From assembly GCA_020631105.1 (NCBI GenBank), contig JAHDHW010000025.1, positions 1 through 39,518 of the forward strand: 39,518 bases of DNA, in the 5' to 3' direction. The position numbers and the translations under genes were made by a program. Below the pieces are notes generated by a model. The model saw only the letters and a list, made by a program, of their open reading frames with translations. It ran no database searches and was not told where the DNA came from. Positions 1-39,518 of the stretch are shown one piece after another. This stretch comes from Saprospiraceae bacterium. GTDB taxonomy: Bacteria; Bacteroidota; Bacteroidia; Chitinophagales; Saprospiraceae. Positions within the stretch are counted from its first letter, which is position 1. Every line of letters begins with the position of its first letter.

Positions 1-107
1 TCAGTCATGGAATTTCGGAGGGGGATTAATCAAAGAATAAAAAAATATAAAAAGCATAGGGGGGGACCCCAGAAATTGCATCATAGTATTGAAAAAGGGT
101 TTTAAAT

Positions 108-1124
108 ATGGATGACAAGTACACTTCTTTAGTTGCAAAGTACCTGTCTGGCGAGATTAACGACCAAGAACGGGAAAAACTGTTCGAGCTGGTGAACAGC
201 TCTGACGAGCATAAGGCGTACTTTGATGAGATCCAAACTCTTTGGGAAGTAAGCGGAGAGATCGAAGATGATCCGATTGAAGTTGATCAGGAAGCGGCCT
301 GGCAAAAAGTTGCCGGGAGAATTAACCCTTCAGAAGATTTGACAAAAGAAAATGGCGCTATCGTTCGAAGTTTCAATTTTGGACAACTCTTACGAATAGC
401 GGCGATTTTTGTGGGACTTGCAACTGCATTTTTACTTTGGAACGAATGGACTGGCGATGCTGTACAAACGCTAGTGTTCCAAACGACGGATGAAGAAAAG
501 CGAGAACTGAAATTGCCAGATGGAAGTATTGTATGGTTGAATGAAAATTCGAAACTACAATATGCTTCTGATTTTTCACCAAGAGTTGTAGAACTGGACG
601 GTGAAGCGTTTTTTGATGTACAACATTTAGATTCAGATGAATCTTTCGAAATCCGAAGCGGAGAGACGATTACCAGAGTATTGGGTACAAGTTTTAACGT
701 GAGAGCTTACCCCGGCGAAACGCAAGTTGAAGTTACCGTTGAATCCGGTAAAGTCGCCTTCGAAAAACAAGCTGCAAAAGAGCAGGTTGAAAAAGTACTT
801 TTGACAGCCGGTGAATCTGGCATTTATAAGAAAGTAGAACAGAATGTAGTCAAACAATCTACAACAATCTCCAACGCTGATGCCTGGAAAAAAGAGGAAC
901 TCGTTTTTGAAGATACACCTCTCTCAGAAGTGATTAAAGACCTCGAAAGGTATTTTGATGTTGAAATTGAAGTAGAAAATAACGATATTCTAAGATGTCC
1001 TTTTACCGGTGCATACCCCAATCCTAAGATCGATCAATTGGTGGATGTACTTGAGTTTTCACTGGACCTCAATGTAAACCAAAACGAACAAAAGCTCCTG
1101 CTTTCCGGAGTAGGCTGCGACTAA
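108..1124 (+). CDS. FecR-family anti-sigma factor
   Basis: This is probably an inner-membrane anti-sigma regulator that receives a signal from an outer-membrane partner and controls a cognate ECF sigma factor. Residues 1-70 form an acidic, helical cytoplasmic sigma-binding region. One hydrophobic segment at about 93-111 crosses the membrane. A periplasmic FecR domain follows at about 120-220, with the characteristic DGSIVWLNENSKLQY stretch. The C-terminus (about 268-336) matches the DUF4974 domain that usually pairs with an STN domain. The length of 338 is normal for Bacteroidota. The next gene starts 4 bases after the stop and encodes an STN domain, so the two are almost certainly co-transcribed. 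The expected ECF sigma factor would lie upstream, off the window. The start follows an AT-rich leader without a clear Shine-Dalgarno. I am confident of the family; the signal is unknown. Confidence 0.93.
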   Translation: MDDKYTSLVAKYLSGEINDQEREKLFELVNSSDEHKAYFDEIQTLWEVSGEIEDDPIEVDQEAAWQKVAGRINPSEDLTKENGAIVRSFNFGQLLRIAAIFVGLATAFLLWNEWTGDAVQTLVFQTTDEEKRELKLPDGSIVWLNENSKLQYASDFSPRVVELDGEAFFDVQHLDSDESFEIRSGETITRVLGTSFNVRAYPGETQVEVTVESGKVAFEKQAAKEQVEKVLLTAGESGIYKKVEQNVVKQSTTISNADAWKKEELVFEDTPLSEVIKDLERYFDVEIEVENNDILRCPFTGAYPNPKIDQLVDVLEFSLDLNVNQNEQKLLLSGVGCD

Positions 1125-1128
1125 AAGC

Positions 1129-2757
1129 ATGCGAAAATCACTTTTCATAATGTGTGCAATGGCGCTTTTGACGCTTAATGCCTTCGGACAATCGGTCCGG
1201 ATGGATCAACTGGTTTCCTTGAGCTATACGAATGTTCGACTTGGTGATGCACTACAGGATATCAGTAATTCTTTTAATGTACGCTTTACGTATAGCAAGC
1301 ATTATGTACCTATTGACAAAAGAGTCAATATTCGAGTGATCGAAAAGCCTCTAAGCCGAGCTTTAGATCTCTTATTTGAAACAACGAATGTAGTTTATGC
1401 TGCCATAGGAGATCAAATCGTTTTGAAAAAGTCAAAACCTAAACCTCCAATCTCCGAACCTATTTTTGGATCTAATGATTTTCCGCGTCGGGCAATGGAG
1501 CAGGATGAAACGCTGACTGCTTCTAATCGGGTTGAAATCGAAGAATTGCCTGCTTTGGAGAAATATAACCTGGATTGGCAAAAAGTAATTTCTGAAAATC
1601 AAAAAGAAGAGGTCTTTGACCCTAATGAATATTATACAGAAACGACCTTACCAGAACCAGAAGAATCTCTAAGTGCTCAGGTGACGATAGTTCCTAATCT
1701 TGGAACGAATATGGACGATGCGAATTCCCGGACCAATCATATTTCGATAAATATTTTGGGGGGAGAAAATGGAGGAGTGGACGGAGTAGAGATTGGTGGT
1801 TTGTTTAATAAAGTCGCTAATGATGTTAATGGTGTACAGATCGCCGGACTCTTTAATACGGTCGGTGGAGATGTAGGACCGAGCAGACTAATCACCGGAG
1901 AAGAAAAAAAATCCTTTGGGGTACAAGTAGCTGGTTTGGTCAATAGCGCAGATAATGCGAACGCCGTTCAGGTGGGGGGATTAGTCAACAAAAACAAAGG
2001 AACCTTTAGAGGCGTACAGGTCGCTGGTCTTTGGAATACAGTTGGGATGGGCGGAGAAGGTGTACAGATGGCCGGATTGTTTAATGCAAATGGAGGAGAT
2101 GCCGGAGTTCAGGTATCAGGAATTATGAATATCGCGGACGATGTAGACGGAGCCCAACTAAGCGGTATTTTCAATAGAGCCAAAAACGTGAATGGAACAC
2201 AAATGGGACTTATCAATGTTTGTGATTCGATTACCGGACCGACAATTGGCTTGTTAAACTTTGTTAGAAAAGGGTATAACCAAATTGAAATCGGAGCGAC
2301 GGAAACAATGCATGCGCAAATGGCATTGCGACTAGGAAGCTATAACTTTTATAACATCTTTCAGTTTGGGGCTAAGTTCAAAACGTTGAACGATTACAGT
2401 TTTGGATATGGTTTCGGGGTTAATATTCCCTGGAGTAATCCGAGCTGGCAATGGAATGTAGAACTTGTGGGATCTTATGTTGTGGAGGAGGAGGAATGGC
2501 AGGACAATGGAGGCATGGTCGGGACCTTCCGTTGGACCGCAGAGTATAAAATGAGTAATCGGTGGAGTTTATATTTTGGACCAACTGCAAATGTATTTGT
2601 GGCTAATTTGAGTAAAGAGGATATTGAAGCCGGAGTGGAAAGCGACTTCCCGAGATATACTATGTTTGATAACCTGAATGATGGTAATAATACGGTTGAT
2701 ACTAAACTTTGGTTTGGCTTTAGAGCAGGGATAAGATTCGGACGAAATCATAAATAA
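1129..2757 (+). CDS. STN-domain protein fused to LA_2272-type surface repeats
   Basis: This is an exported protein with an unusual make-up. Residues 1-21 are a signal peptide ending AFGQ. Residues 25-80 resemble an STN (secretin/TonB short N-terminal) domain, which in TonB receptors contacts FecR. A linker rich in Glu and Pro runs to about 200. Residues 210-380 carry about ten degenerate 15-16 residue repeats of the form GVQ(I/V/M)(A/S)G(L/I)xN, as in LA_2272-family surface proteins. The final 150 residues alternate polar and aromatic residues and look like beta strands of a barrel. It follows the FecR gene by 4 bases. My inference is that the STN domain talks to FecR while the repeat region sits in or on the outer membrane, replacing the usual TonB receptor. 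The function is otherwise unknown. Confidence 0.82.
   Translation: MRKSLFIMCAMALLTLNAFGQSVRMDQLVSLSYTNVRLGDALQDISNSFNVRFTYSKHYVPIDKRVNIRVIEKPLSRALDLLFETTNVVYAAIGDQIVLKKSKPKPPISEPIFGSNDFPRRAMEQDETLTASNRVEIEELPALEKYNLDWQKVISENQKEEVFDPNEYYTETTLPEPEESLSAQVTIVPNLGTNMDDANSRTNHISINILGGENGGVDGVEIGGLFNKVANDVNGVQIAGLFNTVGGDVGPSRLITGEEKKSFGVQVAGLVNSADNANAVQVGGLVNKNKGTFRGVQVAGLWNTVGMGGEGVQMAGLFNANGGDAGVQVSGIMNIADDVDGAQLSGIFNRAKNVNGTQMGLINVCDSITGPTIGLLNFVRKGYNQIEIGATETMHAQMALRLGSYNFYNIFQFGAKFKTLNDYSFGYGFGVNIPWSNPSWQWNVELVGSYVVEEEEWQDNGGMVGTFRWTAEYKMSNRWSLYFGPTANVFVANLSKEDIEAGVESDFPRYTMFDNLNDGNNTVDTKLWFGFRAGIRFGRNHK
1779..2262 (+). repeat. degenerate tandem repeat array inside the STN/LA_2272 gene
   Basis: About ten in-frame units of roughly 45-48 bases encode G-V-Q-x-A-G-L-x-N motifs. 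One unit near 1870-1910 has an insertion of about ten codons. The repeats are diverged at the DNA level, so they look old and are constrained as protein rather than recently amplified. Confidence 0.8.
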
Positions 2758-2817
2758 GAAAATAGAAGCATCCTTTTTTAGGAAGCTACACTTTATAAAG
2801 CTATGAAATAACAAGCT

Positions 2818-2843
2818 GTATGCTAGCCATTTCGGCAGCATAC
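2818..2843 (+). terminator. hairpin downstream of the STN gene
   Basis: Arms GTATGCT (2818-2824) and AGCATAC (2837-2843) pair perfectly, and GCC/GGC extend the stem inside a one-base bulge. A T run lies about 13 bases further on (near 2855), so it is a weak or atypical terminator, or an mRNA 3-prime stabilising hairpin. Confidence 0.45.
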
Positions 2844-2876
2844 CTTAGCATAAATAATTTTTAAAGACTCCTTTAA

Positions 2877-2898
2877 CTATAAGCGGTATCGCTTATGG
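2877..2898. promoter_or_regulatory. palindromic hairpin in the leader of the small barrel gene
   Basis: The arms ATAAGCG (2879-2885) and CGCTTAT (2890-2896) are perfectly inverted around GTAT, and two more pairs extend the stem at the base. It lies 36 bases before the chosen start at 2934. It could be an operator or an mRNA hairpin; the sequence alone does not decide. Confidence 0.4.
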
Positions 2899-2933
2899 GC
2901 TGGGATTGGTTTGAATTCAAAAAAATATTAACG

Positions 2934-3542
2934 ATGAAGAATTTAATTTTAGTTTTAGTGACTTTGTGTTGTGCAACTGTAATCCTGGAGGCTCAACGAA
3001 CAGAAACATTATTTGGTCGTGCCCGAACTATTGGAGCATTTGGTGGACCGATAGTAGAATATCATTATACGGATGGCGATGTGGATGTCATGGGCGGCGG
3101 CGGTGGCGCCTTAATCATAAATAACTTTTTCATAGGTGGCTATGGTGTAGGCAGTGCTCCATCCAGTGTTTTCGATATTCCGGATATTCGAAGTCTGGAG
3201 CTGGCACACGGTGGACTATGGCTCGGAGGTACCTATAAAAAACACAACCTTATCCATTTCTTTTCAAGTGTCAAATTAGGTTGGGGGGCAGTCGGGATTG
3301 AATTTGACGATGATGACTTTGACTATGTGGATGATGTGTATGTCATTCAGCCAGAGGCAGGTTTGGAAGTCAATGTTTTTCGATGGTTTCGGGTAGCGGG
3401 TACTGCTAGTTATAGAGTAGTAGATGGTATCGATGCAAATGCCGGAATCGGAGACGAAGCGTTCAATGGTTTTGGATTTAACCTTGCTTTCCGATTTGGA
3501 TTCTTTGGTGGAAATAATAATTGGAACCGAGACTGGGATTAA
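2934..3542 (+). CDS. small exported beta-rich (barrel-like) protein
   Basis: This is a protein of 202 residues with a clear signal peptide, MKNLILVLVTLCCATVILEAQ. I chose the ATG at 2934 because the in-frame ATG at 2895 would put 13 hydrophilic and aromatic residues in front of that signal. The mature part has many short Gly-rich and aromatic strands (GGGGGALIINNFFIGGYG, GGLWLGGTYKK, FSSVKLGWGAVGIEF), an acidic loop FDDDDFDYVDD at about residue 125, and an Asn/Trp/Asp-rich tail. The pattern fits a small outer-membrane beta-barrel or a periplasmic beta-sandwich of unknown function. It sits between the FecR-linked repeat protein and a TonB receptor, all on the same strand, which supports an envelope role. 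I do not recognise a named family. Confidence 0.72.
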   Translation: MKNLILVLVTLCCATVILEAQRTETLFGRARTIGAFGGPIVEYHYTDGDVDVMGGGGGALIINNFFIGGYGVGSAPSSVFDIPDIRSLELAHGGLWLGGTYKKHNLIHFFSSVKLGWGAVGIEFDDDDFDYVDDVYVIQPEAGLEVNVFRWFRVAGTASYRVVDGIDANAGIGDEAFNGFGFNLAFRFGFFGGNNNWNRDWD

Positions 3543-3585
3543 TAAACACCTTTCCAAACACGCTGAATAAACTTATAGACCAATA

Positions 3586-3614
3586 ATCATTATTAAAGTC
3601 TGGATCATTATTAA
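3586..3614 (+). repeat. 11-bp direct repeat with 18-bp period
   Basis: ATCATTATTAA occurs at 3586-3596 and again at 3604-3614, in the 147-bp gap before the TonB receptor. Two phased copies could be a regulator site, but the motif is AT-rich and short. Confidence 0.35.
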
Positions 3615-3619
3615 TGAAC

Positions 3620-3668
3620 TGTACCCAGTTCTTCTGGGATAGTTATGGCCAGCGAATAATAAAAATAT
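3620..3668 (+). repeat. interspersed hairpin-plus-tail element, copy A
   Basis: A small hairpin (CCCAG at 3624-3628 with CTGGG at 3634-3638) is followed by the tail CAGCGAATAATAAAAATAT at 3650-3668. The same 19-mer occurs on the minus strand at 16039-16057, and shorter forms occur next to hairpins near 10661 and 29157. All four are intergenic. It ends 21 bases before the receptor start codon. Confidence 0.5.
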
Positions 3669-3689
3669 AAAACCTCAAAGATTAGAAAG

Positions 3690-6092
3690 ATGATCACGAT
3701 AAAAAATATATGGGCTATACTGCTTTTTGTCATAATGTTACTAAGCGGAGTTCCTTTGCTTGCCCAGGAGCTTAATCAAACGGTCAAAGGTAAAGTAAGG
3801 GATATAGATTCCAAGCAAGAGTTGATGGGGGTGAATGTACTCATCAAAACGGAGAGTGGGGCTTTGATTGGTGCTTCGACCGACATAGATGGTCATTTTA
3901 AAGCTGCAAATGTACCGGTCGGTCGACACCGCATTGAAATTACTTACTTAGGCTACGAGCCTGTTGTGATGAATTCCGTTTTGTTGACTTCAGGGAAAGA
4001 ACTTTTTTTAAATGTAGATTTGACAGAATCTACACTGGCCCTTGAAGCGGTAGTTGTTACTGCCAAGCATGATAAAGCAGCTCCTCTCAATGAGATGGCA
4101 ACAGTCAGTGCTCGTTCTTTTTCTGTGGAAGAAACCAGTCGGTATGCCGCATCTCTGTATGATCCTTCGCGGATGGCACAAAACTATGCAGGTGTTACGA
4201 TTTCTGGTGGGTCCAGTGACTTGTTCAATGAGATTATTGTCAGAGGAAATTCACCAAGAGGTATACTCTGGAGAATGGAAGGCGTTGAGATTCCTAATCC
4301 TAATCACTTTGGGGCAATGGGGAATTCCGGAGGCGGGATTAGTATGCTCAGCAGTAGTACCTTGAGTAATTCTGATTTTTATACTGGGGCGTTCCCCGCT
4401 GAATTTGGAAACGCCACCTCCGGTGTCTTTGACCTCAATTTGCGAAACGGGAATAATGAAAAAAGAGAGTATGCTTTTATGTTTGGATTGCTTGGAATTG
4501 AGTTGGCAGCGGAAGGTCCTTTTTCTGAAAATAGTAATGCATCCTATTTAGTAAACTATCGTTATTCAACCTTATCTGCTCTGGAAGCAGTAGGACTAAA
4601 TCCGGCGGGAGATGTTTTGCCTAAGTATCAGGATTTATCTTTCAAAGTAAACTTACCAACTGAGAATGCCGGAGTGTTTTCACTCTTTGGCCTGGGCGGA
4701 TCAAATACCGCATATTTTGAACCTGAAAAGGATTCTATGGTTTGGGAAAGTGATGATGACCGATATGGATTTGATGAAAACCAAGATGTTGGAACCATAG
4801 GTTTGTCACATCGATATTTATTATCTGATCGAAGTTATATAAAAACGGTCGCTGTTGCTTCTCATGAAGGCTATCGGGCTGAAGGCTATTACTATGATGA
4901 AGACCAGGATTATGACCGAGTTGTAGATGAAGACTACCGCTTTGTAAATAACACGCTTCGCCTGACCTCCAGTTATACCAACAAATTAAATGCTCGCAAT
5001 ACGATCAAAGCAGGGTTTATTCTGAGTCATCTTGATTTTAGTTTTGATGCAAGACTGAAGGAGGATGACGATGATGAGGTACTCAAGACTTTCCTGGAGA
5101 ATAGCGGGAACACTCAAATGTTACAGGGATACATACATTGGAAAAATCGACTATCAGATAATCTTACACTAAACTCCGGATTACACTATACTCGCTTTAT
5201 GTTGAATGGTACACAATCGCTGGAACCCCGACTTGCATTAAAATGGAAGTACACTAATAAAACCGCCTTCAGTGCTGCGGTCGGATTGCACAGTAAACCA
5301 GAGCATGTATCTTTTTATTTGATCGAAGAATCGATTGGAGACGCCGAACGTAAAACACCAAATAAAGATTTGGATATGGTGAAATCTATGCATGCCGTAT
5401 TAGGTTATGATCAGCAGCTAGGAACACATATGCGCCTAAAAGTAGAAACCTATTATCAGCATCTTTATGATGTCCCCTTAAATGCAGATCCGACCAGTAG
5501 AGGTTCGATGATCAATGTTGCGGAGATATGGGATGTACTTGGAATTGAAGAGGCAAATAATAATGGTACTGCTCGTAATTATGGAGTTGATTTGACGCTC
5601 GAACGATTCTTCAATAATGGGTATTATTTTCTCTGGACGGGCTCTTTGTTTGACTCTAAATTTAAAGCCCAGGATGGCAAAACTTATAACACTCGGTACA
5701 ATTCAAATTACCAAACCAATATACTTGGAGGAAAAGAATTCAAGGTAGGGAAATCCAAAAATAATCGACTTGCGGTGAATGGTAAATTAATATTTGCGGG
5801 AGGAAATCGACAAACACCCATTGATCTTCAATCTTCTATTGATAAAGGAGAAGCGGTCTATTTTGAAGATCGCTATTTAGAGGAGCAGGCGCCTGCATAT
5901 TTTCGATGTGATATCGGAGTAAATTATAAGATTAACAAAAAACGAATGACACATACTATCGGTATTGAAGTTCAGAATGTAACGAATCGATTGAATGTTG
6001 ATTTTACTTATTTCAATGAAGACACAAATAAAATTGATAACTATTATCAAACGGGGCTCTTCCCTAATTTTAATTATCGAATAGAATTTTAA
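3690..6092 (+). CDS. TonB-dependent outer-membrane receptor with CarboxypepD_reg domain
   Basis: This is an outer-membrane active transporter or receptor energised by TonB/ExbBD. The signal peptide is residues 1-26 (ending LLAQ). Residues 32-115 are a carboxypeptidase-regulatory-like beta-sandwich (VKGKVRDIDSKQELMGVNVLIKT, then DIDGHFKAANVPVGRHRIEITYLGYEP). The plug domain spans about 130-245, with IIVRGNSPRGILWRMEGVEIPNPNHFG. The rest is the 22-strand barrel, ending in phenylalanine as expected for BAM recognition. At 800 residues it is complete but compact. No STN domain is present, so it is unlikely to signal directly to the FecR upstream. No SusD partner follows, so it is not a classical polysaccharide utilisation pair. 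The substrate is unknown. Confidence 0.92.
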   Translation: MITIKNIWAILLFVIMLLSGVPLLAQELNQTVKGKVRDIDSKQELMGVNVLIKTESGALIGASTDIDGHFKAANVPVGRHRIEITYLGYEPVVMNSVLLTSGKELFLNVDLTESTLALEAVVVTAKHDKAAPLNEMATVSARSFSVEETSRYAASLYDPSRMAQNYAGVTISGGSSDLFNEIIVRGNSPRGILWRMEGVEIPNPNHFGAMGNSGGGISMLSSSTLSNSDFYTGAFPAEFGNATSGVFDLNLRNGNNEKREYAFMFGLLGIELAAEGPFSENSNASYLVNYRYSTLSALEAVGLNPAGDVLPKYQDLSFKVNLPTENAGVFSLFGLGGSNTAYFEPEKDSMVWESDDDRYGFDENQDVGTIGLSHRYLLSDRSYIKTVAVASHEGYRAEGYYYDEDQDYDRVVDEDYRFVNNTLRLTSSYTNKLNARNTIKAGFILSHLDFSFDARLKEDDDDEVLKTFLENSGNTQMLQGYIHWKNRLSDNLTLNSGLHYTRFMLNGTQSLEPRLALKWKYTNKTAFSAAVGLHSKPEHVSFYLIEESIGDAERKTPNKDLDMVKSMHAVLGYDQQLGTHMRLKVETYYQHLYDVPLNADPTSRGSMINVAEIWDVLGIEEANNNGTARNYGVDLTLERFFNNGYYFLWTGSLFDSKFKAQDGKTYNTRYNSNYQTNILGGKEFKVGKSKNNRLAVNGKLIFAGGNRQTPIDLQSSIDKGEAVYFEDRYLEEQAPAYFRCDIGVNYKINKKRMTHTIGIEVQNVTNRLNVDFTYFNEDTNKIDNYYQTGLFPNFNYRIEF

Positions 6093-6130
6093 AAACTCGG
6101 GACTCATTAATTAACAAGCTTGCATTTACA

Positions 6131-6182
6131 CTCAAAACGAAGTGGTTTGTGATTTTTATTTTTCTAAAATACTCGTTTTGAG
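6131..6182 (+). promoter_or_regulatory. long hairpin 1 upstream of the DUF2807 gene
   Basis: CTCAAAACGA (6131-6140) pairs perfectly with TCGTTTTGAG (6173-6182) around a 32-base AT-rich loop. It is either the 3-prime end structure of the receptor mRNA or part of the DUF2807 leader. It contains the 12-mer CGAAGTGGTTTG (6138-6149), which recurs 3-prime of the DUF2807 gene at 7095-7106. Confidence 0.5.
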
Positions 6183-6184
6183 GG

Positions 6185-6239
6185 TATGCCGATAGGTTTT
6201 GGCTTAAAATTATTCTCAAACCAAAACCTCATCGGTATA
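6185..6239 (+). promoter_or_regulatory. long hairpin 2 upstream of the DUF2807 gene
   Basis: TATGCCGAT (6185-6193) followed by AGGTTTTGG (6194-6202) pairs with CCAAAACCT (6221-6229) and ATCGGTATA (6231-6239). That is 18 base pairs with one bulged C at 6230 and one G-T pair. The 18-base loop is AT-rich and no T run follows, so it looks more like a leader structure than an intrinsic terminator. The DUF2807 start lies 22 bases downstream. Confidence 0.55.
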
Positions 6240-6261
6240 GCAAGGATTAAATTTTAAAGTT

Positions 6262-6996
6262 ATGAACAGGAATTATTTGTTTTTATTAATTATTGGAGTC
6301 GTACTATCATTCTCTAGTTGTGAATGGAATGACGACGAAGGATTATTTTCTTGTATTGATGGTGAAGGAGATATGATCTCTGATGAACTAATACTTGATG
6401 ACTTTACCAGACTAAAGCTCAAGATAGACGGAGACGTTTATCTCACGCAGGGTGAAACCCAAAAGGTTGTAGTAGAAGGTCAGCAAAATATAATCCACTC
6501 TCTGGATTTAGATGTGAAAGATGATCAGTGGGAAATCGAATTAGATGGTTGTGTGGATGATTATAATAGTTTGAAGTTTTACATCACTATGCCGAAGATT
6601 TCCGAATTAAATATTTCAGGATCCGGGATGATCTATGGAGAAAACACCTTTACCGTAGATTATTTAAAACTTCGGATTTCCGGATCGGGTGATATTGATA
6701 TTGCCATTGATGAGTGTACAGATTTGGATACCAAAATTTCCGGATCAGGTGATATGAAGCTAACTGGAGATACAGAAAATTTTGAATTAAAGATTAGCGG
6801 ATCTGGAGATTTTCGTGCTTTTGATTTAAAGGCAGAAGACGGAAAGGTAGAGATCAGTGGTTCAGGTGATGCAGAGGTTACCGCTACGGATGATCTGGAA
6901 ATTAAAATCTCTGGTAGTGGAGATGTTTATTACAAAGGCGAGCCTGACCTGGATGTTAGCGTAAGTGGTAGCGGGGATGTGATTGATGCTAATTAA
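6262..6996 (+). CDS. head-GIN domain (DUF2807) lipoprotein
   Basis: This is a probable surface or periplasmic lipoprotein of 244 residues. The signal ends in a lipobox-like SFSSC with the lipidated Cys at residue 20. After an acidic linker, residues 45-240 form the DUF2807 putative auto-transporter adhesin fold, a right-handed beta-helix. The ladder is visible as a motif ISGSGD (or SGSGM) repeated about seven times at 17-22 residue spacing. It starts with LILDDFTRLKLKIDGDVYLTQG, the family's usual entry. These proteins are common in Bacteroidota and their role is not established; adhesion or envelope stress has been proposed. The gene is monocistronic by spacing (169 bases after the receptor) and is flanked by hairpins on both sides. 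Confidence 0.9.
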   Translation: MNRNYLFLLIIGVVLSFSSCEWNDDEGLFSCIDGEGDMISDELILDDFTRLKLKIDGDVYLTQGETQKVVVEGQQNIIHSLDLDVKDDQWEIELDGCVDDYNSLKFYITMPKISELNISGSGMIYGENTFTVDYLKLRISGSGDIDIAIDECTDLDTKISGSGDMKLTGDTENFELKISGSGDFRAFDLKAEDGKVEISGSGDAEVTATDDLEIKISGSGDVYYKGEPDLDVSVSGSGDVIDAN

Positions 6997-7087
6997 ATGA
7001 ACTGCTCTGTCCTTATTTAAGAATAGGGTATAATGATGAGATCGTTGTTTCAAAAGTCAAAGTTGTAATCTAGTTTGACTATTTATA

Positions 7088-7152
7088 CTGACGTCGAAGT
7101 GGTTTGCTACATAGTAGCTCCTTTGGAGCAAAAGCGAGCCGCTTCGAGTCAG
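7088..7152. ncRNA. 65-nt highly structured stem-loop downstream of the DUF2807 gene
   Basis: CTGAC (7088-7092) pairs with GTCAG (7148-7152). After a small internal loop, 7095-7108 pairs with 7133-7146 over 14 positions including three G-T pairs. An apical hairpin GCTCC-TTT-GGAGC closes the top (7117-7129). It sits just before an intrinsic terminator. It may be a 3-prime UTR structure, a small RNA made from the 3-prime end, or a remnant of a mobile inverted repeat. It shares CGAAGTGGTTTG (7095-7106) with the region upstream of the gene. Confidence 0.4.
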
Positions 7153-7164
7153 TTATATTCTAAG

Positions 7165-7207
7165 AGCCAGGTATTATATATGATGCCTGGCTTTTATTTT
7201 TTTGATT
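7165..7207 (+). terminator. intrinsic terminator after the DUF2807 transcript
   Basis: AGCCAGG (7165-7171) pairs with CCTGGCT (7186-7192), and the inner bases extend the stem weakly. The T-rich run TTTTATTTTTTT follows. It lies 170 bases beyond the DUF2807 stop and its T run overlaps the last codons of the convergent hydrolase, so it separates the two converging transcripts. Confidence 0.8.
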
Positions 7208-8222
7208 TTACGATCGTTGCAGGCACTTCTTCTTCTGCTTCCTGTTCTTCTGGTTGGTGGCCGTAGTTGCGTAACTTTGACCGCATAAATTCTATACAAT
7301 TAAACATCATGGCATCAAACTGAGGATTTGCTTTTGGTGGTGTTTCGGGACCTTCCTGCATTCTGGTGTTGAGCTTGATGTCAGCATCCAAAGGTAACTC
7401 CGCATGACCTACCTTCTCGGAGATAATAAACGCTTGTCCGGTTTCAATATGTTTTTCTAAAAGAAGAATAATGCCTTGAATCATGGCAGAATCATCATGG
7501 ACAGAATGTGCAGCAAACACCGGGTTTTTAATTTTTTTACCAGAGATTAAACGGCGATTCTCAGAGATGATCTGACCAAGTTCGATGGCACCAAAATAGG
7601 GGAACCTTGGATATTTATAAGGGTCACGGCCGTAACCTATAATTACCCCGTCTGTCATTTTGGTGATACTCTGTATAAAGGAAAACCGGCTGGCCTCTCT
7701 CACTAATCGTACATCAATTGCACCCGAGAATAAAAATAATCCTCCCGTAATGGAGTCAGGATCTCTTAGTATTTTATTTAAGCCTAATGCCCCACCTGTC
7801 GAAAATCCTCCTATCGAAACTCTTCGCCCCATCATCGCTGCTACTTCCACTGCATTATCAATTTCTGCTCGCCATTTTGAATCAAGCTCTTCATCGTGAA
7901 TTGGTTCTTCCGGATTTTTCAAGCCATGAGCAGGGAGTAATGGCAGGATTACATTCATACCATTCTCAAAGAAGTTTCTACCCACAGCATCCATGTAATA
8001 TGGACAGTCTGATAAACCGTGTGTGAGGATGATGCTATCGGCAGTCATTCTTCCATGGTGATATACTCTGGGGTAATTCCCTTTTTTGACCTTGTAGTTT
8101 CTAACCTCACAAAAAGCCTTGTTTTTCTCAAGGCTTTCAATCTCCAGTTCTGATTTTCCAAGACGATCCTGATAATGCTGTCTAAAATGTTCAAGTGCTT
8201 GTTCAATGTTTTTAGAAGCCAT
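7194..8222 (-). CDS. alpha/beta hydrolase (esterase/lipase-like)
   Basis: This is a serine hydrolase of 342 residues without a signal peptide, so probably cytoplasmic. The fold is shown by an oxyanion-loop THGL (67-70), the nucleophile elbow GFSTG with Ser141, an acid candidate at Asp243/Asp244 in SVHDDS, and His273 in VGHAEL. The last 15 residues are a charged Glu-rich and Lys-rich tail that is not part of the fold. The lid region differs from lipases I can name, so the substrate is unknown. It lies 17 bases downstream of a glycosidase gene on the same strand and is likely the second gene of a two-gene operon. Deacylation of a sugar ester released by the glycosidase is possible, but this is only inference from context. 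Confidence 0.85.
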   Translation of the reverse strand: MASKNIEQALEHFRQHYQDRLGKSELEIESLEKNKAFCEVRNYKVKKGNYPRVYHHGRMTADSIILTHGLSDCPYYMDAVGRNFFENGMNVILPLLPAHGLKNPEEPIHDEELDSKWRAEIDNAVEVAAMMGRRVSIGGFSTGGALGLNKILRDPDSITGGLFLFSGAIDVRLVREASRFSFIQSITKMTDGVIIGYGRDPYKYPRFPYFGAIELGQIISENRRLISGKKIKNPVFAAHSVHDDSAMIQGIILLLEKHIETGQAFIISEKVGHAELPLDADIKLNTRMQEGPETPPKANPQFDAMMFNCIEFMRSKLRNYGHQPEEQEAEEEVPATIVKSKK

Positions 8223-8239
8223 GAGTTGAGCGAGATGTA

Positions 8240-9667
8240 TTAGTGGTTACTTAAACGGGCGAACCATTTTGCCATGATGTTTTCGGCAGGTTTGCCTTGC
8301 GGAGTGAAGTTAATATTTTTTCGCTGATCCCGCTCCCGATTTTGATCGGAATCGGCTTTGCGCTGATCTTTTAACTCACGCCGGTAGCCTACGTTCCATT
8401 CCCAGAAATGAATGCCAGCGAACCATTCCTTATTCCAAAAGGTTTGGAAGACGGCTTCGTAACAATTGGCTTGAGTTTCGAAGGAAACCTTTTGATACAA
8501 ACTGGAGAAGTTATCTGCCCATGCCCAGGGTTCAATACCTGCATCTACTGTGCTTTTGTAACCTACTTCTGTAAATAGAACTGGTTTGTCAAATTTCCTG
8601 GATAAGGCCTCGATGGATTTAATATGTTTTTTCCAACCTTTTTTTAATTCGCGGACGCTAGGTGTTGTTTTCTGCGTTAAAGGGAAATATGCTTGTATGC
8701 CTATGAAGTCCAATTCGCCCCAAAAAGAAACATCCGTTACTTCTTCGTTCCAGTTGGCCGCATACGTTATTTTTCCTTTATAGATTGATCGGATTTCCTG
8801 GATCATCGACTTCCAAAATTCCGGATGATCTTTTACGGTTTGATGTAGTTCAGTGCCAATACAGAGCTGTTCGATCTCTAATAAATTACTCATTCGCGTA
8901 TAATGCAGAATGAATTTTCGATAATTTTCTGACCATTCTTCCCAGTCTTTTTTATCCTTATGTTGAATATCCGAACGCCATTTACCTGCGCTGGGATTTC
9001 CGATCCAAACATGAGGTTTCATCATGATATGGAACCCCGCTTTTTGTAAATCTCTTGCTTTTTGTATAAAGGAAGAATCGCGCCGACTCCATTCCGTATA
9101 CCCTTGTTTGCGGCGACCAATCTCGGTTGTATTATAATCCTCTTGATAACCAAAAGGAACTAGCGTAATCCATTCTGTATTGGTTTGAAGTAAGTACTCA
9201 ACGGCTTCTTCATTCCATCCTCCGTGGCCAAAAACATGTAAGCCTCTTTGTTTTCCATCTGTCAGGAACCGATTAGCGATGCTATCTGTTGTGTTCTCAA
9301 AACTATGATCCCAGTTGTACGTAAATTTTTCAGATTGTGTATACCATTGAGATATTTTAAAGCCTGAGAATAATACGGCAGCCGGAAGTAAAACAATTAA
9401 TGAAAACTGTTGAATGAATTTGTTTCGCCCCTTTTTGATCCAGGTCATTCTTAAGTGTTTTATAATGCGATACAATACATAAGGAGAAAGGAGAAAAAGC
9501 CAACCGATGAAACTGGTTAAGAATCGCTTTGCAACATAAGGAATAAAAGTGATCAGGTCCTCTTTTTCTACTCCATTATAAATCATTAATGCAATTGTGA
9601 TTATCATTAAACTGACATAAGTGCAAAGGAGCCAAATGAGTAATGTGCGAATGGAGGACCGGGGCAT
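8240..9667 (-). CDS. membrane-anchored GH113-like glycoside hydrolase
   Basis: This is a protein of 475 residues with three hydrophobic segments near the N-terminus (about 7-31, 48-69, 88-105), then a TIM-barrel glycosidase domain from about 140 to 420. The domain looks like GH113 (beta-mannanase and related). The strand-4 motif CIGTELH gives the likely acid/base Glu273, and the strand-7 motif LFTEVGY gives the likely nucleophile Glu367. Conserved aromatic residues line the barrel (PHVWIG, IQAYFP, FWEWNVG). The N-terminal segments should anchor the domain at the inner membrane, facing the periplasm. The last 40 residues are highly charged. It is the first gene of an operon with the alpha/beta hydrolase. 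The family call is good; the substrate is unproven. Confidence 0.83.
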   Translation of the reverse strand: MPRSSIRTLLIWLLCTYVSLMIITIALMIYNGVEKEDLITFIPYVAKRFLTSFIGWLFLLSPYVLYRIIKHLRMTWIKKGRNKFIQQFSLIVLLPAAVLFSGFKISQWYTQSEKFTYNWDHSFENTTDSIANRFLTDGKQRGLHVFGHGGWNEEAVEYLLQTNTEWITLVPFGYQEDYNTTEIGRRKQGYTEWSRRDSSFIQKARDLQKAGFHIMMKPHVWIGNPSAGKWRSDIQHKDKKDWEEWSENYRKFILHYTRMSNLLEIEQLCIGTELHQTVKDHPEFWKSMIQEIRSIYKGKITYAANWNEEVTDVSFWGELDFIGIQAYFPLTQKTTPSVRELKKGWKKHIKSIEALSRKFDKPVLFTEVGYKSTVDAGIEPWAWADNFSSLYQKVSFETQANCYEAVFQTFWNKEWFAGIHFWEWNVGYRRELKDQRKADSDQNRERDQRKNINFTPQGKPAENIMAKWFARLSNH

Positions 9668-9725
9668 AATGATTTGATTTGAAAAGTCTACTTTTGTTTA
9701 CTTAAGTAATTCGATGGAATCCTGC

Positions 9726-9741
9726 TTGCCGACAGGCGAGG
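9726..9741. repeat. short GC-rich palindrome upstream of the glycosidase gene
   Basis: CTTGCC and GGCGAG form a six-pair stem (one G-T) around GACA. Palindromes built on TGCC/GGCA are common intergenic repeats in Bacteroidota. Here there is a single copy in the 265-bp divergent gap. Confidence 0.35.
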
Positions 9742-9750
9742 TATCAATTA

Positions 9751-9786
9751 GCTATTTTTCTTTAGGGAAATCAAAATAGCTTTTTA
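9751..9786 (+). terminator. orphan terminator-like hairpin in a divergent gap
   Basis: AGCTATTTT (9751-9759) pairs perfectly with AAAATAGCT (9774-9782) and is followed by TTTT. Read on the plus strand this is terminator-shaped, but no plus-strand gene precedes it: the glycosidase to the left is on the minus strand. It may terminate an unseen short transcript or act in the glycosidase leader. The rest of the gap (9787-9932) shows nothing else I can support. Confidence 0.4.
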
Positions 9787-9932
9787 ATAATTTTAATCCG
9801 CCACTTAGAAGGATAGATTAATCTTTAGGGCTTAATCAGTCCTGCAAATAAAATTAATAGAATAAAGAGAATTATAAATAGATTCTCGACAGCTTGACAT
9901 CTTTTTAACACCAATTACATAAATGATACGAT

Positions 9933-10625
9933 ATGAAATATAAATGGATACTCTTTGATTTAGATAATACACTGTATGATTTTGACCTTTCGTCAAAAGA
10001 ATCATTACAACAGACCTTTAGTGCTTTTGGTGTAGATTATTCTCCGGAAAACATTCAAACCTATAAGCGAATAAATCATCAGTGTTGGACAGATTTTGAG
10101 AATGGTAAAATGGATTTTGCAACGCTACGCAATATTCGCTTCGAATTATTTTCTAAAGCCATTAATGGTAAGTTTGACCCGGTAGCGATGGGAAGTCATT
10201 ATCTTAAACTGCTTTCTGAGGCAGATCATATGATTGATGGAGCGTTTGATTTATTAGATGATTTACTTGGCAAAGTAAGCATGGCTGTGGTGACCAATGG
10301 CCTGAAAGAAGTTAAACGCCCTCAGTTATCCCGGCCCGCGATCAATAAATATTTTGACGCCATTATCATTTCGGAGGAAGTGGGGGTTGCAAAACCACAT
10401 AAAGGATTCTTTGATTATACCTTCGAAGCAATTAATCATCCAGCAAAATCTGATGTGATCATTATTGGAGATAATTTAAACTCAGATATAAGGGGAGGAA
10501 ATGATTTTGGTATTACGACTTGCTGGTATAACCCTGGAAGTAAGGTCAATGATACGGAGGTTAAGCCAGATATAGAGATTAAGCAATTGGATGAACTCAT
10601 AACTGTAATTGGAGCAATGCACTAA
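9933..10625 (+). CDS. YjjG-family HAD nucleotidase (noncanonical pyrimidine nucleotidase)
   Basis: This is a cytoplasmic HAD-superfamily phosphatase of 230 residues. All four motifs are present: motif I DLDNTL with nucleophile Asp9 and Asp11; motif II TNG at Thr121; motif III Lys154 in GVAKPHKGFF; motif IV GDNLNSD with Asp180 and Asp185. The helical cap between residues 16 and 95 is a C1 cap as in YjjG. YjjG proteins dephosphorylate noncanonical pyrimidine nucleoside monophosphates and so limit their incorporation into DNA. The length agrees with the family. It stands alone: 265 bases from the divergent glycosidase and convergent with the following membrane protein. Phosphoglycolate-type activity cannot be excluded. 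Confidence 0.88.
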   Translation: MKYKWILFDLDNTLYDFDLSSKESLQQTFSAFGVDYSPENIQTYKRINHQCWTDFENGKMDFATLRNIRFELFSKAINGKFDPVAMGSHYLKLLSEADHMIDGAFDLLDDLLGKVSMAVVTNGLKEVKRPQLSRPAINKYFDAIIISEEVGVAKPHKGFFDYTFEAINHPAKSDVIIIGDNLNSDIRGGNDFGITTCWYNPGSKVNDTEVKPDIEIKQLDELITVIGAMH

Positions 10626-10636
10626 GGTTTTCTAGA

Positions 10637-10672
10637 CGTACCGACGCAGGTCGGGAAGCTCAGCGAATAATT
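10637..10672 (+). repeat. interspersed hairpin-plus-tail element, copy B
   Basis: A hairpin (CCGAC at 10641-10645, GCAG loop, GTCGG at 10650-10654) is followed by CAGCGAATAAT at 10660-10670, in the 50-bp gap between two convergent genes. The tail matches the 3650 and 16057 copies over 11 bases. It may also act as a shared bidirectional transcript end, though there is no T run. Confidence 0.45.
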
Positions 10673-10675
10673 ATA

Positions 10676-11212
10676 TTAATCAAAGGCTTTAGGAGCTTGT
10701 TCATACTTACGCAGGCGCAGCAGATAAAAGGATGATCGATAATTGGAGAGTAGTTCCATGATCAATTGGATCGCTCCTTCTGCGGCAAGTGCAGCACCAA
10801 CACCTAATATAAAATCGGACCAGCCAGCAAAGGCGCCTGTCAAAAGAAAAAGCATTCCTGCCAGGAATATAACCGTCAAGAAGTTGCTTATTCGCTGGTG
10901 ATTACTTTCTCTGACTGTAAACTTTTCGATTTCATCAGTAGTGAATAAAAAAGCATCACGCTTGAATGCTTCTACTTTATTTTGCACTCGTTTTTCTCCT
11001 CGTAATAAGGCATTCAAGCCGATGAATAGTTGAAAAGACCCAAAGATACCGGTGATTATCATTAGCCCTTTGCCAACTTCTCCCCAATAATTTAGAGATA
11101 AAAAACCAAGGCCAAGACCGATTATACCTAATCCTAGATACCAATAACCTTGCTGGGCGATACCACTGTAATAGGAAATTATAGTTTCTTTCATGTTTGC
11201 CGGCTTCTGCAT
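10676..11212 (-). CDS. four-TM small membrane protein, function unknown
   Basis: This is a protein of 178 residues. It has four hydrophobic segments in two hairpins: about 21-43 and 47-69 with Gly-rich faces, then about 110-128 and 132-155. A charged cytoplasmic-type loop (residues 70-105, RGEKRVQNKVEAFKRD) separates them. No signal peptide or catalytic motif is visible. The last 20 residues are basic. I do not recognise a named family. A second in-frame ATG lies six codons in and would also give a complete protein. It is alone on its strand, facing away from a 458-bp gap that carries a candidate small RNA, and its upstream side has a perfect palindrome at 11236-11252 that could be an operator. 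Confidence 0.75.
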   Translation of the reverse strand: MQKPANMKETIISYYSGIAQQGYWYLGLGIIGLGLGFLSLNYWGEVGKGLMIITGIFGSFQLFIGLNALLRGEKRVQNKVEAFKRDAFLFTTDEIEKFTVRESNHQRISNFLTVIFLAGMLFLLTGAFAGWSDFILGVGAALAAEGAIQLIMELLSNYRSSFYLLRLRKYEQAPKAFD

Positions 11213-11235
11213 GCCAAATTAATCATTCTTAGTGG

Positions 11236-11252
11236 ACCAAAATATTTTTGGT
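11236..11252. promoter_or_regulatory. palindrome upstream of the small membrane protein gene
   Basis: ACCAAAA (11236-11242) and TTTTGGT (11246-11252) are perfect inverted repeats around TAT, 24 bases before the minus-strand start codon. It could be an operator or a small mRNA hairpin. There is no candidate regulator nearby. Confidence 0.35.
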
Positions 11253-11332
11253 TTCAATTAAAGTCTAATTTATTGTCTTTCAACGAGTTAATGTCGAAGG
11301 TGTTATAGTGTAATCAAATAAATAACAATTTT

Positions 11333-11347
11333 TAACTAAAATAGTTA
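11333..11347. promoter_or_regulatory. inverted repeat upstream of the candidate small RNA promoter
   Basis: TAACTA and TAGTTA are perfectly inverted around AAA. The site ends 20 bases before the TAnnTTTG box at 11368, where the -33 element would sit, so a bound protein could control the promoter. Confidence 0.4.
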
Positions 11348-11367
11348 CATTTTATCCAGGTATTGCA

Positions 11368-11375
11368 TATATTTG
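11368..11375 (+). promoter_or_regulatory. TAnnTTTG (-7) promoter box for the candidate small RNA
   Basis: TATATTTG exactly matches the Bacteroidota -7 consensus TAnnTTTG. The expected start is about 11380. No clear TTG -33 element is visible. Confidence 0.5.
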
Positions 11376-11379
11376 TATT

Positions 11380-11548
11380 GTCAATGAAATGACTGAATAC
11401 ATACTAATACTACACATTTCCCCAATCCTCATTGACAAGGCCCCAAAGCCCGGGTGACGTCGCTATTTTGTTGAGATGTCACTTGAATTAAGTAATAGTG
11501 CTAGTGATGGGTAAAGCTCTGGTTTGGTCGCCAGAGCTTTTTTATTTT
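11380..11548 (+). ncRNA. candidate structured small RNA, about 165-170 nt
   Basis: The 458-bp gap between divergent genes has no credible ORF but contains a promoter box (11368-11375) and a strong intrinsic terminator (11513-11550). Between them are two more inverted repeats: TTGTCAATGA (11378-11387) with TCATTGACAA (11429-11438), and GTGACGTC (11454-11461) with GATGTCAC (11475-11482, one G-T pair). This is the layout of an independent non-coding RNA. The length is near that of a 6S-type RNA, but the end-to-end closing stem with a central bubble is not evident, so I do not call it 6S. The alternative is an attenuated leader for the histidine kinase, whose start is about 120 bases past the terminator. 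Confidence 0.5.
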
Positions 11549-11550
11549 TT
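11513..11550 (+). terminator. strong intrinsic terminator
   Basis: AAAGCTCTGG (11513-11522) pairs perfectly with CCAGAGCTTT (11531-11540) around an 8-base loop and runs into TTTTTTATTTTTT. It lies upstream of the kinase gene with no ORF before it, which marks the end of a non-coding transcript. Confidence 0.85.
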
Positions 11551-11670
11551 ACCCTGTCACAATTTTAGACGACAAAAAACTGAACTGGTCATTTAAAATT
11601 GATGAATGGAATAATATTCGATTAGGGATAGAGTATCACATTCACTCTGTGACTTATTTAAAGAATCTCC

Positions 11671-13842
11671 ATGCAAAGCTCTAGGAAAATTAATCATCAC
11701 CTATCCAAACGGATATTCCAAGGTCGAAAAATATATTCGATTTGGATCGTTTGCCTACTGGTTCTCAGTATGGTGCCTGAGCAACTATTTGCCGATCAAT
11801 CTAAAACTGATAGCTTACTTACCTTAATATCTACAACAGGCGAAGATTCCAGTAAAGTTGAACTTTTACTTGACCTGGGATGGGAGCTTTATAATTCTCA
11901 GCCATTAGAAACCATTAAGTATGGTCATCAGGCGTATTCACTATCTAAATCTCTAAGCTATAAAAAGGGAGAAGTTTCAGCTTTAAATATTATTGGCCTT
12001 GGCTATGATGTCAGAGGTGAATTTACAGAAGCGATGACTTACTATCAGTTAGCGCTAGAGATAGCTGAGACGCATAAAGACCTTAAAATGATCCCTAATA
12101 TTAAGAATAATATGGCCTTGATTCACCAGACTAGAGGGGATTATGGTAAAGCAATGGAGGTATTCCATGATATTCTTAATCAGATTGATGAGGATAAGCA
12201 ACAGGGATTGGCAAGTGTACTTTTGAATAATATTGGGAATATCCATGCAATTCAGGAAAACCACCCTAAAGCATTGGAGTATTACAAACGATCACTTGCT
12301 ATCGAAAGAGAGCTGGATTACCCTATCGGAATATCTACGGCCTTGTCCAATATGGGAAATGAATATCAGGAGTTAGACGAAATGGCGAAAGCATTTATCT
12401 GTTTTAAAGAGGCCTTGTCTATTTCTCAGTCGGTAAACGATAAAGCTGGAGAGGCCATCATTCTTTCAAGTATAGGAGAGTTACAGCAGAAAAAAGGATT
12501 ATTAGATCTGGCGGATGAATACTTTCCGCAAGCATTATCTATAGCAAAGGAGATTGGAGATCAGGTCACCGAAGTGGAAGTTCTTAATAAATTAGCCATG
12601 TTAAGAATAGAGCAGGAAAATTATAGTGAATCTATAAAATTTGCAAAAGAAAGCCTTCAGATCGCTCGAGAGATTGGTAATAAGGAAGGCGTTAAAGATA
12701 ATTTAGAGACGCTTGCAAAGAGTCATGCTGCAATGCGTGATTTTGAACAAGCATATGAGTATCAGAATCTTTATACAGCGGCTAAGGATAGTTTGTTTGA
12801 TAATGAAAAAAGCAAGCAGATTATTGAGATGGCTACCCAATATGAAACTCAAAAGAAGGATGCAGAGAATAAGCTGCTAAAAGAGCAGCAAGCAAAGAAC
12901 GAAGTAATTATTCAGCAACGAACATTTATGGGATTGGCAATCGCAGCGATCCTGGGCTTGATGTCAATATTGGCCTTTGTAATGTTTAGTAATTATCGAC
13001 AGAAAAACAGATACAGTCAAAAACTGGAAGAGGAAGTTGCCAGCCGAACGAATGACCTCGAAGATTCGAACACTAAGCTAAGAGCTTCAAATAAAGAATT
13101 AGAGCGTTTTGCTTATATCGCTTCGCATGATTTAAAAGAGCCACTTCGAAACATTATGAGCTTTGCCAAACTGGTTGAGCGACGACTACCTGAGGAAGTT
13201 AAGAACAATAAGGATATTGCAGAGTACATGTCTTACATCTTTAATAATACGATTCAAATGCATAGTCTTATTGAAGATGTGCTGGAATATTCTCGTATTG
13301 ACAACCTGAAGATTCAGAAAGAAGAAGTGGATATGAATGATCTTATTGTGCAGGTTACAAAGATGCTGAGCTCTACTTTAAGAGAAGGGAATGTGGAACT
13401 AAAAGTAGGAACCTTGCCCAAAGTGGTGGCGAATAACTCTAAGCTATTCATTGTGATCAAAAACTTAATTGAGAATGGTTTAAAGTATAATGATAGCTAT
13501 ATTCCCAAAATATGGATTCAAAGTCGGGAGTTGTATGACGCGTATGAGATTTCTATTACGGATAATGGTATCGGTATTGATGCGGAGTACAAAGATCAAA
13601 TCTTTGGAATGTTCAAGCGCTTACACAATAGAGAAGAGTATCAGGGCTCTGGCTTAGGGCTTTCAATTTGTCAGAAAATTATCCATACTTTCGGAGGAAA
13701 AATCTGGGTAGAAAGTGAGAAAGGCCAGGGGAGTAAGTTTAAGTTTACTATCCCAAAGTCTGCAAAAGAAATGGAAGCCAAAAAGCAGCTTAGTAATCAG
13801 ATATCTCCTGTTGATCTTCGTAAGATGGAAATCAATAACTAG
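11671..13842 (+). CDS. TPR-containing sensor histidine kinase
   Basis: This is a membrane two-component sensor of 723 residues. After a signal-like hydrophobic segment (23-40), residues 55-375 are tetratricopeptide repeats of about 40 residues each (pattern A..Y..AL.I......G.A..L.N.G). They would form a periplasmic sensor solenoid. A transmembrane helix is at about 418-441, followed by a coiled coil (445-475). The HisKA helix has FAYIASHDLKEP with the phospho-acceptor His486. The ATPase domain shows the N box LIENGLKYND (Asn602), G1 DNGIGID (631-637) and G2 GSGLGLS (about 660). No receiver domain and no adjacent response regulator are present, so it is an orphan kinase. This architecture is common in Bacteroidota. 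The ligand is unknown. The start at 11671 is the only ATG before the signal segment. Confidence 0.93.
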   Translation: MQSSRKINHHLSKRIFQGRKIYSIWIVCLLVLSMVPEQLFADQSKTDSLLTLISTTGEDSSKVELLLDLGWELYNSQPLETIKYGHQAYSLSKSLSYKKGEVSALNIIGLGYDVRGEFTEAMTYYQLALEIAETHKDLKMIPNIKNNMALIHQTRGDYGKAMEVFHDILNQIDEDKQQGLASVLLNNIGNIHAIQENHPKALEYYKRSLAIERELDYPIGISTALSNMGNEYQELDEMAKAFICFKEALSISQSVNDKAGEAIILSSIGELQQKKGLLDLADEYFPQALSIAKEIGDQVTEVEVLNKLAMLRIEQENYSESIKFAKESLQIAREIGNKEGVKDNLETLAKSHAAMRDFEQAYEYQNLYTAAKDSLFDNEKSKQIIEMATQYETQKKDAENKLLKEQQAKNEVIIQQRTFMGLAIAAILGLMSILAFVMFSNYRQKNRYSQKLEEEVASRTNDLEDSNTKLRASNKELERFAYIASHDLKEPLRNIMSFAKLVERRLPEEVKNNKDIAEYMSYIFNNTIQMHSLIEDVLEYSRIDNLKIQKEEVDMNDLIVQVTKMLSSTLREGNVELKVGTLPKVVANNSKLFIVIKNLIENGLKYNDSYIPKIWIQSRELYDAYEISITDNGIGIDAEYKDQIFGMFKRLHNREEYQGSGLGLSICQKIIHTFGGKIWVESEKGQGSKFKFTIPKSAKEMEAKKQLSNQISPVDLRKMEINN

Positions 13843-13911
13843 CAATTCCGCTTACTTTCCAGCCAAATACTCAATAGTTTAAACCTGTATTGCAACCAAG
13901 TCAGGTTGTAC

Positions 13912-15957
13912 CTATTCCAATTTTATATTTTTCATTGCTGCTTTGATCAAATCCTCATCCGCAATGGCAGGCATCGTAATCCGTAAATCCGGATAATGAT
14001 CCATTGCACGTTGGGCAGTAGAGAGTGCCTCAGGATTTCGGGCCCAACTTCTACGGGCAATCCCATTATTTACATCCCAGAACAACATAGAACGTAATCG
14101 TCGCTCCGCATCCTCAGAACCATCCAGCGTTAAACCAAAACCTCCGTTGATGACTTCTCCCCAACCAACACCACCACCATTATGTAAACTTACCCAGGTC
14201 GCCCCCCGGAAGGCGTCACCAATTACATTATGCACGGCCATATCTGCCGTAAATCGCGAACCATCATAGATGTTAGCCGTCTCCCGGAATGGAGAATCCG
14301 TTCCGCTGACATCATGATGGTCTCTCCCCAATACAACCGGAGCACTGATTTTACCAGATGCTATAGCATCATTAAATGCCTGGGCAATTTGCATTCGACC
14401 CTCAGCATCCGCATATAATATTCTGGATTGACTACCAACGGTAGGGATGTCTACCTGGGCCGCCCGGATCCATCTTAAATTATCCTGTAATTGCGATTGA
14501 ATCTCTTGCGGTGCTTCAGCAAGTAACTTTTCAATAACATCACCAGCAATTTGATCTGTTGTGATAAGGTCTTGCGGATCACCACTTGTACAAACCCACC
14601 GGAAAGGCCCAAAACCATAATCAAAACACATTGGCCCCATTATATCCTGAACATATGAAGGATAGCGATAAGTACCTTTAGCTTCGTCCTCCCAGATGTC
14701 CGCGCCTGCTTCGCCTGCTTCTTTCAGAAAGGCATTTCCATAGTCCCAGAAGTACATACCTCTTTTCTTAAGTGTATTGATAGCTCCTACATGTCGGCGA
14801 AGCGTACGTTTGATAGCAGCCATAAATTCAGGCTTATCTTCGTTTAAAAGCTGCTTTGCTTCTTCAAATGTATAACCCACAGGACAATAACCACAATCAT
14901 CAATATTATGTAAAGATGTTTGATCAGATCCTAATTCAACGGAGATATCTCGAAATACGATTTGTTCCCATAATTCTACAATATTACCATGATAAATTAA
15001 TGCTATGGCTTCCTCTGCTGCACGACAACTTTCAATACGATCAATGAGTTGATCTACATCTTTATATACGTTTTGGCGCAAAATATAACCGTCCGTAATT
15101 CTTTGCTCAATTGCATCAGGATCTACTTCTGCTAAAACTCCAACTGCTCCTGTAATGATAGCTGCTAATGCCTGAGCACCTGACATTCCCCCTAAACCAG
15201 AAGTGATAAAGACTTTTCCTTTTAAGTGATTATCTCCAATCCCCTGAAGTCTTCCGGCATTCAAAAGTGTTATGGTTGTGCCGTGTACAATGCCTTGTGG
15301 GCCGATATACATAAATGAGCCTGCCGTCATCTGTCCGTAGGAGGTAACTCCCAATGCATTGTATTTATTCCAGTCTTCTTTTTTAGAATAGTTTGGAATC
15401 ATCATTCCGTTCGTAACCACTACTCTCGGTGCGTCACGGTGCGAAGGGAAAAGGCCGAGGGGATGCCCCGAATACATAACAAGGGTCTGTTCATCCGTCA
15501 TCGTAGCTAAATACTGCATGGTCAGTAGGTATTGGGCCCAGTTTTGAAAAACGGCACCATTACCACCATAAGTGATTAGCTCATGAGGATGCTTTGCGAT
15601 TTTATAATCCAGATTATTCTGAATCATCAACATGATAGATGCTGCTTGTTTGGATTGATATGGATACTCATCAATTGGACGAGCTTTCATTTCATAAGAA
15701 GGACGGAATCTATACATGTAAATCCGACCATATCGTTCGAGTTCCTCCGCGAATTCAGGAGCAAGGATTGCATGTTGGGCTACCGGAAAATAACGAAGGG
15801 CATTCTTTATAGCCAATACTTTTTCATCTTTTGTTAATACACCTTCAATCACCCGTCTGGGCGCGTGACTGACGCTATCATCATAGGCTGAAGGAAGTGG
15901 TAAATCATTAGGAATACCACTAAGGATAGACTGTTGAAAGGAAGACAAGTCATTCAT
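13912..15957 (-). CDS. hutU: urocanate hydratase
   Basis: This enzyme of histidine catabolism converts urocanate to 4-imidazolone-5-propionate using tightly bound NAD+ as electrophile. The protein is 681 residues, the long form found in several Bacteroidota and eukaryotes rather than the common form of about 555. Family blocks are intact: YGGNGAVFQNW (130-140), YSGHPLGLFPSH, the Gly-rich SGLGGMSGAQ NAD site (253-262), FDYGFGPFRWVCTSGDPQDL and SLHNGGGVGWGEVINGGFG. No hutH, hutI or hutG is within the window, so the pathway genes are scattered or the enzyme is isolated. It is divergent from an M43 protease, with 299 bases between the starts. A TAnnTTTG promoter box lies 29-36 bases upstream of the start. 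Confidence 0.95.
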   Translation of the reverse strand: MNDLSSFQQSILSGIPNDLPLPSAYDDSVSHAPRRVIEGVLTKDEKVLAIKNALRYFPVAQHAILAPEFAEELERYGRIYMYRFRPSYEMKARPIDEYPYQSKQAASIMLMIQNNLDYKIAKHPHELITYGGNGAVFQNWAQYLLTMQYLATMTDEQTLVMYSGHPLGLFPSHRDAPRVVVTNGMMIPNYSKKEDWNKYNALGVTSYGQMTAGSFMYIGPQGIVHGTTITLLNAGRLQGIGDNHLKGKVFITSGLGGMSGAQALAAIITGAVGVLAEVDPDAIEQRITDGYILRQNVYKDVDQLIDRIESCRAAEEAIALIYHGNIVELWEQIVFRDISVELGSDQTSLHNIDDCGYCPVGYTFEEAKQLLNEDKPEFMAAIKRTLRRHVGAINTLKKRGMYFWDYGNAFLKEAGEAGADIWEDEAKGTYRYPSYVQDIMGPMCFDYGFGPFRWVCTSGDPQDLITTDQIAGDVIEKLLAEAPQEIQSQLQDNLRWIRAAQVDIPTVGSQSRILYADAEGRMQIAQAFNDAIASGKISAPVVLGRDHHDVSGTDSPFRETANIYDGSRFTADMAVHNVIGDAFRGATWVSLHNGGGVGWGEVINGGFGLTLDGSEDAERRLRSMLFWDVNNGIARRSWARNPEALSTAQRAMDHYPDLRITMPAIADEDLIKAAMKNIKLE

Positions 15958-15985
15958 AGAACGTTGGTTGAATTTGGTTGTACAA

Positions 15986-15993
15986 CAAAGGTA
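15986..15993 (-). promoter_or_regulatory. TAnnTTTG (-7) promoter box for hutU
   Basis: Read on the minus strand this is TACCTTTG, a match to the Bacteroidota consensus. It predicts a short 5-prime UTR of about 20-25 bases. No firm -33 element is seen. Confidence 0.45.
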
Positions 15994-16038
15994 AAATTGT
16001 CTCTGATTATTGAATAATCTTCTGACTCCGAACTTTGA

Positions 16039-16080
16039 ATATTTTTATTATTCGCTGATACCCGATAATTATCGGGTATC
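16039..16080 (-). repeat. interspersed hairpin-plus-tail element, copy C, with a 24-bp perfect palindrome
   Basis: On the minus strand a perfect 24-bp palindrome (16057-16080; arms GATACCCGATAA and TTATCGGGTATC) is directly followed by the tail CAGCGAATAATAAAAATAT (16039-16057). The tail is identical over 19 bases to copy A at 3650-3668. It sits in the divergent hutU/M43 gap. The rest of that gap (16081-16256) shows no gene. Confidence 0.6.
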
Positions 16081-16256
16081 CTCTGATCCATGCCCTTGAG
16101 GATAATTTCAATACTCGGCTTAAGGGGAACTTCAGTATTATGACAGTTTCTTTGTCTGCTTAGCTGCAATAATCTAATTATTCCGACTTCCATGACAACA
16201 ACTCTACTGGGCAAAAGAGTTAACTTTAGGCAGCATTGTTGTTTATAATTAAACAT

Positions 16257-18080
16257 ATGATCAATTTCCGGTCTTACCTTTTCTGTCTAGGAGTTTTCCT
16301 TTTGCCTTTTGTGGTGGTTTCTGCACAACAAGCTCCTTGCGCTTTCGACCAGCTTCAAGCTGATTTGATGTATCAGTCAAAAATATACGAAGCAGAGGTA
16401 AAGGCTTATCAGAAAGAGTTATTACCGTCTCTACAAAGTAACACACGAAGTTCGCCTAATGTAGTAACAATTCCTGTAGTGGTACATGTAATACATACAG
16501 GACAGTCGGTAGGAAGCGGAGCGAACATTTCCGAGGCCCGTATTCTCTCACAAATCGAAGTGCTTAACCAGGATTATAGAAGAATTAATGAGGATGCGGA
16601 TCAAACACCGGAAGAATACCTGGATCTTGCGGTAGATACAGAAGTACAGTTTTGTCTTGCAAAAATTGATGCTGATGGAGGTGCTACTACCGGAATCACA
16701 CGACATGTTTATTCCAGCATTAATAGCATAGATGATATTGAAAATATCGTTAAACCTGAAACGACCTGGGACCCTAACCGATACCTAAATATCTGGACGA
16801 TTAATATTCCTGATAACTCTGTATTAGGTTATTCTTATCTGCCCACCAATACTATGGTAGGAAGTGATCGTGATGGCGTAGTGATTGATCATCCGCGTTT
16901 TGGATATCAAAGTGACGATGATCGCGGCAGAACCTGCGTTCATGAAGTTGGACATTATCTTGGGCTTCAGCATCTCTGGGGGGCGAATGGTAATGATGGT
17001 GAACCCATTGGTTGTAATAGCGATGATGGAGTAGAGGATACGCCTAATAGTGCCGGCCCGTATTATGGATGCCCTTCCTTTGGTATTAGTTCTTGCAATA
17101 CAACGGATATGGTAATGAACTACATGGAATATGTGAATGATGCTTGTATGAATCTGTTTACACAAGGCCAAAAAAATGTAATGCAGGGGAATCTTAATGG
17201 AATTAGATCCAATTTGGTTAATAATGGAATTACTGCATGCGAGGAGGAGGAGTTCGGGTGTATTGACTTAATGCAGGAGGAGTTTGCTATGGGGTTTGAA
17301 TCGGAAGATACTCAAGATGGCTGGGCGATAGAGAATGCGAATGGAGATAATCGAAGCTGGTTGATGATTCAGAATACTACAAGTGATTGGGGCCCCAATA
17401 ATGGAGAAGGGTTAGCAGTTTATTTGTGGAATGTAAATGGCATCACCGCTGCAGATGATTACTTATTTACACCCTGTTATGATTTGCAGGCAAATCATAA
17501 TTATCGTTTGAGCTTTAGTTATGCTGTAGCTTCAGATGATAATAGTGTATATCTGGAGGATTTTGAGGTAGGACTTTCTTCATTACAAAGCTCAGAAGAT
17601 TTTGAGGTCGTTAATAGTGATTGGGTTTTTGAAGGCGCTAATAATGCTTATCCAGCGTACCAGACGGCATCATTGGATTTTTCAACAACAAGTTCCACCC
17701 CGAAAAGTATAGGTTTTCATGTCTATAGTCCGGCTGATCGCTATGCTTTGCAAATCGATGATGTACAATTAGAAGACTTAGGTGTAAATACCAGCCTTTT
17801 AAGGCTAGAAGATAACTCGGAAATACAACTTTGGCCAAACCCGACGACAGGAGAGGTATTTTTGACATTGGAAAGGTCAGCGATGGGATCCGATGTTAAT
17901 CGGGACGATTGGCGAATAAAAATAATAAATACCTTAGGAAAGCTGGTTCAGGTTAATAGGCTAGAGGCGGTACAGACTACTGCTGTTATTGATCTTAGCG
18001 AACAAGAAACTGGCGTCTATTTCATTCAAATCGAAGGAAATGGTTATAGTTTTACTAAAAGAATCCTCGTGGCTCGATAG
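16257..18080 (+). CDS. secreted M43 (pappalysin-type) zinc metalloprotease with T9SS sorting domain
   Basis: This is an exported protease of 607 residues. I start at the ATG at 16257 because it leads straight into the signal peptide MINFRSYLFCLGVFLLPFVV (cleavage after VSAQ); the in-frame ATG seven codons earlier adds nothing. The M43 catalytic domain (about 55-325) has the zinc site HEVGHYLGLQH with His229, Glu230, His233 and His239, and a Met-turn NYMEY near 285. Cys residues around it suggest disulphides. Residues 345-505 resemble a choice-of-anchor J / MAM-like jelly-roll (GFESEDTQDGW). The last 80 residues are a type A T9SS sorting domain (LWPNPTTGEVFLTL ... GVYFIQIEGNGYSFTKRILVAR). The protein should be secreted or attached to the surface by the type IX system. 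Function: extracellular proteolysis. Confidence 0.92.
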   Translation: MINFRSYLFCLGVFLLPFVVVSAQQAPCAFDQLQADLMYQSKIYEAEVKAYQKELLPSLQSNTRSSPNVVTIPVVVHVIHTGQSVGSGANISEARILSQIEVLNQDYRRINEDADQTPEEYLDLAVDTEVQFCLAKIDADGGATTGITRHVYSSINSIDDIENIVKPETTWDPNRYLNIWTINIPDNSVLGYSYLPTNTMVGSDRDGVVIDHPRFGYQSDDDRGRTCVHEVGHYLGLQHLWGANGNDGEPIGCNSDDGVEDTPNSAGPYYGCPSFGISSCNTTDMVMNYMEYVNDACMNLFTQGQKNVMQGNLNGIRSNLVNNGITACEEEEFGCIDLMQEEFAMGFESEDTQDGWAIENANGDNRSWLMIQNTTSDWGPNNGEGLAVYLWNVNGITAADDYLFTPCYDLQANHNYRLSFSYAVASDDNSVYLEDFEVGLSSLQSSEDFEVVNSDWVFEGANNAYPAYQTASLDFSTTSSTPKSIGFHVYSPADRYALQIDDVQLEDLGVNTSLLRLEDNSEIQLWPNPTTGEVFLTLERSAMGSDVNRDDWRIKIINTLGKLVQVNRLEAVQTTAVIDLSEQETGVYFIQIEGNGYSFTKRILVAR

Positions 18081-18088
18081 TTGAAAGT

Positions 18089-18096
18089 TATTTTTG
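18089..18096 (+). promoter_or_regulatory. TAnnTTTG (-7) promoter box for the Cys/Lys-rich gene
   Basis: TATTTTTG matches the Bacteroidota -7 consensus and predicts a transcript start near 18102, leaving a leader of about 55 bases before the ATG at 18157. Confidence 0.45.
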
Positions 18097-18156
18097 TAAC
18101 AGATTAATAATTTTCGTATCTTGAAAATCGTTTTATTAACACTAAAAAATAGTTTC

Positions 18157-18603
18157 ATGAAAAAGATATTTCTTCTTTTTACTCTTTTCAGCCTAGTTAG
18201 CGTTGCTAATTTAAGTGCGCAGACTTGTTCTAAAAAGACAGCTTCTTGTTGTTCTAAGAAAGCAACGACTACAGCGACAGCTTCTGTAGATACAAAAGCA
18301 GCGGTTAAAGCAGCGTCTTTGGATGCTTCAGTTGAGCAACGTACTTGTGAGAAATCAGGTACAGTTTCTTTTGTACGTAAGAACGTTTGTTCTACTTCAG
18401 GTACTGTATCTTATGTAGATGTTTCTTATGATGCTTCGACTAAGAAGTTTGTAAACGTTTCTCCTACAGAGATGGCAGCTGATACAAAAGCTAAAAAATC
18501 TTGTTGCGCAGGTGGTGCGGCGAAAGCTTGTACTAAAAAATCTGCAACTGCTGTTAAAAAGAAAACCGCAACTGCTAAAGCAGTAAAGACTAGCGGTCAG
18601 TAA
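18157..18603 (+). CDS. exported Cys- and Lys-rich small protein, unknown function
   Basis: This is a protein of 148 residues. The ATG at 18157 is chosen because it begins a typical signal peptide, MKKIFLLFTLFSLVSVANLSAQ; the longer frame uses a TTG codon at 18121. The mature protein has eight cysteines (single, or paired as in SCCSKK and SCCAGG), many Lys, Ala and Thr, and few large hydrophobics. The centre has an imperfect repeat, CEKSGTVSFV then CSTSGTVSYV. The C-terminus is a basic Lys/Ala/Thr tail. Codon use is strikingly uniform (TCT, GCT, GTA, CGT dominate), as in highly expressed genes, and a strong terminator follows at once. The Cys pairs suggest metal binding or disulphide cross-linking; that is only inference. 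I do not recognise the family. Confidence 0.8.
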   Translation: MKKIFLLFTLFSLVSVANLSAQTCSKKTASCCSKKATTTATASVDTKAAVKAASLDASVEQRTCEKSGTVSFVRKNVCSTSGTVSYVDVSYDASTKKFVNVSPTEMAADTKAKKSCCAGGAAKACTKKSATAVKKKTATAKAVKTSGQ

Positions 18604-18625
18604 AAAAGCCAAGATTTGACTTCAA

Positions 18626-18661
18626 CAAAGCCCATTAGAATGTTTTTTCTAATGGGCTTTG
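18626..18661 (+). terminator. strong hairpin terminator
   Basis: CAAAGCCCATTAGAA (18626-18640) pairs over 15 perfect base pairs with 18647-18661 around a six-base loop TGTTTT. It lies 22 bases after the stop of the Cys/Lys-rich gene. The T run after it is short, but the stem is very strong, so it may also protect the mRNA 3-prime end. Confidence 0.8.
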
Positions 18662-18712
18662 TGATATCAGAGGATGAATATTTTAATTTTTATTGAAAAG
18701 GTTTGGACTTTT

Positions 18713-19138
18713 TTAGACGGACATTTCGGAGTATCGGCTCCCTCTACGGTAGTGTTTCAGGACATGAGCGACTGTTGCGGACATTTTTTTTGGTAAATTA
18801 TCAATATGATGCCAGCCCAGATCTTTAAACTTTTTTGGCTCTCCGTTTTTAAGTGCCCCATCCCATTTACTGGTCCGAAAATAGAGCACAATCCTGGTAG
18901 CTTCGTCCTTCTTTTTGTGTAGTGTATGCACAAGGTGAAGGTCCTCTTTAGCGACAATAAGGCCGGATTCTTCCACTGTTTCGCGGATTAGCGCTTTTTT
19001 TGCGAACTCATAATCCTCTACGGTTCCACCTACTAATGTGTACTTGCCACCTAGGTCTTTATGCTGCTGAAGAAGCAATATTTTACCCTGATCCTCCACA
19101 ATTAGACGGGCCTTAAGCAGGATTTTTCTTTTTGCCAT
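18713..19138 (-). CDS. Nudix hydrolase
   Basis: This is a cytoplasmic hydrolase of nucleoside-diphosphate-linked compounds, 141 residues. The Nudix box is complete: Gly38, Glu44, Arg52-Glu53, Glu56-Glu57, Gly59 in GGTVEDYEFAKKALIRETVE followed by ESGL. The strand before it (KARLIVEDQGKILLLQQHKD) fits the fold. I start at 19138 (MAKRKILLK), because the longer in-frame ATG at 19174 adds 12 residues that read like untranslated leader. The substrate cannot be predicted from the box alone. The gene is convergent with the Cys/Lys-rich gene (the strong hairpin lies between) and divergent from the cysteine-synthase-like gene. Confidence 0.88.
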   Translation of the reverse strand: MAKRKILLKARLIVEDQGKILLLQQHKDLGGKYTLVGGTVEDYEFAKKALIRETVEESGLIVAKEDLHLVHTLHKKKDEATRIVLYFRTSKWDGALKNGEPKKFKDLGWHHIDNLPKKMSATVAHVLKHYRRGSRYSEMSV

Positions 19139-19204
19139 TAGTGGTGTTTCGATTTGATTGTTTAATATTAACACAAAATTCTTAAAAAAAAAGCGTCTTT
19201 ATTA

Positions 19205-19212
19205 TAATTTTG
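19205..19212 (+). promoter_or_regulatory. TAnnTTTG (-7) promoter box for the PLP-enzyme operon
   Basis: TAATTTTG matches the consensus and predicts a start near 19218, about 85 bases before the ATG at 19304. This argues against the alternative TTG start at 19256 only weakly, since both are downstream. Confidence 0.45.
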
Positions 19213-19303
19213 TACTGTTAATTGAGCGTTTGCTTCCAGCACCATTAGCGACGCTTTGGCCTCAACTATCGCTACCAAGTTTTCAAACATCAATCAGAGA
19301 CCT

Positions 19304-20335
19304 ATGAGATTTAATAACATTCTGGAAGCCATTGGTAATACACCACTAATCAAATTAAACCGAATTACGGAAGGTATACGTGGAACCCACTATGCCAAGA
19401 TGGAAGCGATGAACCCCGGTTTATCTGCTAAAGATCGTATTGCTATACATATGATCGACAAGGCAGAGAAAGAGGGGCGCCTCAAACCTGGTGGGACCAT
19501 TATCGAAGCAACATCTGGTAATACTGGCTTTAGTATTGCTATGATTAGCGCCATTCGTGGATACCGTTGTATCCTTACCGTAACTAGCAAAATTTCTCAG
19601 GAAAAGATTAATTTGCTAAAGGCGATGGGCGCAAGAGTTGTCCTCTGCCCCAAAAGTGTAGCACCAGAAGATCCGAGATCCTATTATCAACGTGCGATTC
19701 AATTTTCGAAAGAAATCGATAATTGTCTCTATCTAAATCAAAATTTTAACTACGATAATGTAGAAGCGCATTATCTGTCAACAGGACCGGAGATCTGGAA
19801 ACAGACAGAAGGTAAGATTACGCACTTTATCTGTAGTACTGGTACTGGTGGTACCTTAAGTGGAACTGCGAAATACCTGAAAGAACAAAATCCTGATATT
19901 CAAATCATTGCGATTGATGCCTATGGCTCTGTCTTGAAAAAATATTACGAAACAGGAGAGTACGATGAAAATGAAATCTACCCGTACCGAATTGAAGGAA
20001 CAGGGAAGAATATCATTCCGGATAACGTTCGTTTTGAGTATATTGACCGTTATGTTAAGGTTCCGGACAAACAAAGTGCGTTTAAAGCTAGACGTTTGGC
20101 GAAACAAGAAGGCCTTCTCGTTGGTTATTCCAGTGGAGCGGTTATGCAGGGATTGTTTGAAGTCCGTAGGGATTTAAAAAAGGAGGATGTCGTTGTTTTA
20201 CTTTTTGCAGATCATGGTAGCCGTTATTTAGGTAAAATATTCAACGACGAATGGATGGAAGAGCAAGGCTTTTTGTATGGCTCAAATAATTACAAATACA
20301 TGCTCCGCTGGAGAAAATTTTTGAGAAGTATTTAA
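19304..20335 (+). CDS. PLP-dependent cysteine synthase / cystathionine beta-synthase-like enzyme
   Basis: This is a fold-type II PLP enzyme of 343 residues. I use the ATG at 19304, where the family's usual entry MRFNNILEAIGNTPLIKLNR begins; the longer frame starts at TTG. The Schiff-base lysine is Lys43 in NPGLSAKDRIA. The substrate loop TSGNTG is at 70-75 and the phosphate loop GTGGTLSGTAKYL lies near 175. There is no C-terminal CBS (Bateman) domain. The family members make cysteine from O-acetylserine plus sulfide, or cystathionine from serine plus homocysteine, and I cannot tell which. The C-terminal GSRYLGKIFNDEWM resembles the CBS-type end. It is the first gene of a run with a cupin oxygenase (25 bases on) and an epimerase, so a role outside primary cysteine synthesis is possible. 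Confidence 0.87.
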   Translation: MRFNNILEAIGNTPLIKLNRITEGIRGTHYAKMEAMNPGLSAKDRIAIHMIDKAEKEGRLKPGGTIIEATSGNTGFSIAMISAIRGYRCILTVTSKISQEKINLLKAMGARVVLCPKSVAPEDPRSYYQRAIQFSKEIDNCLYLNQNFNYDNVEAHYLSTGPEIWKQTEGKITHFICSTGTGGTLSGTAKYLKEQNPDIQIIAIDAYGSVLKKYYETGEYDENEIYPYRIEGTGKNIIPDNVRFEYIDRYVKVPDKQSAFKARRLAKQEGLLVGYSSGAVMQGLFEVRRDLKKEDVVVLLFADHGSRYLGKIFNDEWMEEQGFLYGSNNYKYMLRWRKFLRSI

Positions 20336-20360
20336 CTACAAACTATCGAAACAACATATT

Positions 20361-21215
20361 ATGAAATTACTTCCAATTGAAAGAGTTTCGGGTATCTCCC
20401 GACGTGACTTCGAGGAAGAATACCTCAAGAAGAATAAGCCGGTCGTTTTTACCGATTTGGCACAAGAGTGGCCTGCTACAGAAAAGTGGACTTTTCAGTG
20501 GCTAAAGGAGAATTATGGACATCTGGAGGTACCACTTTATGATAATGAATTCCGTAAACCCGGTAAGGACTATCTGACTCCTAAGATTAAGATGCCCTTT
20601 GGGGATTATCTTGATATTATTCAGGAAGGCCCAACAGAGTTACGGATGTTTTTGTATAATATCTTTAAGCATGCACCGGAATTAACCAGTGATTTCTCCA
20701 TGCCTACCGTGACAGATGGCTGGTTAAAGAATATTCCGATGATGTTTTTTGGAGGACAAGGTGCCAAAGTAGATCTTCACTACGACCTCGATTGCGCTTC
20801 CGTCTTTATCACACATTTTCAAACCACTAAGAAAGTACTTCTTTTTGGCCCTGATCAAAGTGATTATCTTTACCAGCATCCGTTTACCGTACAAAGTGAG
20901 GTGACCTTGGATGCACCGGATTTCAAAAAACATCCTGCTTTAGAGCATGCAACGGGTTATGATATTGACCTGGCTCATGGCGAAACCTTGTTTATGCCTC
21001 ATCTTTGGTGGCACTATATGTATTATACTGAGGGAGGCTTTTCATTAAGCCTGCGTCGGCATAGTGCTTATACCTTTGCAAGAGGGAGTTTTAATCTTGC
21101 GCGCCACTTTGTAGTGGATAAAGGTATGAATATGGTACTCGGTGACCGTTGGGGAGATATCAAAGCAGGTATGGCTAAGAAACGTGCTTCCGCAGCACTT
21201 GCAACTACATCTTAA
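20361..21215 (+). CDS. cupin-like (JmjC/FIH-type) iron(II) 2-oxoglutarate oxygenase
   Basis: This is a protein of 284 residues of the cupin-8/JmjC group. The N-terminus has the usual DFEEEYLKKNKPVVFTD opening. The metal triad is visible as His140 and Asp142 in LHYDLD and His218 in PHLWWHYM. The stretch KKVLLFGPDQSDYLYQHP fits the family's 2-oxoglutarate region. Known relatives hydroxylate proteins, peptides or small molecules; the target here is unknown. It lies 25 bases after the PLP enzyme, and its stop codon is immediately followed by the ATG of the epimerase. The three are therefore very likely one transcript and possibly one pathway. The ends are complete. Confidence 0.85.
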   Translation: MKLLPIERVSGISRRDFEEEYLKKNKPVVFTDLAQEWPATEKWTFQWLKENYGHLEVPLYDNEFRKPGKDYLTPKIKMPFGDYLDIIQEGPTELRMFLYNIFKHAPELTSDFSMPTVTDGWLKNIPMMFFGGQGAKVDLHYDLDCASVFITHFQTTKKVLLFGPDQSDYLYQHPFTVQSEVTLDAPDFKKHPALEHATGYDIDLAHGETLFMPHLWWHYMYYTEGGFSLSLRRHSAYTFARGSFNLARHFVVDKGMNMVLGDRWGDIKAGMAKKRASAALATTS

Positions 21216-22211
21216 ATGCGGAAAGTATTAGTAACTGGGGCAGATGGGTTATTGGGGAGCAATTTGGTTCGAGAGTTATTGAACCGAGGGTACAATGTCC
21301 GTGCATTTCTACTTCCAAATAGTACTTCAAAAACTTTGGATGATTTAGAGATCGAACGATTCGAAGGGAATATCCTCGAACCGAATGATCTGTCAGCTGC
21401 GATGGATGGCTGTACCCACCTTGTTCATGCTGCAGCGAATACCAATATTTGGCCTGACCGCTCGGAGATTGTTCGAAAAGTAAATATCGATGGCACCAAA
21501 AATGTCATTGAAGCTGCTCTTGGGGCTTCTATCCAGCGAATGGTTTATATCGGTACCGCGAATTCCTTTGGCTTTGGTCCCAAAGAAAATCCTGGTGATG
21601 AAACCAAACCTTATGAATCGGCAATCTATGGCCTGGATTATCAGGACTCTAAATATGAGGCACAACAATACTTGTTGGAGCAAGTCAAAACCAGAAACCT
21701 TCCGGCCTTAGTGATTAACCCTACATTTATGTTGGGCCCGTATGATTCTAAGCCTAGTGCCGGAGCAATGATCCTGGCGATCTATAATCGTAAAGTGCCG
21801 GCATTTGCTCCTGGCGGCAAAAATTATATCTACGTAAAAGATGTTGCTACTGCAATAGCGAATGGCCTGGATGGTAAAGGTAGAGTGGGAGAGTGTTATA
21901 TCGCAGGGCATGAAAACTTAAATTTTAAAGAGGCTTTTACCCGGATCGCTACGCTCGTTGGCGTCAAACCTCCGTCGATCTCGATGCCTGGCGGCATTCT
22001 CAAACTCTATGGTCGAATCGGTTCGTTTATCGGAGATATAACGGGCAAAGCACCAACGGTTACTTATCCGATGACCAAAATTTCTTGTGATGAACATTAT
22101 TTTAGCCCGGCGAAAGCTATTCGCGAATTGGAAATGCCTCAGACGGGATTGGATGTTGCGGTGAAGGAGGCTTTTGGATGGTTTGAGGAGAATGGGTATT
22201 TACAGAAGTGA
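21216..22211 (+). CDS. NAD(P)-dependent epimerase/reductase (extended SDR)
   Basis: This is an extended short-chain dehydrogenase of 331 residues. The nucleotide loop is TGADGLLG (7-14) and the active-site pair is Tyr142 and Lys146 in YQDSK. The body (HAAANTNIW, NIDGTKNVIEAAL, VYIGTANSFG, VINPTFMLGPYD) resembles dihydroflavonol-reductase / HpnA-like members rather than UDP-glucose epimerases. The substrate may be a sugar nucleotide, sterol-like lipid or aldehyde and is not decidable. The start codon abuts the cupin stop with no gap, so translation is probably coupled. The stop codon TGA lies inside the first copy of a repeat (AAGTGAGTTAAT at 22206-22217) that marks the edge of an inserted four-helix cassette, so the last residue may have been altered by the insertion. 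Confidence 0.87.
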   Translation: MRKVLVTGADGLLGSNLVRELLNRGYNVRAFLLPNSTSKTLDDLEIERFEGNILEPNDLSAAMDGCTHLVHAAANTNIWPDRSEIVRKVNIDGTKNVIEAALGASIQRMVYIGTANSFGFGPKENPGDETKPYESAIYGLDYQDSKYEAQQYLLEQVKTRNLPALVINPTFMLGPYDSKPSAGAMILAIYNRKVPAFAPGGKNYIYVKDVATAIANGLDGKGRVGECYIAGHENLNFKEAFTRIATLVGVKPPSISMPGGILKLYGRIGSFIGDITGKAPTVTYPMTKISCDEHYFSPAKAIRELEMPQTGLDVAVKEAFGWFEENGYLQK

Positions 22212-22244
22212 GTTAATCGGTGGGTGAGTCGGTGAGAAAGTGAG

Positions 22245-22601
22245 TTAATGGGAGAGAGAGGATTTCATTTTACTACGATAACGAGACATCACTTTGGTAA
22301 TCATAAGCATGCGATCCATTATATCAGAAGAGACAGAAACGATATTACCTTCACTAAGAATTTCAAGCCAAAATAATGATTCATCGGATTCCTCAACGAC
22401 AATGCATAGTTTAGCGTACCTTTCTTTTAAAGATCTACCTCTACTAAATGCTCTGAAGTTTGCAGCGACGGATGTTACGGATCGAATTAATTGTTTTTTT
22501 ATTATAAATGCTTCTTCTGTTTTCGGAAGCTCTTTAGTAAACTTCAAAATATCCAGGACTAATTTTTTAGTTTCGTTCCGAAATTTAGTGTTAAAATCCA
22601 T
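22245..22601 (-). CDS. four-helix bundle protein (S23/IVP family)
   Basis: This is a small helical protein of 118 residues of the family named after 23S rRNA intervening-sequence proteins; it also resembles the Avd protein of diversity-generating retroelements. The family signature is LIRSVTSVAANFRAFSRGR (38-56), followed by YAKLCIVVEESDESLFWLEI. No enzymatic residues are known in the family, which probably forms basic, nucleic-acid-binding oligomers. No reverse transcriptase or variable repeat is nearby, and it is not inside rRNA. Its stop codon and last residues (SLSH) are encoded within the left repeat array of the cassette. Free-standing copies are frequent in Bacteroidota genomes. The role is unknown. 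Confidence 0.85.
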   Translation of the reverse strand: MDFNTKFRNETKKLVLDILKFTKELPKTEEAFIIKKQLIRSVTSVAANFRAFSRGRSLKERYAKLCIVVEESDESLFWLEILSEGNIVSVSSDIMDRMLMITKVMSRYRSKMKSSLSH

Positions 22602-22720
22602 TTTGTAAATAACTTTGTCTACTATTAAGACTCCAAAGTCGATGGAATTCCATAATTTTTTTTGATACTTTTTTAATCTAATTCTAAAATGCTCACTTAT
22701 CCTATTGTTTTATATCCCTA

Positions 22721-22776
22721 CCCACTAACCCACTAACCCACTAACCCACTAACCCACTAACCCACTAACCCACTAA
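22721..22776. repeat. seven perfect tandem CCCACTAA units
   Basis: The 8-bp unit repeats without change seven times from 22721 to 22776. It then degenerates into CTCA/CACT-type units up to the SDR start codon at 22808. The array is not CRISPR: the period is too short and there are no spacers. Its inverted counterpart is the degenerate array at 22206-22255. Confidence 0.9.
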
Positions 22777-22807
22777 CTCATTCACTCACTAACTGATCCA
22801 CTCACTG

Positions 22808-23608
22808 ATGTCTCTCCAAAATAAATCCATCCTCATCACAGGCTCTTCAATGGGTATAGGAAAAGCAATGGCTTATCAGATGTGCGAACAAGGCGCCAAA
22901 GTCATACTCAATGCTCGTAACGAACAACGACTGAATCGAACGTATGAAGAGATGAAAAGTAAAGGTTACGAAGTAACGGCAGTGGCCGGTGATGTCTCAG
23001 CGATGGAGGATTGCCAGCGAATAATAAAACATGCCATCGATCAATTTGGACAACTGGACGCAGTAGTGAATAATGCCGGAATCTCCATGGAAGGTACAGT
23101 AGAAGAATTAGATCCCGAGGTGTTTCAGAAACTAATGGACGTAAATATTTTAGGGTCAATCTATCCAACCAAAGCTGCATTGCCCTATCTCAAGAAAACG
23201 AAAGGAAGTATCATATTTATTGGAAGTGCCGCAGGTATACGAGGTATTCCTAATCACTCTGCCTATTCAGCATCCAAGATGGCGCTAACCGCTTTAGCTG
23301 AATCCATGAAAATTGAAATGAAGCAAAGTGGAGTTCATGTTGGGATCGCTTATGTCGGTTTTACGCAGAATGATCCCGAAAAAACGATCTATGATAAAGA
23401 CGGAAATATCATCCCTCAGCCTTCACGAGAGTTCATCAAAGCCGAACCTCCGGAGAAAGTAGCTCAAAGAGTTATCAATATGATCCTCAAGCGAAAATTC
23501 AAGGAAGTCTTTACACCTTTAGGAAAATTGAACGCTTTCATGAATCGATTCTTTCCATTTGTGGTAGAGCCAATTCTAAGCAGGAATTATCACAAAAATA
23601 AAGCGTAG
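22808..23608 (+). CDS. short-chain dehydrogenase/reductase (SDR)
   Basis: This is a classical SDR of 266 residues. The cofactor loop TGSSMGIG is at 11-18, NNAG at about 88-91, Asn113, Ser140, Tyr153 and Lys157 complete the catalytic set (YSASK). The Arg/Asn residues after strand 2 (NARNEQR) suggest NADPH preference. The C-terminal 40 residues (RVINMILKRKFKEVFTPLGKLNAFMNRFFP) are basic and hydrophobic, as in SDRs that sit at a membrane with lipid-like substrates. The same-strand epimerase lies 600 bases upstream beyond the four-helix cassette, so the gene may once have been the fourth member of that operon. Its start codon abuts the tandem repeat array. A possible TAnnTTTG box (TAACTTTG, 22610-22617) lies within the cassette. 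Confidence 0.9.
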   Translation: MSLQNKSILITGSSMGIGKAMAYQMCEQGAKVILNARNEQRLNRTYEEMKSKGYEVTAVAGDVSAMEDCQRIIKHAIDQFGQLDAVVNNAGISMEGTVEELDPEVFQKLMDVNILGSIYPTKAALPYLKKTKGSIIFIGSAAGIRGIPNHSAYSASKMALTALAESMKIEMKQSGVHVGIAYVGFTQNDPEKTIYDKDGNIIPQPSREFIKAEPPEKVAQRVINMILKRKFKEVFTPLGKLNAFMNRFFPFVVEPILSRNYHKNKA

Positions 23609-23694
23609 GGACTTTGTTAAATGTTTAATCTATTGGGTTGATATTCTTTTGGTGTTAAATGCATTGTTGGTTTTGTGTTTGATACGCTTATTGT

Positions 23695-23712
23695 GTATCT
23701 TTATTAAGATAC
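23695..23712. other. small hairpin in the gap after the SDR gene
   Basis: GTATCTT and AAGATAC pair perfectly around TATT. A third arm GATAC at 23681-23685 could compete for pairing. No T run follows. The 274-bp gap (23609-23882) shows no ORF or other element I can support. Confidence 0.3.
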
Positions 23713-23882
23713 TCCACCTACTAGCAGATTCAGTAGTATTCCTTACACTGTTTTGAATAATTATCTGCGACTTAATAATAAAAAGGCTACTCAATATGAC
23801 AATTGAAGATCACCTCTTCATTGTGGGTATTGCTAATTAAGTATTCTATTTCTCTAATTTAAGCTAAAACCAAATTACAGCT

Positions 23883-26800
23883 ATGAACAAATTTAAAACC
23901 CTCCGAATAAAGAGTAATCGGGTATTAATTACCCCTTTATTATTGCTTTTATTTTTTCAGATGGCTCAAGCCCAAAAAATATCAGTATCCGAAAATCTTC
24001 CTGTATTTAAATTAACCACTGCTGTTCAACCAGATTTTGTTAATCGGGAACAACTTTCCAAAACATTCAAACATTGTGAAGTTTTTGAAATCTCTTTTGA
24101 CGAACTACGCCAACAGATACTTAACGAAAAAGAGTTGGAATTACACTTGCAGTTTGGTAATCACGTAAACTGGGAGATGCAACTAATCAATGAAGATATC
24201 CGTGGGGTCAACTATAAAGAGACGATCATGAAAGATGGACGACTGCAGACCGTTAGTCCTAAGCGTTCTTCCTTCACGTATAAAGGCCATTTAAAAAATG
24301 CAGATGAAGTAAGTCATATTCGGCTGAATGTTGCAGAGCAATTTGTCAATGGCTATGTTCAACATAATGATCAGCAGATTTACATTGAACCCCTTTATTT
24401 TACGGATAGAAATGCTTCACGCAATCATTACGTAATTTATCGCCCGGAAGATGTACATAGAAGTGGTGAGCAAGGTTGTTCGATTAATCATATGGAACAA
24501 CGATATGCCCCGCCAGAAGATCGGACAGGAGGAAATAGAAATGCGAATGAAGATTGTCTGGAAGTTGATCTAGTGACCGCTTGTACCTACGACTTTGTAG
24601 AAGGCTTTGGGAGTACAAGCGAGGCTAATGACCGCATTATTGCGATCACCAATTTAGTTCAAGGGAATTACGACCTTTTCAATATTCAATATGTGATACA
24701 AGAGCAATTTGCTCCGGCTACTCTTGCTGATGACCCTTTTACGGATTCCGTAGATGCATTTGATTTGCTGGAAAGTATGAAAGATTTTGCAGGGCCTAAT
24801 TTAGTCGAACATGACCTTGGACAAATCTGGACAGGCCGAAATATTACGGGCTGTGGACTGGGTTCAAACCTGATTGGTTGTGCAATGTCAATCGGAGGGG
24901 TTTGTGGTGATTTTCGTTATAACCTTTGTGAAAACTTCTGGTCGAATAATTCTGATTGTTTACGTTCCTTGAGCGCGCATGAATTTGGACACAATTGGGG
25001 AATGGTACACGATCCGCAATCGACACCTTTTATTATGACACCATTTATTCAATGTAATGCCACGGAGTTTTCGGAGAATAGTATTAATGCAACTTTTAAT
25101 CACATTGCTACACGTACTTGTCTGGCCTCTTGCTGTGAAGAAGGTGAAGAGTGTAATCCAAGTGGTGTTGATCTTAAAGTGACAATGACCGGAAGTAATG
25201 AAGATCCTCCGCTTTGGAATTTTCATTCAGTAACCATCACCTTATTAAACGAAGGAGATGAGGATGCGACTGGAATTGTACTCTCCGCCCCTAAAGCGGA
25301 GTCGAGTGTTTATGAGGGCGGTGCGGAGTATATTGCTTCGCAAGGTTCTTTCAATACAATTAGTGATCAAACTTGGGATGTCGGAACTATTGGTGCCGGC
25401 CAAAGTGCAACGCTTACGCTTGCTTACTTTAGGATATCCGAAGTTACTTTTTTTCAGTATGCTCAGGTCCTCTCGCTCAACGAAACGGACACGGATAGCA
25501 CGCCTGGGAATGGCAATGGAACAAGCGCAAATGAAGACGACGAAGCCGTCTACCCAAGTAATGAAGTTGATCCCTGTGATCCAGATATCACTTCACCACA
25601 AATACAGAACTGCCCGACAAATATAGTAGTGGTTACCGAAGAAGCACCTGTACAGGTTTTCTGGTCTGTTCCGACAGCAACTGATGAATGTGGAGAAGCT
25701 GGTTTAACTTCAACAGCACAACCAGGATGGGTATTCGCAGAAGGAGATACCGAGGTAATTTATACAGCAACTGATTTAAGTGGAAATACTTCTACCTGTA
25801 GTTTTATTGTAACCGTTATTATTGATGATATTCCACCACCAACTACCTGTATTGGTAATGTACTTAATAATCCATCCTTCGAAGATAATCCCAATAGCAT
25901 ATTCTGGTGGGAAGAACCTAGCGGAGCAGAAATTACGAACCTGTCTTACGCAGGTAATAATGCTTTGTTGATGGGAAGTAATGTAAGTGGAGGAACCTTC
26001 CAGTCTTTACCTGCAAGTCCAGGAGAAAGCTATACTTTATCGGGCTATGCCAGACGAACTGGTGGCGGTACTTCCAATGGAAATTTTATTAGTTTAAAGT
26101 TTTTATCAAGTAGTTGGCAACCGATTGTAACCGAAGAAGCGACTATTCAGATCAGTAATGATTATGAATATTATGAAATCAATCAGGTTGCGCCGGCCAA
26201 TGCAGCATACGTTGAGGTGAAGATCTTTAAAGTCGCAGGTGATTTTGAAGTATATGCCGATGAGTTTTGTCTGACGACAAATACAAATGATCCCTGTAAT
26301 CCTGATATTACGGCACCAGTATTTACCAATTGCCCGATTACAGATGTTTTTGTCAGTACGACTAGTGCTCCAACGCCAGTATCTTTTACTACACCAATAG
26401 CAATCGATAATTGTGGGAATGTTGATTTAGATGCTAATTATCAGAGTGGTGACCTTTTCCCAGAGGGCCTTACTGTGGTGCAGTATATTGCAGTTGATGA
26501 ATCGGGGAATGAAGCTTTTTGTAGTTTTAATGTAATAGTTACCGTAGATCCGGTAGACGAAGAAGGCTGTTACTTTGAAGAAGTTTATGAAGAGGTGCCT
26601 TCAAATGTGAGCTTCCGCTCCATTAGAGCAAAAGAAGAAACGGATGGTTCTTTTGTCTTACAAACCTTTGACCAGGACGCTGCTTTTGGTTTAAGTACTT
26701 CACTTGTAAATGTTAGTGAGAATGGAACCTACGAGGACTATAACTATTTGGGAAGTCTTCCTTATCCATTAGGTGCTATAGACGATGGATACCTAAATGC

Positions 26801-29153
26801 TTCAAATAATGGGAATGGTGATTTTTCATTAGAACGGTTTCTATTTGGGGGAACCTCCCAATGGGTACAGAATTATAGCATTCCAGGGGTAAGTAATTTT
26901 ACATTCTCCTCTGCCAGCCAAGTCGATGATACTTATATTATTACCGGAATAGTGAATAAAAATAACGAACCAGATAATCAGTTCTACCCCTTTTTCTTTC
27001 AGGTTGACCTAGAAGGTAATGGGATTACTTATAGTATAGGTGGTTTACTTTCAGGCTTCGCTTCTATTTCATTTGCGAGTAAAAGTAATACCGGGTATTT
27101 TCTGAGAGCGTATTATCCAACCAGTATATCTTCCTCTGTGATGAAAACTAACTTCCAGGGGGATGTCCTATGGGAAACTAATTTTCCAAATGGCGAGGCT
27201 TCTTCATTAAGAAATGTTTCGGAAGCAATGGACGGGTCAATTTACGTTTCTATACTCGGTGGTGCTCCTACGGTTCCTTTTGCTCCATTATCGGTTGGAA
27301 ACTTTTATAAACTGAATTCAAATGGTGATCAAGAGTGGAATCGGACCATTTCTTTTCCGGAAAGTTCTATTGCCTTACCTTCGATATTAGCGGTAAATGA
27401 CGGTGCTGTTATTAGTTATGTTTTACGTGAAAATGGGGTGAGTTCCTTTAAGTACCAGAAGGTGAGTCCCGGCAATGCTATTCTTTGGGGATATACATAT
27501 GGTAATAATGATGCAAGTATTCAATTACAAACCCAAGATGGCGGACTATTATTTGCGGGAATAAAAGAAACCGGATTAGGACAAGGATCATACACTGCAG
27601 AGCCTTACTTATTAAAAACAACTTCAGAAGGGAACCTGCTACCGCCATGTGATAGTACACCAGTAGAACAAGCTGATTTGATCCTTGGAGATTTAAATGC
27701 TCCAGCTTTGATCATGGCAGGGGAAGTAATAGAATATACTTTTAGCTTAAGTAATATAGGTACAGCGGATGCAAGTAATAATTTTTCTATTAAGGCGTAC
27801 TTCTCAACCGATGCGTCCTTAAGTGCGGATGATATTTTTGATGGGATTGTACCAACCGGAAACGTAGGAGCCGGAGTTACTATTCCTAATGTGACAGGTG
27901 CTTCGACGGTTCCGAATCTTGCTCCGGGGCAATATTATCTTATACTTAAAGTAGACGCTGATGATGAAATAATGGAGTCCAATGAAGCGAATAACACAAT
28001 TGTAAGTTTGTTGACTATCGAATCAGAAGAGCCAACAGATTTTCCGGATCTTACCATTTCAGATATCATTCTACCGGAAGCTGTTTTTACTGGAGCAGCC
28101 TTCCAATATCAATACACCATTTCGAATGAAGGTACAGTTGCTTCACCAAGCACTTATATAATCAAAGTGTATCTGTCAACTGATGAAAGTGTTGATAATA
28201 ACGATATACTTTTGGAGTCTATCCTGGCTTCAACTATACAACCGGGACAGGTATTTCAATTTACTGGAACGGAACTATTGCCAAATGTCGACCTGGGAGA
28301 TTATTTTATCATTATGGTAATCGATGCTAATAATGAGGTGGTAGAATCCAACGAAAATAATAACCAGGCTGCTAGCTCCTTTAGTGTGATTGGAGATATT
28401 CCACCTGGGGAATACTGTGAAGTGACTTCTGCTTTTCCGTGGCACGAATGGATCTCTAATGTGAAGCTGAATGATTTCGAAAATCCTTCCGGCAAAAGCG
28501 TTTATAGTGATTTTACAGATTTGGGACCGGTGGTAGTGGAGCAAGGCGGAGCCTTAGCATTCGAGTTTACGGCGACTTTTAGTTATTTCACCTATAATGA
28601 ATTCTTATACTATTATATTGACTGGAATAATAATGGCGTATTTGAAGAAAGTGAAACAGGTGGGGCCTTCTTTAATCCTATACCTCCAGGAAATGGGGTA
28701 ACTATACAATCTATAGGAACGGTAACGGTTCCAACAACGACAAGTCCGGGGACTAAACGGATTCGCATTATCCTTAGCAGAGAAGCACCCGTTACTTGTG
28801 GGGAGATAGCATTTGGAGAGATTGAGGATTACGAAATCGAAGTTGTTCCTGCCGGTGGAATGCAGGCGCAGTTGAGGACTTTTGACCCCACAGAAATTAT
28901 TGTTTATCCCAACCCGGTTCATAATGAACTGACCCTGGAATTCAGGAGTGATTTGCCTGCGCAGACCGTTCAGGTACTTGACGTTTATGGCCAGGTGAAA
29001 TATACCCAGGACGTGGATCAGCGGCAAAGCGGTGACGCTTATCGGCGAATAAATATAAATACCTCTGACTGGATCAACGGAGCTTATTTTATTCAGTTGA
29101 CCGGACCTTTTAAGACCAGAACCAAGCGGGTAATGGTCCAAAGGACATACTAG
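23883..29153 (+). CDS. giant secreted reprolysin-like metalloprotease with HYR, CARDB, GEVED and T9SS domains
   Basis: This is a protein of 1756 residues. After a signal peptide (hydrophobic core about 16-30, ending QAQ) and a propeptide-like region, the catalytic domain (about 225-415) has the zinc motif HEFGHNWGMVHD with His366, Glu367, His370 and His376, as in reprolysin/M12B-type enzymes. Then follow: a DUF11/CARDB-like strand domain (about 430-555); a HYR domain (562-655, AATDECG/GNTSTCSF type); a jelly-roll carbohydrate-binding-like domain (655-800, NPSFEDN); a second HYR (802-890); a beta-propeller-like region (905-1258, no exact repeat seen); two CARDB domains (1260-1375, 1387-1500); a GEVED domain (1511-1655); and a type A T9SS sorting domain (1670-1756, VYPNPVHNELTLEF). 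It should be a surface or secreted protease. Domain borders are approximate. Confidence 0.9.
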   Translation: MNKFKTLRIKSNRVLITPLLLLLFFQMAQAQKISVSENLPVFKLTTAVQPDFVNREQLSKTFKHCEVFEISFDELRQQILNEKELELHLQFGNHVNWEMQLINEDIRGVNYKETIMKDGRLQTVSPKRSSFTYKGHLKNADEVSHIRLNVAEQFVNGYVQHNDQQIYIEPLYFTDRNASRNHYVIYRPEDVHRSGEQGCSINHMEQRYAPPEDRTGGNRNANEDCLEVDLVTACTYDFVEGFGSTSEANDRIIAITNLVQGNYDLFNIQYVIQEQFAPATLADDPFTDSVDAFDLLESMKDFAGPNLVEHDLGQIWTGRNITGCGLGSNLIGCAMSIGGVCGDFRYNLCENFWSNNSDCLRSLSAHEFGHNWGMVHDPQSTPFIMTPFIQCNATEFSENSINATFNHIATRTCLASCCEEGEECNPSGVDLKVTMTGSNEDPPLWNFHSVTITLLNEGDEDATGIVLSAPKAESSVYEGGAEYIASQGSFNTISDQTWDVGTIGAGQSATLTLAYFRISEVTFFQYAQVLSLNETDTDSTPGNGNGTSANEDDEAVYPSNEVDPCDPDITSPQIQNCPTNIVVVTEEAPVQVFWSVPTATDECGEAGLTSTAQPGWVFAEGDTEVIYTATDLSGNTSTCSFIVTVIIDDIPPPTTCIGNVLNNPSFEDNPNSIFWWEEPSGAEITNLSYAGNNALLMGSNVSGGTFQSLPASPGESYTLSGYARRTGGGTSNGNFISLKFLSSSWQPIVTEEATIQISNDYEYYEINQVAPANAAYVEVKIFKVAGDFEVYADEFCLTTNTNDPCNPDITAPVFTNCPITDVFVSTTSAPTPVSFTTPIAIDNCGNVDLDANYQSGDLFPEGLTVVQYIAVDESGNEAFCSFNVIVTVDPVDEEGCYFEEVYEEVPSNVSFRSIRAKEETDGSFVLQTFDQDAAFGLSTSLVNVSENGTYEDYNYLGSLPYPLGAIDDGYLNASNNGNGDFSLERFLFGGTSQWVQNYSIPGVSNFTFSSASQVDDTYIITGIVNKNNEPDNQFYPFFFQVDLEGNGITYSIGGLLSGFASISFASKSNTGYFLRAYYPTSISSSVMKTNFQGDVLWETNFPNGEASSLRNVSEAMDGSIYVSILGGAPTVPFAPLSVGNFYKLNSNGDQEWNRTISFPESSIALPSILAVNDGAVISYVLRENGVSSFKYQKVSPGNAILWGYTYGNNDASIQLQTQDGGLLFAGIKETGLGQGSYTAEPYLLKTTSEGNLLPPCDSTPVEQADLILGDLNAPALIMAGEVIEYTFSLSNIGTADASNNFSIKAYFSTDASLSADDIFDGIVPTGNVGAGVTIPNVTGASTVPNLAPGQYYLILKVDADDEIMESNEANNTIVSLLTIESEEPTDFPDLTISDIILPEAVFTGAAFQYQYTISNEGTVASPSTYIIKVYLSTDESVDNNDILLESILASTIQPGQVFQFTGTELLPNVDLGDYFIIMVIDANNEVVESNENNNQAASSFSVIGDIPPGEYCEVTSAFPWHEWISNVKLNDFENPSGKSVYSDFTDLGPVVVEQGGALAFEFTATFSYFTYNEFLYYYIDWNNNGVFEESETGGAFFNPIPPGNGVTIQSIGTVTVPTTTSPGTKRIRIILSREAPVTCGEIAFGEIEDYEIEVVPAGGMQAQLRTFDPTEIIVYPNPVHNELTLEFRSDLPAQTVQVLDVYGQVKYTQDVDQRQSGDAYRRININTSDWINGAYFIQLTGPFKTRTKRVMVQRTY

Positions 29154-29154
29154 T

Positions 29155-29193
29155 TTTTATTCGCTGAGGCTTGCATGCTGATCTTGCAGATCA
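29155..29193 (-). repeat. interspersed hairpin-plus-tail element, copy D (diverged)
   Basis: On the minus strand a hairpin (TGATCT at 29179-29184 with AGATCA at 29188-29193) precedes CAGCGAATAAAAA (tail near 29167 to 29155). The tail lacks the second AAT of copies A-C. It follows the stop codon of the giant protease directly. Confidence 0.35.
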
Positions 29194-29220
29194 TCCTGTA
29201 AGCTCCTCTGAATCAGGGAT

Positions 29221-29265
29221 CAGGTTCCATGTTTACGCTTTTTGTAGGCATGGAACCTGTTTTTT
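29221..29265 (+). terminator. intrinsic terminator of the giant protease gene
   Basis: CAGGTTCCATG (29221-29231) pairs perfectly over 11 bases with CATGGAACCTG (29249-29259) and is followed by TTTTTT. It lies 68 bases after the stop codon. The 17-base loop is longer than usual. Confidence 0.85.
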
Positions 29266-29353
29266 AGCCTGAACAGGCCAATTTACAAGGCAATCCCTGC
29301 TCGAATATTGGATATCTAGGGTACTAATTATGATTCGATTGCGTTTCTTTCCT

Positions 29354-29361
29354 TACCTTTG
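29354..29361 (+). promoter_or_regulatory. TAnnTTTG (-7) promoter box for the oxoamine-synthase gene
   Basis: TACCTTTG matches the consensus and predicts a start near 29367. It overlaps an in-frame ATG at 29359, which therefore cannot be the true start; the ATG at 29395 is. Confidence 0.5.
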
Positions 29362-29394
29362 TATTTCATTCAAAAATTTGAAATCTACACAACT

Positions 29395-30651
29395 ATGGAT
29401 TTATTCGATAGAATCAGAAACAACCCAGGGCCGCTAGGGCAATGGTCAGAGATCGCAGAAGGTTACTGGATCTTTCCAAAATTGAAAGGAGAATTGGCGA
29501 ATCGTATGGAATTCAACGGCAAAGAAGTGATTTGCTGGTCCGTCAATAATTACCTAGGCTTAGGTAACCATCCAGATATTCGAAAAGCAGATGCAGATGC
29601 AGCAGCTGAGTGGGGCTTAGCTTACCCGATGGGTAGCCGAATGATGTCTGGTAATACAGATTTACACGATGAGTTAGAGCAACAACTAGCAGCTTTCGAG
29701 CAAAAAGAAGCGGCAGTATTGGTCAACTTCGGTTACCAGGGGATTATGTCAGCTATCGATGCTTTACTAAGCCCTCGAGGACGTGATGTAGTAGTTTATG
29801 ATGCAGAAAGTCATGCATGTATTGTTGATGGTGTTCGAATGTATCCGGGCAAACGTTTTGCTTTTCAACATAATGACATTGACAACTTAAAAATCCAACT
29901 AGAACGCGCAACTAAGATTGTCGAAAAGACTAAAGGAGGAATCCTTGTGATCAGTGAAGGAGTGTTTGGAATGCGTGGAGATCAAGGGAAACTAAAAGAA
30001 ATAGTTGAACTCAAAAAACAATATGACTTCCGTTTATTAGTAGATGATGCACATGGCTTCGGCGTTCTTGGAGCAACAGGTGCTGGCGCCGGAGAAGAGC
30101 AGGGGGTACAAGATGAGATTGATGTTTACTTCTCTACTTTTGCCAAATCAATGGCCAGTGTCGGTGCTTTCTTAGCAGGCGACAAAGATATTATCAACTT
30201 CCTGAAATATAACATGCGCTCGCAAATCTACGCGAAGTCGCTTCCAATGCCTTTTGTACAAAGTGCATTATTACGCTTCAAGATGTTACAGGACACTAAG
30301 CATAAGGATAAGCTTTGGGAAAATGTAAATGCATTACAAAGCGGATTGAAAGCACGTGGATTTGATATAGGAAATACCAACTCTTGTGTTACTCCAGTAT
30401 ATATGCACGGCTCGGTAGAAGAAGCAATGCGAATGGTACATGACCTTCGGGAGAATCACAGAATCTTCTGTTCAATTGTGGTATATCCGGTAATCCCTAA
30501 AGGAATGATTATCCTTCGTTTGATCCCAACTGCAGTTCATACCTTAGATGACATCGAAGAATCACTCAATGCTTTCGATGCGATCAGCGGTAAATTAAAA
30601 GGCGGCGAATATCAGAAAGAAGTTGCCTGGGAAGAACTTTACCAGCGATAA
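29395..30651 (+). CDS. alpha-oxoamine synthase family PLP enzyme (SPT/KBL/AONS-like)
   Basis: This is a fold-type I PLP enzyme of 418 residues. The start at 29395 (MDLFDRIRNNPGPLGQW) is chosen because the upstream ATG at 29359 lies within the promoter box. Family marks: NYLGLGNHPDI near 55, GSRMMSGNTDLHDELE near 85, SHACIVDGVR near 145, the Asp of DDAHGFGVLG near 220, and the Schiff-base lysine Lys251 in STFAKSMASVGAF. These enzymes condense an acyl-CoA with an amino acid and release CO2 (glycine C-acetyltransferase, 8-amino-7-oxononanoate synthase, serine palmitoyltransferase). The N-terminal GPLGQ form belongs to a Bacteroidota group whose substrate I do not know; a sphingolipid-type acyl donor is possible. 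A two-domain VOC gene follows by 94 bases. Confidence 0.85.
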   Translation: MDLFDRIRNNPGPLGQWSEIAEGYWIFPKLKGELANRMEFNGKEVICWSVNNYLGLGNHPDIRKADADAAAEWGLAYPMGSRMMSGNTDLHDELEQQLAAFEQKEAAVLVNFGYQGIMSAIDALLSPRGRDVVVYDAESHACIVDGVRMYPGKRFAFQHNDIDNLKIQLERATKIVEKTKGGILVISEGVFGMRGDQGKLKEIVELKKQYDFRLLVDDAHGFGVLGATGAGAGEEQGVQDEIDVYFSTFAKSMASVGAFLAGDKDIINFLKYNMRSQIYAKSLPMPFVQSALLRFKMLQDTKHKDKLWENVNALQSGLKARGFDIGNTNSCVTPVYMHGSVEEAMRMVHDLRENHRIFCSIVVYPVIPKGMIILRLIPTAVHTLDDIEESLNAFDAISGKLKGGEYQKEVAWEELYQR

Positions 30652-30660
30652 AATATAAAA

Positions 30661-30710
30661 CTTAAGAAGGTTAAGAGAACGGTACTAAGCGCTTTCTTAA
30701 CCTTCGTAAG
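30661..30710 (+). promoter_or_regulatory. hairpin between the oxoamine-synthase and VOC genes
   Basis: GAAGGTTAAGA (30666-30676) pairs perfectly with TCTTAACCTTC (30695-30705), and CTTA/TAAG extend the base beyond a mismatch. The unit TTCTTAACCT recurs at 30711-30720. No T run follows, so it looks like an mRNA processing or stability element within an operon rather than a terminator. Confidence 0.45.
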
Positions 30711-30745
30711 TTCTTAACCTCATTAACCCTTTTAACTTTTGTTAC

Positions 30746-31795
30746 ATGGTCATTTCTGGCATTCAACAAGTTGGTATTGGTATTCCTAATGTGCACGAAG
30801 CTTTCAATTGGTATAATAAGCACCTCGGAATGGATATTCAGGTATTCGATGAAGCGGCAGAGGCAGCACTTATGCTTAACTATACCGGAGGCGAACCTCG
30901 AAGCCGTCATGCAAAGTTAGCGATCAATATCCAGGGTGGAGGTGGATTGGAGATTTGGCAATACACCTCACGAGTGCCGCAGCCAGCAGCCTTTGATATT
31001 CAGTTAGGAGATTACGGAATCTTCGTGGCTAAGTTCAAAAGCCGTGATGTCCAACGCTCTTATGATATCCTAAAAAAACAAGGTGTCAATCTGTTAGGAG
31101 TTGTGGAGACTAATCCTGCTGGCAGCAAACATTTCTATTTGAAAGATCCTTATGGAAATATTTGTGAGGTGATTGAAGCTAGTGATTGGTTTAAATCTTA
31201 TAAATCACATACCGGCGGTGTTTATGGTTGTACGATCGGTGTTTCTGATATTGATCAGTCAAAAGAATTTTACGCCTCTATTTTAGGTTACGATAAAGTG
31301 CTTAGTGATACCACGAGTAATTTTGCAGACTACGCCGGAATCCCCGGAGGGGAAAAACAGTTTCGTCGTGTTATCCTTAAGAATGGACAAAAACGAGAGG
31401 GAGCGTTTAGCCGTTTACTCGGCGACAGCGAAATAGAATTAGTGCAAGTACTTGATCGAACACCACAGTTAATTTATAAAGATCGCCTTTGGGGAGATTT
31501 AGGATTCATTCACCTTTGTTTTGATATCAATGGAATGAACGAATTGCGTCAACTTTGTGAATCCAAAGGCCATCCGTTTACTGCCGATAGCGCTGATAGT
31601 TTTGATATGGGGGAAGCGGCCGGGCATTTTTCTTATATCGAAGATCCGGATGGCACCTTGATTGAATTTGTCGAAACACATAAGGTACCTGTCCTCAAAA
31701 AAATTAACTGGTACATGAATCTCCGAAATCGAGATCCAAAGAAACCATTACCTAATTGGATGGTAAGTGCCCTTGCTCTCAATCGCAAAAAATGA
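30746..31795 (+). CDS. two-domain VOC (glyoxalase/dioxygenase-fold) protein
   Basis: This is a cytoplasmic protein of 349 residues made of two vicinal-oxygen-chelate modules. The first is at about 4-150 (IQQVGIGIPNVHEAFNWYNKHLGM ... KHFYLKDPYGNICEVIE). The second is at about 158-315 (YGCTIGVSDIDQSKEFYASILGYD ... FSYIEDPDGTLIEFVE). The second has the metal-site pattern of the fold (a strand His near HLCFDI and the final Glu in LIEFVE); the first keeps the closing Glu. The fold covers lyases, isomerases, extradiol dioxygenases and HPPD-like enzymes, so the reaction is unknown. It follows the oxoamine synthase on the same strand with a hairpin between, suggesting the pair acts in one pathway. 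The stop overlaps the next start as ATGA. Confidence 0.87.
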   Translation: MVISGIQQVGIGIPNVHEAFNWYNKHLGMDIQVFDEAAEAALMLNYTGGEPRSRHAKLAINIQGGGGLEIWQYTSRVPQPAAFDIQLGDYGIFVAKFKSRDVQRSYDILKKQGVNLLGVVETNPAGSKHFYLKDPYGNICEVIEASDWFKSYKSHTGGVYGCTIGVSDIDQSKEFYASILGYDKVLSDTTSNFADYAGIPGGEKQFRRVILKNGQKREGAFSRLLGDSEIELVQVLDRTPQLIYKDRLWGDLGFIHLCFDINGMNELRQLCESKGHPFTADSADSFDMGEAAGHFSYIEDPDGTLIEFVETHKVPVLKKINWYMNLRNRDPKKPLPNWMVSALALNRKK

Positions 31796-32253
31796 AATTC
31801 AACGTAGGCTTTCAACTCACAATTAACTGTATTTTGCTTGCATTCTTCTTTGGTGCATGTAGTACCTCAGTGGCCACTGTTGATACAGCGTACGAAGAAC
31901 CACAATCCGTAGAAATATTTCTCGATGGCCAATTCAAAGAAGTGTTGTTAAAAGATTTTTCAGAACCTACTGAAGGGATGATGCAGTTTCTGCATAATAT
32001 GTACACCGGGATAAAGTACCCTTATGAGGCGCGGAGTAACGGAATACAAGGTATTGTAATGATTAAGATTACGGTGAATGAATTAGGTGTGCTGGAAGAC
32101 GCAGTAGTCAGTGAGGGCCTGGGGTATGGATGCGACGAAGAAGCACTTAAAGCCGTACTCAAAGCTGGACAAATGGGCTTTACACCAGCGATTTATGAAG
32201 GCAAACCCGTAAAGTCCAGATTCGATATTCCAGTAAAATTCAAGTTTGCCTAA
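31792..32253 (+). CDS. TonB C-terminal domain lipoprotein
   Basis: This is a protein of 153 residues. I start at 31792, where ATG overlaps the VOC stop as ATGA; the longer frame lies inside the VOC gene. The N-terminus is a hydrophobic signal with a lipobox-like FFGAC, so Cys23 is probably lipidated. Residues 70-153 are a TonB C-terminal domain (YPYEARSNGIQGIVMIKITV ... DEEALKAVLKAGQMGFTPAIYEGKPVKSRFDIPVKF). The Pro-rich spacer and membrane helix of a true TonB are missing, so it is unlikely to energise receptors. Such short TonB-like lipoproteins are common in Bacteroidota and of unknown role. Tight overlap suggests coupled translation with the VOC protein. It is convergent with the next gene. 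Confidence 0.85.
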   Translation: MKFNVGFQLTINCILLAFFFGACSTSVATVDTAYEEPQSVEIFLDGQFKEVLLKDFSEPTEGMMQFLHNMYTGIKYPYEARSNGIQGIVMIKITVNELGVLEDAVVSEGLGYGCDEEALKAVLKAGQMGFTPAIYEGKPVKSRFDIPVKFKFA

Positions 32254-32268
32254 ACACTTAAAGAACTC

Positions 32269-32577
32269 CTACTCGGTATCCGGATCAGATGCCGCTTTAT
32301 CTTTTTCCAAGGCCTCTTTTTTTAACTTCTTTCTCAGGTATCCCAGTGTAAATAAAACAGCTATACAAAGAAACACAGTGAGGATGATTAATCCACTAAT
32401 CACAGTCTGTGCTCCTTCTTCTGAAATGATACCTGACCTGGCAATAGGCGCTTTTAATAAGTAAAGCAGAATGCTCAACAGAGGAAGACCAATTAATAAC
32501 ATTCGTGCCAGGGAATAACAATTTCGGATTTTATCCTCATTGGGTATTTCGTTCCACGGATCGTATTCTTCGGCCAT
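32269..32577 (-). CDS. small two-TM membrane protein
   Basis: This is a protein of 102 residues with hydrophobic segments at about 28-44 (MLLIGLPLLSILLYLL) and 52-76 (SGLIILTVFLCIAVLFTLGYL), an acidic aromatic N-terminus (MAEEYDPWNEIPNEDK) and a highly charged tail. No family is recognised. It lies 30 bases downstream of the ankyrin gene on the same strand and probably shares its transcript, perhaps as a membrane partner. It is convergent with the TonB-like lipoprotein gene, with only 15 bases between the stops. Confidence 0.7.
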   Translation of the reverse strand: MAEEYDPWNEIPNEDKIRNCYSLARMLLIGLPLLSILLYLLKAPIARSGIISEEGAQTVISGLIILTVFLCIAVLFTLGYLRKKLKKEALEKDKAASDPDTE

Positions 32578-32607
32578 CTGTTTATTCTTTTTTCGTTCAA
32601 CGAGCGA

Positions 32608-33942
32608 TTAAGCTTCCATTTCTTCTCTTAATAATGCAACGATTGCAGTACGGTCATCATCTAGAGATTCTGCGAATTCTAATGCATTCTGATTACTCGC
32701 ATTCTTTATAGCAGGGTCTGCACCTTCCGCTAAAAGTCCGGTCACCCAATCAATTCGATTGTGGAGGATAGCCCATTCAAGCAAAGACTTCTCCTTGGTA
32801 ACCATATTAAGGTTAACCTTGTTTTTAGCAAGAACAGGTAAGGTTCCGATACCCGCTTTTTCAATCGCCTTCACGATTGGACAAACACCCTCTTTTCCTC
32901 CAAAGCTAGGATCTGCTCCGGCCTGTAAAAGCAAGTTCATCATCCTTGGATCTTTGTAGGCTAAAAACTGAGGGCTCAATAACTGCTCTCCATCATTGAT
33001 GATATCTTTGATCTTATCTGGATGATGCTCTATAATGAATTCAACTAACTCGTACATGTTATGGCTGACCGCCTTGGTAAAAGGAGAATGTTTTTTCTGA
33101 GGGACAAAACTCAAGGCATCTGCACCTTGCTCGATTAGGAATTTAGCAAGTTTCGAATTCTGCATCCGGATAGCCATCATCAGAGGAGTAGAATTATAAA
33201 AAGGATCAAAAGTGTTTAAATCCTCAACCTTTTCCACAAAGTATTTTACCGCTTCACTATCCTTGCTCTGCATCGCCTTTAATAGAGGGCGCGCGTATCC
33301 ATCTTTTCCTACTTCATATAATTCCTCCATTGTTTGCTTTGCCTCTGCCTCCGCTTTTGCCTTCTTGGCCTCTTCTGCTGCTGCTTTCTTTTGAGCTGCT
33401 TCCTCTCTACGCTTCCGGGCCGCTTCTGCCTGTGCTTTTAACTGCTCATGTTTTTTTCTGTCATTCGCCAGTCGTTCCTGCTTGGAAACATCCTTTGCTC
33501 CTTCGAGCAGCGCTAAAACCTCCGGACGATCCATTCGCTTCGCTTCTTGCATCGGCGTAATTCCTTTGCCATTAGGCTGATGAATGTCCGCACCTTTTTC
33601 CAAAAGCATTTCAATGATCGTTTCATGTTCCCAGTACACAGCTTTGAATAAGGCAGTATCACCATTGGGATCCCTAAGGTTAGGGTTGGCCTTCGCTTCT
33701 AGTAATAATTCGACAATCTCTGCACTATTATTATCCACTGCAATCGGAAGCGCAATACGATAGATGCCGTCTCTTTTATTTGGATCAACTCCAGCGCGCA
33801 GTACGCGCTCTACCTGATCCACATCATTTTGATCAACGGCTCGGATAAGATCCGTTACATCAAAAGTCAATCGATCTCTTATATTTTGAGTGCTACGGTC
33901 AATAAAGTCCCCTAACTTTCCAAAAAATTCATCTCCTGTCAT
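32608..33942 (-). CDS. ankyrin repeat protein split by a charged coiled coil
   Basis: This is a protein of 444 residues without a signal peptide. Residues about 28-150 hold three to four ankyrin repeats (DVDQVERVLRAGVDPNKRD, NSAEIVELLLEAKANPNLRDPNGDTALFKAV, HETIIEMLLEKGADIHQPNGKGITP). Residues about 155-205 are a Lys/Glu/Ala-rich coiled coil. Residues 210-440 hold a second, more diverged ankyrin block of about five to six repeats (NSKLAKFLIEQGADALSF, DPRMMNLLLQAGADPSFGGKEGVCPIVKAI). It should be a cytoplasmic protein-binding scaffold whose two blocks are joined by a long helix. The partner is unknown. It leads an operon with a small membrane protein. A TAnnTTTG box is 79-86 bases upstream. 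Confidence 0.88.
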   Translation of the reverse strand: MTGDEFFGKLGDFIDRSTQNIRDRLTFDVTDLIRAVDQNDVDQVERVLRAGVDPNKRDGIYRIALPIAVDNNSAEIVELLLEAKANPNLRDPNGDTALFKAVYWEHETIIEMLLEKGADIHQPNGKGITPMQEAKRMDRPEVLALLEGAKDVSKQERLANDRKKHEQLKAQAEAARKRREEAAQKKAAAEEAKKAKAEAEAKQTMEELYEVGKDGYARPLLKAMQSKDSEAVKYFVEKVEDLNTFDPFYNSTPLMMAIRMQNSKLAKFLIEQGADALSFVPQKKHSPFTKAVSHNMYELVEFIIEHHPDKIKDIINDGEQLLSPQFLAYKDPRMMNLLLQAGADPSFGGKEGVCPIVKAIEKAGIGTLPVLAKNKVNLNMVTKEKSLLEWAILHNRIDWVTGLLAEGADPAIKNASNQNALEFAESLDDDRTAIVALLREEMEA

Positions 33943-34020
33943 TTTCTATATTACTTTCTTTGATAGATGGATCTCACTTATAGTCGATTCCAACTAAATC
34001 TTATGATTAAATTTGTAAAT

Positions 34021-34028
34021 CAAAGATA
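34021..34028 (-). promoter_or_regulatory. TAnnTTTG (-7) promoter box for the ankyrin operon
   Basis: On the minus strand this reads TATCTTTG, matching the consensus. It predicts a 5-prime UTR of about 70 bases. The rest of the 214-bp divergent gap shows nothing further except the tetR promoter. Confidence 0.4.
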
Positions 34029-34144
34029 AAAATTTTCCAATGTTTTGACTTTCTTCAAAGATGAAACCTAAGGATTACTATACATAGGCAAGGTACTCAG
34101 AACACTAAACTTCAAATTAACTAGAGTACATTTCTCATTTTCGC

Positions 34145-34152
34145 TATTTTTG
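34145..34152 (+). promoter_or_regulatory. TAnnTTTG (-7) box immediately before the tetR start codon
   Basis: TATTTTTG ends only four bases before the ATG at 34157. If used, transcription would begin at or within a few bases of the start codon, giving a leaderless or nearly leaderless mRNA. Confidence 0.45.
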
Positions 34153-34156
34153 CATT

Positions 34157-34741
34157 ATGCAAGTGGACCAAAACAAATCAAGACGCGCCGTAATTTTAGA
34201 ATGTGCCGCCCGGCTTTTTCGTGAAAAAGGCTATAAAGCTACCTCTATGCGGAATATTGCGGAAGCAGTTGGTATTCAAGGGGCAAGCCTCTATAATCAT
34301 ATTACAGGTAAACAAGAAATCCTGGTAGAGCTACTCATGTCTATTGCTCGTCTTTTTACCAAAGAGATGAATGAAATCAATAAATCTTCCCTCCCTGCGG
34401 TCGATAAACTTAAACGCCTCATTAGTATCCATATTCGCTATACTGCTGAACAAACTGACGCTATTTCCATTATTACGAGTGAGTGGGCGCACTTGGAAGA
34501 GCCAACCTTATCAGAGTACCTGGGTTTGCGGAATGCCTACGAGGAAAAATTTGAGCAAATTATCAAAGAATGTATTGCAGACGGCACCTTTGAAAATGTT
34601 AATCCGAAAATTGCACTTTTTTCGATCTTATCGACGCTTCGCTGGTTATATTCCTGGTACGGAAAACAAAAAAACATCAATCCAATCGAGCTAGAACAGG
34701 AAATGATCCACTGTTTATTAATGGGGCTGATTAAACGGTAA
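34157..34741 (+). CDS. TetR-family transcriptional regulator
   Basis: This is a repressor of 194 residues. The N-terminal DNA-binding domain (8-60) has the TetR helix-turn-helix, ILECAARLFREKGYKATSMR then NIAEAVGIQGASLYNHITGK. The C-terminal ligand domain (65-190) is helical with several aromatic residues and is of the TetR_C group seen in fatty-acyl/aryl-CoA regulators. Upstream location, same direction and a perfect palindromic operator 15 bases after its stop, over the paaZ promoter, make it the likely repressor of paaZ and the E1 gene. A phenylacetyl-CoA-like inducer, as for PaaR, is inference. The promoter box lies right at the start codon. Confidence 0.92.
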   Translation: MQVDQNKSRRAVILECAARLFREKGYKATSMRNIAEAVGIQGASLYNHITGKQEILVELLMSIARLFTKEMNEINKSSLPAVDKLKRLISIHIRYTAEQTDAISIITSEWAHLEEPTLSEYLGLRNAYEEKFEQIIKECIADGTFENVNPKIALFSILSTLRWLYSWYGKQKNINPIELEQEMIHCLLMGLIKR

Positions 34742-34755
34742 AATTTTTGTACCTT

Positions 34756-34775
34756 TAACTAACGTTTGTTAGTTA
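34756..34775. promoter_or_regulatory. palindromic operator upstream of paaZ
   Basis: TAACTAAC (34756-34763) and GTTAGTTA (34768-34775) are perfectly inverted around GTTT. The TTTG at 34765-34768, a candidate -33 element, lies inside it. A further half-like GTTAGTTTT follows at 34789-34797. This fits a TetR-family site that blocks RNA polymerase. Confidence 0.7.
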
Positions 34776-34790
34776 GATATGATAAAGTGT

Positions 34791-34798
34791 TAGTTTTG
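34791..34798 (+). promoter_or_regulatory. TAnnTTTG (-7) promoter box for paaZ
   Basis: TAGTTTTG matches the consensus, 22 bases after TTTG at 34765-34768. The predicted start is near 34804, giving a leader of about 17 bases before the ATG at 34821. Confidence 0.55.
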
Positions 34799-34820
34799 AT
34801 CAAATAAAACCATTTCGAAG

Positions 34821-37325
34821 ATGAATAAACTAGGAAATTATGTCCAAGGTCAATGGATGCATGGTGAAGGAGAAGGAAATCCTTTGTTTGATGCAGTGAC
34901 CGGAGAGATTATTTCACATGCAAGTACTAAAGGGCTGGACTTTGGAGCTATCCTCCAATATGGTAGAAATACCGGAGGGCCGGTACTTCGCAAAATGACC
35001 TTCCATCAAAGAGGCGTAATGCTCAAAAAGCTAGCACTCTATCTCACTAAACGAAAAGACAAATTCTACGAAATAAGTTATCGCACCGGAGCGACGAAAG
35101 TTGATAGCTGGATTGATATTGAAGGTGGCTTCGGTAATTTATTCGCTAATGCCTCTTTACGTAAGAAGTTTCCAAATCAAACTTATCATGTTGATGGTGA
35201 CCCGATTGACCTTTCAAAAGGTGGTAGCTTTATGGGGCATCATATCATGGTACCTAAAGAAGGCGTTGCGATTCATATCAATGCTTATAATTTCCCAGTC
35301 TGGGGGATGCTTGAAAAATGTGCGGTTAACTGGATGGCCGGCGTACCTGCTGTGGTTAAACCTGCAACGGCGACTTCCTTCTTAACAGAAGCCGTTGTCC
35401 GCGAAATTATTGCTTCAGGTATTTTACCTGAAGGCGCATTACAACTTATCTGCGGATCTGCCAGATCAATTTTGGATACTGTAGAATCTCAGGACGTAGT
35501 TACTTTTACCGGTTCTGCTGAAACAGGCCGAATGTTAAAAGCTCATCCGCGGATTATTCAAGAGGCTGTTCCTTTTAATATGGAAGCAGATTCACTTAAC
35601 TGCTCTGTATTAGGTGAAGATGCTGCTCCGGGTACCGAAGAATTTAATCTGTTTATCAAGGAAGTCAGAAAAGAAATGACGGTCAAGTGTGGTCAGAAAT
35701 GTACGGCTATTCGGCGAATCATTGTGCCTGAAGCTTTTATCGAAGATGTTCAAATTGCATTGGGTAAATCATTGTCTAAAATAACAATTGGTAATCCAGC
35801 CTTAAAAGAGGTCCGAATGGGAGCATTGGCAAGTCGTGCTCAGGTAGACGAAGTATTAGATCGGGTGAAAACACTCACACAAACAGCAGAGATGGTCTAT
35901 GGAAAAATGGACGACCTCGAATTAATTGACGCCGATGCAAAGAAAGGCGCTTTCTTAAGCCCGATCCTATTACTAGAAAAGAATCCTCATCAAAATCAGG
36001 CGGTACATGAAGTAGAAGCTTTTGGGCCTGTAAGTACCATTATGCCTTATAAGGATTTGGAGGATGCTGTGCAATTAGCCAAAATGGGTAAAGGCTCTCT
36101 ATGTTGTTCGATCTCTACTAATGATGATAAGATTGCTCGGGATTTTGTGATTGGTGCAGCAAGTCATCACGGTCGTATCCTGGTTTTAAATCGAGAATCT
36201 GCCAAACAAAGTACAGGTCATGGTTCTCCTCTGCCAACACTAGTACATGGCGGCCCTGGTCGTGCCGGAGGAGGAGAAGAGATGGGTGGAATGCGTGGCG
36301 TAAAACATTATCTACAACGATGTGCGATACAAGGATCACCAACCACACTTACTGCAGTAACAGGAATTTATCAGCAAGGTGCTAAATATAAAGAAGCACC
36401 ACAACATCCATTTAAATACCATTTTGAAGATATCGAAGTAGGAATGTCCTTGCTAACACATAAGCGAACGGTCACCGATACGGATATCATCAATTTTGCG
36501 AATGTCACCTGGGATCATTTTTATGCGCATACTGATATTACTTCACTAGGTGGAACCATCTTTGAAAAGCGTGCTGCACATGGATACTTTATCCTGGGCG
36601 CAGCAGCAGGGCTTTTTGTGTATCCAAATAAAGGCCCGGTAGCAGCAAATTATGGTCTGGACGAATGTCGGTTTTTAAAACCAATCTATCATAATGACAC
36701 CATCCAGGTAAGACTAACCTGTAAAGAAAGGGTAGAGCGAGATAGCCGTGGTCGAGAGTTTCCATCAGGAGTTGTTAAATGGTTTGTGGAAGTGTATGAT
36801 CAGGAAGACGAACTTTGTGCGACCGCAACGGTACTTACCTTAGTACAGAAGAAGAGTCCGTTTCAGGAGTTTACGAGAGCAAATGTAGAAGGCAGTATGT
36901 CGCTTTTAACAGAGGCTACTTCCGCTAATTGGGGAATTATGACGCCACAACATATGGTCGAACATTTAGAGGATCAATTCCAGGTAGCGCTTGGTAAAAC
37001 TTCAGAGAAGTTAGCGATACCTGAAGCAAAAGTGGAGCGTTATCAAGAGAGCTTATTTAATTATCGAAAGATGCCTAAAGAGTTTAAGCATCCCGACCTT
37101 GATCCTGATAAACCAGCTAAGTTGAGATACGATAATCTTGAGGCAGCAAAGACAGCTTTTTTCAAAGCTTACGATGAATACGAAGCATATTATAAAGCGA
37201 ACCCAGAAGCGGTTCATCTGAATCCAATGTTTGGACCGTTGGATAAAGAGCTTTGGGATTTGATGCATCGCAAGCATTTCCATCATCACTTTGAACAGTT
37301 TGATATAATAATGAAGACGGAATGA
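34821..37325 (+). CDS. paaZ: PaaZ-type bifunctional aldehyde dehydrogenase/enoyl-CoA hydratase with extra DUF1569-like domain
   Basis: This is a ring-opening enzyme of phenylacetate breakdown: the hydratase opens the oxepin-CoA ring and the dehydrogenase oxidises the aldehyde formed. It has 834 residues against about 681 in E. coli. Residues 1-520 are the aldehyde dehydrogenase, with catalytic Glu255 (FNMEADSLN) and Cys294 (GQKCTA), one residue off the E. coli numbering. Residues 535-680 are a MaoC-type (R)-hydratase with Asp565 and His570 in DHFYAH, keeping the five-residue spacing of E. coli. Residues about 690-834 are extra: SANWGIMTPQHMVEHLEDQF ... NPMFGPLDKELWDLMHRKHF then HHHFEQF matches DUF1569 of the DinB-like fold. 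paaABCDE are not in the window. The E1 gene follows by 56 bases. Confidence 0.9.
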   Translation: MNKLGNYVQGQWMHGEGEGNPLFDAVTGEIISHASTKGLDFGAILQYGRNTGGPVLRKMTFHQRGVMLKKLALYLTKRKDKFYEISYRTGATKVDSWIDIEGGFGNLFANASLRKKFPNQTYHVDGDPIDLSKGGSFMGHHIMVPKEGVAIHINAYNFPVWGMLEKCAVNWMAGVPAVVKPATATSFLTEAVVREIIASGILPEGALQLICGSARSILDTVESQDVVTFTGSAETGRMLKAHPRIIQEAVPFNMEADSLNCSVLGEDAAPGTEEFNLFIKEVRKEMTVKCGQKCTAIRRIIVPEAFIEDVQIALGKSLSKITIGNPALKEVRMGALASRAQVDEVLDRVKTLTQTAEMVYGKMDDLELIDADAKKGAFLSPILLLEKNPHQNQAVHEVEAFGPVSTIMPYKDLEDAVQLAKMGKGSLCCSISTNDDKIARDFVIGAASHHGRILVLNRESAKQSTGHGSPLPTLVHGGPGRAGGGEEMGGMRGVKHYLQRCAIQGSPTTLTAVTGIYQQGAKYKEAPQHPFKYHFEDIEVGMSLLTHKRTVTDTDIINFANVTWDHFYAHTDITSLGGTIFEKRAAHGYFILGAAAGLFVYPNKGPVAANYGLDECRFLKPIYHNDTIQVRLTCKERVERDSRGREFPSGVVKWFVEVYDQEDELCATATVLTLVQKKSPFQEFTRANVEGSMSLLTEATSANWGIMTPQHMVEHLEDQFQVALGKTSEKLAIPEAKVERYQESLFNYRKMPKEFKHPDLDPDKPAKLRYDNLEAAKTAFFKAYDEYEAYYKANPEAVHLNPMFGPLDKELWDLMHRKHFHHHFEQFDIIMKTE

Positions 37326-37381
37326 ATGAGGTAAAACCATTCAATAGTTTTAATTCATTCTTCATTTTCTAAAAAATCATC

Positions 37382-39454
37382 ATGGTCAATTTCAAAAATA
37401 TCGTCGAACCTAAAACCCTGAAAAAAGCTTTTAGTCTGATGGCTCAGGCAAAAGCTTTGACAGAACTTTATGAGGAAAACTTCAAACTCGTTTCAAAATA
37501 TGTACATGCGACTTCGCGTGGGCACGAAGCGATTCAGCTAGCTGCTGCTTTGCAGTTGAAGCCACAGGATTTTGCGTTTCCATATTATCGGGATGATGCG
37601 TTTTTGTTAGGCATTGGGATGCAACCTTATGACCTAATGTTGCAATTGCTGGCGAAGCGGGAGGATCCGTTTTCAGGAGGACGTTCGTATTATGCTCACC
37701 CTAGTTTGAAAGACGAAGATAAACCCCAGATTCCGCACCAGTCCTCTGCAACAGGTATGCAAGCTATCCCTGCAACTGGTTCTGCGATGGGGATGCAGTA
37801 CAAAGAGAAACTGTCGATGGAACAGTGGGAGGATCATGAAGCACCGATAGTAGTTTGTTCAATTGGAGATGCAGCGATTACGGAAGGAGAAGTTGCGGAG
37901 GCATTTCAGATGGCTGCTTTGAAACAACTACCAATTTTATATTTGGTGCAGGATAATGAATGGGATATCTCGGCAAGTGCGGATGAAATTCGTGCGCAGA
38001 ATGCCGCAGAATATATTAGTGGATTTAAAGGGATTGAAGCAGTAAGTATTGACGGAAGTGATTTTAATGCATCCTACCTTACCCTTAAGCAAGTAGTGGA
38101 AACAATGCGTAAAGAACGTCGTCCGTTTTTGGTGCATGCGACAGTACCTTTGTTGAACCATCATACCTCTGGTGTTAGAATGGAATGGTACAGAGATGAC
38201 TTAGAAGAAGATAAATTAGAAGATCCATATCCGAAACTTATAGAGCTATTGCACGGAGCTGGAGTTTCAGCGACGGAGATCAGCGAATTAGAAGAAAATG
38301 CAAAAGCAAAAGTCCTGGAAGATTTTCAAAAAGCGCAGGCTGCTGAAGATCCGACAGCAGCGGATTTGTTGACGCATGATTATGCACCGACGCCAATCGT
38401 CGAAGAACAGGGCACACGAAGCCCAGAAGGCGGAGAGGAAGTGGTAATGGTTGATTGTGCTTTACATGCAGTGGAAGAATTAATGCGTGAAGATAAAGGC
38501 TGCTTGCTATATGGTCAGGATGTAGGTGCACGATTAGGAGGTGTTTTCCGGGAAGCTGCTACATTGGCACAGAAATTTGGTGATGACCGGGTATTTAATA
38601 CACCTATTCAGGAAGCATTTATCATTGGAAGCACGGTAGGAATGTCTGCAGTAGGCTTGAAACCAATTGTGGAAGTACAGTTTGCAGATTATATTTTTCC
38701 AGGCATTAATCAACTTTTTAGTGAGGTGTCGCGCTCTTGTTATTTATCGAATGGAAAGTTTCCGGTGAGTATGATTTTGCGAGTACCGATTGGCGCTTAT
38801 GGAAGTGGCGGGCCTTATCATTCTTCGAGTGTAGAGTCTATTGTTGCGAATATCAAAGGCGTGAAAATTGCTTACCCAAGTAATGGTGCTGACCTCAAAG
38901 GGTTGATGAAAGCAGCGTATCACGACCCGAATCCGGTGGTAATCTTTGAGCACAAAGGATTGTACTGGTCCAAAGTCAAAGGGACGGAAAAGGCAAGAGT
39001 GGTTGAACCTGCCGAAGACTATATCTTACCTTTTGGAAAGGGGAATATTGTATTGACGGCGGAAGATCAGTTGGTAGATTCTGGTAAGTCGATGTGCATT
39101 GTTACCTATGGTATGGGCGTGCACTGGGCACTTAATGCTGCGAAGCAGTTTCCGGGACAAATTGAAGTTTTGGACCTTCGAACCTTAAATCCAATTGATG
39201 AAAAACTTATTGAACAAACGGTAAATCGCCACGGTAAATGTCTGGTATTAACGGAGGAAACTATTAATAATTCTTTTGCACGTGCACTCGCTGGTAGAAT
39301 CCAAGAGATTTGCTTTGAACAATTGGATGCTCCGGTACGAACCTTAGGGTCAGTGAATATGCCGGCTATTCCTTTGAATAGTTTGTTAGAAGCGACGATG
39401 TTGCCTAATGCGGATCGGGTTGCTAAAGCAATAGAAGGCTTGTTAGATTATTAG
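37382..39454 (+). CDS. fused E1 alpha/beta 2-oxoacid (branched-chain type) dehydrogenase
   Basis: This is the thiamine-diphosphate E1 component that decarboxylates a 2-oxoacid and passes the acyl group to the lipoyl E2. The alpha half (1-330) has HATSRGHEAIQLAAA and the cofactor motif from Asp163 (GDAAITEGEVAEAFQ) to Asn192 (VQDNEW). The beta half (350-690) has YGQDVGARLGGVFREA, NTPIQEAFIIGSTVGMSAVGLKPIVEVQFAD and a closing transketolase C-domain (LDLRTLNPIDEKLIEQT). At 690 residues it is the single-chain form usual in Bacteroidota. Branched-chain oxoacids are the usual substrates. Its place behind paaZ suggests an aryl or branched-chain oxoacid feeding acyl-CoA into degradation, which is inference. 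No E2 or E3 gene is in the window. A terminator follows at 39484. Confidence 0.9.
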   Translation: MVNFKNIVEPKTLKKAFSLMAQAKALTELYEENFKLVSKYVHATSRGHEAIQLAAALQLKPQDFAFPYYRDDAFLLGIGMQPYDLMLQLLAKREDPFSGGRSYYAHPSLKDEDKPQIPHQSSATGMQAIPATGSAMGMQYKEKLSMEQWEDHEAPIVVCSIGDAAITEGEVAEAFQMAALKQLPILYLVQDNEWDISASADEIRAQNAAEYISGFKGIEAVSIDGSDFNASYLTLKQVVETMRKERRPFLVHATVPLLNHHTSGVRMEWYRDDLEEDKLEDPYPKLIELLHGAGVSATEISELEENAKAKVLEDFQKAQAAEDPTAADLLTHDYAPTPIVEEQGTRSPEGGEEVVMVDCALHAVEELMREDKGCLLYGQDVGARLGGVFREAATLAQKFGDDRVFNTPIQEAFIIGSTVGMSAVGLKPIVEVQFADYIFPGINQLFSEVSRSCYLSNGKFPVSMILRVPIGAYGSGGPYHSSSVESIVANIKGVKIAYPSNGADLKGLMKAAYHDPNPVVIFEHKGLYWSKVKGTEKARVVEPAEDYILPFGKGNIVLTAEDQLVDSGKSMCIVTYGMGVHWALNAAKQFPGQIEVLDLRTLNPIDEKLIEQTVNRHGKCLVLTEETINNSFARALAGRIQEICFEQLDAPVRTLGSVNMPAIPLNSLLEATMLPNADRVAKAIEGLLDY

Positions 39455-39483
39455 TGATTTAATATTATAGAGTTTTGTTAATT

Positions 39484-39518
39484 AGTGGTAGTATGACTGT
39501 AGGTCGTACTACCACTTT
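39484..39518 (+). terminator. intrinsic terminator after the E1 gene
   Basis: AGTGGTAGTA (39484-39493) pairs perfectly with TACTACCACT (39507-39516), and five more inner pairs (two G-T) leave a loop of only three bases. A T run starts at the window edge. It ends the tetR-paaZ-E1 region. Confidence 0.8.

What the first reader, a model, noticed from the sequence alone, without database searches (positions are those of the whole stretch)
22206..22807. Four-helix-bundle gene in a cassette bounded by inverted arrays of a GTGAGT/TTAGTGGG-type repeat
Seen: the left edge has AAGTGAGTTAAT twice and GGTGGGTGAG; the right edge has seven CCCACTAA units plus CACTCACTAACT variants. The edges are inverted relative to each other (17 of 22 positions match between CCCATTAACTCACT... 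and CCCACTAACTCATT...). The repeat supplies the stop codons of both the epimerase and the four-helix gene, and the right array abuts the SDR start. Known: S23/IVP four-helix proteins occur as insertions in 23S rRNA and as free-standing genes. Inference: a small non-autonomous mobile or repeat-targeted cassette whose protein may recognise the repeat.
Basis: partly seen in the sequence, partly recalled or inferred. Interest (0 to 1): 0.65.

Follow-up and report, generated by a model that had tools for sequence, protein, structure and literature searches.

The report
Mobile element with tandem-repeat arms
A 600-base insertion carrying one small four-helix protein gene between two mirrored arrays of a short repeat looks like one copy of a widespread kind of bacterial mobile element in which each protein lineage keeps its own repeat, which could explain puzzling 7-8 base repeats scattered through many bacterial genomes.

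Summary
An S23/IVP-type four-helix-bundle (4HB) gene (22245-22601, minus strand) sits between inverted arrays of an 8-base repeat. The ~600-base cassette is an insertion: of 5 relatives with the epimerase-SDR pair, 4 have the genes adjacent and 1 has other DNA between.
The pattern is general: inverted short-repeat arms flank 46 of 81 4HB genes but 8 of 209 other small genes in the same regions, mostly in Bacteroidota, also in cyanobacterial plasmids and single assemblies of other phyla.
The repeat follows the protein lineage, not the genome: 15 of 21 related pairs at unlinked sites share arms, 0 of 15 pairs within one genome. In eight genomes, two lineage-specific repeats have 5-289 matches where their lineage occurs and 0-2 elsewhere. 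Repeat period differs by subfamily.
In near-identical cyanobacterial plasmids a 423-base element is inserted exactly, with a 5-base target duplication; a related element at another site has one too. Gene-less inverted arrays occur.
No enzyme is encoded, so the mover is unknown. The mobile-cassette idea is supported; recognition of the repeat by the protein is inferred.

The parts
22206..22807 (.). whole cassette, about 600 nt, inserted between epimerase and SDR; outer ends are approximate
   Evidence: no 4HB match at the same place in 5 of 5 relatives that keep both neighbours
22206..22252 (.). left arm: short degenerate array (AAGTGAGTTAAT / GGTGGGTGAG / AAGTGAGTTAATGGG), G-rich on the plus strand; supplies the stop codons of the epimerase and of the 4HB gene
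22245..22601 (-). four-helix-bundle (S23/IVP-type) gene, 118 aa
   Evidence: PF05635 3e-11, TIGR02436 1.7e-17; AlphaFold model with four helices, mean pLDDT 95.1; Foldseek best hits 2rld and 2gsc
22602..22719 (-). A/T-rich leader between the right arm and the 4HB start codon
22720..22807 (.). right arm: about 9 units of the 8-mer ACCCACTA, then degenerate units; C-rich on the plus strand; abuts the SDR start codon
21216..22211 (+). host gene: epimerase (HpnA-like, below the curated cut-off of that model), left neighbour
22808..23608 (+). host gene: short-chain dehydrogenase, right neighbour
20361..21215 (+). host gene: cupin-like protein; cupin-epimerase-SDR order is kept in G016 without the cassette

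Best explanation
This is one copy of a widespread small mobile element. One S23/IVP-type four-helix-bundle gene lies between two inverted arrays ('arms') of a short tandem repeat, usually 7 nt and more often 8 nt in the window's protein subfamily. SHOWN: the cassette is an insertion; many other such genes have the same architecture; the repeat follows the protein lineage and not the genome; at two cyanobacterial sites the element is inserted exactly, with a 5-bp target duplication; arms without the gene are dispersed in genomes that carry the cognate protein, alone or as convergent inverted pairs. INFERRED: the protein, an oligomer like its solved relatives, binds its cognate array as DNA or hairpin, and an enzyme supplied in trans cuts and joins the element ends. 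Solo arrays and gene-less pairs would then arise by mobilisation in trans, internal deletion and unit slippage. The element settles between genes, where stop codons within the array limit the damage.
For: Empty sites of the window cassette. Arms at 4HB genes: 25 of 34 above the 99th percentile of distant windows; 30 of 73 in named genomes, against 7 of 438 for arms paired across loci; 46 of 81 against 8 of 209 other small genes, p = 4e-23; 92 of 153 loci score 15 or more. Tandem arrays in 35 of 76 flanks within 600 nt of the gene centre against 45 of 621 outer bins (my sum, tested). Lineage specificity: protein pairs of 62% identity or more at different sites in different genomes share arms in 15 of 21, same-genome pairs below 62% in 0 of 15; shuffled arms reach the observed mean in 2 of 10,000. 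TGACGGT-type repeat: 184, 11, 5, 23 matches in the four genomes with lineage 1; 0, 0, 0, 1 in four without. TCAGGNG-type: 61, 289, 209, 85 with lineage 2; 2, 0, 0, 0 without; reversed controls all 0 (protein presence). Period 8 in 9 of 14 loci of the window's subfamily with a strong period (the window among them), 4 of 50 of the main subfamily, p = 4e-5. Insertion at base level: site A 423 nt, GTAAT duplicated, 0 mismatches in 120 joined flank bases against L265 (3 against L266); site E 413 nt, TTCTA duplicated; the two elements are identical at 323 of 414 aligned bases, at unrelated sites. Gene-less convergent pairs. Internal deletion leaving arms: L280 against L114. Array length differing by 14 nt at one site.
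Against: 61 of 153 loci show no arms at the threshold used. Only 2 of 9 compared occupied sites give a perfect 5-bp duplication; one more is imperfect (TAATG/TTATG), five have diverged or replaced flanks without a clear duplication, and one comparison is an internal deletion, not an empty site. The window's own insertion has no base-level empty site. Some loci have direct instead of, or besides, inverted arrays. The second own 4HB gene's repeat is not dispersed. Shared arms among close proteins could reflect joint descent without recognition. The element encodes no recognisable enzyme, and no binding of protein to repeat was tested.
Confidence: 0.6

Rival explanations
1. Passenger model: the cassette is a MITE-like element with repeat arms moved by an unrelated transposase; the four-helix protein is cargo and has no part in movement.
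For: 5-bp target duplications resemble cut-and-paste transposition; gene-less arm pairs exist, so the arms alone may suffice for movement.
Against: Repeat sequence and repeat period follow the protein lineage, which a neutral passenger would not predict beyond joint descent; most copies listed have no stop inside the matched frame.
Confidence: 0.22
2. RNA-level model, not exclusive of the others: the inverted arms pair in the transcript and the cassette is cut out or insulated, as is known (recalled) for 23S rRNA intervening sequences that carry the same protein family.
For: The window arms pair in the predicted RNA fold; cassettes sit between genes of operons, e.g. cas6-4HB-cas4, cmr2-4HB-cmr3, and antisense between nrdB and nrdA.
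Against: The fold of the window cassette is only modestly better than shuffles (z -1.94, none of 20 shuffles folded as well); no transcript data.
Confidence: 0.25
3. Retroelement model: like Avd in diversity-generating retroelements, the protein works with a reverse transcriptase that copies the array or the element.
For: The predicted structure matches Avd in DGR particles (8ub7, 4dwl) after the S23 structures, but weakly (E 0.03-0.2) and interleaved with unrelated four-helix proteins such as pectin methylesterase inhibitors.
Against: Three of eight genomes, among them the window's own and G063, which has 300 matches to the two repeats, have no PF00078 reverse transcriptase at E <= 1e-5; all are drafts and other RT types were not searched.
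Confidence: 0.08
4. Passive model: short repeats arise by polymerase slippage in intergenic DNA, and small four-helix genes merely happen to lie in such DNA.
For: Unit-wise length change (14 nt at site A) suggests slippage; 45 of 621 outer bins also hold arrays (sum).
Against: Other small genes with intergenic flanks in the same regions have inverted arms in 7 of 129 cases against 39 of 64 for 4HB genes; arms match within but not between loci; exact insertions.
Confidence: 0.04

Closest known systems
23S rRNA intervening sequences (IVS) with an S23/IVP open reading frame (PF05635)
   Same: same protein family; an insertion with inverted repeats around the reading frame (IVS anatomy recalled)
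   Different: here inserted between protein genes, not in rRNA; arms are arrays of a short tandem repeat; cognate repeats can be dispersed elsewhere in the genome
REP elements with RAYT transposases (recalled)
   Same: one gene flanked by two inverted copies of a repeat that is dispersed many times elsewhere; repeat is lineage-specific
   Different: the protein is a four-helix bundle with no transposase signature; the repeat is a tandem 7-8-mer array, not a REP palindrome; 5-bp duplications seen at two sites
Bacterial heptamer repeats: TAACTGA in Beggiatoaceae (PMC4679880), GGGAATC in Xanthomonas and GGGGA(C/T)T in Nostoc (PMC4692102), cyanobacterial STRR (recalled)
   Same: tandem 7-mers, mostly intergenic, dispersed, some as convergent inverted pairs (70 cases in Xcc and 75 in Xac by PMC4692102)
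   Different: 'four helix' and 'S23' have zero occurrences in the main text of both papers and no mechanism of spread is given in the passages read; their exact repeats were rare or absent in my 159 loci
Avd of diversity-generating retroelements
   Same: similar fold, weak match; PF05635 is called Avd-like in PMC10053308
   Different: no RT gene next to the window cassette; no PF00078 match in three of eight genomes
MITEs
   Same: small, inverted ends, target duplication, gene-less copies
   Different: ends are tandem arrays that change with the internal protein; no parent transposon identified

Membership tests
S23/IVP four-helix-bundle protein family (PF05635/TIGR02436) | profile match over the curated cut-off and four-helix fold | tested here: met
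23S rRNA intervening sequence | location inside a 23S rRNA gene | tested here: not met
   the cassette lies between two protein-coding genes
23S rRNA intervening sequence | excision from the transcript by RNase III | not testable with these tools
   only an RNA fold was computed
RAYT/REP | tyrosine (Y1) transposase encoded between the repeats | tested here: not met
   the only gene found there is PF05635, with no other Pfam hit at E <= 0.001
RAYT/REP | lineage-specific repeat dispersed in the genome | tested here: met
   window repeat on 10 contigs; two other lineages; but the second own repeat is not dispersed
Diversity-generating retroelement | reverse transcriptase at the locus | tested here: not met
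   neighbours are cupin, epimerase, SDR; no PF00078 in the own draft genome at E <= 1e-5
MITE | short element with inverted ends and target-site duplication | tested here: inconclusive
   inverted arms met; perfect 5-bp duplication at 2 of 9 compared sites, none available for the window copy
MITE | ends shared with an autonomous parent transposon | not tested
   no parent was looked for

The most novel reading that the evidence does not exclude
A separate class of bacterial mobile element, found across several phyla, whose only gene is an Avd/S23-like four-helix protein and whose ends are short tandem-repeat arrays cognate to that protein; it would be the source of many of the dispersed 7-8-nt repeats that have been described in cyanobacteria and other bacteria without a mechanism.
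Probability: 0.6. Interest if true: 0.92.

Novelty: categorically new. Interest (0 to 1): 0.85.

Why it matters
Two separate puzzles could become one. Four-helix S23/IVP genes match in 126 of 150 sampled genomes of this family, with up to 13 matches in one genome, and to my knowledge (recalled) have no established role outside 23S rRNA insertions. Tandem 7-mers dispersed in bacterial genomes have been described with the remark that 'no mechanism is evident' for their spread (abstract of PMC4679880). A protein-specific repeat makes both testable by binding and mobility assays. It also warns annotators: a four-helix gene inside an operon, such as a CRISPR operon, may be an inserted element rather than a functional partner; the '23S rRNA IVP' in a figure legend on CRISPR adaptation associations (PMC10910872, one passage seen) could be such a case.

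Tried and rejected

Dispersal of the second own cassette's repeat (AAGGAGGGTT): 5 of 6 matches are at its own locus, the sixth has 3 mismatches, and the reversed control gave 2. A run of N borders that array, so its full length is unknown.

Link to published repeats: two tandem copies (one mismatch allowed) of TAACTGA in 2 of 159 loci (reversed control 1), GGGAATC 0 (0), GGGGATT 0 (1), GGGGACT 1 (3). So the link to the Xanthomonas and Nostoc repeats is a prediction, not a result. That XCC0516 (2gsc) and GGGAATC repeats are both from X. campestris comes and PMC4692102; the flanks of XCC0516 were not available here.

One origin or many at the fad-operon site: the label needs 8 changes on the 73-row tree (11 labelled rows), but 38 of 70 inner branches are open and one origin is not ruled out. 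Left undecided.

Viral origin: no relative of the window protein in viral contigs; one weak hit (8e-4, 76% of the query) of a relative in phages.

Left out of tallies: 6 of 40 loci and 7 of 80 with short flanks; L102, without a readable ORF; 4 of 163 records with duplicate, short or stop-holding proteins, and 6 more with short flanks. In one search, partial '4HB' hits at L233, L236, L239, L241, L243 and L253 were set aside as short, low-scoring matches beside or over neighbouring coding sequence (one query, L045, was read from a start inside fadB). The main tests share loci and are not independent. Pairs of loci with homologous flank genes and proteins below 62% also share arm-region sequence in 83 of 181 cases; this count is inflated by the shared host DNA and was not used. 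The two repeat patterns were chosen after seeing the cassettes of four genomes each.

Convergent pairs: of 20 stretches fetched, 7 were picked because the listings showed opposite strands close together. By nine of the 20 hold arrays on both strands, all convergent, none divergent (three of them among the 13 not so picked); one of the nine (L371) holds a 4HB gene, eight do not; the other 11 have arrays on one strand only by that definition.

Full report
WHAT IS THERE. The window holds an S23/IVP-type four-helix-bundle (4HB) gene at 22245-22601 on the minus strand between a short left array and a long right array of an 8-base repeat, in inverted orientation. It sits between an epimerase gene and a short-chain dehydrogenase gene that both read on the plus strand. 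The stop codons of the epimerase and of the 4HB gene fall in repeat units, and the right array ends at the dehydrogenase start codon.

IT IS AN INSERTION. The dehydrogenase was sought in 59 genomes, the own one included; 24 matches are listed. Seven matches other than the window were examined; five of them have the epimerase upstream. In G016, G150, G029 and G027 the two matches are 22-69 nt apart; in G123 about 1 kb of other DNA lies between; the window 4HB protein hit none of the seven loci at E <= 1e-5. G016 also keeps the cupin gene upstream.

THE REPEAT IN THIS GENOME. The right-arm pattern has 33 matches on ten contigs and none for the reversed control. Only one of these places, the window's, has a 4HB gene found by PF05635 on the same contig; four lie at contig ends, some of which may be halves of one array. 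The genome has a second 4HB gene, 48% identical, with about six GGTTAAGGAG units upstream, next to a run of N, and an inverted CTTAACCCCTTAAC-like stretch downstream. That repeat is not dispersed.

THE ARCHITECTURE IS GENERAL. 126 of 150 genomes of the family have 4HB matches. In 40 regions of up to 10 kb, arrays of period 6-12 lie within 600 nt of the gene centre in 35 of 76 flanks, against 45 of 621 outer bins (tested; bin widths differ). The left flank matches the reverse complement of the right flank above the 99th percentile of distant windows in 25 of 34 usable loci, in direct orientation in 7 of 34, while arms paired across loci have the same median as distant windows. In 80 loci of named genomes, 30 of 73 usable ones pass, against 7 of 438 cross pairs; direct orientation passes its own threshold in 7. 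Among those that pass are one Ignavibacteriae, one Elusimicrobia and one Alphaproteobacteria assembly. Other small genes in the same regions have such arms in 8 of 209 cases, 4HB genes in 46 of 81. Of 25 plasmid records with a 4HB match, 12 cyanobacterial ones were read: 9 have inverted arms scoring 14.5 or more, such as TAGGGAG, CAGGGAA, GGTGACA, GTTAGCT, and several lie between genes of operons.

THE REPEAT FOLLOWS THE PROTEIN. Among 92 loci with clear arms, protein pairs of at least 62% identity at different sites in different genomes share arm sequence in 15 of 21 cases, at 55-62% in 11 of 65, at 45-55% in 49 of 1055; pairs within one genome and below 62% do so in 0 of 15; shuffling arms reached the observed mean in 2 of 10,000 trials. 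Proteins of the GNFKxLRVWQDAM type tend to carry TGACGGT-like arms and those of the IKNFKxLxIWxRSR type TCAGGNG-like arms. In eight genomes the first repeat has 184, 11, 5 and 23 matches where the first lineage is present (63% identity or more to the query) and 0, 0, 0 and 1 where the best match is 41% or less or missing; the second has 61, 289, 209 and 85 where the second lineage is present (66% or more), and 2, 0, 0 and 0 where the best match is 56% or less. Relatives of the window protein have their own arms, mostly inverted, some direct. Of 24 such loci (window included) 14 have a strong period, 8 nt in 9 and 7 nt in 4; in the main subfamily 50 of 148 do, 7 nt in 41 and 8 nt in 4; control stretches 5 of 144 (p = 4e-5 for period 8).

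INSERTION AT BASE LEVEL. In Trichormus variabilis plasmid C a 423-nt element is flanked by GTAAT on both sides. Nostoc linckia and Tolypothrix plasmids have the uninterrupted site; the joined flanks of the occupied site match the empty one with 0 (L265) and 3 (L266) mismatches in 120. Scytonema has the element with a left array 14 nt, two units, shorter, and Nostoc C052 has an internally deleted copy. A related element, identical at 323 of 414 aligned bases, lies at an unrelated site in Nostoc ATCC 53789 between TTCTA duplications; the empty sites there have one base more than the joined flanks. Of nine occupied sites compared, these two are clean; one is imperfect (TAATG/TTATG), five have diverged or replaced flanks, and one comparison is an internal deletion through GCCT that leaves arms without a gene.

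GENE-LESS COPIES AND A COMMON SITE. Arms facing each other without a gene occur in Bacteroidota genomes: of 20 stretches with cognate arrays, nine hold arrays on both strands, all convergent, one of them around a 4HB gene (seven of the 20 were picked for it). Between a fadB-like gene and a thiolase gene, the 30 loci returned out of matches in 104 of 120 genomes were read: 7 have a 4HB cassette, with at least five kinds of repeat (G107 and G108 are alike, G055 and G062 are alike); one (G037) has inverted arms without a gene; one (G023) an array alone; one (G065) 517 nt of other DNA; one has no fadB hit; 19 have a 27-119 nt gap. Whether the 4HB genes there have one origin is undecided.

MECHANISM. 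The predicted structure is a confident four-helix bundle closest to the S23 structures 2rld and 2gsc; Avd of DGR particles follows with weak E-values among unrelated four-helix proteins. The title of the XCC0516 structure paper, seen in the reference list of PMC10053308, describes five four-helix bundles in one assembly. I infer that such an oligomer binds its cognate array and that the cutting and joining enzyme is supplied in trans. A reverse transcriptase partner is disfavoured, since three of eight genomes have no PF00078 match at E <= 1e-5 (drafts). Pairing of the arms in RNA is possible and is not excluded as a second role.

LITERATURE. None of the papers listed in the searches was seen to tie four-helix genes to short tandem-repeat arms; the library lacks most subscription journals, most listed papers were seen as listings only, and NCBI's own notes on these families were not available. 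Passages were read in PMC4679880, PMC4692102, PMC10053308, PMC10910872, PMC11637426 and PMC5524665; the last lists a four-helix gene between guanylate kinase and an adenylyltransferase gene in a phage-region table, without repeats in the passages seen. Statements on STRR repeats, REP/RAYT, MITEs and 23S rRNA IVS anatomy are recalled.

Noticed in passing
L115 2983-3351 and L117 3001-3360 (cas6-4HB-cas4); L120 2992-3348 (cmr2-4HB-cmr3): Four-helix cassettes lie inside CRISPR operons; related plasmids have no annotated four-helix gene there (Dolichospermum L271, PCC 7002 L277). Guilt-by-association surveys may take such insertions for CRISPR partners.
   Followed up: partly
L123 and L124 (Nostoc sp. 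ATCC 53789 plasmids): Two different four-helix cassettes are inserted in two neighbouring intergenic gaps of homologous operons.
   Followed up: partly
L108 4968-5957: The four-helix reading frame (329 aa) runs on past the domain into a translated repeat tail (PLNPST-type).
   Followed up: no
L054, after the thiolase gene; L167 and L171: A further array follows the thiolase gene of L054 (seen in the translation). L167 and L171 (86% identical proteins) appear by eye to sit at different places of the fad operon.
   Followed up: no
G000 contigs C229, C281, C292, C300: Assembly breaks fall in the CCCACTAA arrays; contig ends in other genomes may hide more such arrays.
   Followed up: no
L370 and the arms of L079, L087: Arms in which the TGACGGT repeat is mixed with a longer composite unit (GACGGACGCTTCGCTGACGG).
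   Followed up: no
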